In this document: one piece after another, positions 1 through 64,000 of the stretch
Numbering within the stretch: the first letter of the stretch is position 1
Layout of the letters: each line of letters opens with the position of its first letter
Assembly (NCBI RefSeq): GCF_000165425.1
Contig: NW_001799003.1
Location: 62,001-126,000, forward strand
Direction of reading: 5' to 3'
Source of the DNA: Paramecium tetraurelia
Taxonomy: Eukaryota; Ciliophora; Oligohymenophorea; Peniculida; Parameciidae
DNA: 64,000 nucleotides
Translations under genes and position numbers: made by a program
Notes under the pieces: model-generated
Databases searched by the model: none
What the model was told of the DNA's origin: nothing
What the model saw: only the letters and a program-made list of their open reading frames with translations

Positions 1-1304
1 GAAATCATCAATAATAAGTGGCTAGTCTAATTGGCCTTCTCCTCTTTTAAACAACTTAATTATTTTACTGAAGTTTTCATCAATGTCCTCTTTGGAAGTG
101 CCGTACCTTCTCAATTCGTCTAAAACCTTCTATTCCTCTATATCAAGTCTCTACAGTTCTTTGCTCATCGATTTAGGATCACTGGCCTTGAATTGATTGA
201 TATTTAAAGAGGAAGGAAATTCAAATGAGGCATTGTTTTTGCAGGGTAATTTCTATTTGGGATCGTAATAGACTCTGTTGATGTAGAATTACAATATCTT
301 TGGAGGTTGGAGTATGATTTAATCAACTTTGGCTTTGACCTTCTCTTTTGAATTGGTTTCGTATTCGTCAATGATTAGTATTCTAGAGTTGAGGAATCCT
401 TTCTCTAAGTCTTTGTCTTGAGCATCGATGCTGATGGATCCAAAAGCGGTTGTGGTGAATTTGATTACTTCTTATTCTTTTTCCTTGTATGTGAGTATTT
501 CTTTGGATTCTCCATAGAACATTTAGCAAAACTATTTCTTCAATTCCTCATCTCCAATATCTTTGAGGGCTTGTTCAATGGCATCCAAAAAGGCATTTTG
601 TAATTCATTAAAATCATTCTATACTCCCTTTATCAACATGCCATCAGGCTTGTACTTTTAAAAAGCTTCGAACAATTTGATGGGATTTGTAAATGAGCTG
701 TTGCTTTCCTACAATTGAACAAATAAATATTATAATTGTAATAGAAAAAGAGCAGCCTTAGTTTGGTTTTGCTTTGAATCTATTGAAAAAATCAATTATC
801 TAAAAGGAAGTGAATTGAAGAGACTCTGTAACATAGCATTCATGTAGCAAGCTATAAATATATTATTGATGCTGATTACTATTTCCTAGATTCTTCAATC
901 CGACCGGTACGCTCTTATTTGTTCTATCCTGTTGCTCGATTTGGGGTTATCTAAAACTGGTTATAAATGGTACTAATTTTGATCATCAATTGAAAGTTAG
1001 ATAGCGTGTTTTAAATCCTTTTCTTCTAGATCTTTGAGTTGTTTCTTTAATTGCATCTAGGAATTCATTAGGTCTTCTTCACTAAGGTTTTGGTTCTCTT
1101 CTTGACTTCGAATAGTGAATTCGATTTTTACCTAATTCTAATTAGTTCTTCATGGAATGTTAGGGTGTTGAACCCACACAGTTGCCAAGCCTTCAGTATC
1201 TAGTGTTTCTAAAAACCAAACGAATGGTATTGCCGCATCAGTTAATCAAATGTGGAAGGACTGTGCTTAAAGCTCTTATTTAAATGCTAGTGATTATTTG
1301 ACAT
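1..1304 (-). CDS. Ubiquitin-specific protease, USP25/28-like (5' part, runs off left edge)
   Basis: Cysteine deubiquitinase that removes ubiquitin from proteins. Reading from the ATG at 1304, an N-terminal helical region is followed by a ubiquitin-interacting motif (DLKHAIQLSIDDQ) and then VPVGLKNLGNTCYMNAMLQS, the USP Cys box with the catalytic Cys in GNTCY. The UIM-before-Cys-box order matches USP25/USP28. Three introns are needed: 1106-1131, 951-973 and 852-879; the last splits the Thr codon of the Cys box. Gln codons are mostly TAA/TAG. The frame is open to base 1, so the catalytic His box lies outside the window. Family assignment is firm, the USP25/28 subgroup is inferred from motif order. 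Confidence 0.88.
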
Positions 1305-1355
1305 TTTGTGTAATTATTTTTTTCTTTAAAATATTAATTAATTAAATAAATCATA
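1305..1355. promoter_or_regulatory. Short divergent intergenic region
   Basis: Only 51 bases separate the ATG of the deubiquitinase (minus) from the ATG of a small plus-strand ORF. The stretch is almost pure A/T. If both are genes it must hold both 5' UTRs and both promoters. No specific element is recognised. Confidence 0.35.
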
Positions 1356-1538
1356 ATGGACTCATACAATGCAGTGAATGATCTGAATGAAGGAGTTGAA
1401 TATACCTAGAACGTTGAGTATAGATAAGGGCTAAAATCAAACACGTCCGATGGTTCAGCCTAATAAACCCATGAAATATATATGAAAAGAGATTAACAAT
1501 CATTTTCAGTTGATGATGACGACTTTTACTCGCAGTGA
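1356..1538 (+). CDS. Small acidic hypothetical protein (60 aa)
   Basis: ATG at 1356, stop TGA at 1536, no intron needed, several TAA/TAG Gln codons. The product is polar with an acidic end (SVDDDDFYSQ), and has no domain or signal peptide that I recognise. Its AT-rich leader looks like that of neighbouring genes, which is the main support. A 60-codon frame can arise by chance when only TGA stops translation, so this needs expression evidence. Confidence 0.4.
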
Positions 1539-1546
1539 AAACCTAC

Positions 1547-1564
1547 TCACTCAAAAAAGAGTGA
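1547..1564. repeat. Hairpin just downstream of a small ORF
   Basis: TCACTC, six A, then GAGTGA: a perfect 6-bp stem with a six-base loop, starting nine bases after the TGA of the 60-aa ORF. It could be a 3' processing or stability element. A stem this short may also be chance. Confidence 0.35.
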
Positions 1565-1720
1565 TTGGATCTCTTGATTACTATTTATATCTTTATTTAT
1601 ATGTAAAACAAACAATATTTCGATCAAATTTGATTCAAGTTAAATCTTTTAGAGGATCTATTAGAACTACATATTTATTTAGATATTTTTTAAATTCTTT
1701 CATTTATACTTAAATAAAAT

Positions 1721-1954
1721 ATGAAAACTTTATAGATAGTTAAAATTTATAGAAAAAACAGATATCTTTTTGAATAAAGTTGTTGTAATGAGTTTAATGA
1801 TGCCTTTGAACACAAGGTAGATTTAAAAGATATGTAATAAAAGGTATTAAATCAATTATTTTTTGTATTTATTTATTAATGGGTAAATCCAATCTAATTG
1901 ATATGTGTTAATTAAAATTGCATGAAGTGCAAAAAATAAAAATCAATGATTTGA
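1721..1954 (+). CDS. Candidate small protein (77 aa), unrecognised
   Basis: Open from ATG 1721 to TGA 1952 in the ciliate code. The product is basic and Cys-containing (RYLFEQSCCNEFNDAFEHK, later NCMKCKK). No family is recognised. There is no intron or homology to support it, and its length is within chance range for one-stop code, so it is tentative. Confidence 0.25.
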
Positions 1955-2263
1955 ATTAAATATTTGCAAATACAATATATAAATGTTCAATTGACATATA
2001 GACCCTGTTATTTCAGATCTATTCCAATATGTTATTGGAACTTTGATACTAGCAATTATATTATAATGACATAATTCTAATTTTCCGTTTAAACGAGTTT
2101 ATGACAAAGAAAAACAAACGATAATTTGACTCATATTAGGTGGATCTCTATTCAAAAAGTAGTTCTCTTCTTGCTATATTAATCCAGCTTTTAAATTCAG
2201 TAGGAGGCGAACAATATTCTTCTTTGTTCTCAAATCAAGTCTTGTAATAAGAGAAAAGAGAAA

Positions 2264-2410
2264 ATGGCGGGACTAATCGTTCCAGTAAGAAGAGGTAATT
2301 AGAAGCGAAGTAAATTTTAAGTTCCAGTTTTGCAAGTGAGAAAGAATGACAAGAGTCGGAAGAGAAATAGGAGAACCTAAACAAGAGCATAAGATTTAAG
2401 TCTGCTTTGA
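2264..2410 (+). CDS. Candidate small, very basic protein (48 aa)
   Basis: ATG 2264 to TGA 2408. The product is Arg/Lys-rich (for example KNDKSRKRNRRTQ) and could be nucleic-acid binding. It ends 30 bases before the VPS4 ATG, so it might instead be a mis-read 5' leader of that gene. I do not recognise a family; organelle or cytosolic ribosomal protein is conceivable but unsupported. Confidence 0.3.
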
Positions 2411-2440
2411 ATTTGTAATTACCATATTCAAATTATTAAA

Positions 2441-3873
<1,433 letters not shown>

Positions 3874-3939
3874 TCATAAGCATATATATATATATATTTA
3901 AATATCTTTTCATAATAAATTCTTAAATTGAACTTAGCT

Positions 3940-4263
3940 TCATATATGCTTTGATTTTAGTTAATGTAGATATAAGTAAAACGGATTATCAATGAATATT
4001 TAAGTACCTTAAATTAACGATAATCTTTTTTTGATGCCATTATTTACTGGTTTTTTTTTCATATCTGTGTGGGGTACATATATAATAAATTAACCTATTT
4101 TATTGATTTCCTCAAGATATCTAAACATTTTTCGCTTCTTCATACCTAGAATTCCTCTATTTTCAATTAAAAATTCTAATTTTAAAAATACAGGAAAATT
4201 GAGAGAAATCTAGTGATTTATCATTAGATATACCTTATTAAAAATAGTTAATTCCATTTTCAT
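3940..4263 (-). CDS. Candidate hypothetical protein (107 aa)
   Basis: Open from ATG 4263 to TGA 3940-3942. The product is basic, with MKKRKMFRYLEEINKIG in the middle and no recognised domain. Bases 4210-4233 look like a 24-base intron (GTA...TAG) whose removal keeps the frame, giving 99 aa. It is convergent with VPS4. The intron-like segment is modest support; chance is not excluded. Confidence 0.35.
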
Positions 4264-4427
4264 GTGATTCAAAATTAAAATCAAGTAAGATAATTATTTA
4301 AATAAAATAGGTTAAAGAAAGAATTATTATAAACAAATATTTGAGATATAATGTGGGTTTAAGAAAATTAGAATAATTTATAATAATATATAATTCTTTC
4401 ATAAATTAGTAAATTAAGATTTAAGTT

Positions 4428-5473
4428 TCATTACACTAATAGATATCCTGAGGCTACTATGTATTAAAATGCCTATCCAAGTTATCCTTCATTAGATTGT
4501 TTGAAATCTAAGATGAAAACTGATAGAGTAGAAACAATTTAGGTTTCGTGATTGTAGAATTTCAATTCAATTTGTGTTTCGTCTTTAAGATCTATCAATG
4601 CAACAACTCCTTAATTTTTTTCAAAGATGCAATAGCCAAACTTGAATTGCTCTCTTGTTGAATATTATTTAGCAACTAACTTGTACTCTGGCATATTGGT
4701 TCTCAGAACACTTTTGTTGGAGATATCCTTAACTTCATTGGTACTTATGAGAATCACTTTGGCCATTTTGGTATAATTCTTTTCAATACCAATTTTGATG
4801 ACTTTGATGATGCCTTGGAAATCAGGTTACAATGGCACTTACAAATCGCGTCGTTGTATTAATTGTTAATTCTAGCGTATCCTATTCCAAAAGAAACTCA
4901 TGATATCAGTTGCATATGTTTTCTCCTCTTGGGAAGCAATATTAATGACTTTCTAACTCAATTCATGGCTTATTTCATAGATCTTGGCAATTTGCACTTC
5001 ATAAAATTTCTACTTCTCGTAAGTATTGGGAGGCAAGTACTTTTTGACAAGTCCCAAGAATTCCAATACCTTTTTTTTAAACTCTTTATTTTTTTTTGAA
5101 AGACACCCTTTAATGTAGTTGCAATTTTAAAGTTTAATTTAACTGTTGGATGTTTTCATGAAGAGTAAATCAATCCATTGTTCTGGATTGGGACAATCTA
5201 TAATTTAAAAATGGATTAATTACGCCCATCAGTTTCGTATCCAATAAAGGGCAATTCGACCTATTTGGCTTGGGAGAGAGAAATGTTTTAGATGGAACTG
5301 CCAAAGTATAGCCTTTGGAGTGATTAAATGAATCCTGATTATTAGACAATGTTGTTTGCCTTTTTGTTCAATCGAGCAATGCGTTTATAAATATCTCTAA
5401 TGGGTAGAAAGGAGAGTATTTTGAATAATGTATTAATGGGGAGGCTTAAAAAAGTTGTCTTATTCTATTGCAT
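4428..5473 (-). CDS. F-box protein (339 aa)
   Basis: Probable substrate adaptor of an SCF ubiquitin ligase. The start ATG at 5473 is followed at once by an F-box: LPINTLFKILSFLPIRD then RIARLNKKAN, about residues 10-45. One intron, 5198-5223, restores frame at ETDGHCPNPEQW. The rest of the protein (about 290 residues) is helical at first and beta-like near the end, with no LRR, WD40 or Kelch repeats that I can see, so the substrate-binding part is unassigned. The ATG is the first in frame. Confidence 0.75.
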
Positions 5474-5683
5474 GGGGACTTGTAATTTTAGATTCTTATC
5501 ACTAATTATAATTAATTAATTGTAATTAGAATATTTTCGAGTTATATAAATTTCTTTAATAAATTTAAATCGTCTCTTCATACAATATCGGTATATTAAA
5601 ATGACTGTATATGTGGAAGTATTTTATGTCAATATCACATTTGTGATTTTATAATTAATCATTAAAAACAAATAGAAATATAC

Positions 5684-6216
5684 ATGAGTCAGATTAGACT
5701 GCGTCCTTGTGAGCAGGACTGCAATAGAACATAGGAAAGCCGATTGGTAAAGGGCATTTCTGAGATTTTGGAATAGTTAATAGAATTAGCTGAGGGTTTG
5801 GATATTAAGGACTCTTTGTTTCATTCTTAAAAAGTACCAAGCATTACTTTGGAGAATTATATGAGCCGAATCGTGAGATATACAAAGTGCAGTGAGGAAT
5901 GCCTCGTAATTGCTTTCATTTACTTAAGTAGAATTTAAGAGTTAAATTAAGAATTATAATTAAACAGGTAAAGTGCACATAGGTATTTAAAATATTGAAA
6001 TTTAGATTGTTATTTATTGCTATTGTTTTGGCGATCAAATACCAGGACGATGACATTTTTAAGAATGATTACTATGCTAAGGTTGGAGGGATCACAATGT
6101 GGGAATTGAATGATATGGAGGAGGTATTCTTGGAATTGTTGGACTATAAATTGTTTGTCCAACAGGATCTTTACTACTTGAATTTAAAAAAAATAAAATA
6201 GTCTTCTAGAAAATGA
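5684..6216 (+). CDS. P/U-type (PHO80-like) cyclin (169 aa)
   Basis: Short cyclin of the type that partners PHO85-like or related CDKs. The cyclin box shows in order KVPSITLENYMSRIVRYTKC, then CLVIAFIYLSRIQ, then after the intron LLFIAIVLAIKYQDDDIF, the Lys-Tyr-Asp-Asp signature of this class, and YYAKVGGI. One intron, 5983-6005. Length is typical of single-domain U/P cyclins. Which CDK it binds cannot be told from sequence. Confidence 0.82.
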
Positions 6217-6406
6217 GTTCTTTTTTTAGTGTATTTATACTGCTATACATATATTAATTTTATGATTGGTTTGATACGATAGATACATTTAGATGGAATA
6301 TTAATATTTAGTTTTGTAAAAATTTAATTTTTTATAATGCAAAAACAAATAATTGGCTTTTTAATTAATAAAATTATAAGCAAGCTTTCTTAAAGGGGAA
6401 AAAGTT

Positions 6407-6937
6407 ATGATGTAGGAGAACAGTAATTTAATGCCTGTCGATGAGATCTGGAGACAATTGAGTAAAGTGACGACAACTGTAAACAGGAATGTGGAAAGGA
6501 TGTCTCAGTTATTGGATCAACTCATTACTCATGCTCTTTCAAATGAATGTGATTACATAGAGATTCCTCAGAGGAAGGATGATCATGTGAAGGAAAGAGA
6601 AAAATATGCGAATGATTATAAAAAATGTATACTTCGTGAGTTGAATGAGAAATTGAATTGGACCATTAGGGGTTCTAAGAACGTTTGCAACAAATGCCAA
6701 ATGATTTGCAAAACTAGAAAAGGTTATTTGCTTCATTTGTTACAGAAACATTGTGAGTACAAATTCTATTTGTGTGTAAAGTGTTATGATAAATTTGATA
6801 ATTTTAATAAATTTAAATAACATTTATGCAATAACCACGATGAAATAATGATATTTTAAGTGACCGAATAAATACAACAATTGATAGATCATGGAGCCAG
6901 AGAAATGTCAAAGAATGATCTATAAAATATCATTTGA
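6407..6937 (+). CDS. C2H2-like zinc-binding protein (176 aa)
   Basis: No intron; two adjacent ATGs at 6407 and 6410. The C-terminal half holds two Cys/His pairs: VCNKCQMICKTRKGYLLHLL then QKHC, followed by YLCVKCYDKFDN with QHLCNNH, consistent with two C2H2-type fingers. The N-terminal half is helical and charged. Two fingers could bind DNA, RNA or protein; no regulatory role can be assigned. The neighbouring cyclin is on the same strand but 190 bases away, so no operon is implied. Confidence 0.6.
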
Positions 6938-7010
6938 TTTAGAGTATTTTAATAATTAAATTGTTATAGAAGAAACTACCTATTTCCAATATGTTTCAAC
7001 AATCATTTAA

Positions 7011-10000
7011 TCATGTTTTTCTTAATTCAACATTAACATTTGGCCCCTTCAGAATGTGCTCCTTCTCCTGTTCCTGCATTTTCTCGTAATCCACCCCATC
7101 AAGAGTCTCCCTCAACCTCCCCTTGTAATAGGATTTGGTATTATCCCTCATTCCCCTCTGGACCCTGTCCACAGCAAACTTGTGACGAGTCAGAATCAAG
7201 GAAGCCTTCTCAGGAATAGGCGATATGATGAATGATGAGAAGTATTTAAGTCCCAAAAACACAATAACGAATATAGCATACGAAGATGACTAAGAATCTG
7301 GAGGTACGACTCCTGATGTAAACACTATTAATCCTGCATTGCAAAAGACAGATAGGAATGCTATAATATCCATGATGAAACTCCAATTTGCGATATCGGA
7401 AGCTGAGGATGGAATGGGTCTTTGGATAAAGTGAATTAGCTTGAGTTTGTCGACCTGAATCTAAGTGATATTAGTAAGGAAAGCTATAAAGTAACTGAGA
7501 GGGAATGCCAATCCAAATAGTTAGAGGAAGGCAAATTGGACTACCAATTCCATGTAGTCATTCATTAAGCCATCCACTTCGGCATTGGATACATAGGGTT
7601 CTAGATTTGCTTGGGTTTCAATGAATTCATCAATCTAATTGAACTCGTGAGTCACGAGATTCTCATCTACCTACTTGGTTTTCCCTCTAATAAATGCCTT
7701 TATACATGGAGTAATGAGTTGGGGCAATGTTTTGGCAAAGTTCACCATGAAAATGGTTACCATCTAATCTTTCAATGCTCTGTAGCAGTTGATTCCTTCT
7801 GATGTCTTACAGAGAGATAGGGAGGGAAATTGTTCATTCAAAAATGCTATGATTGCCAAACAATTGAAGGTGTTGATAAAAGTAAATATGTAGGTTTTCA
7901 ATATTAAACTGTCCTCATAGGATTATTCGTATTTGTGATTCTCAAAATCATTTAGATTATTTGAAACATTAAAGTAAATAAGATTGAATAATTAAATTAC
8001 AATTGCATTTATCATCGACGGTACAAATGATACCAAAAACTGATTGTCTGGATACTCCTCTATTAAATAACTACTTTAATATTATAACTTACTTCTTCAA
8101 AATGAACACTCCAATGACACTTGCTACAACCATTGTTATGATTATCAAAGTAATCAAACTAGAATAACACAATTTAAATTATTTCTTCCAAGTAGGATAG
8201 AACTCCTCATTAAGTTGATCTGTTATCAATGACCTAACAAAATCACCTTCAAATGCTGGTCTCTCAATTTCCCCTCCCTCACTTTTGTTGTTCTAACCAA
8301 ATTGAATCTAGAACATTGTTTGCTGTCTCTTCCAATGGCAAATAAAATAACTCGACCAAGAAATCAATATCACTGAAAATATAACAATAAACGCCTTTTT
8401 CGCATCCCCTGTCGTATTGTCAATCACTCCCTCGCAAATTATAGCCAATATCACCACTTACCACAATTACTGAGAGTAGAACTGTAGGAATCTAAAATAC
8501 AAACCTATTTTCTCTCCAAAGTAATCTCTCATACTGTCTATTGGCAATGTCCAAGGAGGACACCAATGGAACTTGCATTCCTCAACCAGACAATCATTAT
8601 CAAAATCTGCTCTCTCAGCCTCATCCTTCAATGAAACAAATAAGTTATTTAATTTCAATTCTCCAGGGGATTTTTGGACTTCTCCAACCAATTGCAAATC
8701 AATCAAAGGCTTAATCATGGGGGCCTTTGACAACCCCATCAATTGATAAGGGTCATGCAATGCAAAGTAACAGGCAATGTATTAATTCTCTATCAATTTT
8801 TTTACATTTAAAAATCTGCTAATTGTGGCATAAGCTATTTTGATCTTTTCCATATTCATAAATTCAGATCTATGTCCCTTCTCACTTACTTCATACTATC
8901 TCCACAATCCTTCACTAGGTTTAGTTACAAAATATTCCTGATAAGGTGCGATTGGATCAAGTCCTTGTCTATCCCATAGGTTTGCCAGAATCAATTTTTC
9001 CTTAAACCAAGAATTATTGAAAGCTGAATATAATTCATTTGGATCGCCAATTGCCTTTCGAAAGATCAGCTTAAACAGAAACCCCTTATTAGCAGCAACC
9101 TCCTTCTCTTTGTAACCATCCTTCACTCTTTTCAAATAATCAATCAGATATAACTGATAGATGTAATAGGCTTCCCAAACATCCCTCGCCAAAGGCTAAT
9201 CATCTGCAATCTAGGTCTTCTCTGAACTCAAGTTAATCTTTAATTCTTTGGCCATCCACTAAATCAAAGGGTCTAATTCTATTTGCTTTTGAACACATTT
9301 TGCCCTCAACTCTTAATCACCCCATTTCAAAACTCCCTAGTAGATCTTCTAAGCCTCACTGTCGATTCTGGCTAGTTTCTTCTTCTGATTGGAATCCTCC
9401 TTCTTCTCCTCAATATAATTGGGAGCCTCCTTAATGAAATCGGGATCTCTGAGGTAATTCTTTAATCTCAAAGGCCGAAGCAATTTATCACAAGGCTCAA
9501 GCGATAGAATGTCAGCATACCCTAATTCGTATTACTTTTGCATTCTCTACAACTCTGCCTAGTATTTGACATACTCTATTTTGCTCTTCAGAACAACAAA
9601 TATGAATTGATCATCACTGCTGATAAATTATCTACAATGAAAATGAGCATCTCTACATAATTTGGTAATAACAGTCATCCTTATCAGAGAGAGAAAATCC
9701 TAAGGAGTTTATCCAACTTGAATCCAGTCATAATCACTTTTATCCTCTGTCCACTTCTTATAGAGGAATCCCCCCTTGCAATATTTCTTGGCCACAGTTG
9801 AGAAGATGTCCAAATTCTCATTGGGCTTCAAATGAATTAAATTCAGCATTTAAATAACCTCCTGATTGATTTCCTCACTGGGAGTTCTTTGTAAGGGTTC
9901 GTCCTTCCTCAACAACTCCTCTACACTCTAATCATTGATCTATCGATATTATTCGTAGAAGGCGACATAATTTATATAATCTGGATTCTCCTTCAGAGAT

Positions 10001-10745
10001 GCTCCCATCTGAGTTTTCCTCAATGACTCCTTAAGTTTCTTTTTGTCAGTCTCCACATAATCAGTCAATTATAAAAAGGAAGAAAGGAACACCTATCGTT
10101 GGAGTGTCAACTGAGATTGAGGGACTCCGCCTTCTGCCGATATTGCTAATTAACTACTGAATACTCTAAGGTTGTAAGGGTAATTATATACTTTTCAGCC
10201 TCCTTGATATCCACAGGACGATCGACCATCTTTTCCCAATCGGGATTTGGAAATTTCAATACAAGTTCTCCAATGTTGTAATCCGAATACACATCTTTAA
10301 GTTCTTAATATTCAGCTGTCGAAAGGAAATCAGTTCTGTCGATCCTCTCTTCCTATTCCTCCTATTCAGGATCTAAAGTGAAGTCCTGCTTCTTTTTAAT
10401 TACTGGTTTAGCTTCTGTGTATTCGGCAGGGTCAGCCAAGTTCAAAACTAGTTTAGCGAATTCTAAAGCCCTTTATTGCTCAGTGCTCAATTTATGTAAT
10501 CCTTTTTGATCATTCTACGGCTTCTATAAATGATCTGTCAATTATTATTCCTACTCATGAATCTATGACATTTCCTATTAAGGAATTGTCGGCAATTTCT
10601 CATCCTGCTTTTCTATCCCAGATTATGGTTATTTTTTTTCTTCGTTCTTCTACTTTTTCTTTGATGATATTCTCATGTCCATCCCTTTTGTTCTCAAAAT
10701 CTATTGCCTCTTCTATTCTGGTTTATTGAACTCAATATTAATCAT
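7011..10745 (-). CDS. Anoctamin / TMEM16 family membrane protein (about 1228 aa)
   Basis: Family members are calcium-activated chloride channels and/or lipid scramblases. The long N-terminal region is Gln/Lys-rich, then comes the cytosolic dimerisation-type domain, the family signature IDSMRDYFGEKIGLYFRFL before TM1, the loop WSSYFICHWKRQQTMF, and the TM6-8 region with FPLSYFIAFLTNITQIQVDK followed by HFIQRPIPSSASDIANW. About ten hydrophobic segments can be seen. Two introns are needed, 10166-10191 and 8071-8092; the corrected length is a multiple of three. At the site where many anoctamins have Glu in EIRLDA the frame gives Gln (TAG) in TQIQVD. Ion channel versus scramblase cannot be decided. 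Confidence 0.85.
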
Positions 10746-11049
10746 TGCAATTTAAATTATATTCTTTTGTTTGGTTATAATTTATATTTACTATTGTTCA
10801 TAAATCAACCTTATTCAAACTTATCCAAAATCAATATAATACACTCTAACAATTAGAAAAACCGCTTAATTTTAAAAGAATGAAATTCAATAACACATAT
10901 AAATAAAAGAATTTAAAATGTTGTTAAAATTATTTCTAATAATTACTTCTATCAAAAGAACTTTAAAACCTTCTTTAAATCGAAACATGCTTTTATGACT
11001 TTTAATAGACAAACTATTGATATACTTGACTACATATATAAAATAAGAA
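10746..11049. other. Intergenic, AT-rich
   Basis: About 300 bases upstream of the anoctamin ATG and downstream of the next minus-strand gene's stop. It must hold the anoctamin promoter. No ORF, repeat or RNA is recognised. Confidence 0.5.
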
Positions 11050-11493
11050 TCACTTTTTGGCTAAAGCATATAAAAATATTCCAAAAGAAATTAAACTGGC
11101 CACTGTTCTAACTGCATGCAATTAACCCCATTTAGTAAGTAATTGTACTTTTTCATCTTACTGGATATCCTATTTTTCTAACAATATTTTATTTGTAGGC
11201 ATAATCGCTATGAATGTGAATGGTATCACTGAAAGTAGTAATACACTAGCTTTTAAGGCTAGCTTGTTTTTATTTTTGGCATAGTTAATAACTCCGACTA
11301 AACCACCAAGTAAGGCTAAAGATGCTTACCATTTGGCTGCTTTTCTGTATGATGGTGCCCATTGAGCATGTGCTATATCAGCTCCACAACTCAATCTTGC
11401 AGGATGCTCAACTACATTTACGTAGATGGCAGCACCACTGAACAATCCAGAGAAAGCAGCACCTAAGAGAGTTAGTTTAGTTTAGCAATCCAT
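11050..11493 (-). CDS. DUF1772 / anthrone-oxygenase-like membrane protein (147 aa)
   Basis: Small protein with four hydrophobic segments. It begins LTLLGAAFSGLFSGAAIYVN, followed by VVEHPARLSCGADIAHAQW and APSYRKAAKWQASLALL, the pattern of DUF1772 proteins (Glu-His-Pro-Ala-Arg after TM1, then Pro-Ser-Tyr-x-Arg/Lys-Ala-Ala). A further hydrophobic pair and a C-terminal helix follow. No intron; stop TGA at 11050-11052. Biochemical function of the eukaryotic members is largely unknown, so only the family is proposed. Confidence 0.72.
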
Positions 11494-11613
11494 TTATTTT
11501 AATTATCTTTGTTGAATTAAATTTATTTACGGCTTAAATATTTGCCAAAATTATAAAAACTTATGAAATCTGGTAACATTTAAATTATAATTTTGTTGTT
11601 ATTATACTTCATC

Positions 11614-12691
11614 TCACTCCTAAATATTTTATTCCTCCGAATCCCTAGGGTTACTACTCTCTTTCTCCTATGAAAATGCTGAACTCATTTATGGTACTTC
11701 CTATTTGAGAATGTCTTAGGAATATTAATTAGCGTTATCCTTACTATCAACATTCTCAGAAGGCTCTTTTTCATTTTCCTATGTTTAGCATGATTCTTCC
11801 ACTTATTGCTTCTATTAACTTCCACCCCTTTCCTTAAATAATTTAGACCAAGATTGTTTCTCTTTTGAGTAGGCTACCTTCAGATGTTCTTTCACTTTTT
11901 AGAGTTCCTCAATAACTGCTGTATTTTAAGGATCCAAATTATAAGCGGATTTCAGATCTGCCAATGCTTTCTCCTATTCTCCTATTTATTGCAATGCAAT
12001 CGCTCTTCTATAATAAGCCTTTACATTTTATTAATTATTTGAACTAGTTTCTAAGGCTGCTTTAGCATAATCGATAGATTCCTTGTATTCTTGTTACAAA
12101 AAACAACAGATTGATAAGTTTAATTGCAAACTGGCTTTTAATTCTTTGCCTTCTTTTGTGTCCAAAGCACAATAAGTCAATGCATCTTTGTATTTTTCTT
12201 TGGCTTCAAAGTAATTCTAATTCTTGAATTATTTTGTTCCTTTTCCTCTGATTTTAAGTGCTTCTTCGTATTTCTCTAATGGATTCATTTGCCTTGATAG
12301 AACTGATATTTTACCATCTTTTCTTTTTCTCCAATTTGAAACTCAATAGTTCGATCTCATATTTCAGATTAGCATTTTTTGGAACATTCTTAAAGATGCA
12401 TCCTTCTTCTCCATATCCATATTATGGACTTATTTTGAATTAAGACTTTTCTCCAGGTTTCATAGATTGCAATGCAATTTCAAATCCTTTGCATCGGTCT
12501 CCTCTCTTTAGAATGTGTTTGTGTGGCTTACTTTATCCTTAATTGGAATCAAATGGCTTTTCATCTTCCAAAGTGCCCAAGAAATATATTTTACAAGTTG
12601 AGTTGGTCTGAGGAGAGTCTCCCTGTCCTGCTGTCAGAATTCTCTTTTAGACTCCTCCATCAGGTGTAACATCAACAAAATCACTTTCCAT
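11614..12691 (-). CDS. FKBP-type prolyl isomerase with TPR domain (351 aa)
   Basis: Co-chaperone of the FKBP4/5/8 type: an FKBP domain that isomerises Xaa-Pro bonds, plus TPRs that usually dock on Hsp90. The FKBP part (about residues 10-110) has QSMKPGEKSQFKISPQYGYG, then LKYEIELLSF. After the single intron (12293-12314) three TPR units follow from ALKIRGKGTKQFKNQNYFEA, with ALETSSNNQQNVKAYYRRAIA typical of the third. The tail (about 80 residues) is polar and Gln/Ser/Glu-rich. One FKBP domain rather than two makes it closer to FKBP8/AIP-like architecture. Whether isomerase residues are all kept was not checked. Confidence 0.83.
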
Positions 12692-12914
12692 TCTATTCTT
12701 TTTTTATTTATCTCTATTTCAGATTGTAACTCTCAATTATATTTTAATAATAGTACAATAATATTAAATTTTGCTAATCCTGCTAGTCCAGACTTTTAAA
12801 AACATTCAATAATATGAGTATGATATTTAATGAATATAACTGTTGCTAAATGATTTTATTAATATATTCATATGTAGTTAATAAGTGAAAATGATAAACA
12901 TAATTATAATGAAT

Positions 12915-13598
12915 TCATTTTTTATCTTCAAGTGGTGGAAGCTTAACTTCTTTTCTTGTTTATTCAGCCTCTTTCCTTCTTTAGAAATCTCTAATTCTAG
13001 TTTTCTCATAATAATCAGTAAAACTTAATGTTTTTTCAGTTCCATCACTGTTTTTCTCTTCCCTGCCAAATATGGTTTAGATCTCCTCATCTAATCCTCC
13101 TCTTCCGTGGCGGACAAACAATAGTTCTAATGTATCTTCTACTGTTATCTTGCCATGCTTAGCCTTATCATACATAAAGAACTAAACAATATTGAATAGA
13201 TTTCTAATTAGTTTTATATGTACATACCTTGGTTCCAACAAAGTGGGATCAAAGATGCATCTTTTATACATCATTTGAAATTCGTAATAATTAATTCTCT
13301 TGTCTCCATCATCATCTAATTCCCATATGAATAATTCTGCTTCTTTTATTGGTAATAGGTAATCTACTTTTTCAAGTGCATCCATTAAGATCTCTGCAGT
13401 TATTCCTGGTTCAAGTGGTTTGATCTTTTCATTACTAAAAGTCATCAAGTAATTGAAAACAGAATATAGTCTCTGCTATTCTACATTTGATAGTTATTTT
13501 TCTGCTGTGATCTCCTCATAAGATCTTTCAACTTTTTTTTATTACTAACTGAGTTTTTAGGTGGTAGCAGCAGAAAATGACTTAGAGTGTTATCTCAT
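12915..13598 (-). CDS. EF-hand calcium-binding protein (219 aa)
   Basis: One clear EF-hand loop, DDDGDKRINYYE (about residue 97), with Asp at 1, 3 and 5 and Glu at 12; position 6 is Lys instead of the usual Gly. Later pairs are degenerate: FFMYDKAKHGKITVEDTLEL looks like a second hand with a poor loop, and IFGREEKNSDGTEKTLSFTD a third. One intron, 13204-13227, in the middle. The overall pattern resembles axonemal EF-hand proteins, but I cannot name an orthologue. Confidence 0.68.
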
Positions 13599-13669
13599 TT
13601 AATTAGGCAATGTGTTTGACTGTTATGAGGTTGAATTCATTAAAATTATAAATTAAATAGCTAATATAA

Positions 13670-14053
13670 TCAATAGACTTTTTTTTTAAACTCTTTATTA
13701 TTCATTGAGTCCTTATCTTTGATAATCAATGAAGATGTGAAATTATAATCATCCATGTAATCTTTAACTTATAGTTCATTCTTTAATTTGAGATTTATTT
13801 AAGAAGTAAATCTTGAATTTGTGAATATATCATGCAAAAATCCTCCATCTTTATAACTGAATTCAAAATATACAATTTAATGATTTGTTTTTCTATAAAT
13901 AAGTAATATTAGAGCGATGTGTATGTAAATTACTAAATTGATATTGAATTAAAATGCAGTTACTAAATTTAAGCAGGTATTTAATTGAATGAATGTTAAA
14001 GTAAAGTGATAACTAGAGTAAATAAATTTGATAAAGTTTTATAGATTCAACAT
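13670..14053 (-). CDS. Candidate hypothetical protein with a hydrophobic stretch (127 aa)
   Basis: One uninterrupted frame from ATG 14053 to TGA 13670-13672. A hydrophobic run (about residues 30-55, ending IALILLIYR) is followed by a polar C-terminal half (VYFEFSYKDGGFLHDIFTN onward). It fills most of the gap between the EF-hand and CRAL-TRIO genes. Without an intron or a recognised domain the call rests on length alone. Confidence 0.33.
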
Positions 14054-14119
14054 TTATAAAATATTATTAATCTTTCTTCAATTTAATATATTAATTTCGA
14101 AAAGAGCGTAAAATTTGGA

Positions 14120-15678
14120 ATGAATAAAATTTATAGTTAGTACAATTTAGAACGATTACGACTCTCATAATCTTAATCTGATTCCATCAAACTAGAGAGT
14201 AAGTATCTATGATATATCTAAGGAACTGATTTAAAAAGAGGAGTTGGGAAAAACGCAATAAGAAAAGTTTTTGGAATTGATGAATCAGGCAAACATGAGT
14301 ATGACATTTACGAGAAACAATAACTAGATGCATTCAAAAAATACTTAGAGGATGAAAACGAAATGTAGTCAGATGAGCTTTCTCTGAGATTCTTATATGC
14401 TAATCAATTCGATTTTGATCAGACCATCAAAGTATATAAACCTATAATTAACTAAGCATCTACACTCACATCAGTAATGGGTTAAAAATGCAAATAATTT
14501 TAAGTGGACATTGAACACAGAAGAAATAATAGTAAAGAATTAATTAATAATTTTAAGAAATAAGGAGCTATTTACATAAGTGGTAGAGGATAAGGTTACA
14601 AACCAATTATTGTTGTAAACGCTGATAAATTGGATATTTCAATCTATCCTATTGAAGATATGATGAGAGCCATCTCTATTGTGTTTATGGTTGTAAAGGA
14701 TTATATGCTAGTTTCAGGCAAGGTTGAAAGTTGGTTTGTAATTGTTGAAGCCAAGAACACTACAGCTTATAAGATCCCCTTTAATGTATTTGTATTTCTA
14801 TTGATTGATAGCATTTGAATTAGATTTTCGAAACATTGAAACAAAATTTTCCATGTTATTTAGAACGAATATTCATTTTATAACCTTAGACATCGATTTA
14901 AATCACTTGGCAAATCGTAGAATAGTTTATTCCTTATAATTCTCGACACAAGGTGGAATTCATACATAATGATTATTCTCTATTATTCAATTACATCAAA
15001 CAAAAATAATTAGAGTTTCGACACGGTGGCAGGGCTCCAAATGTATATGACTATTGGCCTCCTCATATTGATGAATTTAATGAAGTCGAATATATGTAGA
15101 AGTAGAAAATGGAAACACAAAAGATTAAAGAGTAAATTAACCTGCTTTAAAAAGTGATGCCTTTTACTTCTGTTATTGATTCTGAGGTTTCCAATTTATT
15201 AAGAAAGCAGTTCAAACCGAAAACCAAGATTTATTAAGAGGAAACCCATTTAAATACAGCAGAATACTTTGCAAATAAAACAGTATCGAAAACAGTCTTA
15301 TTAAATGGGCCTAAAACTGATCGTATGAACTATAATGAGAGTTAAACATCATTGAACTATTAATTGCAATAAAAAGAACTGAATTTATCTCTAGAGTAGA
15401 ATCAAAGATTTATGAATCATAACAATTAATTAAGTACTAACTTTAATGCTCAGTCCTAATAATAGCCAAATGGTATTCCTTTCTAAACTCGATTTGTGAG
15501 TTCTAAAACAAAAATTAATGAGTCTATGGGTTCGCTATTGAATGCAGCTAATCATAATCCCTTATTTTAATCGAGATTTGTTGGAGTAAAGACTTAAAAT
15601 ATAGCATCTAACAAAGATGTTAGTCTCATACTGAACAAGGAAGAATATGTATCAAACCACCACTCTCAATTAATGTGA
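14120..15678 (+). CDS. CRAL-TRIO (SEC14-like) lipid-binding protein (502 aa)
   Basis: Likely binds or transfers a phospholipid or other hydrophobic ligand. The start ATG 14120 leads through an intron (14199-14222) to a CRAL-TRIO N-like helical segment (DELSLRFLYANQFD). The lipid-binding lobe shows GAIYISGRGQGYKPIIVVNA, a SWFVIVEA strand and, after intron 14786-14811, the strands and EFRHGGRAPNVYDYWPP that stands where SEC14 proteins have the ELGG...DY motif. The last 200 residues are Gln/Asn/Ser-rich and look unstructured. The TGA at 15676 is followed in the same frame by about 200 further open codons (see findings). Confidence 0.78.
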
Positions 15679-16472
15679 GATTTGAAAAAGTTAGGAGAAT
15701 ATATTTTAGATTTCTTATTAAATCTTTATTATAAATATGTATATTCTATCAACCTAATAAATAAAGTTAGATGTTTCTACAGCTCCTTATTTGAGGATTC
15801 ATTAAATTCTATTTGTAATTTCGACTTTTATTTTCATATTTATCAATATAAAAAGAAGCAGACCTAAATAATTATTTCGATTCATTCTTCGCTTGCCAAT
15901 CCAAATCTGTAGACTTCTTTAATCTAGGACTCCTATATATGGAATTAATATACTAGCTTTAAAGGCTTGGATGAGATGATTGCTGAAGTCTTGAAGTAGC
16001 TTTTTATTGTACAACCCAATTTTATCAATTATTTGTTTTCAATTACTAAAGGGAATCTTTACACAATTCAATGTATTAATAGGAGTTTTCAATAGTTTTC
16101 ATTACTTATAATGGCAGGATTTAATTCATTTGTGATATTGAAGACCTTATTTTCCTTGAACAATTAGTTCTGCAGGATTTCAATCTTTCAATCTAGCATG
16201 CTTGTGTTCTCTAAAATGTATTTCAATACATTCACACATATTAATACATGGTTCTTGATGTATTTGGCAGAGTTCATTTGAATTATAAGTAAATTATTAA
16301 CTCATTTATTAATAATTTCAGGGTATGTTACTTTAATACTCATTTTCTAATTGGAGGACAAATAAAAACTGGCTGAATTGGATAACCAAACCTAAATAAA
16401 CTTTTTGTGAGTTCAAATTTGGTTGCTCGAAGATAATTTTAGTATAAGTTTTATAAAATTATAAATTAAATA
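15679..16472. other. 794-base stretch without a supported gene
   Basis: On the plus strand the frame that ends at TGA 15676 stays open to the TGA at about 16279, roughly 200 codons, with no signal peptide or known motif. On the minus strand a frame from ATG 16343 to TGA 15872 is broken by four in-frame TGA. I cannot support either as a gene. The last 130 bases before 16473 should hold the promoter of the coiled-coil gene. Confidence 0.4.
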
Positions 16473-18145
16473 ATGAATTTCAGCTTACCTGATGCTCTTG
16501 CCTTAATTAAAGAGGGGCGGGCCAATGAGGCGGTTGATTAGTTGAATAAATTTATTGAATGCTTGTAGCCTCTGAGTCCTTAGACCTAATTGTTGGGATA
16601 GCAACTTGGAATTGATTGTGACTTTTTCAGGATTGTTAAATTTCAGGATTTTTATGATCCTGATCCGTAGGTTTAGGCTTTACGATTTAAATACTATGCA
16701 TACAAAGTAGCAAGTAATTGTGACAATTTGATACAATAGAATGGGGATATTAGATAATTTAATAAAAAAGAAAAGTGAAACGAAGACATGATTTAATTGA
16801 GAAATCAGAATCGTTAGGTATCTAGAATGAAATAGGAAGAACATTTGGGGTCGATGCGGAGTCAAAGCAATTGGCTGAGTCTCGTTTGCAATCAATATCC
16901 GAGAAATTATAGAAGAAGAAACAGATATTCTAAAAGTAATTGCTCTGCTAATTGGATATTGAAAAGAAACGAACTGACTACAAACTTCAATAGGAGGATA
17001 AGATAGAGAAAGTAAGAAAAGCTTTAAAAACAGATTATGATAACAAAATTGTTGCTGTAAAAGATCATCTAGAGAAAGTCAATGAGAAATTAAAAAATAA
17101 TCACAGAATGAAGAAGAAGATGGAGGATGAATTGATAAACAAAAGAGGTGAATTACTAAAAAATGCTTCCTTGATGTATTATCTTTAATATGATGCATTA
17201 GAGATGAAAAAATAAATAAATTGGAGGAAATGAGGAAGGAATAGATTGAACATATGAAATAGGCAAGATCAATTAAAAAATAAAGGTAGCATTCTTTTCA
17301 AGAGAAATAGAATTAGAAATATGAGGAATATTTGGAGAGGATGAAATAGAAGCTAGATTAGAAAAGTAAGTTGTATCATCTATTTATAAAGGGGTTGTTG
17401 AATTTCATTCTGAAAGTCATAAAGATTTTGGTAAAAGACAAGTTTATGATAATTATGAAAAGAATCTTGAAAATATAATCGTTAAATATTAGAAATCATA
17501 ACCAATAATAAATAGTTTACTCGCCAAATCAATTGAGTAAGTTCAATAAAAAAAGTAAATTGAGATTGAAAAATTTTAAAAAGTGAAATCTAATTAAAAA
17601 TTGCATTTGAGTACTCCAAGAATAGAACCTAGGAAAGCGGATGATGTCTTAGAAAGGAAGGAGAGAAAATTGTAGGAGGAAACTATTTTGAGAAGAGAAA
17701 CTTATTAATAAAGAGTTTTGAATTTTCTTTAAAATCGTTAACAATTATAGAGATTACAATCTCAATAGATTGAGAGATATAATGAATTTTATACTAGATA
17801 GAGTGCGAGATTGAAAAATATGAGGAATTCTCATGAATAAATGAAATCTACTGTAAAGTAAGTATTTCTAATATCTATTTAAGTTTTGCCTTAATGCAAG
17901 CCAATAGGATTGAAGAGTAAACAGCATTAAAGATATCGAGGGCAATTTAATTAATTAATGATCCTGATTTACAGATGTAGTTTAAACCAAATGAAAAATT
18001 AAATACTCAATAGAAGGTAGCAAAGAAAAAATAAGAAGAAATGTAATAATTACTAAAATCATTTGTGACAAGTGAAGTTGATTTGTTAAGATTTTCTAAA
18101 TCTGTAACTGAAGTTAAAAATGAAGAAAATTAATAATAAAAATGA
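16473..18145 (+). CDS. Coiled-coil protein (522 aa)
   Basis: Four introns (16714-16739, 17176-17201, 17366-17391, 17858-17883), all 26 bases, give one frame of 523 codons including the stop. The first 80 residues are a compact helical domain (LPDALALIKEGRANEAVDQ). From about residue 90 the protein is almost continuous coiled coil rich in Lys, Glu and Gln (for example KVRKALKTDYDNKIVAVKDH). Such proteins are common in ciliary and basal-body structures, but no specific family is recognised. The perfectly consistent introns make the model strong even though the function is unknown. Confidence 0.72.
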
Positions 18146-18191
18146 TATCATATTTTATCATTATGATATATATATATTTATTTATTCTACA

Positions 18192-20344
18192 TCATTATTA
18201 TTATTTCTTTAATGTCTCTAAATATTGGTTATGAATCTTGTTTTATTTATCCCATAAATCTTAGACAACCTTTTTCTATTTTTTGGATAATTCATTTCCA
18301 TCCTTATCTTTCACAGGTATACCTTTTTCATCAAACTCAGAGTATTTATCTAATTAAGATATGAACAGATCTTTGGGAGGAACCTTTGCCTTTTCTAATT
18401 TCTCCAACTCCTCTTATTTCTTTTTCTCTTCTTCTTTCTTCTTTAACAATTCCTTTTATTAAATCAATTTTAATTATTGTTCTCTCTCCAATTTCAATTC
18501 CTTAGGATCATATTACTTCCAAATGGATGCCTTATTATAATGCAATCTTATACTTATTCTTTATCTTCAATCTTAATTCCTAACTCAAATAACTCTTCAT
18601 CTCTCAATCTGTCACATAATTAAAACAATTGCTGTTTATTTTTTTCTTAAGAAGCAGCCAACACTAATTATTAGAATTGGTTGATGCAATCTACGATTCC
18701 ATTTGATAAGTTCTTCTCATATTAGAATTGCTTCTAAGAGACAATATTTGAAATTGCCTCAAACTCCCCTTTTCTTGCAGCCAATTTAACTTAATCTCTT
18801 ATGGAGCATACTTCAGCCATTATTGACTTGATGTCTGACGAATTACTATTTTAGGCTTAATAATTGAGTCCAATTAACTATTGTTTTAACTTAAATATTT
18901 ACTCCCAAAATAAAATTGACATATTGAACAACACTAGAAACCAGAGGAGCTCTAACGGTTTTGCCAGCAATTTGTACATTAACTTGGTTAATTAATTTAT
19001 CAATTGCATCAATAACAGTTGGAAAATCAAAATTCTTAAGCAATGCTGCATGGATCACTTATTTTGTATTTCTAAGCAAATTGCTGATTTAAAAGTCGTT
19101 TTATGTCCACTTCTAAGGACCTGTGACCTATGATTCTCTCAAATAAATCTTAGTATTTTAGAAGAATTCTTGATAAGCCTTATCTTTTGATATTGCTTAT
19201 TCAACTTGCTCTTCAGAGTAGTTCATAACTGCATCATATTAATGGATAGCAAAATTTAATCTGATCTATCGTGGAGTATATCTCTTGAGAACTTCATCAA
19301 TGGTGAGGAAGTTCTTAAGAGATTTGGACATCTTACGATCAGCAATATTGAGATGACCAAGATGAATGAAATAATTGATCCATTGATCACAATTGAAACA
19401 TGCTTCAGCTTATGCAAGAGAGTTATCATGATGAGGGAATATTAAATCAATGCCTCCTGCATGTAAATCAATGGGATTTCCCAAAATAGCACTAGCCATC
19501 ACAGAGCATTCAATATGCCATCCTGGTCTACCTTCTCCCCAAGGACTAGGCCATTTAGGTTCTTCTGGCTTGCTTGCCTTCCAAAGGGCAAAATCATTAG
19601 GACTCTTTTTTTCTGATTATTTATTTGCCTATGATTCTCCTTCTCCTTCTTATAATAAATCTGCATTCGTTTCTGGTCTCATTTTAGGATATGTATGCTA
19701 CAGTTTAATTTAAAATTAAAAATACTCCATCAGCCAAATATTTTTGTACATCAAAATACACACTTCCGTTGCTATCATAGGCATATCCATTGGCGATGAT
19801 CTTTTCAATGAATGTAACAATCTCAGGGACATAATCACTGACTCTGGTAATAACATCAGGTAATTCGATATTGAGTGCTTCCATGGCGGAAAAGAAATCT
19901 TTCTCCCAAACCTTTGTAAATTCAAGAAAGTCTTAATTGGCTGATTTTGCTCCATTAATGATCTTGTCATCTATGTCGGTGATATTCATAACACTTAATA
20001 GATCATAATTAAAATAATCTCTTAATGTTCTTCTTATTACATCAATGCCCAAATATGTTCTAAACACATAATTACAATAACATTACCTAGCATGACCCAA
20101 ATGAGAGTTACTGTATACTGTTGGACCACAATAGTAAAAGCTTGCAAATAAAATTGATATCATACTTCACTTATCTTCCATTTATAGGGATGAAGGGGAC
20201 CAATTCACTTCCCTTTAAAGAATTAGCCAATTTCAAGCCGGTCACATATGAGTCTTCTTTAATTGATGGCTGCTTGTAGTGAGCAAATAAATCTTTTTAT
20301 TGTTGCATAAATTAATTAATGGTTCTTGTTGCAAATTTAATCAT
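18192..20344 (-). CDS. CARS: Cysteinyl-tRNA synthetase, cytosolic type (674 aa)
   Basis: Charges tRNA-Cys. Class I signatures: the HIGH equivalent HLGHAR after [11 protein letters not shown], the region [12 protein letters not shown] and [17 protein letters not shown], and KMSKS in [10 protein letters not shown]. The C-terminal extension (Lys/Glu-rich linker, then [30 protein letters not shown]) matches the tail of eukaryotic cytosolic CysRS rather than the mitochondrial enzyme. Five introns: 20141-20165, 20060-20086, 19698-19725, 18878-18902 and 18531-18553. Start ATG 20344 is first in frame. No mitochondrial presequence is evident. Confidence 0.93.
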
Positions 20345-20847
20345 TAATCAAAGAATTTAAATTCAATAATAAGAACTTAGTATAATTCATCGATATTTAT
20401 AATATAAGTATTTATAATGAGTCCTCTTTAGGAATAAACATTCTTTGTATAAAATGAAATGGTTTTCCACTTAATCTGGTAGGAACAATACAAAAATCTT
20501 AACTCATGATATCATTATAAAATACTCATGTGATAATAATTCATTTTATTAATTTTATATATTTTTCATCAAGATACAACCTTAATATTGTTAGGGAAAA
20601 ATTGAAAATCAAATAGAATACAAAAGATATTGATGCTTAAATCTTTTTGTTCTACCAGATAACCTCATTTTTGAATGAACTCTACAACAAAGAAATTTTT
20701 GAAAAAAAATTCACATTTCTAATTTGCATTCAAAATAACTATCTCCAATTTGGTTAGCGATGTTCGAGTTTATAAAACGAATTTTCTAGACTTAATCAGT
20801 GTTTTATATTTGATATATATATAATATTTATTTATCATAATATTAAA
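20345..20847. other. Divergent intergenic region (503 bases)
   Basis: Lies between the starts of the CysRS gene and the plus-strand pseudokinase and so should contain both promoters. A 67-codon open frame on the plus strand near 20455 has no support. Two short imperfect inverted segments (around 20466-20499 and 20640-20664) are visible but weak. Confidence 0.45.
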
Positions 20848-22191
20848 ATGTAGAACAGGGATGGCAAAAGGAGATAGTTATCGTTAGCTGTATTCATAGA
20901 GAAACAGCTACGTTTGAATGATACAAAAATAAATTTAAATGGATTTGAACTCTAGAGAAACAATCAGAGAACGTAAGACTTCTTCAAGAATTACATACAG
21001 AAAAGAGATAATGAATTACTTCCCTTTCAAATTAAGAGATATACAGATGAAAGAAAACCTTAAATAATGTAATAGAATTCACAAGACTTTATTGTTGTTG
21101 AATATGTTGAAGGTGGAAAGTTTTTGGATGAAATCGATAGAATAACTATTCACACATTTCGAAAAATATTTTAGCAGTTGATTCACTCTGTTTTTTACCT
21201 CCATGAACGATAAATTTTAGCAAGATGTATCTCATCCTAAAACATTTACATTGATCAATTTGAAGATAAAATATTTTTGTTTGAATTTGGATTCAGCCCA
21301 GCTTGTCCCTGTAATTCAATTTACAAACCAAATCATGATATTAAATTGATAATTGATATTATGAATGATCTCTATTAAAAACGTTCGGGTTCAAATCATG
21401 AGTTTCTTGAGTTCAAAAATAAAATGGATAATTTATAAAGGTAGCTTCCAACAATAAATATAATTGAAAGTTATTTCTAATTATATCAACTTGTTGAAGG
21501 TAGTCCTTCAAATGAAAAATTAAGATAGGTATACACAGAGTAATGGGTTTTTGATATGACAGAAAAAATCAGAAATATCGACTTTGTATAACCAATTCCC
21601 TTAGCCGTATAAGACAATGGTCTTGACTCTGAATTAACAGATGGAGAATAGAAAACTCGACCAGAATTATAAGAACTTGCTATTACAATTTTTGAACAAT
21701 AGTATCCTAATGAACACACTCAAGTAGGATTAATGCTGTTACTTTAGTCTATATTATATTAACAAACTTACCCAATCTAACAAGTTAATCAATCATAAAT
21801 TCAAAAGTAACATTAAAAAATGAATGAAATAAATGATAGAAGAACAAAGATATCTAATAATTATCAAAGTATTTCAGAAGAATTTCGTTATATTATTTAA
21901 CCTAACTTAGAGGAGAAGTAACTTGAACGCTAAAAGGAATTAATAAAGTCTTACTGTTATTATACTTATTATTCAACATATAAATAATTATTTAAAGCTA
22001 AAATGAAAGAATATAAGAATAAAAAAATAATATTATTCACCCTTGAAGAAGCAAGAATATGCTTACTGCTGATTGCGAGCATAGAAAGGTTTAAATCAAT
22101 GGATATAGAAAATATATATAAATCTATGGAAATCTAAGATAAAATCATAAAGAGTTTGGCAATTTTAGAAAAATATAAACCACAAAAATGA
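20848..22191 (+). CDS. Kinase-fold protein, probable pseudokinase (447 aa)
   Basis: No intron. About residues 75-160 follow the kinase C-lobe entry: VVEYVEGGKFLDEI, then IHSVFYLHERQILARCISSQ in place of the HRD catalytic loop (Ala-Arg-Cys instead of His-Arg-Asp), and FLFEFGFSPACP in place of DFG (Glu-Phe-Gly). The N-lobe Lys is not obvious. Loss of both catalytic Asp positions argues for a pseudokinase. The C-terminal 200 residues are Gln/Asn-rich and then helical (FTLEEARICLLLIASIE). It is one of three degenerate kinase-fold genes in the window. Confidence 0.65.
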
Positions 22192-22206
22192 TAGAATGAA
22201 GTTTGA

Positions 22207-22828
22207 TCATTATTAAACTTTCTTATATTATATCTCATTTTTCACAAATACAGGCGTAGGGTCATTCTTTGGATTAAAACTGATTCCATCCAATAAAAAT
22301 AGAAGTGAAATTCCAATAAGCACATTCAATGTTCTTTTTAAATAAAAATTATACGAACCTTCTACTGTCACCTCACATTAAGGATCAGAATCTCTTAATT
22401 TCTGGATAATGTATAAGCTTTATTAATTCATCACATATCCAAGAATCAGACCCTGGCATTATGAGCTATCCCTTGTTAAATGCAATTTGAGTCTATTTTT
22501 TTGAGTGTCATAAGCCAATAAACCTAATTAAGTCCAATCTCTTACCTGATTCAGAATGATAAGACAAATCTTGATCTACAGAATTTAATGGGGTGAAATC
22601 TCCTTCGAAATACATGCATTGCTCTTCTTTGGTCAAAGTGAAATGTTTTTTTTGAAATAAATCTGCTAATAACATATTAGGAATCTAATTTTGTTTGTTG
22701 AGATGAATTGAAATGTTCCCCAAAACCATTTTGTTTTGCATCACTTAAACTCTGTAATTCAATCCTGACTTAGCCGATTCGTGGGTTAATCGTACTGTCT
22801 TTTCGAATTGCTATAAAGCTCTTTTCAT
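22207..22828 (-). CDS. Unrecognised protein with C-terminal hydrophobic segment (199 aa)
   Basis: ATG 22828, one intron (22524-22545), stop TGA 22207-22209. The body looks beta-rich (KMVLGNISIHLNKQNQI, CMYFEGDFTPLNSVDQ) and ends with a hydrophobic helix LNVLIGISLLFLLDGISF that could be a membrane anchor. It follows the larger upstream gene after an AT-rich 18-base gap, so I treat it as separate; fusion with that gene by an unseen intron is the alternative. It converges on the pseudokinase with 15 bases between stops. Confidence 0.5.
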
Positions 22829-22846
22829 AAATAAATTATAATATAA

Positions 22847-24905
22847 TCATTTTTTTCTTTAAGAGTCTATAAGAGTAATGGACTTTTTATATGGTATTGC
22901 CAACTTGTCTTACGGTTTCTGATTCGTATGAGAGCTTCTCTAAGTTTCAATGTGATCACCAGCATTTTTAATAAAGATTTTGGGTCGCATAAGCCAAATC
23001 TTATAGACCCAGTTGAAACATTAATCTAAGGAAGACTAATCTTAAGATTTGGAATTCTTATACTTGAGATTCACAAATTACCATACCTAAACATAAAATG
23101 AATTAATTACAAGAAAACCATCCATATTTTAAAATGATTCCTATTAATCCCAACGAGATTCAATTTTCAAAGTGCCTTATTACCATAAATAACAACAACT
23201 CTACCATTTACCATATTCTTTTTCAGCATAATATTTAATAGCAATATGCATCATTTTGCTGAGTTTAATTGTTGTTGTACTGGTTTGAAGAACTTACTCG
23301 TATAATTATTAACCTAAAGTAATTTCAGATCTAAATCTAAAATTTATACACATACCCTGCAACTGAGAACTCGTAATTCAAATCAATATTGTGAGTGATT
23401 GACTTTTCTTAACTTAAAATAAGACTTGTCCTTTTGTTAAGGCTTGCTGTTTGAGATTATTCCAAGCTTTTGTATTAATTTTCAATAGCTCTACACAATT
23501 TAATGGTCTCCAGAATTACGAGATGACTCACTGGGTTTTTGTTGCCTATTCCTAAAATTAATTTTGTTATATTGATTATATCATCATCAGTAGATTTGAT
23601 TAGATCCTTTAGAAAATGGGCTTTATTAAAATCAATCTCTATGTATTGCATAAACAGTTCTGGTCCTGACATATTGGGGTATTGGTATATGTTTTACACT
23701 AGGAATGATAAAAAATCATTAGGAGTAGTCTTCTGGTCTTTGGCTCTAATTTACAAGAGAAATATTAAAGGATTGATAAGTAGATAGTCGTCATTAAATC
23801 CTGGATAATCAAATAGATTTAGTTCTTCATATGAAAATTCACTAAAGGACTTTTAGTCTTTTCGTTTCAGAAGAGTTGCCAAATTCTTTACAGTAGTGCA
23901 AACTGATTTTTGTGAATCCATCATATTTTTTTAAAAGACATTGAATTGGAAATCCATTTCTTTTAAATCCAAGTTAATCTTTCTAATTTCCCCCTACGCT
24001 TTTTCTAAACTATTTAACTCCTCTAGTTTGGTCTCCAATTCAATATACATCTAAAGCCATTTCAAATTCTCTTCCTTGAGATGAAGGTTCTTCTTCTACT
24101 CTACTGCAACTCTCAGTTGATGTCCCTTTACCTTTTGAATGTACTTCTCTCTTAAAGCATCCAAACTAAACTAACAATCCTTTAATTAGGATTCTACAGC
24201 TCCCACTTGAATATCCAGTAAGGCTTTATATCTAGTTTATGACCATTGAGTATTGATATCGAGTAGTATAACCCAAAACTTCCATAATTATTCAATGAAG
24301 ACCGCCAAAGTTTTATCATCTATAATTTTAATTAATGTGATTATAAAGTCATCCATTATATTGATTGCTTTGATGAAAAAATCAAATCTAAAATTATCTG
24401 TAATGTTTCTCTCCTTCTTTTCCTTCATTCCAATTTAATCTTTATCAGCCAAGGATTCATATAAGAACAATTCTTGCATCACATTTTTATCGAGATTTAT
24501 CAGTGTTTCATACATTTTAAAGAGCAAATTGGGATGCTTGTCATAAAGACTCATTCCATGATTCAATTGTTGAGTTTCATAAAAGTTGATGTTGAGATGA
24601 TTAATTACAGTAGGCTCCACTAATTTAATTTCCTTTACGATTTTATCATGGTTGTTGGACATGAAAGATTCTTCTATGTATCTTTAATATATTTGCAAAG
24701 GAATTTTAGATGCAGTCTAGGATTCAATGATTCTACTAGTATTTGTATAGCATTTTCTAGATGAGGATCCGATTTAGGCACTCTTGATCCTCGAACTGGT
24801 TTCTGTGTTTATACGAAGTACGGGCTTTTTGGTTCTATAAACTCTCTCTGTGTATTAACTGGCTAAATTTGTACTCAATGAATATGCTGATTTGGCAGAT
24901 TTCAT
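22847..24905 (-). CDS. Large helical protein of unknown function (677 aa)
   Basis: ATG 24905; the intron 23331-23355 is required for frame. A second stretch with intron form inside the C-terminal part (GTAATTAATT...TTTAG, 24 bases) would also keep the frame, so the protein may be 8 residues shorter. The N-terminus is Ser/Thr/Arg-rich, the centre long helical with coiled-coil character (LKEENLKWLQMYIELETKLE), the C-terminal 150 residues richer in Trp, Tyr and beta pattern. I do not recognise a family; a cytoskeletal role is possible but unproven. Confidence 0.58.
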
Positions 24906-25052
24906 ATTATATTTTATATATAAATAATAAGTAACATGCAATAAGAAGGCAGAACACATAATTTAGATACAAAATGAGATCTCCAAATAATAGCCTAAAT
25001 GCAACTAGAAGCCATTTAAATTATTAATATAGTAAACTATTAATAATAAAAA

Positions 25053-28000
25053 ATGAACCCAAAGTTGTCTATGGTATTACCTTTGCCGTAACTAAAACCT
25101 GAAAACAACGATGAATACGAGAATAGAATCACTTTCAGATTGTATATAGAGAAGCTGTTAAATTAAAAAGTGGGGAGGTATGATTGATGTAAAATAGATA
25201 TCTGGAGATAATTTCAGGTATTGCAAGTTTGGCTAGTGTAGGAATATATATAGTCTCAACTTACTTTGATTCAGTGGAATGGCTGGCTACATTAGATATA
25301 GTAGTTTGTTCTTTATATTTGACAGAGTATTTATTGAAATTGTTTGCTGCTCAACACAGATTGCAATACATATTTTCTGACTTCGCCATAATTGAATTGT
25401 TGACTGTGTTTCCTCTTTTCACAATTCAATCTGTAGGAAGTTGGAATTATTTGCAAAGACTGATCAATATATCTCGAATTTTAAGAGTTTTTAGGATTGT
25501 AAGGATGATCAACAAAATATAATCGTTATCAGACACTGAAAATGGAGGAGTGATGAGATAAATATACGTGATATTTTCAACTGTTACAACAATAATCACA
25601 GTGACAGCTGGAGTGTTGTATGCATTCGAATCTCCAAAGAGACAAGAACTAATAGCCAATGATCCAAATAAAGGTTGTTCAAATCAAGTTGACAGATGCA
25701 ACTTTCATGAAATGATATACTTCACTATAGTGACATTGTCGACAGTCGGTTATGGAGATGTAATTCCCTAAAGTGAAGAAGGTCGTGTATGTGTTATAGT
25801 TCTAATTATTATTGTGCTGGTGGTCATACCTAAACAGATGAATGAATTGATTAGATTAATGGGGTTGCAAAGTGTATATGCCAGATCATTCTACAAGCCA
25901 AACCATGAGATTCCTCATATCATAATTTGCGGCTATGTGAGTGTAGCATCTTTGAAGAACTTTTGCAATGAATTGTTCCATCAGGATCACGGAGGCTAAG
26001 ACAAAAATGCTATCATCTTGAAACCCTCAATTCCCAATACAGAGATGGAGGACTTCTTGCACAATGAACGTTACGAAATGTTCCTGATCTATCTGCAAGG
26101 GAATCCTATGATCGAGAGAGACTTGAGAAGAGCTGCTGTGACTTAAGCTAAGGCTTGTGTTATTCTGACCAATAAACAGATTGTTGATAGTCATTCAGCT
26201 GATCACAAGAACATTCTGATTGGGTTGTTGATTAAGAAATTTGTGAATCATCTAACTGGATGCAATATTAGATTGTGTATGCAATTGATCAAACCGGAAA
26301 GTAAGATGCACTATAAATAATCATTGGGAGTTAAATAGATAACTGATTAAATCATAGTAGTCGAAGAATTCAAAATGAATCTGTTGGCCAAATCTTGTTT
26401 TTGTCCTGGCATCATTACCCTATTAGGCAATTTAGTTACATCTGCTGGGGAACAGAAGGAGAGTTTAGATTCCGAATGGCTCACTCAATACACAGATGGC
26501 ATGGGACATGAAATCTATAGGACTGATTTGAGTTCCAAATTTCAAGGCAAAACATTTAGTGAAGTAGCTGCCATTGTATACAATGAATTCTCTGGCATAC
26601 TTTTCGGATTGGAATTAGACTTTGGAAAACAAGCCATCATAACACTCAATCCCGGAGTCTTCGTCATACAAAATCAATACAAAGTTCATGCGTACATCAT
26701 CTGCTAAGATAAGAAAGTGGCAGATCTCGTGGCTACTTATGATATGACAACGGAAGAAATTGCAAACTACCATTTCTCTTTGTCTTAACCCAATTCGGAC
26801 AAGGACAAACTGAATGAAGAAGAAGAGAACTAAGTTGAAGATCTTCTGTTGTCTGGAAAAGATCAATTGGATGATCAATACATCATCGAGTAAGATTACC
26901 TCCTTCTTAATGAACCTGTTTCTTTAATGGATGCCACTTCAATATTCTTATTGGAATAACCTGAGATCAACAATCATATTGTCGTTTGTGGCATCCACCC
27001 TTCAATCTATTATTTTTTGCTCCCCTTAAGAGCCAAGTACTTGAAGGAAATTCAATACGTTGTTATCTTAGCACCTGAAAAACCTACTGATATTTGGGAG
27101 TACATCAATAAATTCCCAAAGGTGAAATTCGTGTAGGGATCTCCCCTGATTTCTGAGGATTTGCAAAGAGCCAGCATTCATTGTGCAGATAAGGCTGTTA
27201 TATTCGCTCAAAGTTCTGATGCTAATAAAACTGAGTCTGAAGATTTCTTAGACTAAATGCATGATGCAGAGAGCATTTTCATTTACAAAGCCATTAAGAA
27301 AATCAATCCTTCAATTCAGATCATGATTGAATTGGTTTCCAGTTCCAATATTTAATTTCTGCTCGACAAGGATTATAAATATCAAAATGATTTCAAATAT
27401 GAATTGGTAAGCATTGTGTTAATTAGACACCTCTATAAGCCTCAGGAGAAGTCTATATTTCTGCCATGATCGACACACTCACCTGCCAGGCTTATTACAA
27501 TCCGCATATCGTCACCATCCTGCAATAAATTCTCACAGGCATGAGACAGTCAAATCCGATAACCAAAGAAATTGTTAAGAACTTAGAAATCAAGGATTCA
27601 AACCTATATCAGGTCCCTGTTCCTGAAGATTATCTAGTAATTAAAGATGTTATTTAGAACAAAACCTTTGGAGAATTATTTAATTACTTATCAATTGAGA
27701 GACACTTGATTCCATTGGGCTTATATCGGTTGGCTAAGGCAGTCGATAATAAGCACCCTTACGTTTACACGAACCCTCCAGCAGAAACGACTCTCACTCC
27801 CAGGGACAAGGTCTTTGTATTAGCACATTAATTACCCGCAGATTTGAGTGGAATACCATTCGATGCCAATTTTGATCAAAAACAGGTCAACAACAAAGAA
27901 GTGGAAAACAACAAGGCTTTGAACTTCCTCCTTGAAAAGTTGAAACAATAAACTTCTTCCTAAAATGGTGCCAATAGAGTAGGTGAGTATTTATACTATA

Positions 28001-28281
28001 TGTGTAGTGAAACAGAAGAATGACAAGACTGTGATATTTCAAGGTCAGCAAATTAAATAAACTAAAAACATAGAAGCAGAAAACATGAATCTAAGTAATA
28101 ATTCAAACGATCTAATTTAGATGCGGCAGCTATGTAGGTATTGGATTAAGTGAATGAATAAATTTCTATAGTTAAAGATTAAATTAATGATATTAAATCT
28201 AGCTTGGCTTAAAAGGAAGATGAGATAGTGGAAAAGTGTAGGAGAGCCATTAGATATGAATTGGGAACAGTGATTTATTGA
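25053..28281 (+). CDS. BK-type (Slo-like) potassium channel (1045 aa)
   Basis: Membrane core: S1-S3 hydrophobic segments, S4 with SRILRVFRIVR (four Arg spaced every third residue), pore with the selectivity filter LSTVGYGD, S6, then two RCK-type nucleotide-binding-fold domains starting HEIPHIIICGYVS and, much later, EINNHIVVCGIHPS. The long cytosolic part of more than 700 residues with two RCK domains is the Slo1/BK plan. I see no clear S0 segment. Introns: 25178-25197, 27407-27426, 27983-28007 and 28095-28120. In the ciliate it probably contributes to Ca-dependent repolarisation; that role is inferred from the family. Confidence 0.88.
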
Positions 28282-28879
28282 TGGTGAACAGAATATTTCG
28301 CTAAATTTTATATATATATATATAGTAATTAATTAATTTTAGTACCAGCAGAAACTATTAAACAATTATCTCACATATAAATGATATATGTATATTTGTA
28401 TAAAAAATGAGAGTAGAAAAGGGGAGAGCAGTGAAGATTAGAGCTAAATTCAAAATTTCTAATTTTGTTATATGACGCAGTTTTAATAAGTATTGTAGTA
28501 TGTTGTGATATTAATATATTTTTTACCCGATATTTCTTATTTCTTTGACTGTTAGAGTGCAAGTAAGAGTTTTTCGAAATACAATAAAGGGTCTAATTAT
28601 TAGTATTACAAATGAGGCTTTATTTGAAATTATTTTTGATAATTCTAACTTTTACTTTCAAACATGTATTTGTTTGTTACAGTTAAGAAAAGTATTTTAT
28701 TTTTGAGTCGAGGAAGATCTAGGTTTGTCTTTCGGGCCAAAATGGATACGAATTTCATGATTTAAAAGTTGGAAATATAAAAATTGAAATATGTGGCAAT
28801 AATATCTAAATTAGAGCAATTATGAAAATAGTCGTTTTTTAAGGAATTTGTGAAAACAAATATTTCAATATTATTTTTT
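28282..28879. other. Intergenic, AT-rich (598 bases)
   Basis: Starts with a TA dinucleotide run (about 28308-28323) just after the channel gene. No ORF of note, no RNA secondary structure that I can identify by eye. The 3' part should hold the promoter of the secreted crystallin-type protein. Confidence 0.5.
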
Positions 28880-30940
28880 ATGTAAAACAGAACTCTAGTT
28901 TTGGTGCTGTTAGTTTGCGCTGCAGTGCAAGTATTTGGAGAACCAGTTGTTGTCTCCTAATCCTTCACAGGAAATGATTTTGCAGATGCTGATGGTAAAA
29001 ATATTAATTAATGAATTAGGTTGGGTTACTGCTGGAGGACCAGCTCACGTTACAGAATGCAGTGGCACAAAGATGTTCGGAGGTTTCAATAAATTCGGTG
29101 CTAAGGCTGTTGCAAGTAAAGTTTTTGAACTTCCCCCACATTCATTGATTAATTTGAAGCTTCAATTTTGGAAGTATGATACATCAATAAACGTTTAGGA
29201 TTGACTCATGGGACAATGAAGAAGGATATATCTTTGTTGATGATTAATTAGTTTGGTCAAGAAAGTTCTAATACAATGAAGGTGATGGACAAAAATGTGG
29301 TCAAGGTGGTGATTGGAAGGAAATGCTCGTCAATCTCAATTTGAACATTAAGCACACCGGTCCAACAGCCGTTGTTGTTATCACATCCAACTTGAATGAA
29401 GCTGCCGATAATGTAAGATAATAAATGTGACATTTTTATAGGAATCATGGGCCTTCAGAGACTTTGTGATTGCAGTTGAAAAATGTCCAAATGGATGTTC
29501 TGCTTGTTAAGTTGACGAAAAGGCAGAGAGCTGCAGTTTCTGGTAATCCTTTTCTTCCAGTTGGGGAGCCTTAGATGCTAACTAACTCGGAGCTGATGGT
29601 TGGGATGTTGCTGGTGGAGCCTCATCTGCTACACAATGCGGTGCTGCTGCTTTGTTCGGTGGTTTTGATAAGACAGGTGCTAGAGCAGTCGTCAGTAAGG
29701 TTCTTAAGGTCAAGCCCCATTACAAGCTTAAGATTAAGGTTCTTTGGGCTAAGATTGACTCTTGGGACAATGAAGCTGCTTAAATCAAGGTCGACGGAAA
29801 ATTAGTTTGGGAAAGAAGATTCTAATGGCATGAGGGTTACTTCGGTAAGATCTGCGGTTGCCCAGTCTTCGAATGGAAATCAATGTTTGCAAGAACAGAA
29901 GTCGATATTGATCACACTGGTGAATAAGCCAAGATCGAATTCACATCCACTCTTGATGAAGCACCAAACAATGAATCTTTCGGTTTGAGAGATTTGTACA
30001 TCTACTTGGCTGCTTGTTCTGACAACTGTGCTGAATGTACAGGACCAAAGGATACTGATTGCAAGAGTATTATTACAATATATTCTAAATAGAATGCTCC
30101 AACAACTGGGCTTTAGTCGGAGGTAAATGCCAAGCCTTACCAAACTTCATTCTCTTGGAATAATCCTTCTTGGAAGACAAATTCACAGGAGTCAACGGTT
30201 GGGTTCTCACAGGAAACAAGGCAGGAAGAACAGTTGCTGAATGCAATGGTAAATCAATGGTTGGAGGTTTTGATATTATGGGTGCTGGTGGTAAGGCTAC
30301 CAAAACATTTGAAATCCCACCACACAAGAGACTTAGATTATAAACAACCATCTATAAGATCGACTCCTGGGATGGAGAGTTCATGATGATCAAGGTCGAC
30401 GGAACTGATGTTTGGAAGACATCTTGGAATCTTTAAACCGGAGGTGCCAATATTTGCGGACAAGGTGTTTGGTGGGACGGTTTCACCGGTGTTGATGAAA
30501 TCTTCAATCATCAATCTCCAAAGGCTGAAATCATCTTCACATCTACTTTAGATCAAGATGCTGCCGATGGTATTGTTATCTTTAATTGCTTTAGAATCAT
30601 GGGGTTTCAGAGACTTCAAATTATGGTATGAACCAAAGGAAGCCTGCGCTGTCTTCTACAGTGAATGCGACTTCAAGGGAGCTTCATTCGAATTCTGCTC
30701 TAAATCACCAAACTTCTAGAATGACAACATTCCTCCTTAAATTAGATCCATCAAGGTCCCACCTTAAGGAAGAGTCACCCTTTACGAGAGCACCGATTAT
30801 AACGGAAAGAAGGTCACCTATTCATCAGATCAAGCTTGCATCCAAAGCTTTGATGTAAATTATTTTAATTAATAAATTAGTTTGCCCTTATCCAAATGAG
30901 CGGACACGTTGAAGGTGGCTGGGTTGAAGTTGAATAATGA
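28880..30940 (+). CDS. Secreted three-repeat protein with beta/gamma-crystallin-like C-terminus (634 aa)
   Basis: Starts with a signal peptide (RTLVLVLLVCAAVQVFG). Three homologous units of about 180 residues follow, each with W-(x)-AGG or WVLTGN, a TECSGTKMFGGFNKFG / TQCGAAALFGGFDKTG / AECNGKSMVGGFDIMG motif, a KIDSWDNE or IDSWDGE motif, paired Cys, and a final SWGFRDF or SWAFRDF strand. The last 90 residues (CAVFYSECDFKGASFEFC, then GRVTLYESTDYNGKKVTY) match a beta/gamma-crystallin fold with Tyr corners. Introns: 28995-29019, 29174-29198, 29413-29441, 30067-30092, 30570-30594, 30855-30880. In Tetrahymena, crystallin-type domains occur in dense-core granule proteins (Grt/Igr group), so a trichocyst or other secretory granule location is likely but inferred. 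Confidence 0.8.
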
Positions 30941-31003
30941 TCTAATATATACATATCATAGGGATCTAAAAATAACATCATTTTTAAATATATAATAGCA
31001 ATA

Positions 31004-33249
31004 TCATTTAATTTGTGATAATAGTCCAAATTGTTCAAATAATTGATCACAATAATAAAATTGGTGGCTAAATAACTCCTATAGAAACTAATCGATTGCC
31101 TTCATCTGCTTTTTTACTGTCTCATGATCCTACAATGAAACCCTTAGGTTTCTTTCCTACTATATGATCTTGGTGGCCTCTTTTATCTCCTCGATTGTCT
31201 TCTTGCACTCTGTCACAATTGTTCTTTTCTCTGTCTAAATTGTGAATCTCAAACTATAGTAAACAATTTGTGCAAATGCCTCTGACACTTCCGAATTAAA
31301 GCAATCCACCTTGATTTATTTGATCTACAAAAAGTACTCCTTCTAAATAGAATTCATGAACTTATTGCTATGTCTTTGTATTCTGGTCTCCTCTTCTATC
31401 TTCTTAACCAAACCATACTTATTCATAATGGCTTCTGGAACATTGAAAAACTCTAGTATTTCTTTCCTCATCAGAATGGGATTCTAACTCATCCCATCCA
31501 ACCATTGTTGAATGTAAAACAATTTCTTCTCAAGTTCAGCATCCCCATAGGATGGTTTAGGTAAATGTCCATTTGCCAATTGATATAACTCTACATATTG
31601 GCAATTCTAGACCCATTGATCATTCTTCACTTTTATGGTTATGGGAATCAGAGTTTTATGTTAATAGTTAATCAATTTTTTAACCACTTGCCTTCCAACA
31701 ATGAATTACACCTTTTCCATCTTCTATTAAACATAAACGCCACTCTCACTCTCATCTTCGGATAAATTGGCTGAACTCAATTCATCCTTATACCTTTCAT
31801 AATCACTTTTCTTGTCATCATATAAGTCACTATTTTAGGATTTGTTGTCATCATTTTTATCTTAAAATTCTTCGAAACTTTTAATTCTCTTAATCATTCT
31901 GTTCCTCTTTGCAATAAGTCCTTCATCTTTTTATTTCTTTTTCTTCTGTTACTTTTTCTTGTTTAATTCTTATTGAATCTGCTAAGGAATCACAATCAAT
32001 TTATCAGGATATTCATTATCTTCAACAAATGGAAATTTTTATTGAATTTAAGGAATAGGTTCTTACTTTAATGGACTCTCAATCCCACCTAATTTATCGA
32101 TATCAACAATTTATTATTATTATTGAACTTCAGGTTAGATCTCGTTGGATGATTAATGTTCATAGCATTTCAACTCTTCCAATTGATCCTCTTCAACGTT
32201 CCTTGTACCTCCCTTATTTATTTTATCAATCTCATCGTCAGAACGAATCCCTTATTGTTGCTCTTACTTTTGCTCATGATCTTATTTAATTTCTCTTTGA
32301 GAGAGGGATCTCTTTTCAGAAGCTTGACTTCTTCGAACGAAGTGTGTTTTTGGGATATCCTCCTTAAATGAAGGGTAGGAGATTTCTTCTGATTGGGAGT
32401 TCTCTTCAATAATAATTTAGGATGATCTAACTTTTAGTTTGTTTTTGTGTTTTGGCGAATCAACAACTTCAATTTGCTTATCCCAGATGTCATCTTCATC
32501 TTTAGAAAATACAATGTCCATGATGGCTGGTTCAGGATTTTTAACATCTAATTTGTTTGATTATCTCGTTTGATTAATGAGGAATTAAGCCACTTAAGAA
32601 GTAGGGTGTTGTTATTGATGACCTTATCCTTATAGCTATTGATGATTTTAAACTTATTGAGTCACCAACAGAGGATCTTGGACTGTGGATTCATTCAATT
32701 CATGTAATTCGATCTCTTCAAAATAAGTGTTTGGTTGAAACTTCAATAGGATCAAGTACTAAGCTACAAAACTGTCTTATTATTCGAAGAATTCACAAAA
32801 AGGGTCTAAAAAACGCAATGATATGAATAGTTACTGTATTCCAATGGGTCATCTCCTCTGTATCGTTAGTAGATCACCAGGAGGGATGAGAGCACTAAGC
32901 TGAGTAGGTCAAATAATTTGAGAATGGCTTCGTTGCAAATTAAATTGAATAGAAAAATGAAGGGCAAGAAGTTTAGGAGTGATTCTTGATGAAAGATTAC
33001 TGTGATTCCAAATGAGTAAAATAATCCAATGATTAAGAAGAGACAACATAAAGCAGATAGTAAGTCTTTGCTTAGGAGTGCTATAAATAATTCAATGATT
33101 TGAACGATGGCGATTTGGAGTTGAAAGCCAATCTTGACCTTTAAGGCAATGGTTTCTGGTTTATTTCTAACTTACTTGTATCCTTTGATTTTCATTTGCG
33201 CATAGCCAGCATACACCAGAGGAAATAGTCCAATAGCAAATTAATCCAT
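31004..33249 (-). CDS. Multi-pass membrane protein with PX-like domain (738 aa)
   Basis: ATG 33249. The first 175 residues contain four to five hydrophobic segments (for example LLSALCCLFLIIGLFY, LLNFLPFIFLFNLI). One intron, 32806-32834, follows. Then comes a Gln-rich, charged linker of about 280 residues, a PX-like domain (VQFIVGRQVVKKLINYQ, TLIPITIKVKN, and the typical end LPKPSYGDAELEKKLF with NPILMRKEILEFFNVPE), and a C-terminal coiled coil of about 130 residues resembling a BAR-type helix bundle. PX domains usually bind phosphoinositides. The order TM-PX-coiled coil recalls sorting-nexin relatives, but the many N-terminal TMs are unusual. Confidence 0.66.
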
Positions 33250-33276
33250 AATAATTAATAAAGTAATATTATTATA

Positions 33277-33555
33277 TCACTATGCGAAGGTCACTAATTT
33301 GTCAGGACAGTGGGGTTGCTGCGGTTCTGAATGGGAAATCTCAATTGATTACCCCTCCAAAGTAGTGTTGCTTTCCTTCTTCGTATAGGCCATTTCAGAA
33401 TAGCGAACACGCTGATGCAATCTTCTATGTTCTCTTTGAATGAGTATGATTATAGCAATTACCAGTAACACAACAACAGCAAAAACTCCAATAAATACAT
33501 ATATCGCTATGGAATTAGAGTGATGAGATTATCTAGTAGAATTAGATGAGTTCAT
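33277..33555 (-). CDS. Small single-pass membrane protein (92 aa)
   Basis: ATG 33555, no intron, TGA 33277-33279. An N-terminal Ser/Asn-rich extracellular-type segment is followed by one hydrophobic helix (AIYVFIGVFAVVVLLVIAII), then a basic stop-transfer (QREHRRLHQRVR) and a polar tail. This is a type III or I topology with no cleavage site seen. It lies 27 bases upstream of the PX gene's ATG on the same strand. No family is recognised. The clear TM-plus-basic design supports a real protein. Confidence 0.6.
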
Positions 33556-33681
33556 CGATAAAATTGATAATTATTTATTTATTAAATCTATTTTCAATTT
33601 ATTATGTGCTTTTACTCGATTTCGATCTTTGCATAATATTCACTTACCCTAATTTAGATAATTAAAATATTATATAATTTA

Positions 33682-35005
33682 ATGAATAAGAGATCTGTAA
33701 CTTAGACTGAGAGAGCAAACAGTGCAGCAGCAGGCAAGACCCAAATTAGTACATAGCACAAATAAACTTTTATGACATAAGCATAGAAAACTGAGCATTT
33801 GTATAATCCCATTGATATATTTAAGAATCAATGAAATAGTTGAACAGGAGTGTCCTATCTACACGCAATATAAATAGAAGAACACTAAGTATCCAATCAT
33901 GAAGATTAAGGAATTTAAGAAGCCGAAAGCAGACCCTGTCGATCATACTGATTATATTAAGTTTAAGACTATGAAGAATAACTTTGTGAAAGAGTACAAG
34001 GAGAAATTAGATAATTATTTTGAAAACAATACGAAATATGAAAGAAGATTCTTCAAAATATATCACAGGAAAGATCAGATTTATTTTAAGCATCAGCAAT
34101 CCTCCTAAAAACACATTGAAAATCCAGAAGTTACTGACATGAGAACATACAATTAGATCCTGTAGATGAATCAGCAATAGACTCAACGAGCCAATTACAA
34201 TAAACAACAAGAAAAGAGGAGAAGAGAATTGAAGTTGGAAGAGAAGGAAGAAAAGGAGTATATTAAACTCATTATGGACAAGTTCTTGAAAGAAGAATAG
34301 AAGTATTTTGACAAATTGAGCAATTTGGAGGAGCAAGGCCAATAGATGTTTCAAGAAAAAGTACAATTGAGAAATAAATATACTCATGATTACATTAAGA
34401 ATCCATAAAGGGAATTCGTAGAGAAGAAGGATCTCATCATAAGCAAGGCTATACAAGTTCCAGATTACATGAATTCATCAGTTATAAGCAATGCTGGATC
34501 GCAAATGTAATCATAACCAACTCTAGGTTAAGCCAACATGCCTTTCTCTAGTGCATTCTCGAGTTTCCAATAACTCCCATCTTTTAAAAATGTGCTACAT
34601 CGAATGAATTCAAATGCTCTATATCAGTTGCCAGTACCATAGATTCAGGAATACGACTTAAAACCAGGAGAGCAAATCAAAAAGCCATCTACTTATCAGA
34701 CACAATAGATTTTAGATCTCTAGAGATTGATTACATTAAATGAAAAGATTGAATTCACATTTAGAATCGTCAGTGATCCTGCATTGTTAAGATTGGTGGA
34801 TACCAATGGCTGCACACTCTTGCATTAAGCAGCCTTGAAGGAAAGAAATGGGATTGCCAAGTTTCTGTTGATTAAGGGGATTGATTACAAGAAGACAGAT
34901 AACAAGGGAAGAACTGCTTTGGACATAGCGATTTCATAAAAAAACCAAAAACTTATAGATTACATCAATTAAATTAAGAAAAAAGGACTCAAAGATATAA
35001 ACTGA
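33682..35005 (+). CDS. Protein with C-terminal ankyrin repeats (432 aa)
   Basis: ATG 33682, one intron (33801-33825), 433 codons after splicing. The middle is strongly charged helical (KEEKEYIKLIMDKFLKEEQ), then a Gln/Ser/Pro-rich part. The last 100 residues hold about two ankyrin repeats: LVDTNGCTLLHQAALKERN then GIAKFLLIKGIDYKKTD and NKGRTALDIAISQ. The ankyrin part probably mediates protein contacts. No enzyme domain is seen. Orthology is not recognised. Confidence 0.66.
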
Positions 35006-35068
35006 AATCATTTTGTATTTATTCTCAGAATTCTCAATTCAATTTCATAAAATAATAATAATACCAAT

Positions 35069-35858
35069 ATGTAAGTCGATCAACCTCTTCACACTCCAGC
35101 CAAAAAAAACTGCACCTTCAAAGTCGATGGCAGACCAGATGGAGAAGGGTATTACTTTAAGTCATATACAAGTTATTTGAACAAGAACGATTCCACATAT
35201 GGCATCATCGTCATCTAGGAATGGTGGGGTTTGAATGAATCAATGGTCAAAACCACTGACAAACTTGCTCAGAAAGGATTCCAATGCATCTCTCCAGACA
35301 TATACAGAGGAAAGGTTGCCCAAAATAGAGAAGTATCATTTCTTTGTTCTAGAATAATCCCAGGAAGCTGGCCATCTTCTAAGTGGATTAGATTGGGAAG
35401 GAGCAGTAAGAGACATTGAAGGAGCAGCAAAACATTTAAAAGAGCTTGGATGCACAAAGGTCGGTGTTACAGGGTTCTGCATGGGAGGAGCATTAGCCAT
35501 AGCATCCATCTCATTCTCCAATTCAATTGATGCATCAGCTCCTTTCTATGGAGTGTGTGATTTGAACACTTTCAAATTGGATAACATCCAAGGACCTATC
35601 TATGGTCATTTTGGAGAGAAGGACGAAATGAAAGGATTTTCATCGCCAGACGATGGTCAAAGATTAGTTGATGCTGGAAAGAAGGCAGGAAAAGATGTCA
35701 CAGTCAAGTAACTATGAATTGCTATTTCAAATAGAATTTGGCCAGGTGTAGGACACGCCTTCATGAATCAAGATAGACCAGAGGCTTATAATGTGGAAAC
35801 AGCACAATAAGCCTTAGACGAAGTGACAGCTTGGTTTAGAAAGGTATTCACATAATGA
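35069..35858 (+). CDS. Dienelactone-hydrolase family protein (243 aa)
   Basis: Alpha/beta hydrolase of the DLH type. Catalytic triad positions are visible: Cys in VTGFCMGGALA, Asp/Glu region in YGHFGEKDEM, and His in GVGHAFMNQDRP. N-terminal strand YGIIVIQEWWGLNE and DIYRGK are also typical. Two introns, 35333-35363 (31 bases) and 35708-35734, are needed; the first joins NREEAGHLLSGLDW. Length is normal. Eukaryotic members act on small esters or lactones (carboxymethylenebutenolidase-like); the substrate here is unknown. Confidence 0.86.
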
Positions 35859-35993
35859 TATATTTATTATTAACAGAGTCATTATTTGTTTATCAATCTA
35901 TTTTATACAAAAGTGAATTGAAATCTTTCTAAACTTAACTAACTCCCTCACAGAATTCCCACTAAATATAATACTATAATTTTATAAATTTTT

Positions 35994-37841
35994 TCAATCA
36001 GAGACTATAAACTCTTCATACTCTTCGATTAATTAGTGAACATAATTCAAGATTTTGTATTCTTACAAAGCAATTTTAAAACATTGTGAAAAGTCGTAGT
36101 ATTGTGAAGAAGTGATTTTGAATCGTTTGTGAATGATTTGCAAGTCTTATTTCTTGAAAAACCTAACTCCGTAGAGCAATAAGTTTAATTTGCAAAGTAT
36201 GCTTTTGCCCATCTCCGCCTCTTCAGTTTCATATATTTTATTCAAATGCCTTTAAAAAAACTCGTACTCTAAAATTTAAACCAATTTGGGTATTAGATAT
36301 TCTTGGCCTAAACTAAGAATCTGTTGTTCTCGAGTTTCCCCTAAAATGATTGGCTTGATCTCATCCCAATCTTCAATAAAGTCTTAGATCACTAAATTAT
36401 CATCAGTCAGATCTTTGACAGACTCAACAGCCTTCTGTTTGAACCTATCAAAAATCTTCTCGTTTATTATGGCTTTTTTTGAATGAATTAAATATAAGTC
36501 TTCTCTCGTTACAGCCTTTATGTTGTAACGAAAAAAGTAATGGAAAATATTGCAGCAATGTGAAATAAATCGTTGTCGTCCTCTGCGTTGGATTAATTCA
36601 GATAACATTGCATCTTATGAACAACTGTTCACAAAATTCTCAATGAATTAATTGAAACCTAACTAATTCACATAATGTTGGAGATCATCTTTATTTATTA
36701 TTGCATATTTGTAGATGTCCATTCTTCTTAAGAGTTGTCTGATATTCTTCCAAGGTATACCTGTCTATTACAAAGTTAAAGACAAGTAATATTTAAAATT
36801 TGTAAGCTGCACATTTGTCAAAGCATACTTGACATGTCGTTCTCTCAGCACTTAACAAGAGTAATTGGGTGAATCCAAATGATATATTAATTAAAAGAAG
36901 AGTCTAGCAAATTTCAATTCCTAAGTGGCGACGTCAATATTCTCAAAATAAGGTGATAATGTGACATCTGATAGGATTTTTTTATACATGAGTTTGGTGA
37001 TGGCTTTGATGCCTTCTTCTCCTCCATAAATTTCAAATTCCAGTATTTCATTAAGTATGTAAGGCCGGACATTTTCGATCCTTTCACAACAATTGAACAT
37101 TTTTTCTGTAGAGATGTTCAATTGCATGTACTTATTAAGAAAGTGGTACTTAAACTTGAAAAAGTGAGCATGTGTTAATTACATGCCTAAATGTATGACT
37201 CTTAGACGAGGCAAGTCTAAAAACATTTATTGATCATACGCAGTAGCTAGAAGATTTCTAAATACTTATTTCACTCCAGGTTGATTTTTATTAGGAAACT
37301 TAACACTCAACATGTTATCTTTTCTTGTAATATCCAAATATATTTGGTCCACTTCAAAATTCAGTAACTCATCTGTCCCTTGAGGCTTCGGTGCTACTTT
37401 CCGCTTTCGAGACAGGTCCATCAAGTATCCCTTAATTATTTAATCCTACGATTTGATTGGTACCAATTACTATTAACTGTGAAACTTAGTTGATTTTCGA
37501 ATAACATCATTGAATAATTCGGAGTTTCGAATTAAGCAATAGTTTTTATCCTTTTATTTCCACTCGTTTTTACGGAATTGTGATAGACCTGACATGTTGC
37601 TCTTTTCACTTTCTAATGTTTTAAATCGCAAACTCAACGGAGGATCAATATGTGTGGTCTTAGATGTGGTGATGGCATAACTAAAATTTTATTCAATTTG
37701 AATGGAATTCTTCTGAGGTTGATATTTAGTAAGTAGGAACACTGGATTCTGTTTGGGCAGTCTTCTTTTTTCAGGCTGCTTTTGTCTGATAGTATACGTT
37801 TCCAAAAAATCCTTAAACGATTTCTGAGTGTCTTATATCAT
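35994..37841 (-). CDS. Protein with four tandem truncated-globin-like domains, paralogue B (615 aa)
   Basis: One uninterrupted frame, no introns. After about 150 polar residues, four homologous units follow. Each has a His in the same context, as in the F8 (proximal) His of truncated haemoglobins: VIHLGMQLTHAHFFKF (residue 217), RERHVKYALTNVQLTNF (336), LIHSKKAIINEKIF (453), IIHKRFKITSSQYYDF (571). Unit 2 is clearest: YGGEEGIKAITKLMYKKIL then SDVTLSPYFENIDV and the His motif. Spacing of 117-119 residues equals one single-domain truncated haemoglobin. It lies 21 bases downstream of paralogue A. Probable haem protein for O2 or NO chemistry; haem binding is inferred, not shown. Confidence 0.72.
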
Positions 37842-37862
37842 AAAAACAAATAAAAATTTAAA

Positions 37863-39924
37863 TCAATCAAAAACAATATGTTTCTTGTAGTCATCAATAA
37901 CATCGAGGACCCATTATAGTTTAGATGGTTCATCCTGCATGACAGCCTTCATGGCCTAAAATAAATAGGGAATGTTAACTTATTAAAATTCAAAATACGC
38001 TTGTTCACGAATTCGTAATCTCTTGTGAAGTACTTCAATGTCTGTACGTTTGTAGAAATGCAATCCGTACAGAATCAAATTTAATTTGCATTTCAAATTG
38101 GGACCAACTTGAGATTCATTGTCCTTTGATAAAATGATAAAACTATTTTACTTCAAATACTTTGTACAGCAGTGGTCGTTGCATGATTTCATTTTCTAAT
38201 TTAGATGCAATCCGATTGACAACCGCCTAGCCTCCAAGCAATTTAATAGTAGTCTTTTTAGGTTTATTCATTAAGATGGGTGTAATTTCCTCCCAATCCT
38301 CTTCGAAATCACTTAATAAAATTGGATCATTTGTTACTTTGCTGACTGCTTGCATAGCTTTTTCCTTGAATTTCCTATAGACCTTCTCTGAAATTATGGT
38401 TTTGTTTTTATGAATAGATTCGATGTCATCATCAGTGATTGATTTCACATTGTCTCTGAAAAAATAGTGAAAGACATTTTCACAATGCGCAGTAAATCTT
38501 TACTTCCCTCTCTTCTAAACTAGATCATAGAGAATGGGTTCACTCGAGCACAGACGCACAAAACTCTCAATAAATTCTCTGTATCCTCCAGGAGCATTAT
38601 TGATGCATTCCTAAAGCGATGGCTTATTCAATATAGCAAACTTATAGGTGTCCATCTTCCTTAGCAATATTCTCAAATTTTTGTAGCTTATACCTAACTT
38701 TTGTAGAGCAGTAGATAGATAGAATTTGAAATTAGCCAATTGAACATGTGTCAATTTATACTTGACATGTCTTTCTCTGAGCACTTCAAGTGTATAGTTC
38801 GGAGACTCAGTATGATCTATTAATTATGCGAAGAGCTTAGCAAATTTAGTGGCCTACTCTTCCAATTCAATTGCCTTGAAATACGGACTTAATGTGTAAT
38901 CTTTGAATATCTTCTCGTACATGTTCTTAGCCACTTCATTAATTCCTTATTCTCCTCCGAATATTTCGAAATCACTCCTCTGATTAAGAATCAAAGGTTT
39001 AAAATTTTCCAATTTGTAACAACCCTTAAAAAGCAGCTCTACAGGAGTCTCCATCTCCATATATTGATTGATGAACAGATATTTGAATCTAATGAACTAT
39101 TCTTTCTTTATAAAGAGTGGAGCATGAATACTCCTCATCCTGAATTGATCAAGTAGTATTTCCTAAGTGTATCCTATTCCCAAAATACTTTTATATATAT
39201 CCTTCAGGTATTTGAGGTGTTTTCCATAGTACTTATTTTTTAACTGCCGATCTAAAATGACTCTATTATAAAGAGACTCAGAATGCTAATCAAGGAGCTC
39301 GTTGCTACCATATTATTTGATTTGGGTCTTAATTATCTTTTAGAATTTAGTCTCAAAAAATTTGCTTATGATTTCCGTTTATGTCTTTGGAAGTTGCTTT
39401 AATTCACGGTGTTGCTGCTACACTTTAGGTCTTCTAAGCTACTCAAGTTGCTCATGGACATTTCTAAGACTGTTGCTATGGGGATTCCTAATCTTATGTT
39501 AAAAGGGAGTAAATTTGAAATGAACCGGAGTATTGGGTAGAACAACATCGCAGATCTAGGAATCACTAATCATTGGTAAATGATAGAGCGTTTTGGTTGG
39601 TGACTACTCTTGACTTCTAAAACTCTTCACTTTATTTACAAACTCATTAATTGTGACCTGACTTTGTGAGCCATGCTTAATTATGAACTGATTCCGAGGT
39701 TCCTAGTGTAGTAAAGAACTTAACTATTTTTCAGATCTTTATTTCTTTGACACTGTTGGAGAAGTCTAAAGTGAAGATAATTATCCTGTGCATTAGAATT
39801 TTTGATCGTCCTTCATCTATTGCTATTGCATGAAATCTCTAAATGTCATGCTTTTATTATCATTCTTGAGATTCTCAGTTGGAAATTTGAATGGACATCT
39901 AGAAGAAGAGGTGACATTACTCAT
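37863..39924 (-). CDS. Protein with four tandem truncated-globin-like domains, paralogue A (669 aa)
   Basis: About 200 polar N-terminal residues, then four globin-like units with proximal-type His at residues 267 (SIHAPLFIKKEQFIRF), 386 (RERHVKYKLTHVQLANF), 505 (SIHKNKTIISEKVY) and 624 (LHKRLRIREQAYFEF), each exactly 119 apart. Unit 2 carries the truncated-haemoglobin start FGGEQGINEVAKNMYEKIF, then DYTLSPYFKAIEL. Introns 38124-38151 and 37956-37979 both fall in unit 4; the second starts with GTT rather than GTA. Spliced length is 670 codons. Close similarity to the next gene downstream shows a local duplication. Function as haem protein is inferred from the conserved His and unit length. Confidence 0.74.
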
Positions 39925-41519
39925 AATAATTATAATTTATATTTATCCTGATATTTAGAAATATAGTTAATAATCTATTTGTAAGATCAGAATATCATAT
40001 TATGACATTAATTCCATAGAGAATAGAGAAGATTAATTTTTATTTTATTTTTCCTAGACCTTCTTGGTTTGGGCAAGGTTCAACTCAATATACATATTTC
40101 AACTAAATGGAACTATCATTATTGACTCCCTTATGAAAATTGTTATTTCAATACTACTCAACTAATTAATTACGACATCATAATTGATATGCTTAATTAT
40201 AACTGAACAAACTATCTAAAGTAAAGAATTTATGCTTTTTGTTAATCCAAAAGTAAAATTTGAATATAGTCATAAACGTAAACTATAACATTTATGAATA
40301 TCAAAATGGGAATTGTAAGAATTATTCTCTGTTTTCAGTCTATTTTATAACAATTAAATAGTTATTTAGCACATCTTGATATTTATTTAGTCATACAAAT
40401 CAACACTTCTAGTTTTAAATGAAATATTAGCTATGAACACCAAATTTTTCAAAGTTTCATCAGTATCTAACTGGTTATTCAATTACAATATCACCATCCA
40501 TTTTAAAGTATCAGCAACATGTATAATTTCACTTTAAAATTTGTCAAAGCCACTTACTCTTAAATATGTTCTCATTTACAATTCAAGTAATCAAATATTG
40601 TTATCTTAAAATTTATTATCCCAATATTTACAAATAAATTACTTAAGATTATTTCAATATTCTAGTAGACAACATCTAATTGATCAGATTAGAACTAACT
40701 GAAAAAAATAAACTCGATTATTTTAGTTAAACCATTAAAAACAGTCCAATAAAATGACTATACTACTAATTTTATTCTCCTGAAATGTTCAATATTATTG
40801 TTAGATTAATAATCATAATTAAGCCTTATATGGGTTAAATATAGTAATAAATTTTAGAACAATTTATGAGGTATTAATAATGGATTATCTTATGTGAAAT
40901 ATGGAGTGACTAAATAATTAAACATTTAGGTAATTTAGTCACTTTTGTATGAGACTCCTATAATAATCAAAATACAAGTTTAACTTTGTTGGTTTGAAAG
41001 GTTTTGGATTATATGTCATTATTTTTCACATATTACCAAATATGTTTATACTTTTAAGATATTGGAGTTTCTATTGTTAATAAATTATTGTATAATCAAG
41101 TGTATTTAGGCTTCTTTCATTTCATTAAATAGAGAAATTAGCAAGTATGATAATCTGAGAATTCATATGAGTAGATAATTTATTCAAAGTAAAATATAAT
41201 TGAAATTAGGGATTTAGAAAATACTCCTGAATTTATTGGAATATTTTCTATTTGTATTGATTGGCCGAAATAGAGAAGTAGTAATTAGGGTTTCTGTAAA
41301 AAAGTCTTATTTTATAAATATATTAAATATAAAAATTTAGCTTAATTACGAATAATTTCATTGTAATTAAAATCGAAAATAATTATTAAGATTTTTATTT
41401 TAAAATTCCTTATAAAGTAATTAATGTAAAATAATTTTAATTTTCAAAATAATTAGTTTATAATAAGTCATAATATATATAAAACTATTCACAGTAGTGT
41501 CAATTTAGTCTAAAGGGGT
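39925..41519. other. Largest gene-poor stretch (1.6 kb)
   Basis: AT-rich DNA between the globin pair's promoter side and the kinase 3' end. On the minus strand a frame runs from about 40800 to 39990 with six in-frame TGA, which is what chance predicts here. A hairpin lies at 40905-40943. I see no intact gene, tRNA, or repeat family. The promoter of globin paralogue A must lie at its left end. Confidence 0.45.
40905..40943. repeat. 11-bp inverted repeat (hairpin)
   Basis: AGTGACTAAAT at 40905-40915 is matched by ATTTAGTCACT at 40933-40943, a perfect 11-bp stem with a 17-base loop. It sits inside the 1.6-kb gene-poor stretch. It may be part of a structured RNA or a remnant of an excised or decayed element; nothing decides. 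Confidence 0.45.
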
Positions 41520-42819
41520 TCACATTTTAATTTGAAACGAAATCTGTTGCAGGAGTGTGAACTTATAACTTGGCTTATTTTGGGGATAGATAAAAAAACA
41601 ATTAAGCTCTAAATTAGTAAGATTTATATACTTCTAAGACAATTGGTCGGTTTCATCAGTGAAGAAAGGGTGACCAATGCAGTCTTGAGCATTGTATCTT
41701 AGTTTAGGGTCTAGACTTAGCATTTGATGCAATAAATCTTAGGCATTTTTATTCTAAATGTGAGAACTGATTCTAATGTCAGCTGCTTAATTTTGCCAAT
41801 AATCCTCATAGATCGGTCTACCAACAAGTAATTTGTGGAATACAGCTCCGGCACTGAAAATGTCTATTTTTTCAGTGACTCTAGATGAGGAAAATACTTC
41901 TGGAGCCATGTATCCGACGGTGCCAGCCCTGGAGTTGGAAGTGTTGTTGATTGCCGAGAGTCCTAGATCGATGATTTTGATTTGTAGAGGGTTAAAAGAA
42001 GCAATCATTATGTTGTCATATTTAATATCTCGATGTATAATTTTTAATTGATGCAAGTGATTTAAACCTATTTTTTGAAATATTCAATATGTTATACCTT
42101 CTAAAATTTGTTGCATCACTTCTTAGATGATGCTCATCGGTATTTTAAAATTGTACCTCTTCTGAAGGTCTAATAGCGTGCCATGGGATAGATAATCCAT
42201 TGCAATGTAGCAATGCATATTGTCAATGTAATATGAGTTGAAGCCAAGTACGTTCGGGTGAGGATTCTCCCGAAGAAGCTTAAGGGCTAGTAATTCATCA
42301 GAAGACTAAATAGTAATGGTTACTTACAACTGGATAATCAATGCGCTTTAGAACTTAAAACTAATTTTCTTGTTTACCAAGGATTACCTAAAAATGGATT
42401 TTTAAACAGTGATACCTAACTTTTCGAGTTGTCTCTGATGTGTTTAATATATTTGTAATCCGATTCCCAGTTTGCAAAACCAATAGACCCGCTTAATATA
42501 CTTTTTAGCTGGCTGAGCTGGTCATTGCTGGCACTGAAAGTGTACTTCTTGGCATTCTGTTTGCATAGGCTGAAACTTTCAATGTCTCTAGAATGACTAT
42601 GTCGAATGAAGATAAAATTTACTGAGAGTAATCCCAATGTACAACATATTGTGTAGTTTAAAAATCGAATTCTTTGTCGATTTTTTCACTTTTGCTGGTT
42701 TTTCTCAATCCTGTCAAAGAGAGTCGGTCTTGATAAACCGTTATTGTAACAGTACATCCGTTTCTAATGATTTACGATAGCTTTGTAGAAAATATATAAG
42801 ACTGAGAACAATTTTTCAT
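41520..42819 (-). CDS. Serine/threonine protein kinase with N-terminal PH-like region (397 aa)
   Basis: Four introns (42597-42622, 42388-42415, 42306-42327, 42068-42097) give 398 codons. The first 110 residues have beta-strand pattern ending KYTFSASNDQLSQLKSIL, like the PH-like leader found in many ciliate kinases. The kinase domain keeps the key residues: Lys in FQVLKRID, IIHRDIKYDN, DLG in IKIIDLGLSA, and GTVGYMAPEVF. The glycine loop is not recognisable (IRDNSKSQVILG), so nucleotide binding may be unusual. It ends with an extra 35 residues. The group resembles CAMK/ULK-type ciliate kinases; substrate is unknown. Confidence 0.8.
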
Positions 42820-42876
42820 AAGATTATAATTACAAGCGGTTTTACTCTCTATTATTCGAATATATAAACTTTATAA

Positions 42877-45065
42877 ATGAATATGCATCATGGACATTAA
42901 GATTCTATCCTCAACACTTCTTTGGCCATCGTTGTAATCAGTTATCATAGAACTAGAACCAACACCACAACACTTTTGACATTCTGGTCGACGATGAATC
43001 AGAGCACAAGTTCTGGACCAATAAAAGGAAATATCAATTCAAATGTCTGTTGAGAAGAATAGTTCTAATGGTCTACAACTCTGGCCCAGTTTATTTTAGT
43101 TACATGCTTGTGAGTCTCTACATTTTTAAACTACTGCGCAAGGTTGATACAGACAAAGCTTTTCGATAATAATACATGAAGTAATCCATATCAATCTATA
43201 TCGCAATCAAGGTAATACTTCTATGATTATATGCTGTGTATATGCATAGCCTGTATTTATACGATATTTTTGTATGGTCTGTTTAATCATTCAGGTAAAT
43301 TCAAATCTTCAATATTAAAGAATTGTCGGAAGTGAATCGTGAATATTTCCATTGGTCAGTCAATTGTGTGATGTTTATTATGCTGTATGCTATATTCATT
43401 ACTCAAAAGGAGTTGGTTAAAATAGAAGAAGTGGAAATCGAGAAAGCTGTAAGCAAGTCTTCATATTATTGTCTAGCAATAAATTAGAACTCAGAAAGAT
43501 AAGGAACAAAGATACGTATTTAATTTCAATTTCTCCTTCCTATTCAGCCAACAGAACTTCTACAATATTGGACTAGGAAGAGCTCACATGGATTTCATCA
43601 AAGCTCAGGATTCTCAAGACAAAGATAATCTCAACACTATTCAACAATTCTCAAAATAAGTTGATCACATCATTGACAAAGAAAATCTAGATCCAACCAT
43701 GATTTACTTTAGCATGTGCTCAGATTTCATTAATAGCGAAATATAGGCATCGCCAATGGTTAAGAGAAGAAAATCGAAATTGATTAAGGAAGTCGAGAAA
43801 GCAAAATCTGTTTTGGATTATCTTTAGGATTTGGGATTCAATGGAAATCGTAGTGTTTTCTAGCATTTTCTACTGCCACATTATATCTACACCAGAAAGT
43901 TCTTAATTCCTGATAGAAATTTACAGATATTTGTTGTGATAACCTTAATCACACTCAAAGTCTTAATACCCATATTCTTCTTATTTTGGCCTATTCATCC
44001 TTACACTCTCATATATTCAGTTATATTTATGGGTTTCTATATGCATTTTTTATCCATTATATTCTAATTGGTGTTGAATGATGATCTGAAGACTCGAAAC
44101 TATATCTTGTAAGCCTTGAATAAGATTATTACGATAGATATGGACCAGGAAAATGCTCTACATGAATTGATTGACATCACTTGTTCACTCAGTCTTCAGA
44201 GTTGGAATCTGATGCGAACAGTCGTCATCTACATTGAGAAGAAGAAGAAAATAGAATATAATTATGTTTATGGATTTCTGGCTCTTTATGGGGCCATTTG
44301 TTTTGGTGGATTTACATTGTGCAATTTCGAATTACCTTTTATGCAAGCCATAAATTATTGTGATGATGACGTTCTATTGTATAACATTCATGCAGACATC
44401 GTGTTGTCATTTATAATTTGTATGGGCAGGATCTACCAAGGGTCTAATTTCAATCAGACCTTCAGTGAGATTGATGCAGTAAACATTGATAATTACATTA
44501 GAACATCCACAAACTCACTGCAATATATGAAGACTTGTACACTTTGTTCGATTACTATTTTAAGAATAGGAATATAGTGCAAAATAGAATCTATTATCAA
44601 GTGATTGAATTGATTTACATCTATTAAAGAAAGAGAATGCAAAATCCATTGCAAAGGAATGTCAAGAACAAGGTAGATATAATAGAGACTGATGAAATGG
44701 TAATCATGCGAGAGAAGGTATCAGAAATGAAAAGTTGTCTGGAAAAGATATAGAGCAATGTGGAAAGAGATGTTAAGAAATGTCATGATAAATTCATAGG
44801 CATTTTTGATGCCAATTTCAAAAAACAAATGAGAATCATGATTTTTGTTATAATTACATTTGTACCATCCTTATCAACCAAGTAATATTATACTTATTTC
44901 TAATAGAGTGTACAAATATCTTAGTTAGATGATGTGATTTCTAAATATAATGTCTTTTTATAGAATCAATATTTGATAATATTCCAAAACTCACTTAATT
45001 TAGCATCAGCTGGTAGTTTCTAAATAGCCAATCCCAATTCTGGAGAATATGCTATATCATTTTGA
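42877..45065 (+). CDS. Multi-pass membrane protein, unrecognised (686 aa)
   Basis: ATG 42877 with a second in-frame ATG at 42883. Introns 42931-42950 (starts GTT), 43181-43211, 43295-43320, 43449-43476 and 44479-44501 give 687 codons. Five to seven hydrophobic helices are visible, for example YMLCICIACIYTIFLY, LQIFVVITLITLKVLIPIFF and VYGFLALYGAICFGGFTL, separated by charged cytosolic loops, then a coiled-coil tail and a last hydrophobic segment MIFVIITFVPS. No pore, enzyme or receptor motif is recognised. The last 100 bases overlap the 3' end of BBS5 on the other strand. Confidence 0.62.
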
Positions 45066-45946
45066 ATGTCATTATTTTCATTCGCTTGATATCTAGCTGC
45101 TTGATTGTAGATACTCTAAACCACTTATACCTTTTCATCAAATCTCTGAACAGTGGGTTGTTGTTTCTCTTGGATTTCAATTCCATAAATTGGATTTTCA
45201 GTATGAAATGCATGCAATTTATTACATTCTTTGATCATGCTATCCATATCTATGTTCCTGTAACCTACATAATATCCTCCAAATTCTTGATAGGTTTCAA
45301 TTATCATAGTGTATAAACCTTTGGTAGTTTTCTTGCTTATTTTCTTTACTGCAATCCAAGGAATACTAATGTTAAACAGGTCATTCGTGGCAGAATACCA
45401 AACAAATCTAACGTTGGTAAAGATAAGAGTTCCAGACACATCCTATTGATCATTAGCAACACTGATCGTATTGGCATATTGATTGATTATTTATTCTTTT
45501 TCAGAGGTATTGAGTTTCTTTTGGGAAATCATAGCGAATTGCACCTTGATTTCACGATGTAACATAGTTTGAGTGTAAAGTCTTTGGATATTGATCAAGG
45601 ATTCATATAGTTTTTTGTCTTGACTAGAGAAATGGAATTCGTATTTTTATCCGGTAGCTAGTTTGGTTCGAAAGAGAGTTCCAAAGGTACGGTTATTATT
45701 GGTGACTTTCTGCTCAATGTGAAATATTGTGCCTAAGCCAATACTGAGATTGACACTGTTATTACGTTCACTCCACCATAGGATCCTTGTGTTGCTGATT
45801 ACTAAGCTACCAAGTTGATCTGGGTTTCCTTTGATGTCTTCAACATCTTTCCAGAGGAACAGGGTTTTTTCTCCTTTTTGCATGTTCAATTTAGCAGCTG
45901 CGATGTCGAAATGGATGCAGCGATCGTACAGAAATTCTTCACACAT
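44966..45946 (-). CDS. BBS5: BBS5, BBSome subunit (326 aa)
   Basis: Core subunit of the BBSome, the coat that moves membrane proteins in cilia. Two PH-like (DM16) domains are seen. The first contains IHFDIAAAKLNMQKGEK, then GSLVISNTRILWWSERNN and VNLSIGLGTI. The second has SGTLIFTNVRFVWYSATND, then FNISIPWIAVKKI and GGYYVGYRNIDMD, with HTENPIYGIEI at its end. No introns. It extends past the human length with a conserved-looking tail (SPELGLAIQKLPADAKLSEF). ATG 45946 lies only 10 bases from the TSR1 stop upstream. Confidence 0.92.
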
Positions 45947-45956
45947 AATAAATATT

Positions 45957-48094
45957 TCATATTTAAATATTCACAAATTTAGGATGTACTCTCTTATACA
46001 ATTGGAGACTGATGACATCGTTGGGTTTGACGAAGTTATTGAACATGCATTTCATTAGACCATGTGTGCCTAAGGGTTCCAGAATGTTTCCCTATGGAAT
46101 AGATATGAATGAAATACTCTCAATCCCAATTTTGTGGAGAGTTCAATAGGTTTGAAGAATTTGATGTCAAGTGGATTGAAGAACATCATTCTGATGACTG
46201 CCTTTCTCTTGTTAATTTTGACTGGATATCCAGTAAGTACAATTCTCTTGAGGATCACTTGGAAGGTGTCACATCTATGAATATCTCCTACTCCCATGAT
46301 TTCGCTGCTTCTGAAATCAAAGTCATTTTGCCAAAAGATGACAGGTTGTTGCGGGAATGAATTGTAGAAGTAGAAGGATGCCAGATAGAATGTGTCATCC
46401 TTAATCTCCTTGACATATTTGGTTTTGCTGCAATTCTAAATATAGGATGAGTATACTTACATTAAGAATACGAGAATAGATTGGATTTATGTGAGCTCTC
46501 CTGAATCCAATTTAAGCAAACACTTAATGTTTGGATTTGAGAACACAATTATGCATCTAATGTCTGTGGAATCTCACATGCATTTGTGTCATCTTCCTTT
46601 CATGTTTCAACAACCCAGAAATAACATATATCTTATTTGGTTGAGTGAGTCTTTGCACTATCAATTCAGGTACATTTTTCAATGTAATTTTGATTCTCTA
46701 TCCAGGCTTAATCTATTCCCTCTGTTTCATCTCCTCCATAACATCTGACTTAATCTTTTTCAGGAATCTGAAATTGTAGATTTTCTCAGCCTCATCTGGT
46801 AAAAAAGTGAGAGGATCGAATTCACTCGTCCTGATGTTCTTCAAACCCTAATATTGGTCATATCGTTCTCTCAATTTAACTTCCACTCCATATTCAACCT
46901 CATCTTCATAGTCTAAATCCTCAGTGTCTCTATGTACAATCTCGAACTATTCTCGTTTCTTTTGAGCCTCGTCCTCAAACTCCTTATCAAGATCTTCATA
47001 ACTAACATCGCTTTCTTATTCAATCATTTATTCCTCCTCTTCTTGCAATTGCATCCCTGCTATGTCTTTCAACAAATCATCACAATCTCCAATATCATGT
47101 TGTTTGTCTCTGCATATGGGATCCAGGGATTCTGGTTAGGTTGATTCGAATACTTACTCAATCATCCCCAGCAACTCAATGCGTGCAATTTAGAAATCAT
47201 CGACTCCTGTGATATGCACCAATTAATCTGCACTTAAACCATTCTACCCTCTCCATGTACCTGTAATACTTAACTCTCCATTCACATAAGCTAAGTCATC
47301 AGGCAACATATAACCACGACTGTCTCTCCATTCCACTGCTTGTTCATGCAACACAACCACACTCCTCATCAAAGTTGAACAATCATCGACTATGTGAGCT
47401 CCAGGAAATTCACTCTCAAAGTATCTTGCGAACAACTTCTTAACTACGTTCCTCTTGCTCTGACTTATTTCATCCAAATCCTATATGTAACACACCTATT
47501 GAACTAATCCCTGGGCTCTCAAACTACTAAGCAACTTATAACCCTGCTCATCAAATGCATTCGCATTGCTATGAGGATCCAAACTTATTGTGTTTGTATT
47601 GCAATCTCTGCAAGACAGCACTGGACACACGATGTCTGCCACTTTACATGCATCTAGTATTTACTCGGGATTTCTATCCAGGAATATAAATCTTAAAGGC
47701 TATTTTATTAATTTCCCATTTGCCTCCACATTTAAAAAACAATCTTGAGTGCTGTAGGAACTTATCCCCACTGATTATATATTGAGATGCTACATTAATC
47801 GAAATCTAATGATAATCACATCCAATACTTTAATGCGGCTATGTTGGCTTATTAATTCATTGGAAACATGGCGATGATCTTTGTGTTTACTGCTTTCACC
47901 ACTCTCTCTCTCTACTCCTAATCCTTCACTTTCCTCTCTATCTGAATTTCCTATTGAGGATCTTTACTTTTCGTTTGTTTGATCTCTTGCTTCTTTATTT
48001 TCTTCTTCAATTTGCCCTCACTCCTCTACTTTGCTCTCCGCTTCGATTCCCCCTTAAATGCCTTATTTCTCTACTATGGATGACCCTTCGGCAT
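45957..48094 (-). CDS. TSR1: TSR1, 40S ribosome biogenesis factor (687 aa)
   Basis: GTPase-like factor (no active GTPase) needed for late 20S pre-rRNA / 40S maturation. Basic N-terminus (GHPQQRNKAFKG), a degenerate G-domain region, an acidic middle, then the BMS1/TSR1 C-terminal block: YQGLKNIRTSEFDPLTFLP, IIVSGLL-type strand, VFAQIGFRRAHINPIYS, FQVILKRIVLTGYPVKINKR and ILEPLGTHGLMKCMFNN with LYKRVHPKF. Introns 47806-47828, 46436-46460 and 46092-46117 give 688 codons. Orthology with TSR1 rather than BMS1 follows from length and the C-terminal block. Confidence 0.92.
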
Positions 48095-48179
48095 AATTAA
48101 AATGATTTAAAAATAATTAAATATTTAAACAATCAAATATGAAAATATATCTACATTCAATGAGATTATCAATTATAAT

Positions 48180-50477
48180 TCAATAAACTAATTTGTTGTC
48201 CACCCATCTCCCCTCCATCATCTTCCCATCCATCCTGTAAAACACTCCCTTCCCATTTATCAAATCCCTCTCAAAACAGCCGACAAATCTCTCCCCATTC
48301 GTTAAATGCAAACTTCCCTGACCCTCCTTATTGTCCAACCTAAAATTTCCACTGTACTTCATCCAATAGCTATAATAATCTCTGCAACTCTTACTCCTCC
48401 ACATTATCAAAGTCCCGATAATCAAAACCCTCCTCCGACATCTAAGGATGCTCATTATACAAAGTCCCGAAACCGTGAAATTGATCCTCACTCCACTCTC
48501 CCTCATAAGCTGGCTGCCCTGTTCCATAATACAAGGTTCCTACCTCATAAGGCTCAACAATTACCTTCCCCATGCATTTTATTCTCCTTCCATTCTCCAT
48601 CATACAAACCACCATCCTAATAAAAGAATCTTCCCTATCCATGTCTCATGCCATTCCATTTCATACCTTCATAACGAGATCCATTTCCATAATGTTCCAC
48701 TACAAATTCAGGTTCATTAACTTTTCTCTCTTTGATTTTTGAAATCTCATATGGCAAACTAAACTCTTTAGTTAAAGTGCTCTTAAACTATTAAGGCAGA
48801 TTTGTAGAATCACATAAAATCTAGGAGTATTCACAAACTCCCTATCTTTAAGTATTGACGTCCTCATTCACTTAGGAATCCAGGTTCTCATCAAATTACG
48901 AATGCACGCTACACACTTCTGAGGGATGAAATTTTGACAAAGTATCGCATTGATCTTGTTGCAATTAAAATACTAAGCTGGGCAATATTTTAGACTCAGG
49001 GGGTTGATTAATCTAGTGGAATTTAGAATTCGTTTAATTCATTGAGTGAATCGACAACTTAGGAGTAAGATTAATTTATTAGAGCATACTCTTATTGCTT
49101 AAAATAGATTGATCGGTTATTGTAGTAACTGTTGCAATGTTTTAGATAGAATTCTGTGAATAGTTATTCTTATTTATGTACTCATGACTTATCTATCTGG
49201 AACTTGTATTCTGAATTTGACTTGATTGCTTAGGCACAGAACAATCTCTCACTTATGATTGGACCTGTTGAGCTGGAATCATAACCTTACTAATGGGCGT
49301 TGAACTTCGTTATGATTAGGTTGTTTTAATTGTGTATTGATGAGCGTATTTCATAGGTGATATATTTTAAACTTGGCTTACTCTCTTCGATTAATTAATT
49401 TAAGCATTGTATTGACATTATTCCAATTGCAATGAGCTTGTGCTTGGTTGATGAATTGTATCTATCAATCCAATAGGTTAAACTGGTATGATTTATTTAG
49501 GTATCACATTTGGGATTTGTTATTGTTATTTTTATTGTTATTATTGTTATTATTATTGTTATTATTATTATTATTGTTATTATTTGTAATAGGTTGTCTT
49601 CCCTGTTAATTATTTATAACTAATGATTTATTCCATTTATATAAAATCGGGTCTTTAATCTTCTTAAGTAATAAGCATCATTTAGATAAAATCACAAAAC
49701 AATTATCCATATCGAGTTCTTAATTTCTACAGCTTAATAGTCAGGTGTTCTTCCAAGAATTTACCTTGGATGTAATTGTAACAATCACTGTTTACTTAAT
49801 TCAATCCCAAATGTAGAAACAGCATTCCTAAAGTAAATACATCACTTTTATATTAATTGTGCTTAGGTTACCAATTATTTTTCCTAATTGTATTAACCAA
49901 ATTAGGAGATAAATAAATTGATTCCACACAATTAGGATTTTGTAATATTTGTAAATAATTTGTATTCTGTTGGAAGTACTGAGGATCGCATACTTTTACC
50001 GTGCCATCCATTAAGTATAAATACTTAAGTTATAATGTATTATGTGGAATTTCATTTCTTTACATGCATGCTAATCCGGATATTGTTTGTTTGAGATATT
50101 CAATTAATTGATTTTCATTCAGAATCTGTACTCTGTCTAAATTGCTTTACGGGTATTCGAATAATAAATTCACCTTGTAAAATTACCCACATAGTTATTG
50201 TTCAAATTCATAAAAGTAATTGCTGAGACTCAGGATATTTGGATGATTGATCTTTTATCTAATTTAGTATTGTTGAACCGTCTTTTTGAAATGCCCCTCG
50301 TCTGTCATACTGATAGTACGTAAGATCAATTGCTGATTAGGATCACGTTTATGTTATAAGATCTGGCAGTCAGGGAAGTCTGAATATGATGTTATGGAAC
50401 TTACCATTATTGCGGACATTGATCTATTTAAAATGCTCATAGAGTTTGTAAATCGGCTTTGAATCGCTAGCTCCCAT
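48180..50477 (-). CDS. Pseudokinase - polyQ - MORN-repeat fusion protein (740 aa)
   Basis: Starts MGASDSK, a good N-myristoylation signal. Residues about 30-280 are kinase-fold: ILRTISM for the VAIK strand, INHPNILSLSNYFY, IPHNTLQLKYLYLMDG replacing HRD, KVCDPQYF replacing DFG, YLSPNLVN near APE, SDVFTLGMLFLHL (helix F) and QEDQRPDFIQMEQI. Both catalytic Asp are gone. A run of 17 Gln, Lys, 4 Gln follows, then about 220 polar residues, then about six MORN repeats (YGNGSRYEGMKWNGMRHGQG, YEGEWSEDQFHGFGTLYN and others). Introns 50380-50404, 48540-48564 and 48370-48394 leave one frame of 741 codons, which shows this is one gene. MORN repeats suggest membrane or cortex attachment. Confidence 0.75.
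49518..49585 (-). repeat. Trinucleotide repeat encoding polyglutamine
   Basis: On the coding (minus) strand the tract is a run of TAA and CAA codons interrupted by one AAA: 17 Gln, Lys, 4 Gln. Fifteen of the 21 Gln codons are TAA. In a standard-code reading this is a wall of stops; with ciliate decoding it is a polyQ hinge between the pseudokinase and MORN parts. Confidence 0.8.
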
Positions 50478-50516
50478 TTGATTTTCAAAATATAATTAAC
50501 TGCCTGTATATATTAA

Positions 50517-51102
50517 TCACTCATTCTAAGCAAGTTTATCTTGTGCTATCCTGAACAGTCTTTGGGCTAACTCAAAGTTTGTTGCCTCTTCGTCTGGCAT
50601 GGTACGTAGACGCTACTCGAAATAAATAGAGTCAGCATCAAGTTGTGGACGATCATAGTATTCCATTTCCTTTTCACTTAATTTTCTATCCAATTCACTT
50701 TTCAAGATGTATGGTAAATTGTTCACTTCCTTTTGCACAGTCGTCATGAATTCAGCATGTTTACCAAGCCAATATTTTTCTTAGAGCATTCTCAAATACT
50801 TTAATGAATAATCTCATCCTTACGTGTAATTCTGCATAGTTTAGCATAACATCATTGAGTTTCTTTTTATCATCTGGGGAGAGTTTGAATGTGAAACGAT
50901 GTTTATTGCGATGATCTTCGTAGAATTTGGTGAACAATTTTATTCTCTTTGCATCCAGCCAAGGATGAATAGACCCTTCTCCTGTAAACTCAGGGACATA
51001 AACATTTAATCCTCTGAAACGTCTCTTTTCCTTTCTAGCCAACAACTTTTGTTTGAAGGTTTTGTGCACCACAAAGGAGAATTTAGGTGTAAAAAATTAC
51101 AT
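50517..51102 (-). CDS. Basic conserved-looking protein, possibly mitochondrial (186 aa)
   Basis: ATG 51102, intron 50799-50823, TGA 50517-50519; 187 codons. The N-terminus (FTPKFSFVVHKTFKQKLL, then ARKEKRRFRGLNVYVPEF) is basic and free of acids at first, like a mitochondrial presequence. The rest is helical with GSIHPWLDAKRIKLFTKFY and MEYYDRPQLDADSIYFEQRL. It could be a mitochondrial ribosomal or respiratory-complex subunit specific to ciliates, but no family is recognised. Strong codon pattern and clean splicing support a real gene. Confidence 0.6.
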
Positions 51103-51277
51103 AATTAATTTTTATAAATATTTTGTTTGCGAATAGATTTTAACTTGATTGGGATTCAATATAGAAATAGTATAGACATCCTGGTTATTTACATAATTTA
51201 AGTATTTCTTCAAAAGGAATTATTAATAAACATCTTTTTGTTCATAATTTCATAGATATTCATATTATATTAATATT

Positions 51278-53682
51278 TCATTTTTTGATACTTGGAAGCT
51301 TGAATTACTTTTTAATATCACAAATACTCTTTGTAGTAGGAGTTTTAGATTTCAAGACTGGCTTTTTTGTCATCGAAGAACTTTCTATTAAGGGACTCTT
51401 GCTGGAATCAAGATCAACAGATTTTTTTATGATTAAGGTCGAAGCTCCATTTTGCATCTATTGTTTTTTGAACAAATTAGTTTGACTTTAATTGGTACTC
51501 TTGATCTTACAGAGAGGATACTTTTTTTTGTATTTATTCAAGTAATCATTCAAATCTATTTTATTAATTTCCAAATCATCCCTCTCTTGATCCAATATGA
51601 ATTGTCTCTATTTTTAGTCATTCTTAAATATGATTTCCTCCTTTTCCATCATTTCTTGGTCTCTCTTATTCAATAAATTCTCGTCATTTGGTTTCAGCAA
51701 TTCCTCTTTGGTTTGATGAATCATAAATTGAAAAGATCGAGATCCACTCAGAATGCAATCCTAAACAGCTTCATTAAACATATTTAAGATGGATAGATCA
51801 TCGTTGTCTATTTTTTTATATAACAATGGTAGGATCTACAATGATTACAAAAGATACCTTTATTAATCTCATCCTGACATTCACAACAGGATCTTTTGAA
51901 AATATCAGAATATCGAAGAACTCATATTATTTGAATAGTTTCTTCGATATGAATTCAGAAAATGATTGCACAATGTTGATGAAAGTGATTCGATTATGGT
52001 AGATGTCAGACTTGAAATAAAGATCGAACAATTGTATTATCCAATCTTTCCTCTTCCTCAAGTCTCCATACTGACTCAAGTATTAAGCGATGTTATCACA
52101 ACACTGTTGCTTAGTCTTTGGAATGCCCTTCCCAATTGTAGTAACCATTGCATTCATGAACGTATTCACATCACTAAAAATCTACTGGCATTTTTTGAAT
52201 TGATCAAGTAATTCAATTTAGAAATCCCACAAGTTCCTTGCTATTAGACTATTCAATAATTCAATGGCTGGTTGACCAAATTGCGGTTGTTACTGACTAA
52301 GCATATTATGAACATAATACTTGTTTCTAAAAAGAGTTGATGATGGAGGCAAATCTGAAGATCAGAATTTCCAACAGTGTTAAACTCTTTGATTTCATGA
52401 GGTTCATGAAAACCTAAAACAGAATCTCAGTGTTCTCGGAAAGCAGTACAACTTCATGGAAGCAATTGATGATGGCTCTGACAACGACTTCATTGCTGTC
52501 ATTACAACACTGTAAATAAGACTCTTGGAAGTATTCGAATTTCTTGGATGCCAAGGATAAGAGAGCAGGAAAATTGCATACGAAATTGACTCTAATGTCA
52601 ACGTTCTTGCTTTTCACATAGGACATGTATATGTTGATGAAAAGGGTGACTTGGATTTAATTGAGATGATCTTTTATCTAATCATAAATAAAGATATTTA
52701 AGTACAAGGTGAAAGACTCTTCCACACATCTTGGACATGACTAACTTGCTCTCCTCATTTTGGCTTTGTATTGTATCAATAAATTGTTTAGTGCACCTGT
52801 TTTTAATTTCATCAGCTGACAAATTATTCGCAATCGTAAAAAATAACTTCACTCCTGCACTTCTCACAATTGGATCAGTGTCATAGTAGAGTTCCATTAT
52901 CTTCTCCATTAAATAACACTCGATTAAATCACTGGAAATTGATTAGCAAACTTTGATCAAAACGTTGTCAGCCATTATCAAACGAGTCTCTTTATCGTGA
53001 TCCGAACACAAACTCCTGGCTCTATCAAGAATTGGACCTTTAATCTCATTCCCGAGAAGCTTAGGATTATGAGGGAGATCCTTACCTACGCTAAAGTGCC
53101 GATGAGTTTGGCAGCACTCTATCGTGATATAGCTGGTTAGGAACTATCGGTTAATAGTAGTATCAATTGTTGGATTGGAAGAAGAATATTCCTGAGACCT
53201 ATTGTTCTAAGGAGAAGATCCATAGTTTGGACCCATTCATTCAGCACAGGGAGTGACCAAATCTTTAATATTTGGGTTGTCAAATCATAGAGTTGTAATA
53301 ATTCTTGCATGGAAAGCGAATTGTCTTTGAGCAACCTCTGAATTGATTTAGCTGCAATGATTTAATTGTCTTCTTCTTGTTACTGGATTTCTTCACTTGT
53401 AATTGTAGTATAAATGGCATTACATTATGACTTAGAATAGGAATTCAAAGGCACTAGGTTCCTTCAAAATCCTGTGGAGATTAGAGTAAATCTAGAGATA
53501 ATTTACAAATAATGTACGGCTTTCTTTTGCAGTTATTGCCCCTTGGTCAAAATATAAATGGATCTTTGACATTCACTTAAATCTTCTTCCAGGGTCAACT
53601 TCTTCAATTCATCTTCACTCTAGGATAAATATAGGATGTCTACTTTGGTACTGGTTTTATATTCCTGCTCAGGGAAAAACAT
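51278..53682 (-). CDS. HEAT-repeat protein, PPP4R4-like (792 aa)
   Basis: Regulatory subunit type of protein phosphatase 4/2A family. After ATG 53682 the segment SEDELKKLTLEEDLSECQRS IYILTKGQQ resembles the start of human PPP4R4. HEAT-like helical pairs follow (IWSLPVLNEWVQTMDLL, DTDPIVRSAGVKLFFTIANN, KSKNVDIRVNFVCNFPALLS). One intron, 53060-53085, gives 793 codons. The last 150 residues are charged coiled coil and a basic tail. The PPP4R4 name rests on the N-terminal block; a more general PP2A-A-like HEAT protein is the alternative. Confidence 0.68.
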
Positions 53683-53748
53683 GCGTATGCAAATATAATT
53701 AATAAAAAAAGGTAAAAAGGTTATAAATGTATATATATTTATCGATAT

Positions 53749-56421
53749 TCATTTAATTAATTATTCCCCCTACAAATTATTTCTGTCCTTTAGAATTTCC
53801 GCATTCAAGTCGATCACCTCAAGCCTATCCTTCCCCACCAGTCTTTGTATCTCTTCAACGATATTGTAAAATTTGACACCCAATTCAGGTCTCTCAAACT
53901 TATAGATAATCTTGGGTTTCTCAAAACATTTCCTAACAAATTCTCCATTCTCGTTCCACAATTGGAACTGGGTGACTGAGAGTTTCCATTGCTCACTTTT
54001 TCTCATGGGCATCTTCTCCAAGTACTTTAAAGTCTGCTGTACAGTGGGACTGAAATAGACACTCTCATTTCCGTATTGTTTAATTATTCTCCATTCTCTA
54101 CCAAATTAGGCCAGATCGATCCTGTGTTTCAATGGTCGGTCTACTGGATGAACTATAATAGAATGAGCATAGCAATTGTACTTGTTTTTAAGGATTCCTG
54201 ATTGATGATTTTGGCCAAAAGGGGAGCAAACTTTTGATCTGGTTGACCCTGATAAAGTAATCTTCCTAGATGATCAATGACCAAAATAGGAGAGATGGAA
54301 TCTAATCCATAGAGATCAGATAATATTTTATAAAAGTTGACTCCAAGAAACGATTGTTCAAGTGGAAACCATGCTTCAAAGATGCCTCTTTTCATTTCTT
54401 ATTCTAATCTATTCATTTACTTCTGAAATTGATCCTCGGATCTCCTCCTTTCCAATCCAATCACTCTAACATTTGAGCTATTCCATTGGTTACCCTTGAT
54501 GAACTCCAGCAACTGATGCAACAGTTCAATGTGTTTATCAAGAGTATAATCAATTAAAAATATAATGAGCACTTCACTATTAATTTGATGGATTGAGTGA
54601 ATCTAATCGTAATTCAAATCCACTTTATTATCGCCATCCCATCCTTAACTTAAATCAAATTGACTTTAATTGCTTTTGATTTATTCTGTTATTCCAAAAT
54701 GCTGATTCTGATCATCAACCGATTGATTCATTGATTGGACTAATTTGCTATCAAAAATTCCTTTGTTTGTAGGTCTAATGATAGATTGCATGATTTGACT
54801 ACTCCCAGAAAAGTCATTGTGTTGCATCTTATACGTGTTGGGGATTGGTGAGAAGAGAGTGCCAACATTGAACGAGGTTCTGATGATAAACGATAAATTG
54901 ATACTTCAAAGAATAGGGATTCCCAAAGAATTCTTTCATCAATTCCAATTCCTTGTGAGTGTAATTGTCAGATTAAGCAAATATGGATTTACCCAACTTC
55001 TGTAAGGCTTCTTTCCTGGAGTAGACACAACTTACAGATTGGGGAGCATTGTGGATTGAGGTTATATCTCTTTTCATTTCGAAACGTTTAGAAGTCTCTT
55101 CATACTAGATCTCGATGTTCTTCTCTAAGATGAATCTGATGTCCTCATATCCTATATTTCTATATAAATATCAGTAATACATTAGTTTTCGACTCAACTT
55201 TTCAAAGAATAGCTTTTTATTCACAGAATGATGTTGTTTGAAATCAGTTTCCATATGAGCAATAGGAGTGAAATCCTTTACATACTTAATCAAATCATCG
55301 CAATTTTATTGATATTTCTTGGATCCAGCAGCTTAGAAAATTGGATTGAAATATGTGGCTCCAACTTTGGAATAATCTCTAAAGTACGTGTGTTTTTTTA
55401 TGGATAGACTAAACGTATCTCCAATTGGCAATTTGTGTTTATTAGGTAATTCCTCGACTATTAGTTTCTTGACCTTCTGATAATCATCTTTTCTTATCTT
55501 CTACTTAATATTCGCGAGCTGATAGGCATCTTTTGGTTTGATCTCACCATCTATGATATCATTTATTTCATGGATGAATGAGTGATCTCCAAAGTTCTCC
55601 TTCAAACAACCTACAAAGACTCCCTTCGAATTTACTATGAAAATGGATTACTCCAACTACCGTGTCTAATAGTTGGGATCCTCTGCATACTTAAACACCT
55701 AGGCTGATTAATCATTCTCGTTTATCCATATGTGAGTGTCCTCCTGTGATATCACCTGCTCATACAGAGGTTTCCTGTCCTGACTATCCAAACAGATACC
55801 AACCAAGTGAAGTGGTCGCTTGATCGACTTCTTGGCTCTTATAAATGCAGTCTCCAAATAAGATTGGGATTCGTCATCAGCTCGAAACCGATTGCTAATG
55901 TTCCGAGTTTTGACCTATGACATCCTCCCTATCTTGATTTCCTCCTCCAATCTCCAGAACACAAATATTGTTACAACATTTTACTGAATTTAAAAACTTG
56001 TAATTTGATTACTTCCCAACTTCTCAGCTCTGAAGCTTGGGAATTGATCTCCCAAACTCAATAACATCCTTAAATGATTTAATCGTTTATACATACCCTA
56101 AATTTTTGGGGAAATCCTTGAACTCCTCTGGGTACAATTGTTTGAAATTGGTCAACCCCGATATCAAATTATCAAAATTATCAGGCAAACAAGGAGATAA
56201 CAGTACTGGATTCTACTCATTGAAAATTGATTTCGAATAATTCGATTGCCAACTCTTACTTCCCCTGCAATATTGAAATTCGTATTCAGTTATTTTCACA
56301 ACCTTACATTCTTTTATTTTCTTACCTGCGATCTCTTAAAACCATAATACTGACACTAATCGAAAAAACTCTTCATCCTTGGATTCTTTATTGTCCCATT
56401 TGTTATCTAAGTGCAACCCAT
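53749..56421 (-). CDS. Thioredoxin-fold protein without CxxC, N-terminal MGC (848 aa)
   Basis: Starts MGCTQIT, a likely myristoylation/palmitoylation signal. After about 100 residues a peroxiredoxin/thioredoxin-like domain begins: LSLGDQFPSFRAEKLGS, then QNVVTIFVFWRLEEEIK, where the redox Cys pair would follow the strand but is replaced by Trp-Arg-Leu-Glu. It continues HLVGICLDSQDRKPLYEQV and SIFIVNSKGVFVGCLKEN. A second such domain starts SEVLIIFLIDYTLDKHIELL, with ISPILVIDHLGRLLYQGQPD, again lacking CxxC. Introns 56303-56325, 56069-56096, 55160-55180, 54880-54904 and 54153-54181 give 849 codons. Probably a structural or binding protein rather than a reductase. Confidence 0.64.
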
Positions 56422-56468
56422 TGTAATATTTAAATAATATATTAATATATATATATATATGAAACAAA

Positions 56469-57466
56469 TCACACATTAAGTAAAGATTTCATTCTCTTCC
56501 CCATCTCCTCATAGACATCCTAAACATTCATAGACACTCCTTCAGACCACATCGAATTCTTCACCTCCTCCATACTGAATCGCTTATCCGGGTTCGGATT
56601 GACCATTCTCAGGAAGAGTTCCCTCGCCTTAAATTACTTAATACTTGAAATCAAAGTGAAATTCAATCTTCTTCTAAGAATGAATCTCCCAAAATTATTT
56701 GTAGTCCTCCTGAATTATCAAATTGAATAGAGCATCCTATTAATTAGCTTTCAAAAAAGGGGGTTAACCCTTATACATGATGAACAATATCACTCCCAAA
56801 GAAAACACATCTGCCTTCACTCCATTGTATACTGCACCATACAACACTTCAGGTGCCTAGTAATCTTCATATGCATTTATTAATTATACTCTCAGTTCCC
56901 ACTTTGGTCTTCAATTTACCGTCCTTATATTTATTCTGATGTTGCGCACAAGAGAAATTGCATAATTTTAGATTAAATTTTCTATCTAATAATATTGACT
57001 CTAATTTTAAATTCCGATGAACAAATCCATTCTTATGTATAAAATCAACCACCTAAACCAATTACCGAAAGTAATAGCGACACAGACTCTCCCCAAAATG
57101 ACCAGACTTAGCTATGAATTCAAATAAATCGCCCTTTTCCAAATATTCCAAAATCAAACTATTCATTTCTCCTTGATCCCCCTATCAATAGGAACCTCAA
57201 CTAACCTGTAACTTTATTTGCTGGTTCCTTTTTATTGTTATTATGTTTGGATGGCTCAACTTTTCAAGGATGATGGCCTCATTGTGACATCTAATATCAC
57301 TATTAAGACAAGTATAAACTTTAGCCACATAATTGAGTTGTGAGGTCTTGTCCTACACAAGATAGATGCTTTTAAATAATTGAGATTGTTACTCAGCCAT
57401 AGATCCAGTTCCCAATTGCTTTATGAATTAGTAGCCATTCACCGTTGTACCAATTAATTGATCCAT
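56469..57466 (-). CDS. Protein kinase-like, probable pseudokinase (308 aa)
   Basis: Complete kinase domain with introns 57182-57205 (starts GTT), 56865-56889 and 56623-56644; 309 codons. ATP Lys is kept (YVAKVY), helix C Glu likely in CHNEAIILEKL, and GTENYQAPEVLYGAVYNGVK, ADVFSLGVILF and NPNPDKRFS are normal. However, HRD is HRN (FVHRNLKLESILL) and DFG is NFS (LKLCNFSCAQ), so both catalytic Asp are Asn. It closely resembles active ciliate CAMK/CDPK-like kinases otherwise, suggesting loss of activity after duplication. Confidence 0.78.
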
Positions 57467-57570
57467 TAATATAAATATAAATTTTTGCTTACACATAATA
57501 TCATTTTTTAAATACTTAGGGAAAAAAACACAACAAGTGCTATCAATATTTTATTATAATTAAAATAAAA

Positions 57571-58218
57571 ATGAATAGTCAGACTAAGGATGATGAAAAA
57601 TACAAATAGTTTTAATGCAAAATATGTCTGGACCTAGCCACTGAGCCAGTTATCACTCCCTGTGGACATCTCTATTGTTGGCAGTGTCTCTATACTGTAA
57701 TTCATTAACTATATTATTAGTGGGCTTAAAAGAAGAATCCATTGCAATGTCCATATTGTTCAAATGTTTTCGAATTGGACAAAGTCACAACCATCTTCAC
57801 CGGAGACTCAAAAGAATCAAAGCAATCAGAAATCCCCAAAAGACCCACAAACCCAAGACAAGAATAGAACAATTCATCATAACAACAACAACAGAATTAG
57901 CCATTCGGAAACTTTTAATTTGGTTTTGGTTTTGGCATGCCGTTCATGATGATGTCCAATTTCAATTTCGGATAAGGACAACAAGGTAATGCAAGAAGTT
58001 TTATGATCGTTTTCTTTATTGGATTTTTCTTGATGAATTTCTTGCCCTTTATCACCTCCTCCATCCAAGAAATTCCACAACAGACCCAAAGACCGTCAAG
58101 GAGACACCAAGAAATATACGAAGACGACTAACTAACCAATTTTGGAATCAGCTTTTTGGCAATTATTCTTGGTTTTGCTGGCCTCAACTATTTGGCTAAC
58201 AAGATTTTGAACAAATGA
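57571..58218 (+). CDS. RNF5/RNF185-like membrane RING E3 ligase (207 aa)
   Basis: ER-associated ubiquitin ligase type. The N-terminal C3HC4 RING reads [20 protein letters not shown] then YCWQCLYTW and [12 protein letters not shown], the order and spacing of RNF5/RNF185. A Gln/Asn/Phe/Gly-rich linker follows, then two hydrophobic C-terminal segments ([17 protein letters not shown] and [17 protein letters not shown]), matching the tail anchors of that family. One intron, 57697-57720, inside the RING. It is divergent from the pseudokinase with 104 bases between ATGs. Confidence 0.88.
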
Positions 58219-58895
58219 TAAACGTGTATATTTATGTTATGCAATCTCAATTTAAATTCAATTATACTATTTAAGTCTAAATAATTTATTTAATCAAAAA
58301 TATCATACAGAATTATTATAATATATTGTATTATTCAAATTTTATAACAATCTCATTAATATTCTAAAGTGCCTTATAAAATATTAATTGTATTGTTGTT
58401 TGACTACCTTATAAATTCAGATCATATTCACCATCACTACGGCTGCTTATCGTCTTTGAGAGTGTTTCCTTTAAAATTTTAGGTTCCAAGAGTTTTTTTC
58501 AAAATTCATAACTCTAAAAAGTGAAAGAAAAATTCAAAATGTTATCATATAAGTTTCATTCATTGAGAAGGATGTATAAATAATCAAAGTCTTTATATAA
58601 ATGTATAAATATGAATATCATAAATTCAAATATGGTTAGGGATCTAATGATCTCATTAAATCAAGTGTTTTATTAGTAAGTGTAGTTAGTCTTTTTCTAT
58701 ACGTATTATAGTTTATTTTTTTGTTCTTTTGTATTTTCTTTTACATAACTTCTATATTTTTCTATATCTCTTTTAAAAGTTTATCTTTCATAAATTCAAA
58801 TTAATAAAATATGAAAATACTTATAATTTATTCAGGTTAAATATCTAGATTGCATTATATTTTTATAATATGGAATATTATTGATTAATTAAATT
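58219..58895. other. Intergenic, AT-rich (677 bases)
   Basis: Between the RING gene stop and the aminotransferase ATG. No frame, hairpin or RNA is recognised. The 3' end should hold the aminotransferase promoter. Confidence 0.5.
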
Positions 58896-60106
58896 ATGTA
58901 AATTCTGTTTACGCCAGGACCTCTCTTGACAACCAAAACTGTCAAAGAAGCTGCTCTAGTAGATATGGGTTCAAGAGATCCCAAATTTGTTTAGATTATT
59001 CAAAACATACGATCCACCTTGTTGAAATTATCGAATGTAGAGGAAAAGGATTACACAGCAGTAATTCTCTAAGGAAGTGGTACCTATGCTATTGAAGCTA
59101 CATTTCACACTGTCTTAAAAAGAGAAACCGATAAGTAATTCATATCCTCATAGTAGAGTACTTGTAGTCTCCAATGGAGCATACGGGGAGAGATAAGCCA
59201 AGATCTTGACTGCAATAAATAAGAAATTCGTCAAGCTCACCTATGACGAAAACCAAAAATGCGTAGTAGAAGATATCATTAAAGCCATCGAAGAGGATCC
59301 AACCATTACTCATTTGAGTATGGTACACTCTGAAACAACTTCAGGAATCATCAATGACATCGACTTTGTTCATAGATTAAGTAGAAGAGTCGTATTCATT
59401 TTGGATGCTGTCAGTTCATTTGGAGCTTATGAAATTCCAGTTTCCAAATTAAATATAGATTTCTTGATCTCCACAAGCAACAAAAATATTCAAGGATTAC
59501 CTGGCTTTGCCTTTGTCATCGCAAATAAATCAATCCTGACTTAATGCAAAGGCAATGCTGCTTCTTTGGTGCTCGATCTCTATGATCAAGAAGAATATAT
59601 GCTTAAAACCTAATAGTTCAGATTTACACCTCCTACACATGTATTGAGATGTTTTGAATGTGCACTTAAAGAATTTGAGGAGGAAGGCAGTATCAAAGGA
59701 AGATAAAAGAGATATACAGAATTATAATAATATTTATCCTAATAGATGCAAAGCTTAGGTTTTAAGTTATTTGTCGACCCAAAAGACTAAGGCTGCATTA
59801 TAACTACATTCCTCTTTCCGAAGGATCCTAATTTTAATTTTAACTGTATTAGATAATTCATTATGAATAGAATTTTATGATTACTTGGCAGCTAAAAATC
59901 TAATTATTTATCCAGGCAAAATGACTAAGGCAGAAACATTTAGAGTTGGATCTATCGGTGCCTTAACTATGGAGAATATGCATTAACTAATTGAAAGCCA
60001 TTAAAGCATTTATTGCAGAAACAAATTTATAAGTTTAATGAGAAATAAAAAGAGTTTTATTTTATTAAATTTTTATTATTATAATTATACCAATTATTAG
60101 AAATGA
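58896..60106 (+). CDS. phnW: 2-aminoethylphosphonate:pyruvate aminotransferase
   Basis: PLP enzyme that converts 2-aminoethylphosphonate and pyruvate to phosphonoacetaldehyde and alanine. Signatures in order: [88 protein letters not shown], and the PLP Lys in [16 protein letters not shown], then [11 protein letters not shown] and [10 protein letters not shown]. Introns 59135-59156 and 59846-59870. The frame ends at TGA 60104-60106 (387 aa), with an odd 35-residue tail; a +1 frame would give the more usual ending [12 protein letters not shown] and stop at 60041. Ciliates carry much aminoethylphosphonate in their lipids, so the enzyme may act in its turnover or synthesis. Confidence 0.88.
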
Positions 60107-60294
60107 CTTAGGATTTTAATGATAATAATTATTATAAATAGAAACTATTTTATTTCTAAAATTTAACTAACTCTTAATTCCAAAATAATGGTTTTCTTTT
60201 AATTTTTTGATATGAAAAAAAGAAAATATATATAAACATTAAGTCTCAACTAAATAAAGCAACATAAACCTATCACATAATAGGGTCTACTTCA

Positions 60295-63149
60295 ATGACT
60301 TCTTTTTTTGATTTCAGAGTGAATATGAAATGGATATTCTATCTAGAGTTATTTCAAAGAAATTTGGTTAACATTGGGTTTGAATAAATAATTATTAAAT
60401 TTAATGGAACCAGATCCCAAATTATTGTCTCTTTTAGAGAAGGTTAATAATCCAATAGAGTTGTTTAAAATACATATAACTGTGAAAGTAAAGTGGCAAT
60501 ACAATAATTATTAAAGGGAGTGTATGGATTTAGTGAAGATTGGAAATTAACAGATGAAACGAATCCAGGAATATTTGCAAATGTAGTTCGTTACTAAGGG
60601 GAAGATTTGTTTGGCAAGATCAAGGGTCGAGAATAGACAGAGAGAGAGAAGTTTGAGGAGTATTAGAAAAATAGTAAAAAGAATAAAAAGGACACTAAGA
60701 GTCCAGAAGAAGAAGAATAAATGAAGAAGGCATTGGCATTGGAGGAAGAGGAAGAGTAGAAAAAATAACAGCATTTGGGGACTCTATCAGAGCAAGATAA
60801 ATTATTTTTTATTTCAGAAGACAAATTCAAAACTATTAGCATTTAGTATGAGGAAACTCATACAGTCGAGGTGACTAATGTGCGTTAGTTGGAAGAAGAG
60901 ATTCTTGAAAGCAGAAATTACATTTATTTTATTCGATAGCCTGCAATCACAGAAGAAGAATTAGTTAAATTAAAGAAGGGTAAGACCAAGAATTTAAATA
61001 ATGCTGAATTAACTCAAATAATATTTAAGGGGGTTTTTGATTTGTCAGAATTATTAGAGCCTGGATGCACTCGTACAACAGTGAGGGCACTCTTAAAATA
61101 AGAAGAAAATGCAGATTGTCCTAAATATAATTGTGATAAGATGTATGTCAAAGTAGAAATTGAGACTGAACCTGCATTAACTCCCTTGGTTGAAGACATT
61201 CCAGTTTTGAATATCGAACCAATAGTAGTATAAAGAATACCAAGCAAATTCGAGTGTGTTGGCTAATTTCAAAGTAATCCTTAAGTTTTATTATTTCATA
61301 GGCGACATCAAAGAAGCCATGAAGGCATTGGATGAAGAATATTCTAAACTCTATCCAAGTGATCAAAAGGCTAAAGTAAGTGTGAATTTGACAGTCTAAA
61401 AAAGACAGGAGTTACAAAAGAAGAAAGAATCCTTCCTTAATGAAATTAATTAATCAGGAAAATACAAGATCCTTTAAGATAGATTAAGATCATCTATTAT
61501 TAGAGTCTGTATTGATAAATTTGCTAAGGAAGGACTGTTTGTTGGAGTTAACAAGGATGAATAAGACAGGTTGTTTGCAGAGCTTTATGTTTTTATGATG
61601 GAAGAAATGTAGACTACACTTGGAGAATATGTACTTAATAATAAGGAAGATATTCATGAAGACTTATACTCAACCTACGATTAAAATTAAAGAGATAGAG
61701 ACGTAGTATTCCAATCTTTGAAAGAATCGGCTTTTAAGAAATTCAAGAGATTTGCAGAGTAATATGAAACCATTAATCAAGTCGATTAGGCTTTAAAATA
61801 TTACACCAATATGGTCTTGGTGGATCCTAAATCAGCAACTATATTTGCTAAATATTGCTTCAAAATCCAGAGATTCAAAGCAGCCGAACAATTAATCTAA
61901 ATGGTTAGAGATATAGAATGGAATAAAGAAAATGAATTGTTGATGGCCTGTCTTTACATCAGAAGAGAACGGTACAAAGAAGCCACTAACATAGTTCAAT
62001 CTTTACTTCAAAAAGAGCCTATAAATACACTTTTCAATTTACTCATGGCCTTCATATACAAGCAGCAAGGGAATCAGAATATGGCTGACAAATATTCGAG
62101 ATGCACTCAAAGAATATTTATGAGAACCATGGGCTTGCTAACAAAAGGGTATGACTGTCTATATTTCTTTAAGATTTCCAAAACAATAACCAGATCCTCA
62201 CTTATTGCCAAATTTCAAATAACAAATGATTGAACAATAAGAAAAAGCCAAAAAGGCTCCAGTCTTGACTCCAGAATAGACAGATCAAATTCAATTAGAA
62301 TTAATTGAGTATTTCGCATCTCGCAGTTTATTTGATCTAGCAGAGAAAGCACTTATTAATATTAAAGACAAAACCACTCAAAAGATTAACATAATAAAGG
62401 CCTAGATTCATATCTTCAATGAAAACTATACAGATGCTTTGAGTTTAATTCAAAAAATCTTAAATCAAAATCCAAAAAATTATGAAGTCTACTTAATAAA
62501 AGGAGCTTTGTGTTATTAAACTGAGCAGTTTTATGAAGCAGAAGAGACTTTCTTAAAAGCTTTATCTATATAACAAAGGAAATCCTTTGATATCCTACTG
62601 AGATTGGGTTATTTGTATCTTAAACGTAAGTCTTGGCAAGACGCTAAGGCTATTTTTGAAAGGGCCTTAGATTAGTAAAATCCTTCAAATAGTTCCTTAA
62701 CTTGGTTAGGACTTGGAATTTCAAATCTAAGGTTAAAGGACCCAATAGCTGAGGAGTGCCTTTGTTAAGCAAGCATTCACGAACCGTTTAATGGTGAGGT
62801 TTGGGGATATTAGGCTCTAAACTGTTTATAATAGAAGAGAGGGTAATAGGCCAAACAATGCTTATTAAGAATGGAATAAACAGAAGTAAATGATTTAGAT
62901 TTATTGATTGAATTGGCAGAGGAGATGTACAAATGCCAAGATTATGAGAGTTGTCGATAAATATTAATGAGAGTCTATAATTCAAAAGTTAAGATACCTA
63001 ATATGGGTTTACTGTTAAAGAATCTGGGGTAAGTGCATGCAGAATTAAGAAGAAAAGAGGAAGCCAAATAATATTACGAAGAGTCATTAATATATTTAGA
63101 GAGTGCTAACGAAATAGAAAAAGTAAATTAAGAAATAAAGTTTTTATGA
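60295..63149 (+). CDS. Cilia- and flagella-associated TPR protein, CFAP70-like (933 aa)
   Basis: The frame opens at ATG 60295 (60325 is also in frame). The N-terminal half has a C2-like beta pattern (IGFEQIIIKFNGTRSQIIVS) and TQIIFKGVFDLSELLEPGCT; a charged Lys/Glu insert lies between. The C-terminal half is TPR: NIVQSLLQKEPINTLFNLL, YTDALSLIQKILNQNPKNYE, YEAEETFLKALSIQQRKSFD, DAKAIFERALDQQNPSNSS and others, at least eight units. Introns 61274-61301 and 62149-62173 give 934 codons. C2-type start plus TPR end is the plan of CFAP70 (TTC18), an outer-dynein-arm-associated ciliary protein; the name is likely but not certain. Confidence 0.68.
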
Positions 63150-63607
63150 AGTTTTGCAACTTCATATATATATTTATCTATAAATGTAAATATTTTGTTA
63201 TCAAATAAAATCTAATAATCTCTTCTAAAATCGTATTTACAAACTCATTGTAATAAGAATAGAATGAAAAAGAATAGTATCAATTTGAATATTAAATTCT
63301 GTGACTAGCATATTACAGATTTATTTGAATTCAAAACATAAAATATAATCTATGAAAATAATTCTAATATGAAATCTAGAATGTCTTAGTGAATATTCAT
63401 AAGAACCAACTTAAACCTACATAAAGCTTATAGAAATTTGAAGAACATATAATTAATATAATAGAGTTATTTTCAATTGTAGATTATAATTTATTTTTAT
63501 GGATTTGAATTCTTAAATAGCTTGCATCAATAGAGAATAAAATTAATGACTAAATAATTATGGTTATCAGATGATTAGTTTAATTGGTATCATTCAATAT
63601 ATTAAAT
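63150..63607. other. Convergent intergenic region (458 bases)
   Basis: Lies between the stops of the CFAP70-like gene and the TRAPPC5 gene. It starts with an 8-bp inverted pair around the first stop (TTTTTATGAAGTTTTGCAAC) and is AT-rich after that. No gene is seen. Confidence 0.4.
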
Positions 63608-64000
63608 TCATAAATCCCTGGCATCTTCGAAACTCAAGATAAATACAGTGTGAGGATAATAGCTGACACCTCTTTCGTCAGTCTTAAATTAATAAGAGAC
63701 TTGGCATGTAAAGCCAGAAGCATTCAAGACTCCCTTACCGAATTTTAATTATTTCATACTTTCAGAATTCCACACATAAATTATGCAGGTGAAATGTGCC
63801 CTTCTTCTGAGATGTACTTAAGAAGTAAGGGATTTTCATCTCTAATTAGATAATCATTGGGTCTGTCCTTTAATTTTTCAATGGACTCTGCTTGTCTCCC
63901 AAAGAGATGCTTCCAAAACTACGAATGCAGATGTAATATACAATTCCTTATATGAATCTCAATTGTTCCACTAATTTTGTTTCCCTCTTGTTTCTTTCTC
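63608..64000 (-). CDS. TRAPPC5: TRAPP complex subunit 5 (3' part, runs off right edge)
   Basis: Subunit of the TRAPP tethering complex in ER-Golgi traffic. The visible part covers the family block QFWKHLFGRQAESIEKLK, then DYLIRDENPLLLKYIS, SPAQFMCGILKGVLNASGFT and the end VFILSFEDARDL, which lines up with human TRAPPC5 from WKALFGKEADKLE to the C-terminus. One intron, 63734-63759, joins GILK to GVLN. The N-terminal part is outside the window. Confidence 0.87.

Follow-up and report, generated by a model that had tools for sequence, protein, structure and literature searches.

Single-domain ciliate haemoglobins hold one haem. In Synechocystis GlbN, a group I globin, the sixth ligand is His-E10 and the two histidines are 24 residues apart. 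Tandem globin units are named in the title of Hade et al. 2017, on multidomain truncated haemoglobins, which reportedly treats ciliates. GlbN is called hexacoordinate. PMC5745447 cites Hade et al. for globin domain repeats, and PMC7082302 describes several 2/2 haemoglobin (2/2Hb) domains on one chain as already known, with Chlamydomonas reinhardtii THB5 as a polypeptide of four 2/2 (group I) globin domains in succession; for Chlamydomonas THB1, 2 and 4 it names Lys-E10 as sixth ligand. Globin genes are counted at 2 in Paramecium bursaria versus 21-46 in other Paramecium species (PMC6474222).

How does the present locus compare? Two adjacent genes of Paramecium tetraurelia, here called A and B, each appear to encode four group I truncated-globin units behind a long N-terminal tail, whereas single-domain ciliate haemoglobins such as those of P. 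caudatum (1dlw) and Tetrahymena pyriformis (3aq5), both of which are matched by unit 2 in sequence, have one unit and no long tail. The original prediction came with the remark that its author knew of no described protein with such a plan, a view that THB5 does not support. The four-unit plan itself has precedents and is of a known kind; the likeness to THB5, a green-alga protein, is one of description and not of compared sequence, and the differentiation among the units described below could make these proteins a variant of that kind. A literature search that covered titles and the beginnings of abstracts, and few subscription papers, found no report of differences between units or of a second histidine in unit 3 of such ciliate proteins.

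The window, by which we mean the whole 64,000-nucleotide stretch analysed, is AT-rich, and when read with the ciliate code (table 6) genes A and B are two large adjacent minus-strand frames (Table 1); under table 11 there is no long open reading frame around them, and none of at least 80 aa overlaps positions 35000-41000. The paralogues C74A and C16A are 615-codon frames colinear with gene A. Removal of intron 1 restores the frame of gene B and makes its alignment to A continuous, and introns at the same position are found in the models of C74B, C16B, C217B and C5B. The probable intron 2 is in frame at a point where gene A has no residues, and it is present in the same four models, which were built with B already trimmed in this way. 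Modelled introns in these genes are 20-31 nt, a length that, with the use of code 6 and with single-domain globins similar to the P. caudatum one, suggests a Paramecium. B's stop codon and the ATG of A are 21 nt apart, as in the C74 pair (L036), and the C16 pair (L037) has 17 nt; all these gaps are T-rich. Separate non-coding ends would have scant room here, so that the transcripts may overlap or be shared. An intron that would fuse the two genes into a single protein of eight units was also considered and rejected, since no GT..AG intron of usual length was seen to span the stop when the sequence was judged by eye. The plus-strand neighbours are a dienelactone hydrolase family gene (35006-35717; PF01738, in pieces in two frames) and a gene for an ankyrin-repeat protein (33776-35005).

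Table 1. Features of genes A and B (positions in the window).
Feature	Position	Strand	Residues	Remarks
Gene A	37841..35994	minus	615 aa + stop	single exon, table 6
Gene A N-terminal tail	37389..37841	minus	1-151	no Cys-Pro motif
Gene A unit 1	37053..37388	minus	152-263	F8 His217
Gene A unit 2	36687..37052	minus	264-385	F8 His336; canonical group I truncated-globin pocket by residue identity
Gene A unit 3	36339..36686	minus	386-501	F8 His453, helix-E His428
Gene A unit 4	35997..36338	minus	502-615	F8 His571
B-A gap	37842..37862	minus		21 nt, stop of B to ATG of A
Gene B	39924..37863	minus	669 aa	28-nt intron and probable 24-nt intron spliced out
Gene B tail		minus	1-201	CPF at residue 10
Gene B Cys-Pro motif	39892-39897		10	CPF
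Gene B unit 1		minus	202-314	His267
Gene B unit 2		minus	315-437	His386
Gene B unit 3		minus	438-556	His480, His505
Gene B exon 1	38152..39924	minus	1-591	tail, units 1-3, start of unit 4
Gene B intron 1	38124..38151	minus		28 nt
Gene B exon 2	37980..38123	minus		part of unit 4, includes F8 His624
Gene B probable intron 2	37956..37979	minus		24 nt, in frame
Gene B exon 3	37863..37955	minus		end of unit 4 + stop

The histidines first noticed in the sequence, at 217, 336, 453 and 571 in A and at 267, 386, 505 and 624 in B, were recovered at those positions on the gene models. An argument from their spacing alone was dropped as too weak: four histidines spaced 116-120 residues apart arise in 131 of 20,000 residue shuffles of A (0.7%) and 338 of 20,000 of B (1.7%). 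Such spacing is just moderately rare; the strong evidence is the conservation of the histidines in a larger family. A search of the 69-Mb genome assembly (231 contigs) with protein A returned 27 matching pieces, from which 18 further four-unit genes were modelled, for a total of 20 with A and B, which is a lower bound. The relatives are A-type (C74, C16, C5), B-type (C74, C16, C5, C217), a C25 set (C25, C166, C219, C128), a C55-type (C55, C1, C34, C174, C21, C40) and C187; the models of C34, C21 and C40 include doubtful splice choices, and the paralogue models have provisional start codons. The B-type gene C217 (L039) has no A-type neighbour within the 7.5 kb retrieved, so one member of the pair seems to have been lost there. 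In C128 (L046) the frame of the model breaks in unit 3, through either gene decay or a mistake in the sequence. A weak PF01152 match (E 4.3e-4) also lies at C175:199830-199979 (L061), where no globin gene was resolved.

Identity between the subfamilies is about 19-27%, with values of 20-26% when A is the protein compared, and 28 of the 493 alignment columns from A150 on carry one and the same residue in 19 or all of the 20 proteins. The four F8 histidines are among these columns, with His in 19 of 20 at A positions 217, 336 and 453 and in all 20 at 571. The globin part of A contains 13 histidines, and five of them occur in 18 or all of the 19 family proteins aligned (A included, C187 excluded): each F8 His in 19/19 and a histidine of helix E in unit 3 in 18/19, with the next best at 13/19. 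The protein set aside, C187 (L050), carries K, S, N and H at the four F8 positions, so that only the fourth histidine is kept; it is a divergent relative and a natural test of how the units behave once three F8 histidines are gone.

Globin identity was assessed unit by unit. A Pfam search bore out the predicted identity for unit 2 of both proteins and did not do so for units 1, 3 and 4: PF01152 (Bac_globin) matches A 269-381 (E 5.5e-8) and B 319-432 (E 5.3e-8), with a bit score of 33.5 in each against a curated cut-off of 21. Matches below the cut-off are those of Globin (PF00042), at E 0.016 in unit 4 of A, and of two unrelated families, which resemble chance matches. With the limit set at E 1, PF01152 is matched by four of the five family members scanned. 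Searches of PDB sequences agree, with a best E of 1.5e-5 for unit 2 of A (1uvx and 1dlw among the matches) and a weaker 0.0074 with B, again at unit 2. With a profile built from five family members the best E is 4e-11, and the top 20 matches are truncated globins, all at unit 2. PDB searches with the single sequences of units 1, 3 and 4 of A give no globin up to E 10.

The four units were also compared as profiles by HHalign with 12 of the 13 initial single-domain globin models of this genome; L008 was excluded as a poor model, and five later models were not added. C187 was left out of the unit profiles and the pocket counts, C128 out of unit 3 for its frame break, and C40 out of unit 4 for its poor 3' model. 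Probabilities for units 1-4 are 98.8, 99.3, 62.6 and 97.1%, at scores of 92.4, 117.5, 31.4 and 62.7, against maxima of 19.2, 14.3, 13.2 and 16.6 in 20 column shuffles and 16.3, 16.6, 17.7 and 10.5 for reversed profiles. Profile comparison in this way links units 1 and 4 to globins; unit 4 of the C25 set by itself gives just 33.2%, which counts against the link. Unit 3 is the weakest by sequence. Its subfamilies taken singly give 0.8, 20.6 and 0.6%, with scores of 15.5, 25.0 and 14.6 versus best shuffles of 14.2, 22.6 and 16.7, the last score lying below its shuffle. Among themselves, the units of the whole family give 97.9% for units 1 and 2, 96.4% for 1 and 4, 84.3% for 3 and 4, 76.6% for 1 and 3, 42.4% for 2 and 4 and 12.5% for 2 and 3, and the values inside single subfamilies are mostly low.

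Structure prediction bears on unit 3. AlphaFold2 modelled unit 3 of A (residues 384-503, with a B row) at pLDDT 85.1 and pTM 0.80, and the best Foldseek match of this model in the PDB is 1dly (TM 0.70, probability 1.00, E 0.10). The best 50 of its 170 matches (E up to 10) are globins and one NO synthase entry, 9q0x, which presumably bears a globin domain; no E-value in that best 50 is below 0.1. The unit least linked by sequence thus has a confident model that looks globin-like in its predicted fold. For units 1, 2 and 4 there was no confident model: A residues 155-615 with one B row folded at a mean pLDDT of 47.6, and the Foldseek matches of that model, truncated haemoglobins on top, were not counted. 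The alignments A1, A3 and A4 were badly aligned and excluded from folding. Taken together, Pfam for unit 2, profiles for units 1 and 4, structure for unit 3 and the F8 histidines sustain the original view of four globin units in each protein.

Pocket positions were assigned with HHalign, the reference being a single-domain globin from this genome that resembles the P. caudatum one, and the labels in units 1, 3 and 4 depend on remote alignments. Unit 2 carries Tyr-B10, Phe-CD1, Gln-E7, Lys-E10 and His-F8 in 19 of 19 rows, residues it has in common with the P. caudatum-like globin, and judged by these residues it is a complete group I truncated-globin site. Part of the usual distal pocket is missing from each of the other three. 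In unit 1, B10 is Tyr in 8/9 and Phe in 1/9 of the A/B rows and Tyr in 1/10 elsewhere, and E7 is never Gln. Units 3 and 4 have neither B10 Tyr nor E7 Gln. At CD1, unit 4 carries Phe or Tyr in 18/18 rows, and its E10 is His in the five rows available for the C55-type. In unit 3, all 18 pocket rows show a histidine of helix E at an E10-like position. This column is His in 18 of the 20 family proteins, the exceptions being the broken C128 and C187, and it stands 25 residues before F8 in all 20. Such a nearly invariant second His near E10 suggests bis-His coordination of a haem in unit 3. The hexacoordinate group I globins GlbN and THB1 (Lys-E10) offer a likeness, in that unit 3 also pairs a candidate E10-region ligand with its F8 His; the predicted ligands are 25 residues apart, against 24 in GlbN.

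These patterns are most readily explained if each gene encodes a tandem tetra-globin, that is, four group I (2/2) truncated-haemoglobin units on one chain with a long, fast-changing and presumably disordered tail, to which reading we assign a probability of roughly 0.5. Each unit would hold a haem through its own F8 His, and up to four haems per chain are plausible from the residues present. Unit 2, with its full ciliate-type distal site, would bind O2 or NO. Unit 3 would probably hold a bis-His hexacoordinate haem suited to electron transfer or redox switching and not to storage, and units 1 and 4 would have mostly hydrophobic distal sites that are specific to the subfamily. The whole chain may then be a multi-haem O2/NO protein in which unit 2 removes NO or buffers O2 while the neighbouring haems re-reduce or tune it.

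Selection bears on this reading and on the strongest of its rivals. For A versus C74A, dN/dS is 0.036 overall, 0.032, 0.012, 0.039 and 0.021 in units 1-4 and 0.079 in the tail; for B versus C74B it is 0.054 overall, 0.023, 0.037, 0.029 and 0.043 in units 1-4 and 0.091 in the tail, all of these ratios being rough because dS is 0.9-2.9. The comparisons of A with C16A and of B with C217B are saturated. Purifying selection acts on all four units, and the tail changes faster (dN 0.109 in A versus C74A, with 0.035-0.067 in the units). One hypothesis is that unit 2 is the sole working haem site and that units 1, 3 and 4 are haem-free scaffolds of globin fold that serve self-association or protein contacts. 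No other unit passes the Pfam cut-off or keeps B10, CD1, E7 and E10 as in ciliate haemoglobins, unit 2 has the lowest ratio in A versus C74A (in B versus C74B the lowest is that of unit 1), and C187 shows that an F8 His can be lost. However, the F8 histidines of units 1, 3 and 4 rank with the best-kept residues of subfamilies that otherwise share so little, which speaks against a scaffold, where exactly that residue would not be expected to persist, and we consider this hypothesis rather doubtful.

An alternative hypothesis, which we regard as unlikely, is that the proteins sense gas or haem, such that the haem state of the four units alters the tail or a partner, and the Cys-Pro motif of the tail binds free haem or reacts to it. 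Cys-Pro resembles a haem-regulatory motif. It recurs, mostly as CPF, CPI or CPV, in 16 of 20 otherwise dissimilar tails and in three subfamilies (5/5 B-type, 4/4 C25-type, 6/6 C55-type and 1/4 A-type, absent from C187), and the length and fast change of the tails fit a sensor too. Against this, the motif is missing from A, C74A and C16A, so that C5A alone has it among the A-type proteins, and Pfam finds no output domain in A or B.

The tetra-globin reading could also be carried further, to a self-regenerating globin in which four different haem sites in fixed order (one bis-His, one gas-binding Tyr/Gln and two hydrophobic) pass electrons that restore the globin after NO or O2 chemistry, with B and A co-expressed as an eight-haem pair; this extension is improbable on present evidence. 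That the repeats are unrelated helical units with a chance His period, as the shuffles and the three units invisible to single-sequence searches might suggest, is almost certainly wrong in view of the Pfam match of unit 2, the profiles, the unit 3 model with its matches, the conservation of the histidines and the unit tree.

That tree comprises 48 units from 12 of the 20 proteins and seven single-domain globins. In it, units 2, 3 and 4 fall into one well-supported group apiece and unit 1 into a weakly supported one (79/27). The deep branches are uncertain, and the tree carries long-branch warnings. Because units cluster by position, the four-unit plan is probably older than the split of the three subfamilies, and a four-unit ancestor would have preceded them. 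If all four units of the proposed tetra-globins hold haem, one ciliate genome makes about 20 multi-haem globins, the unit identities of which have probably been kept since before the three subfamilies split. This would raise the questions of why one cell needs such globins and whether globin domains can combine into an internal redox chain. The differentiation among the units is the aspect worth testing, and the second His of unit 3 allows a direct experiment.
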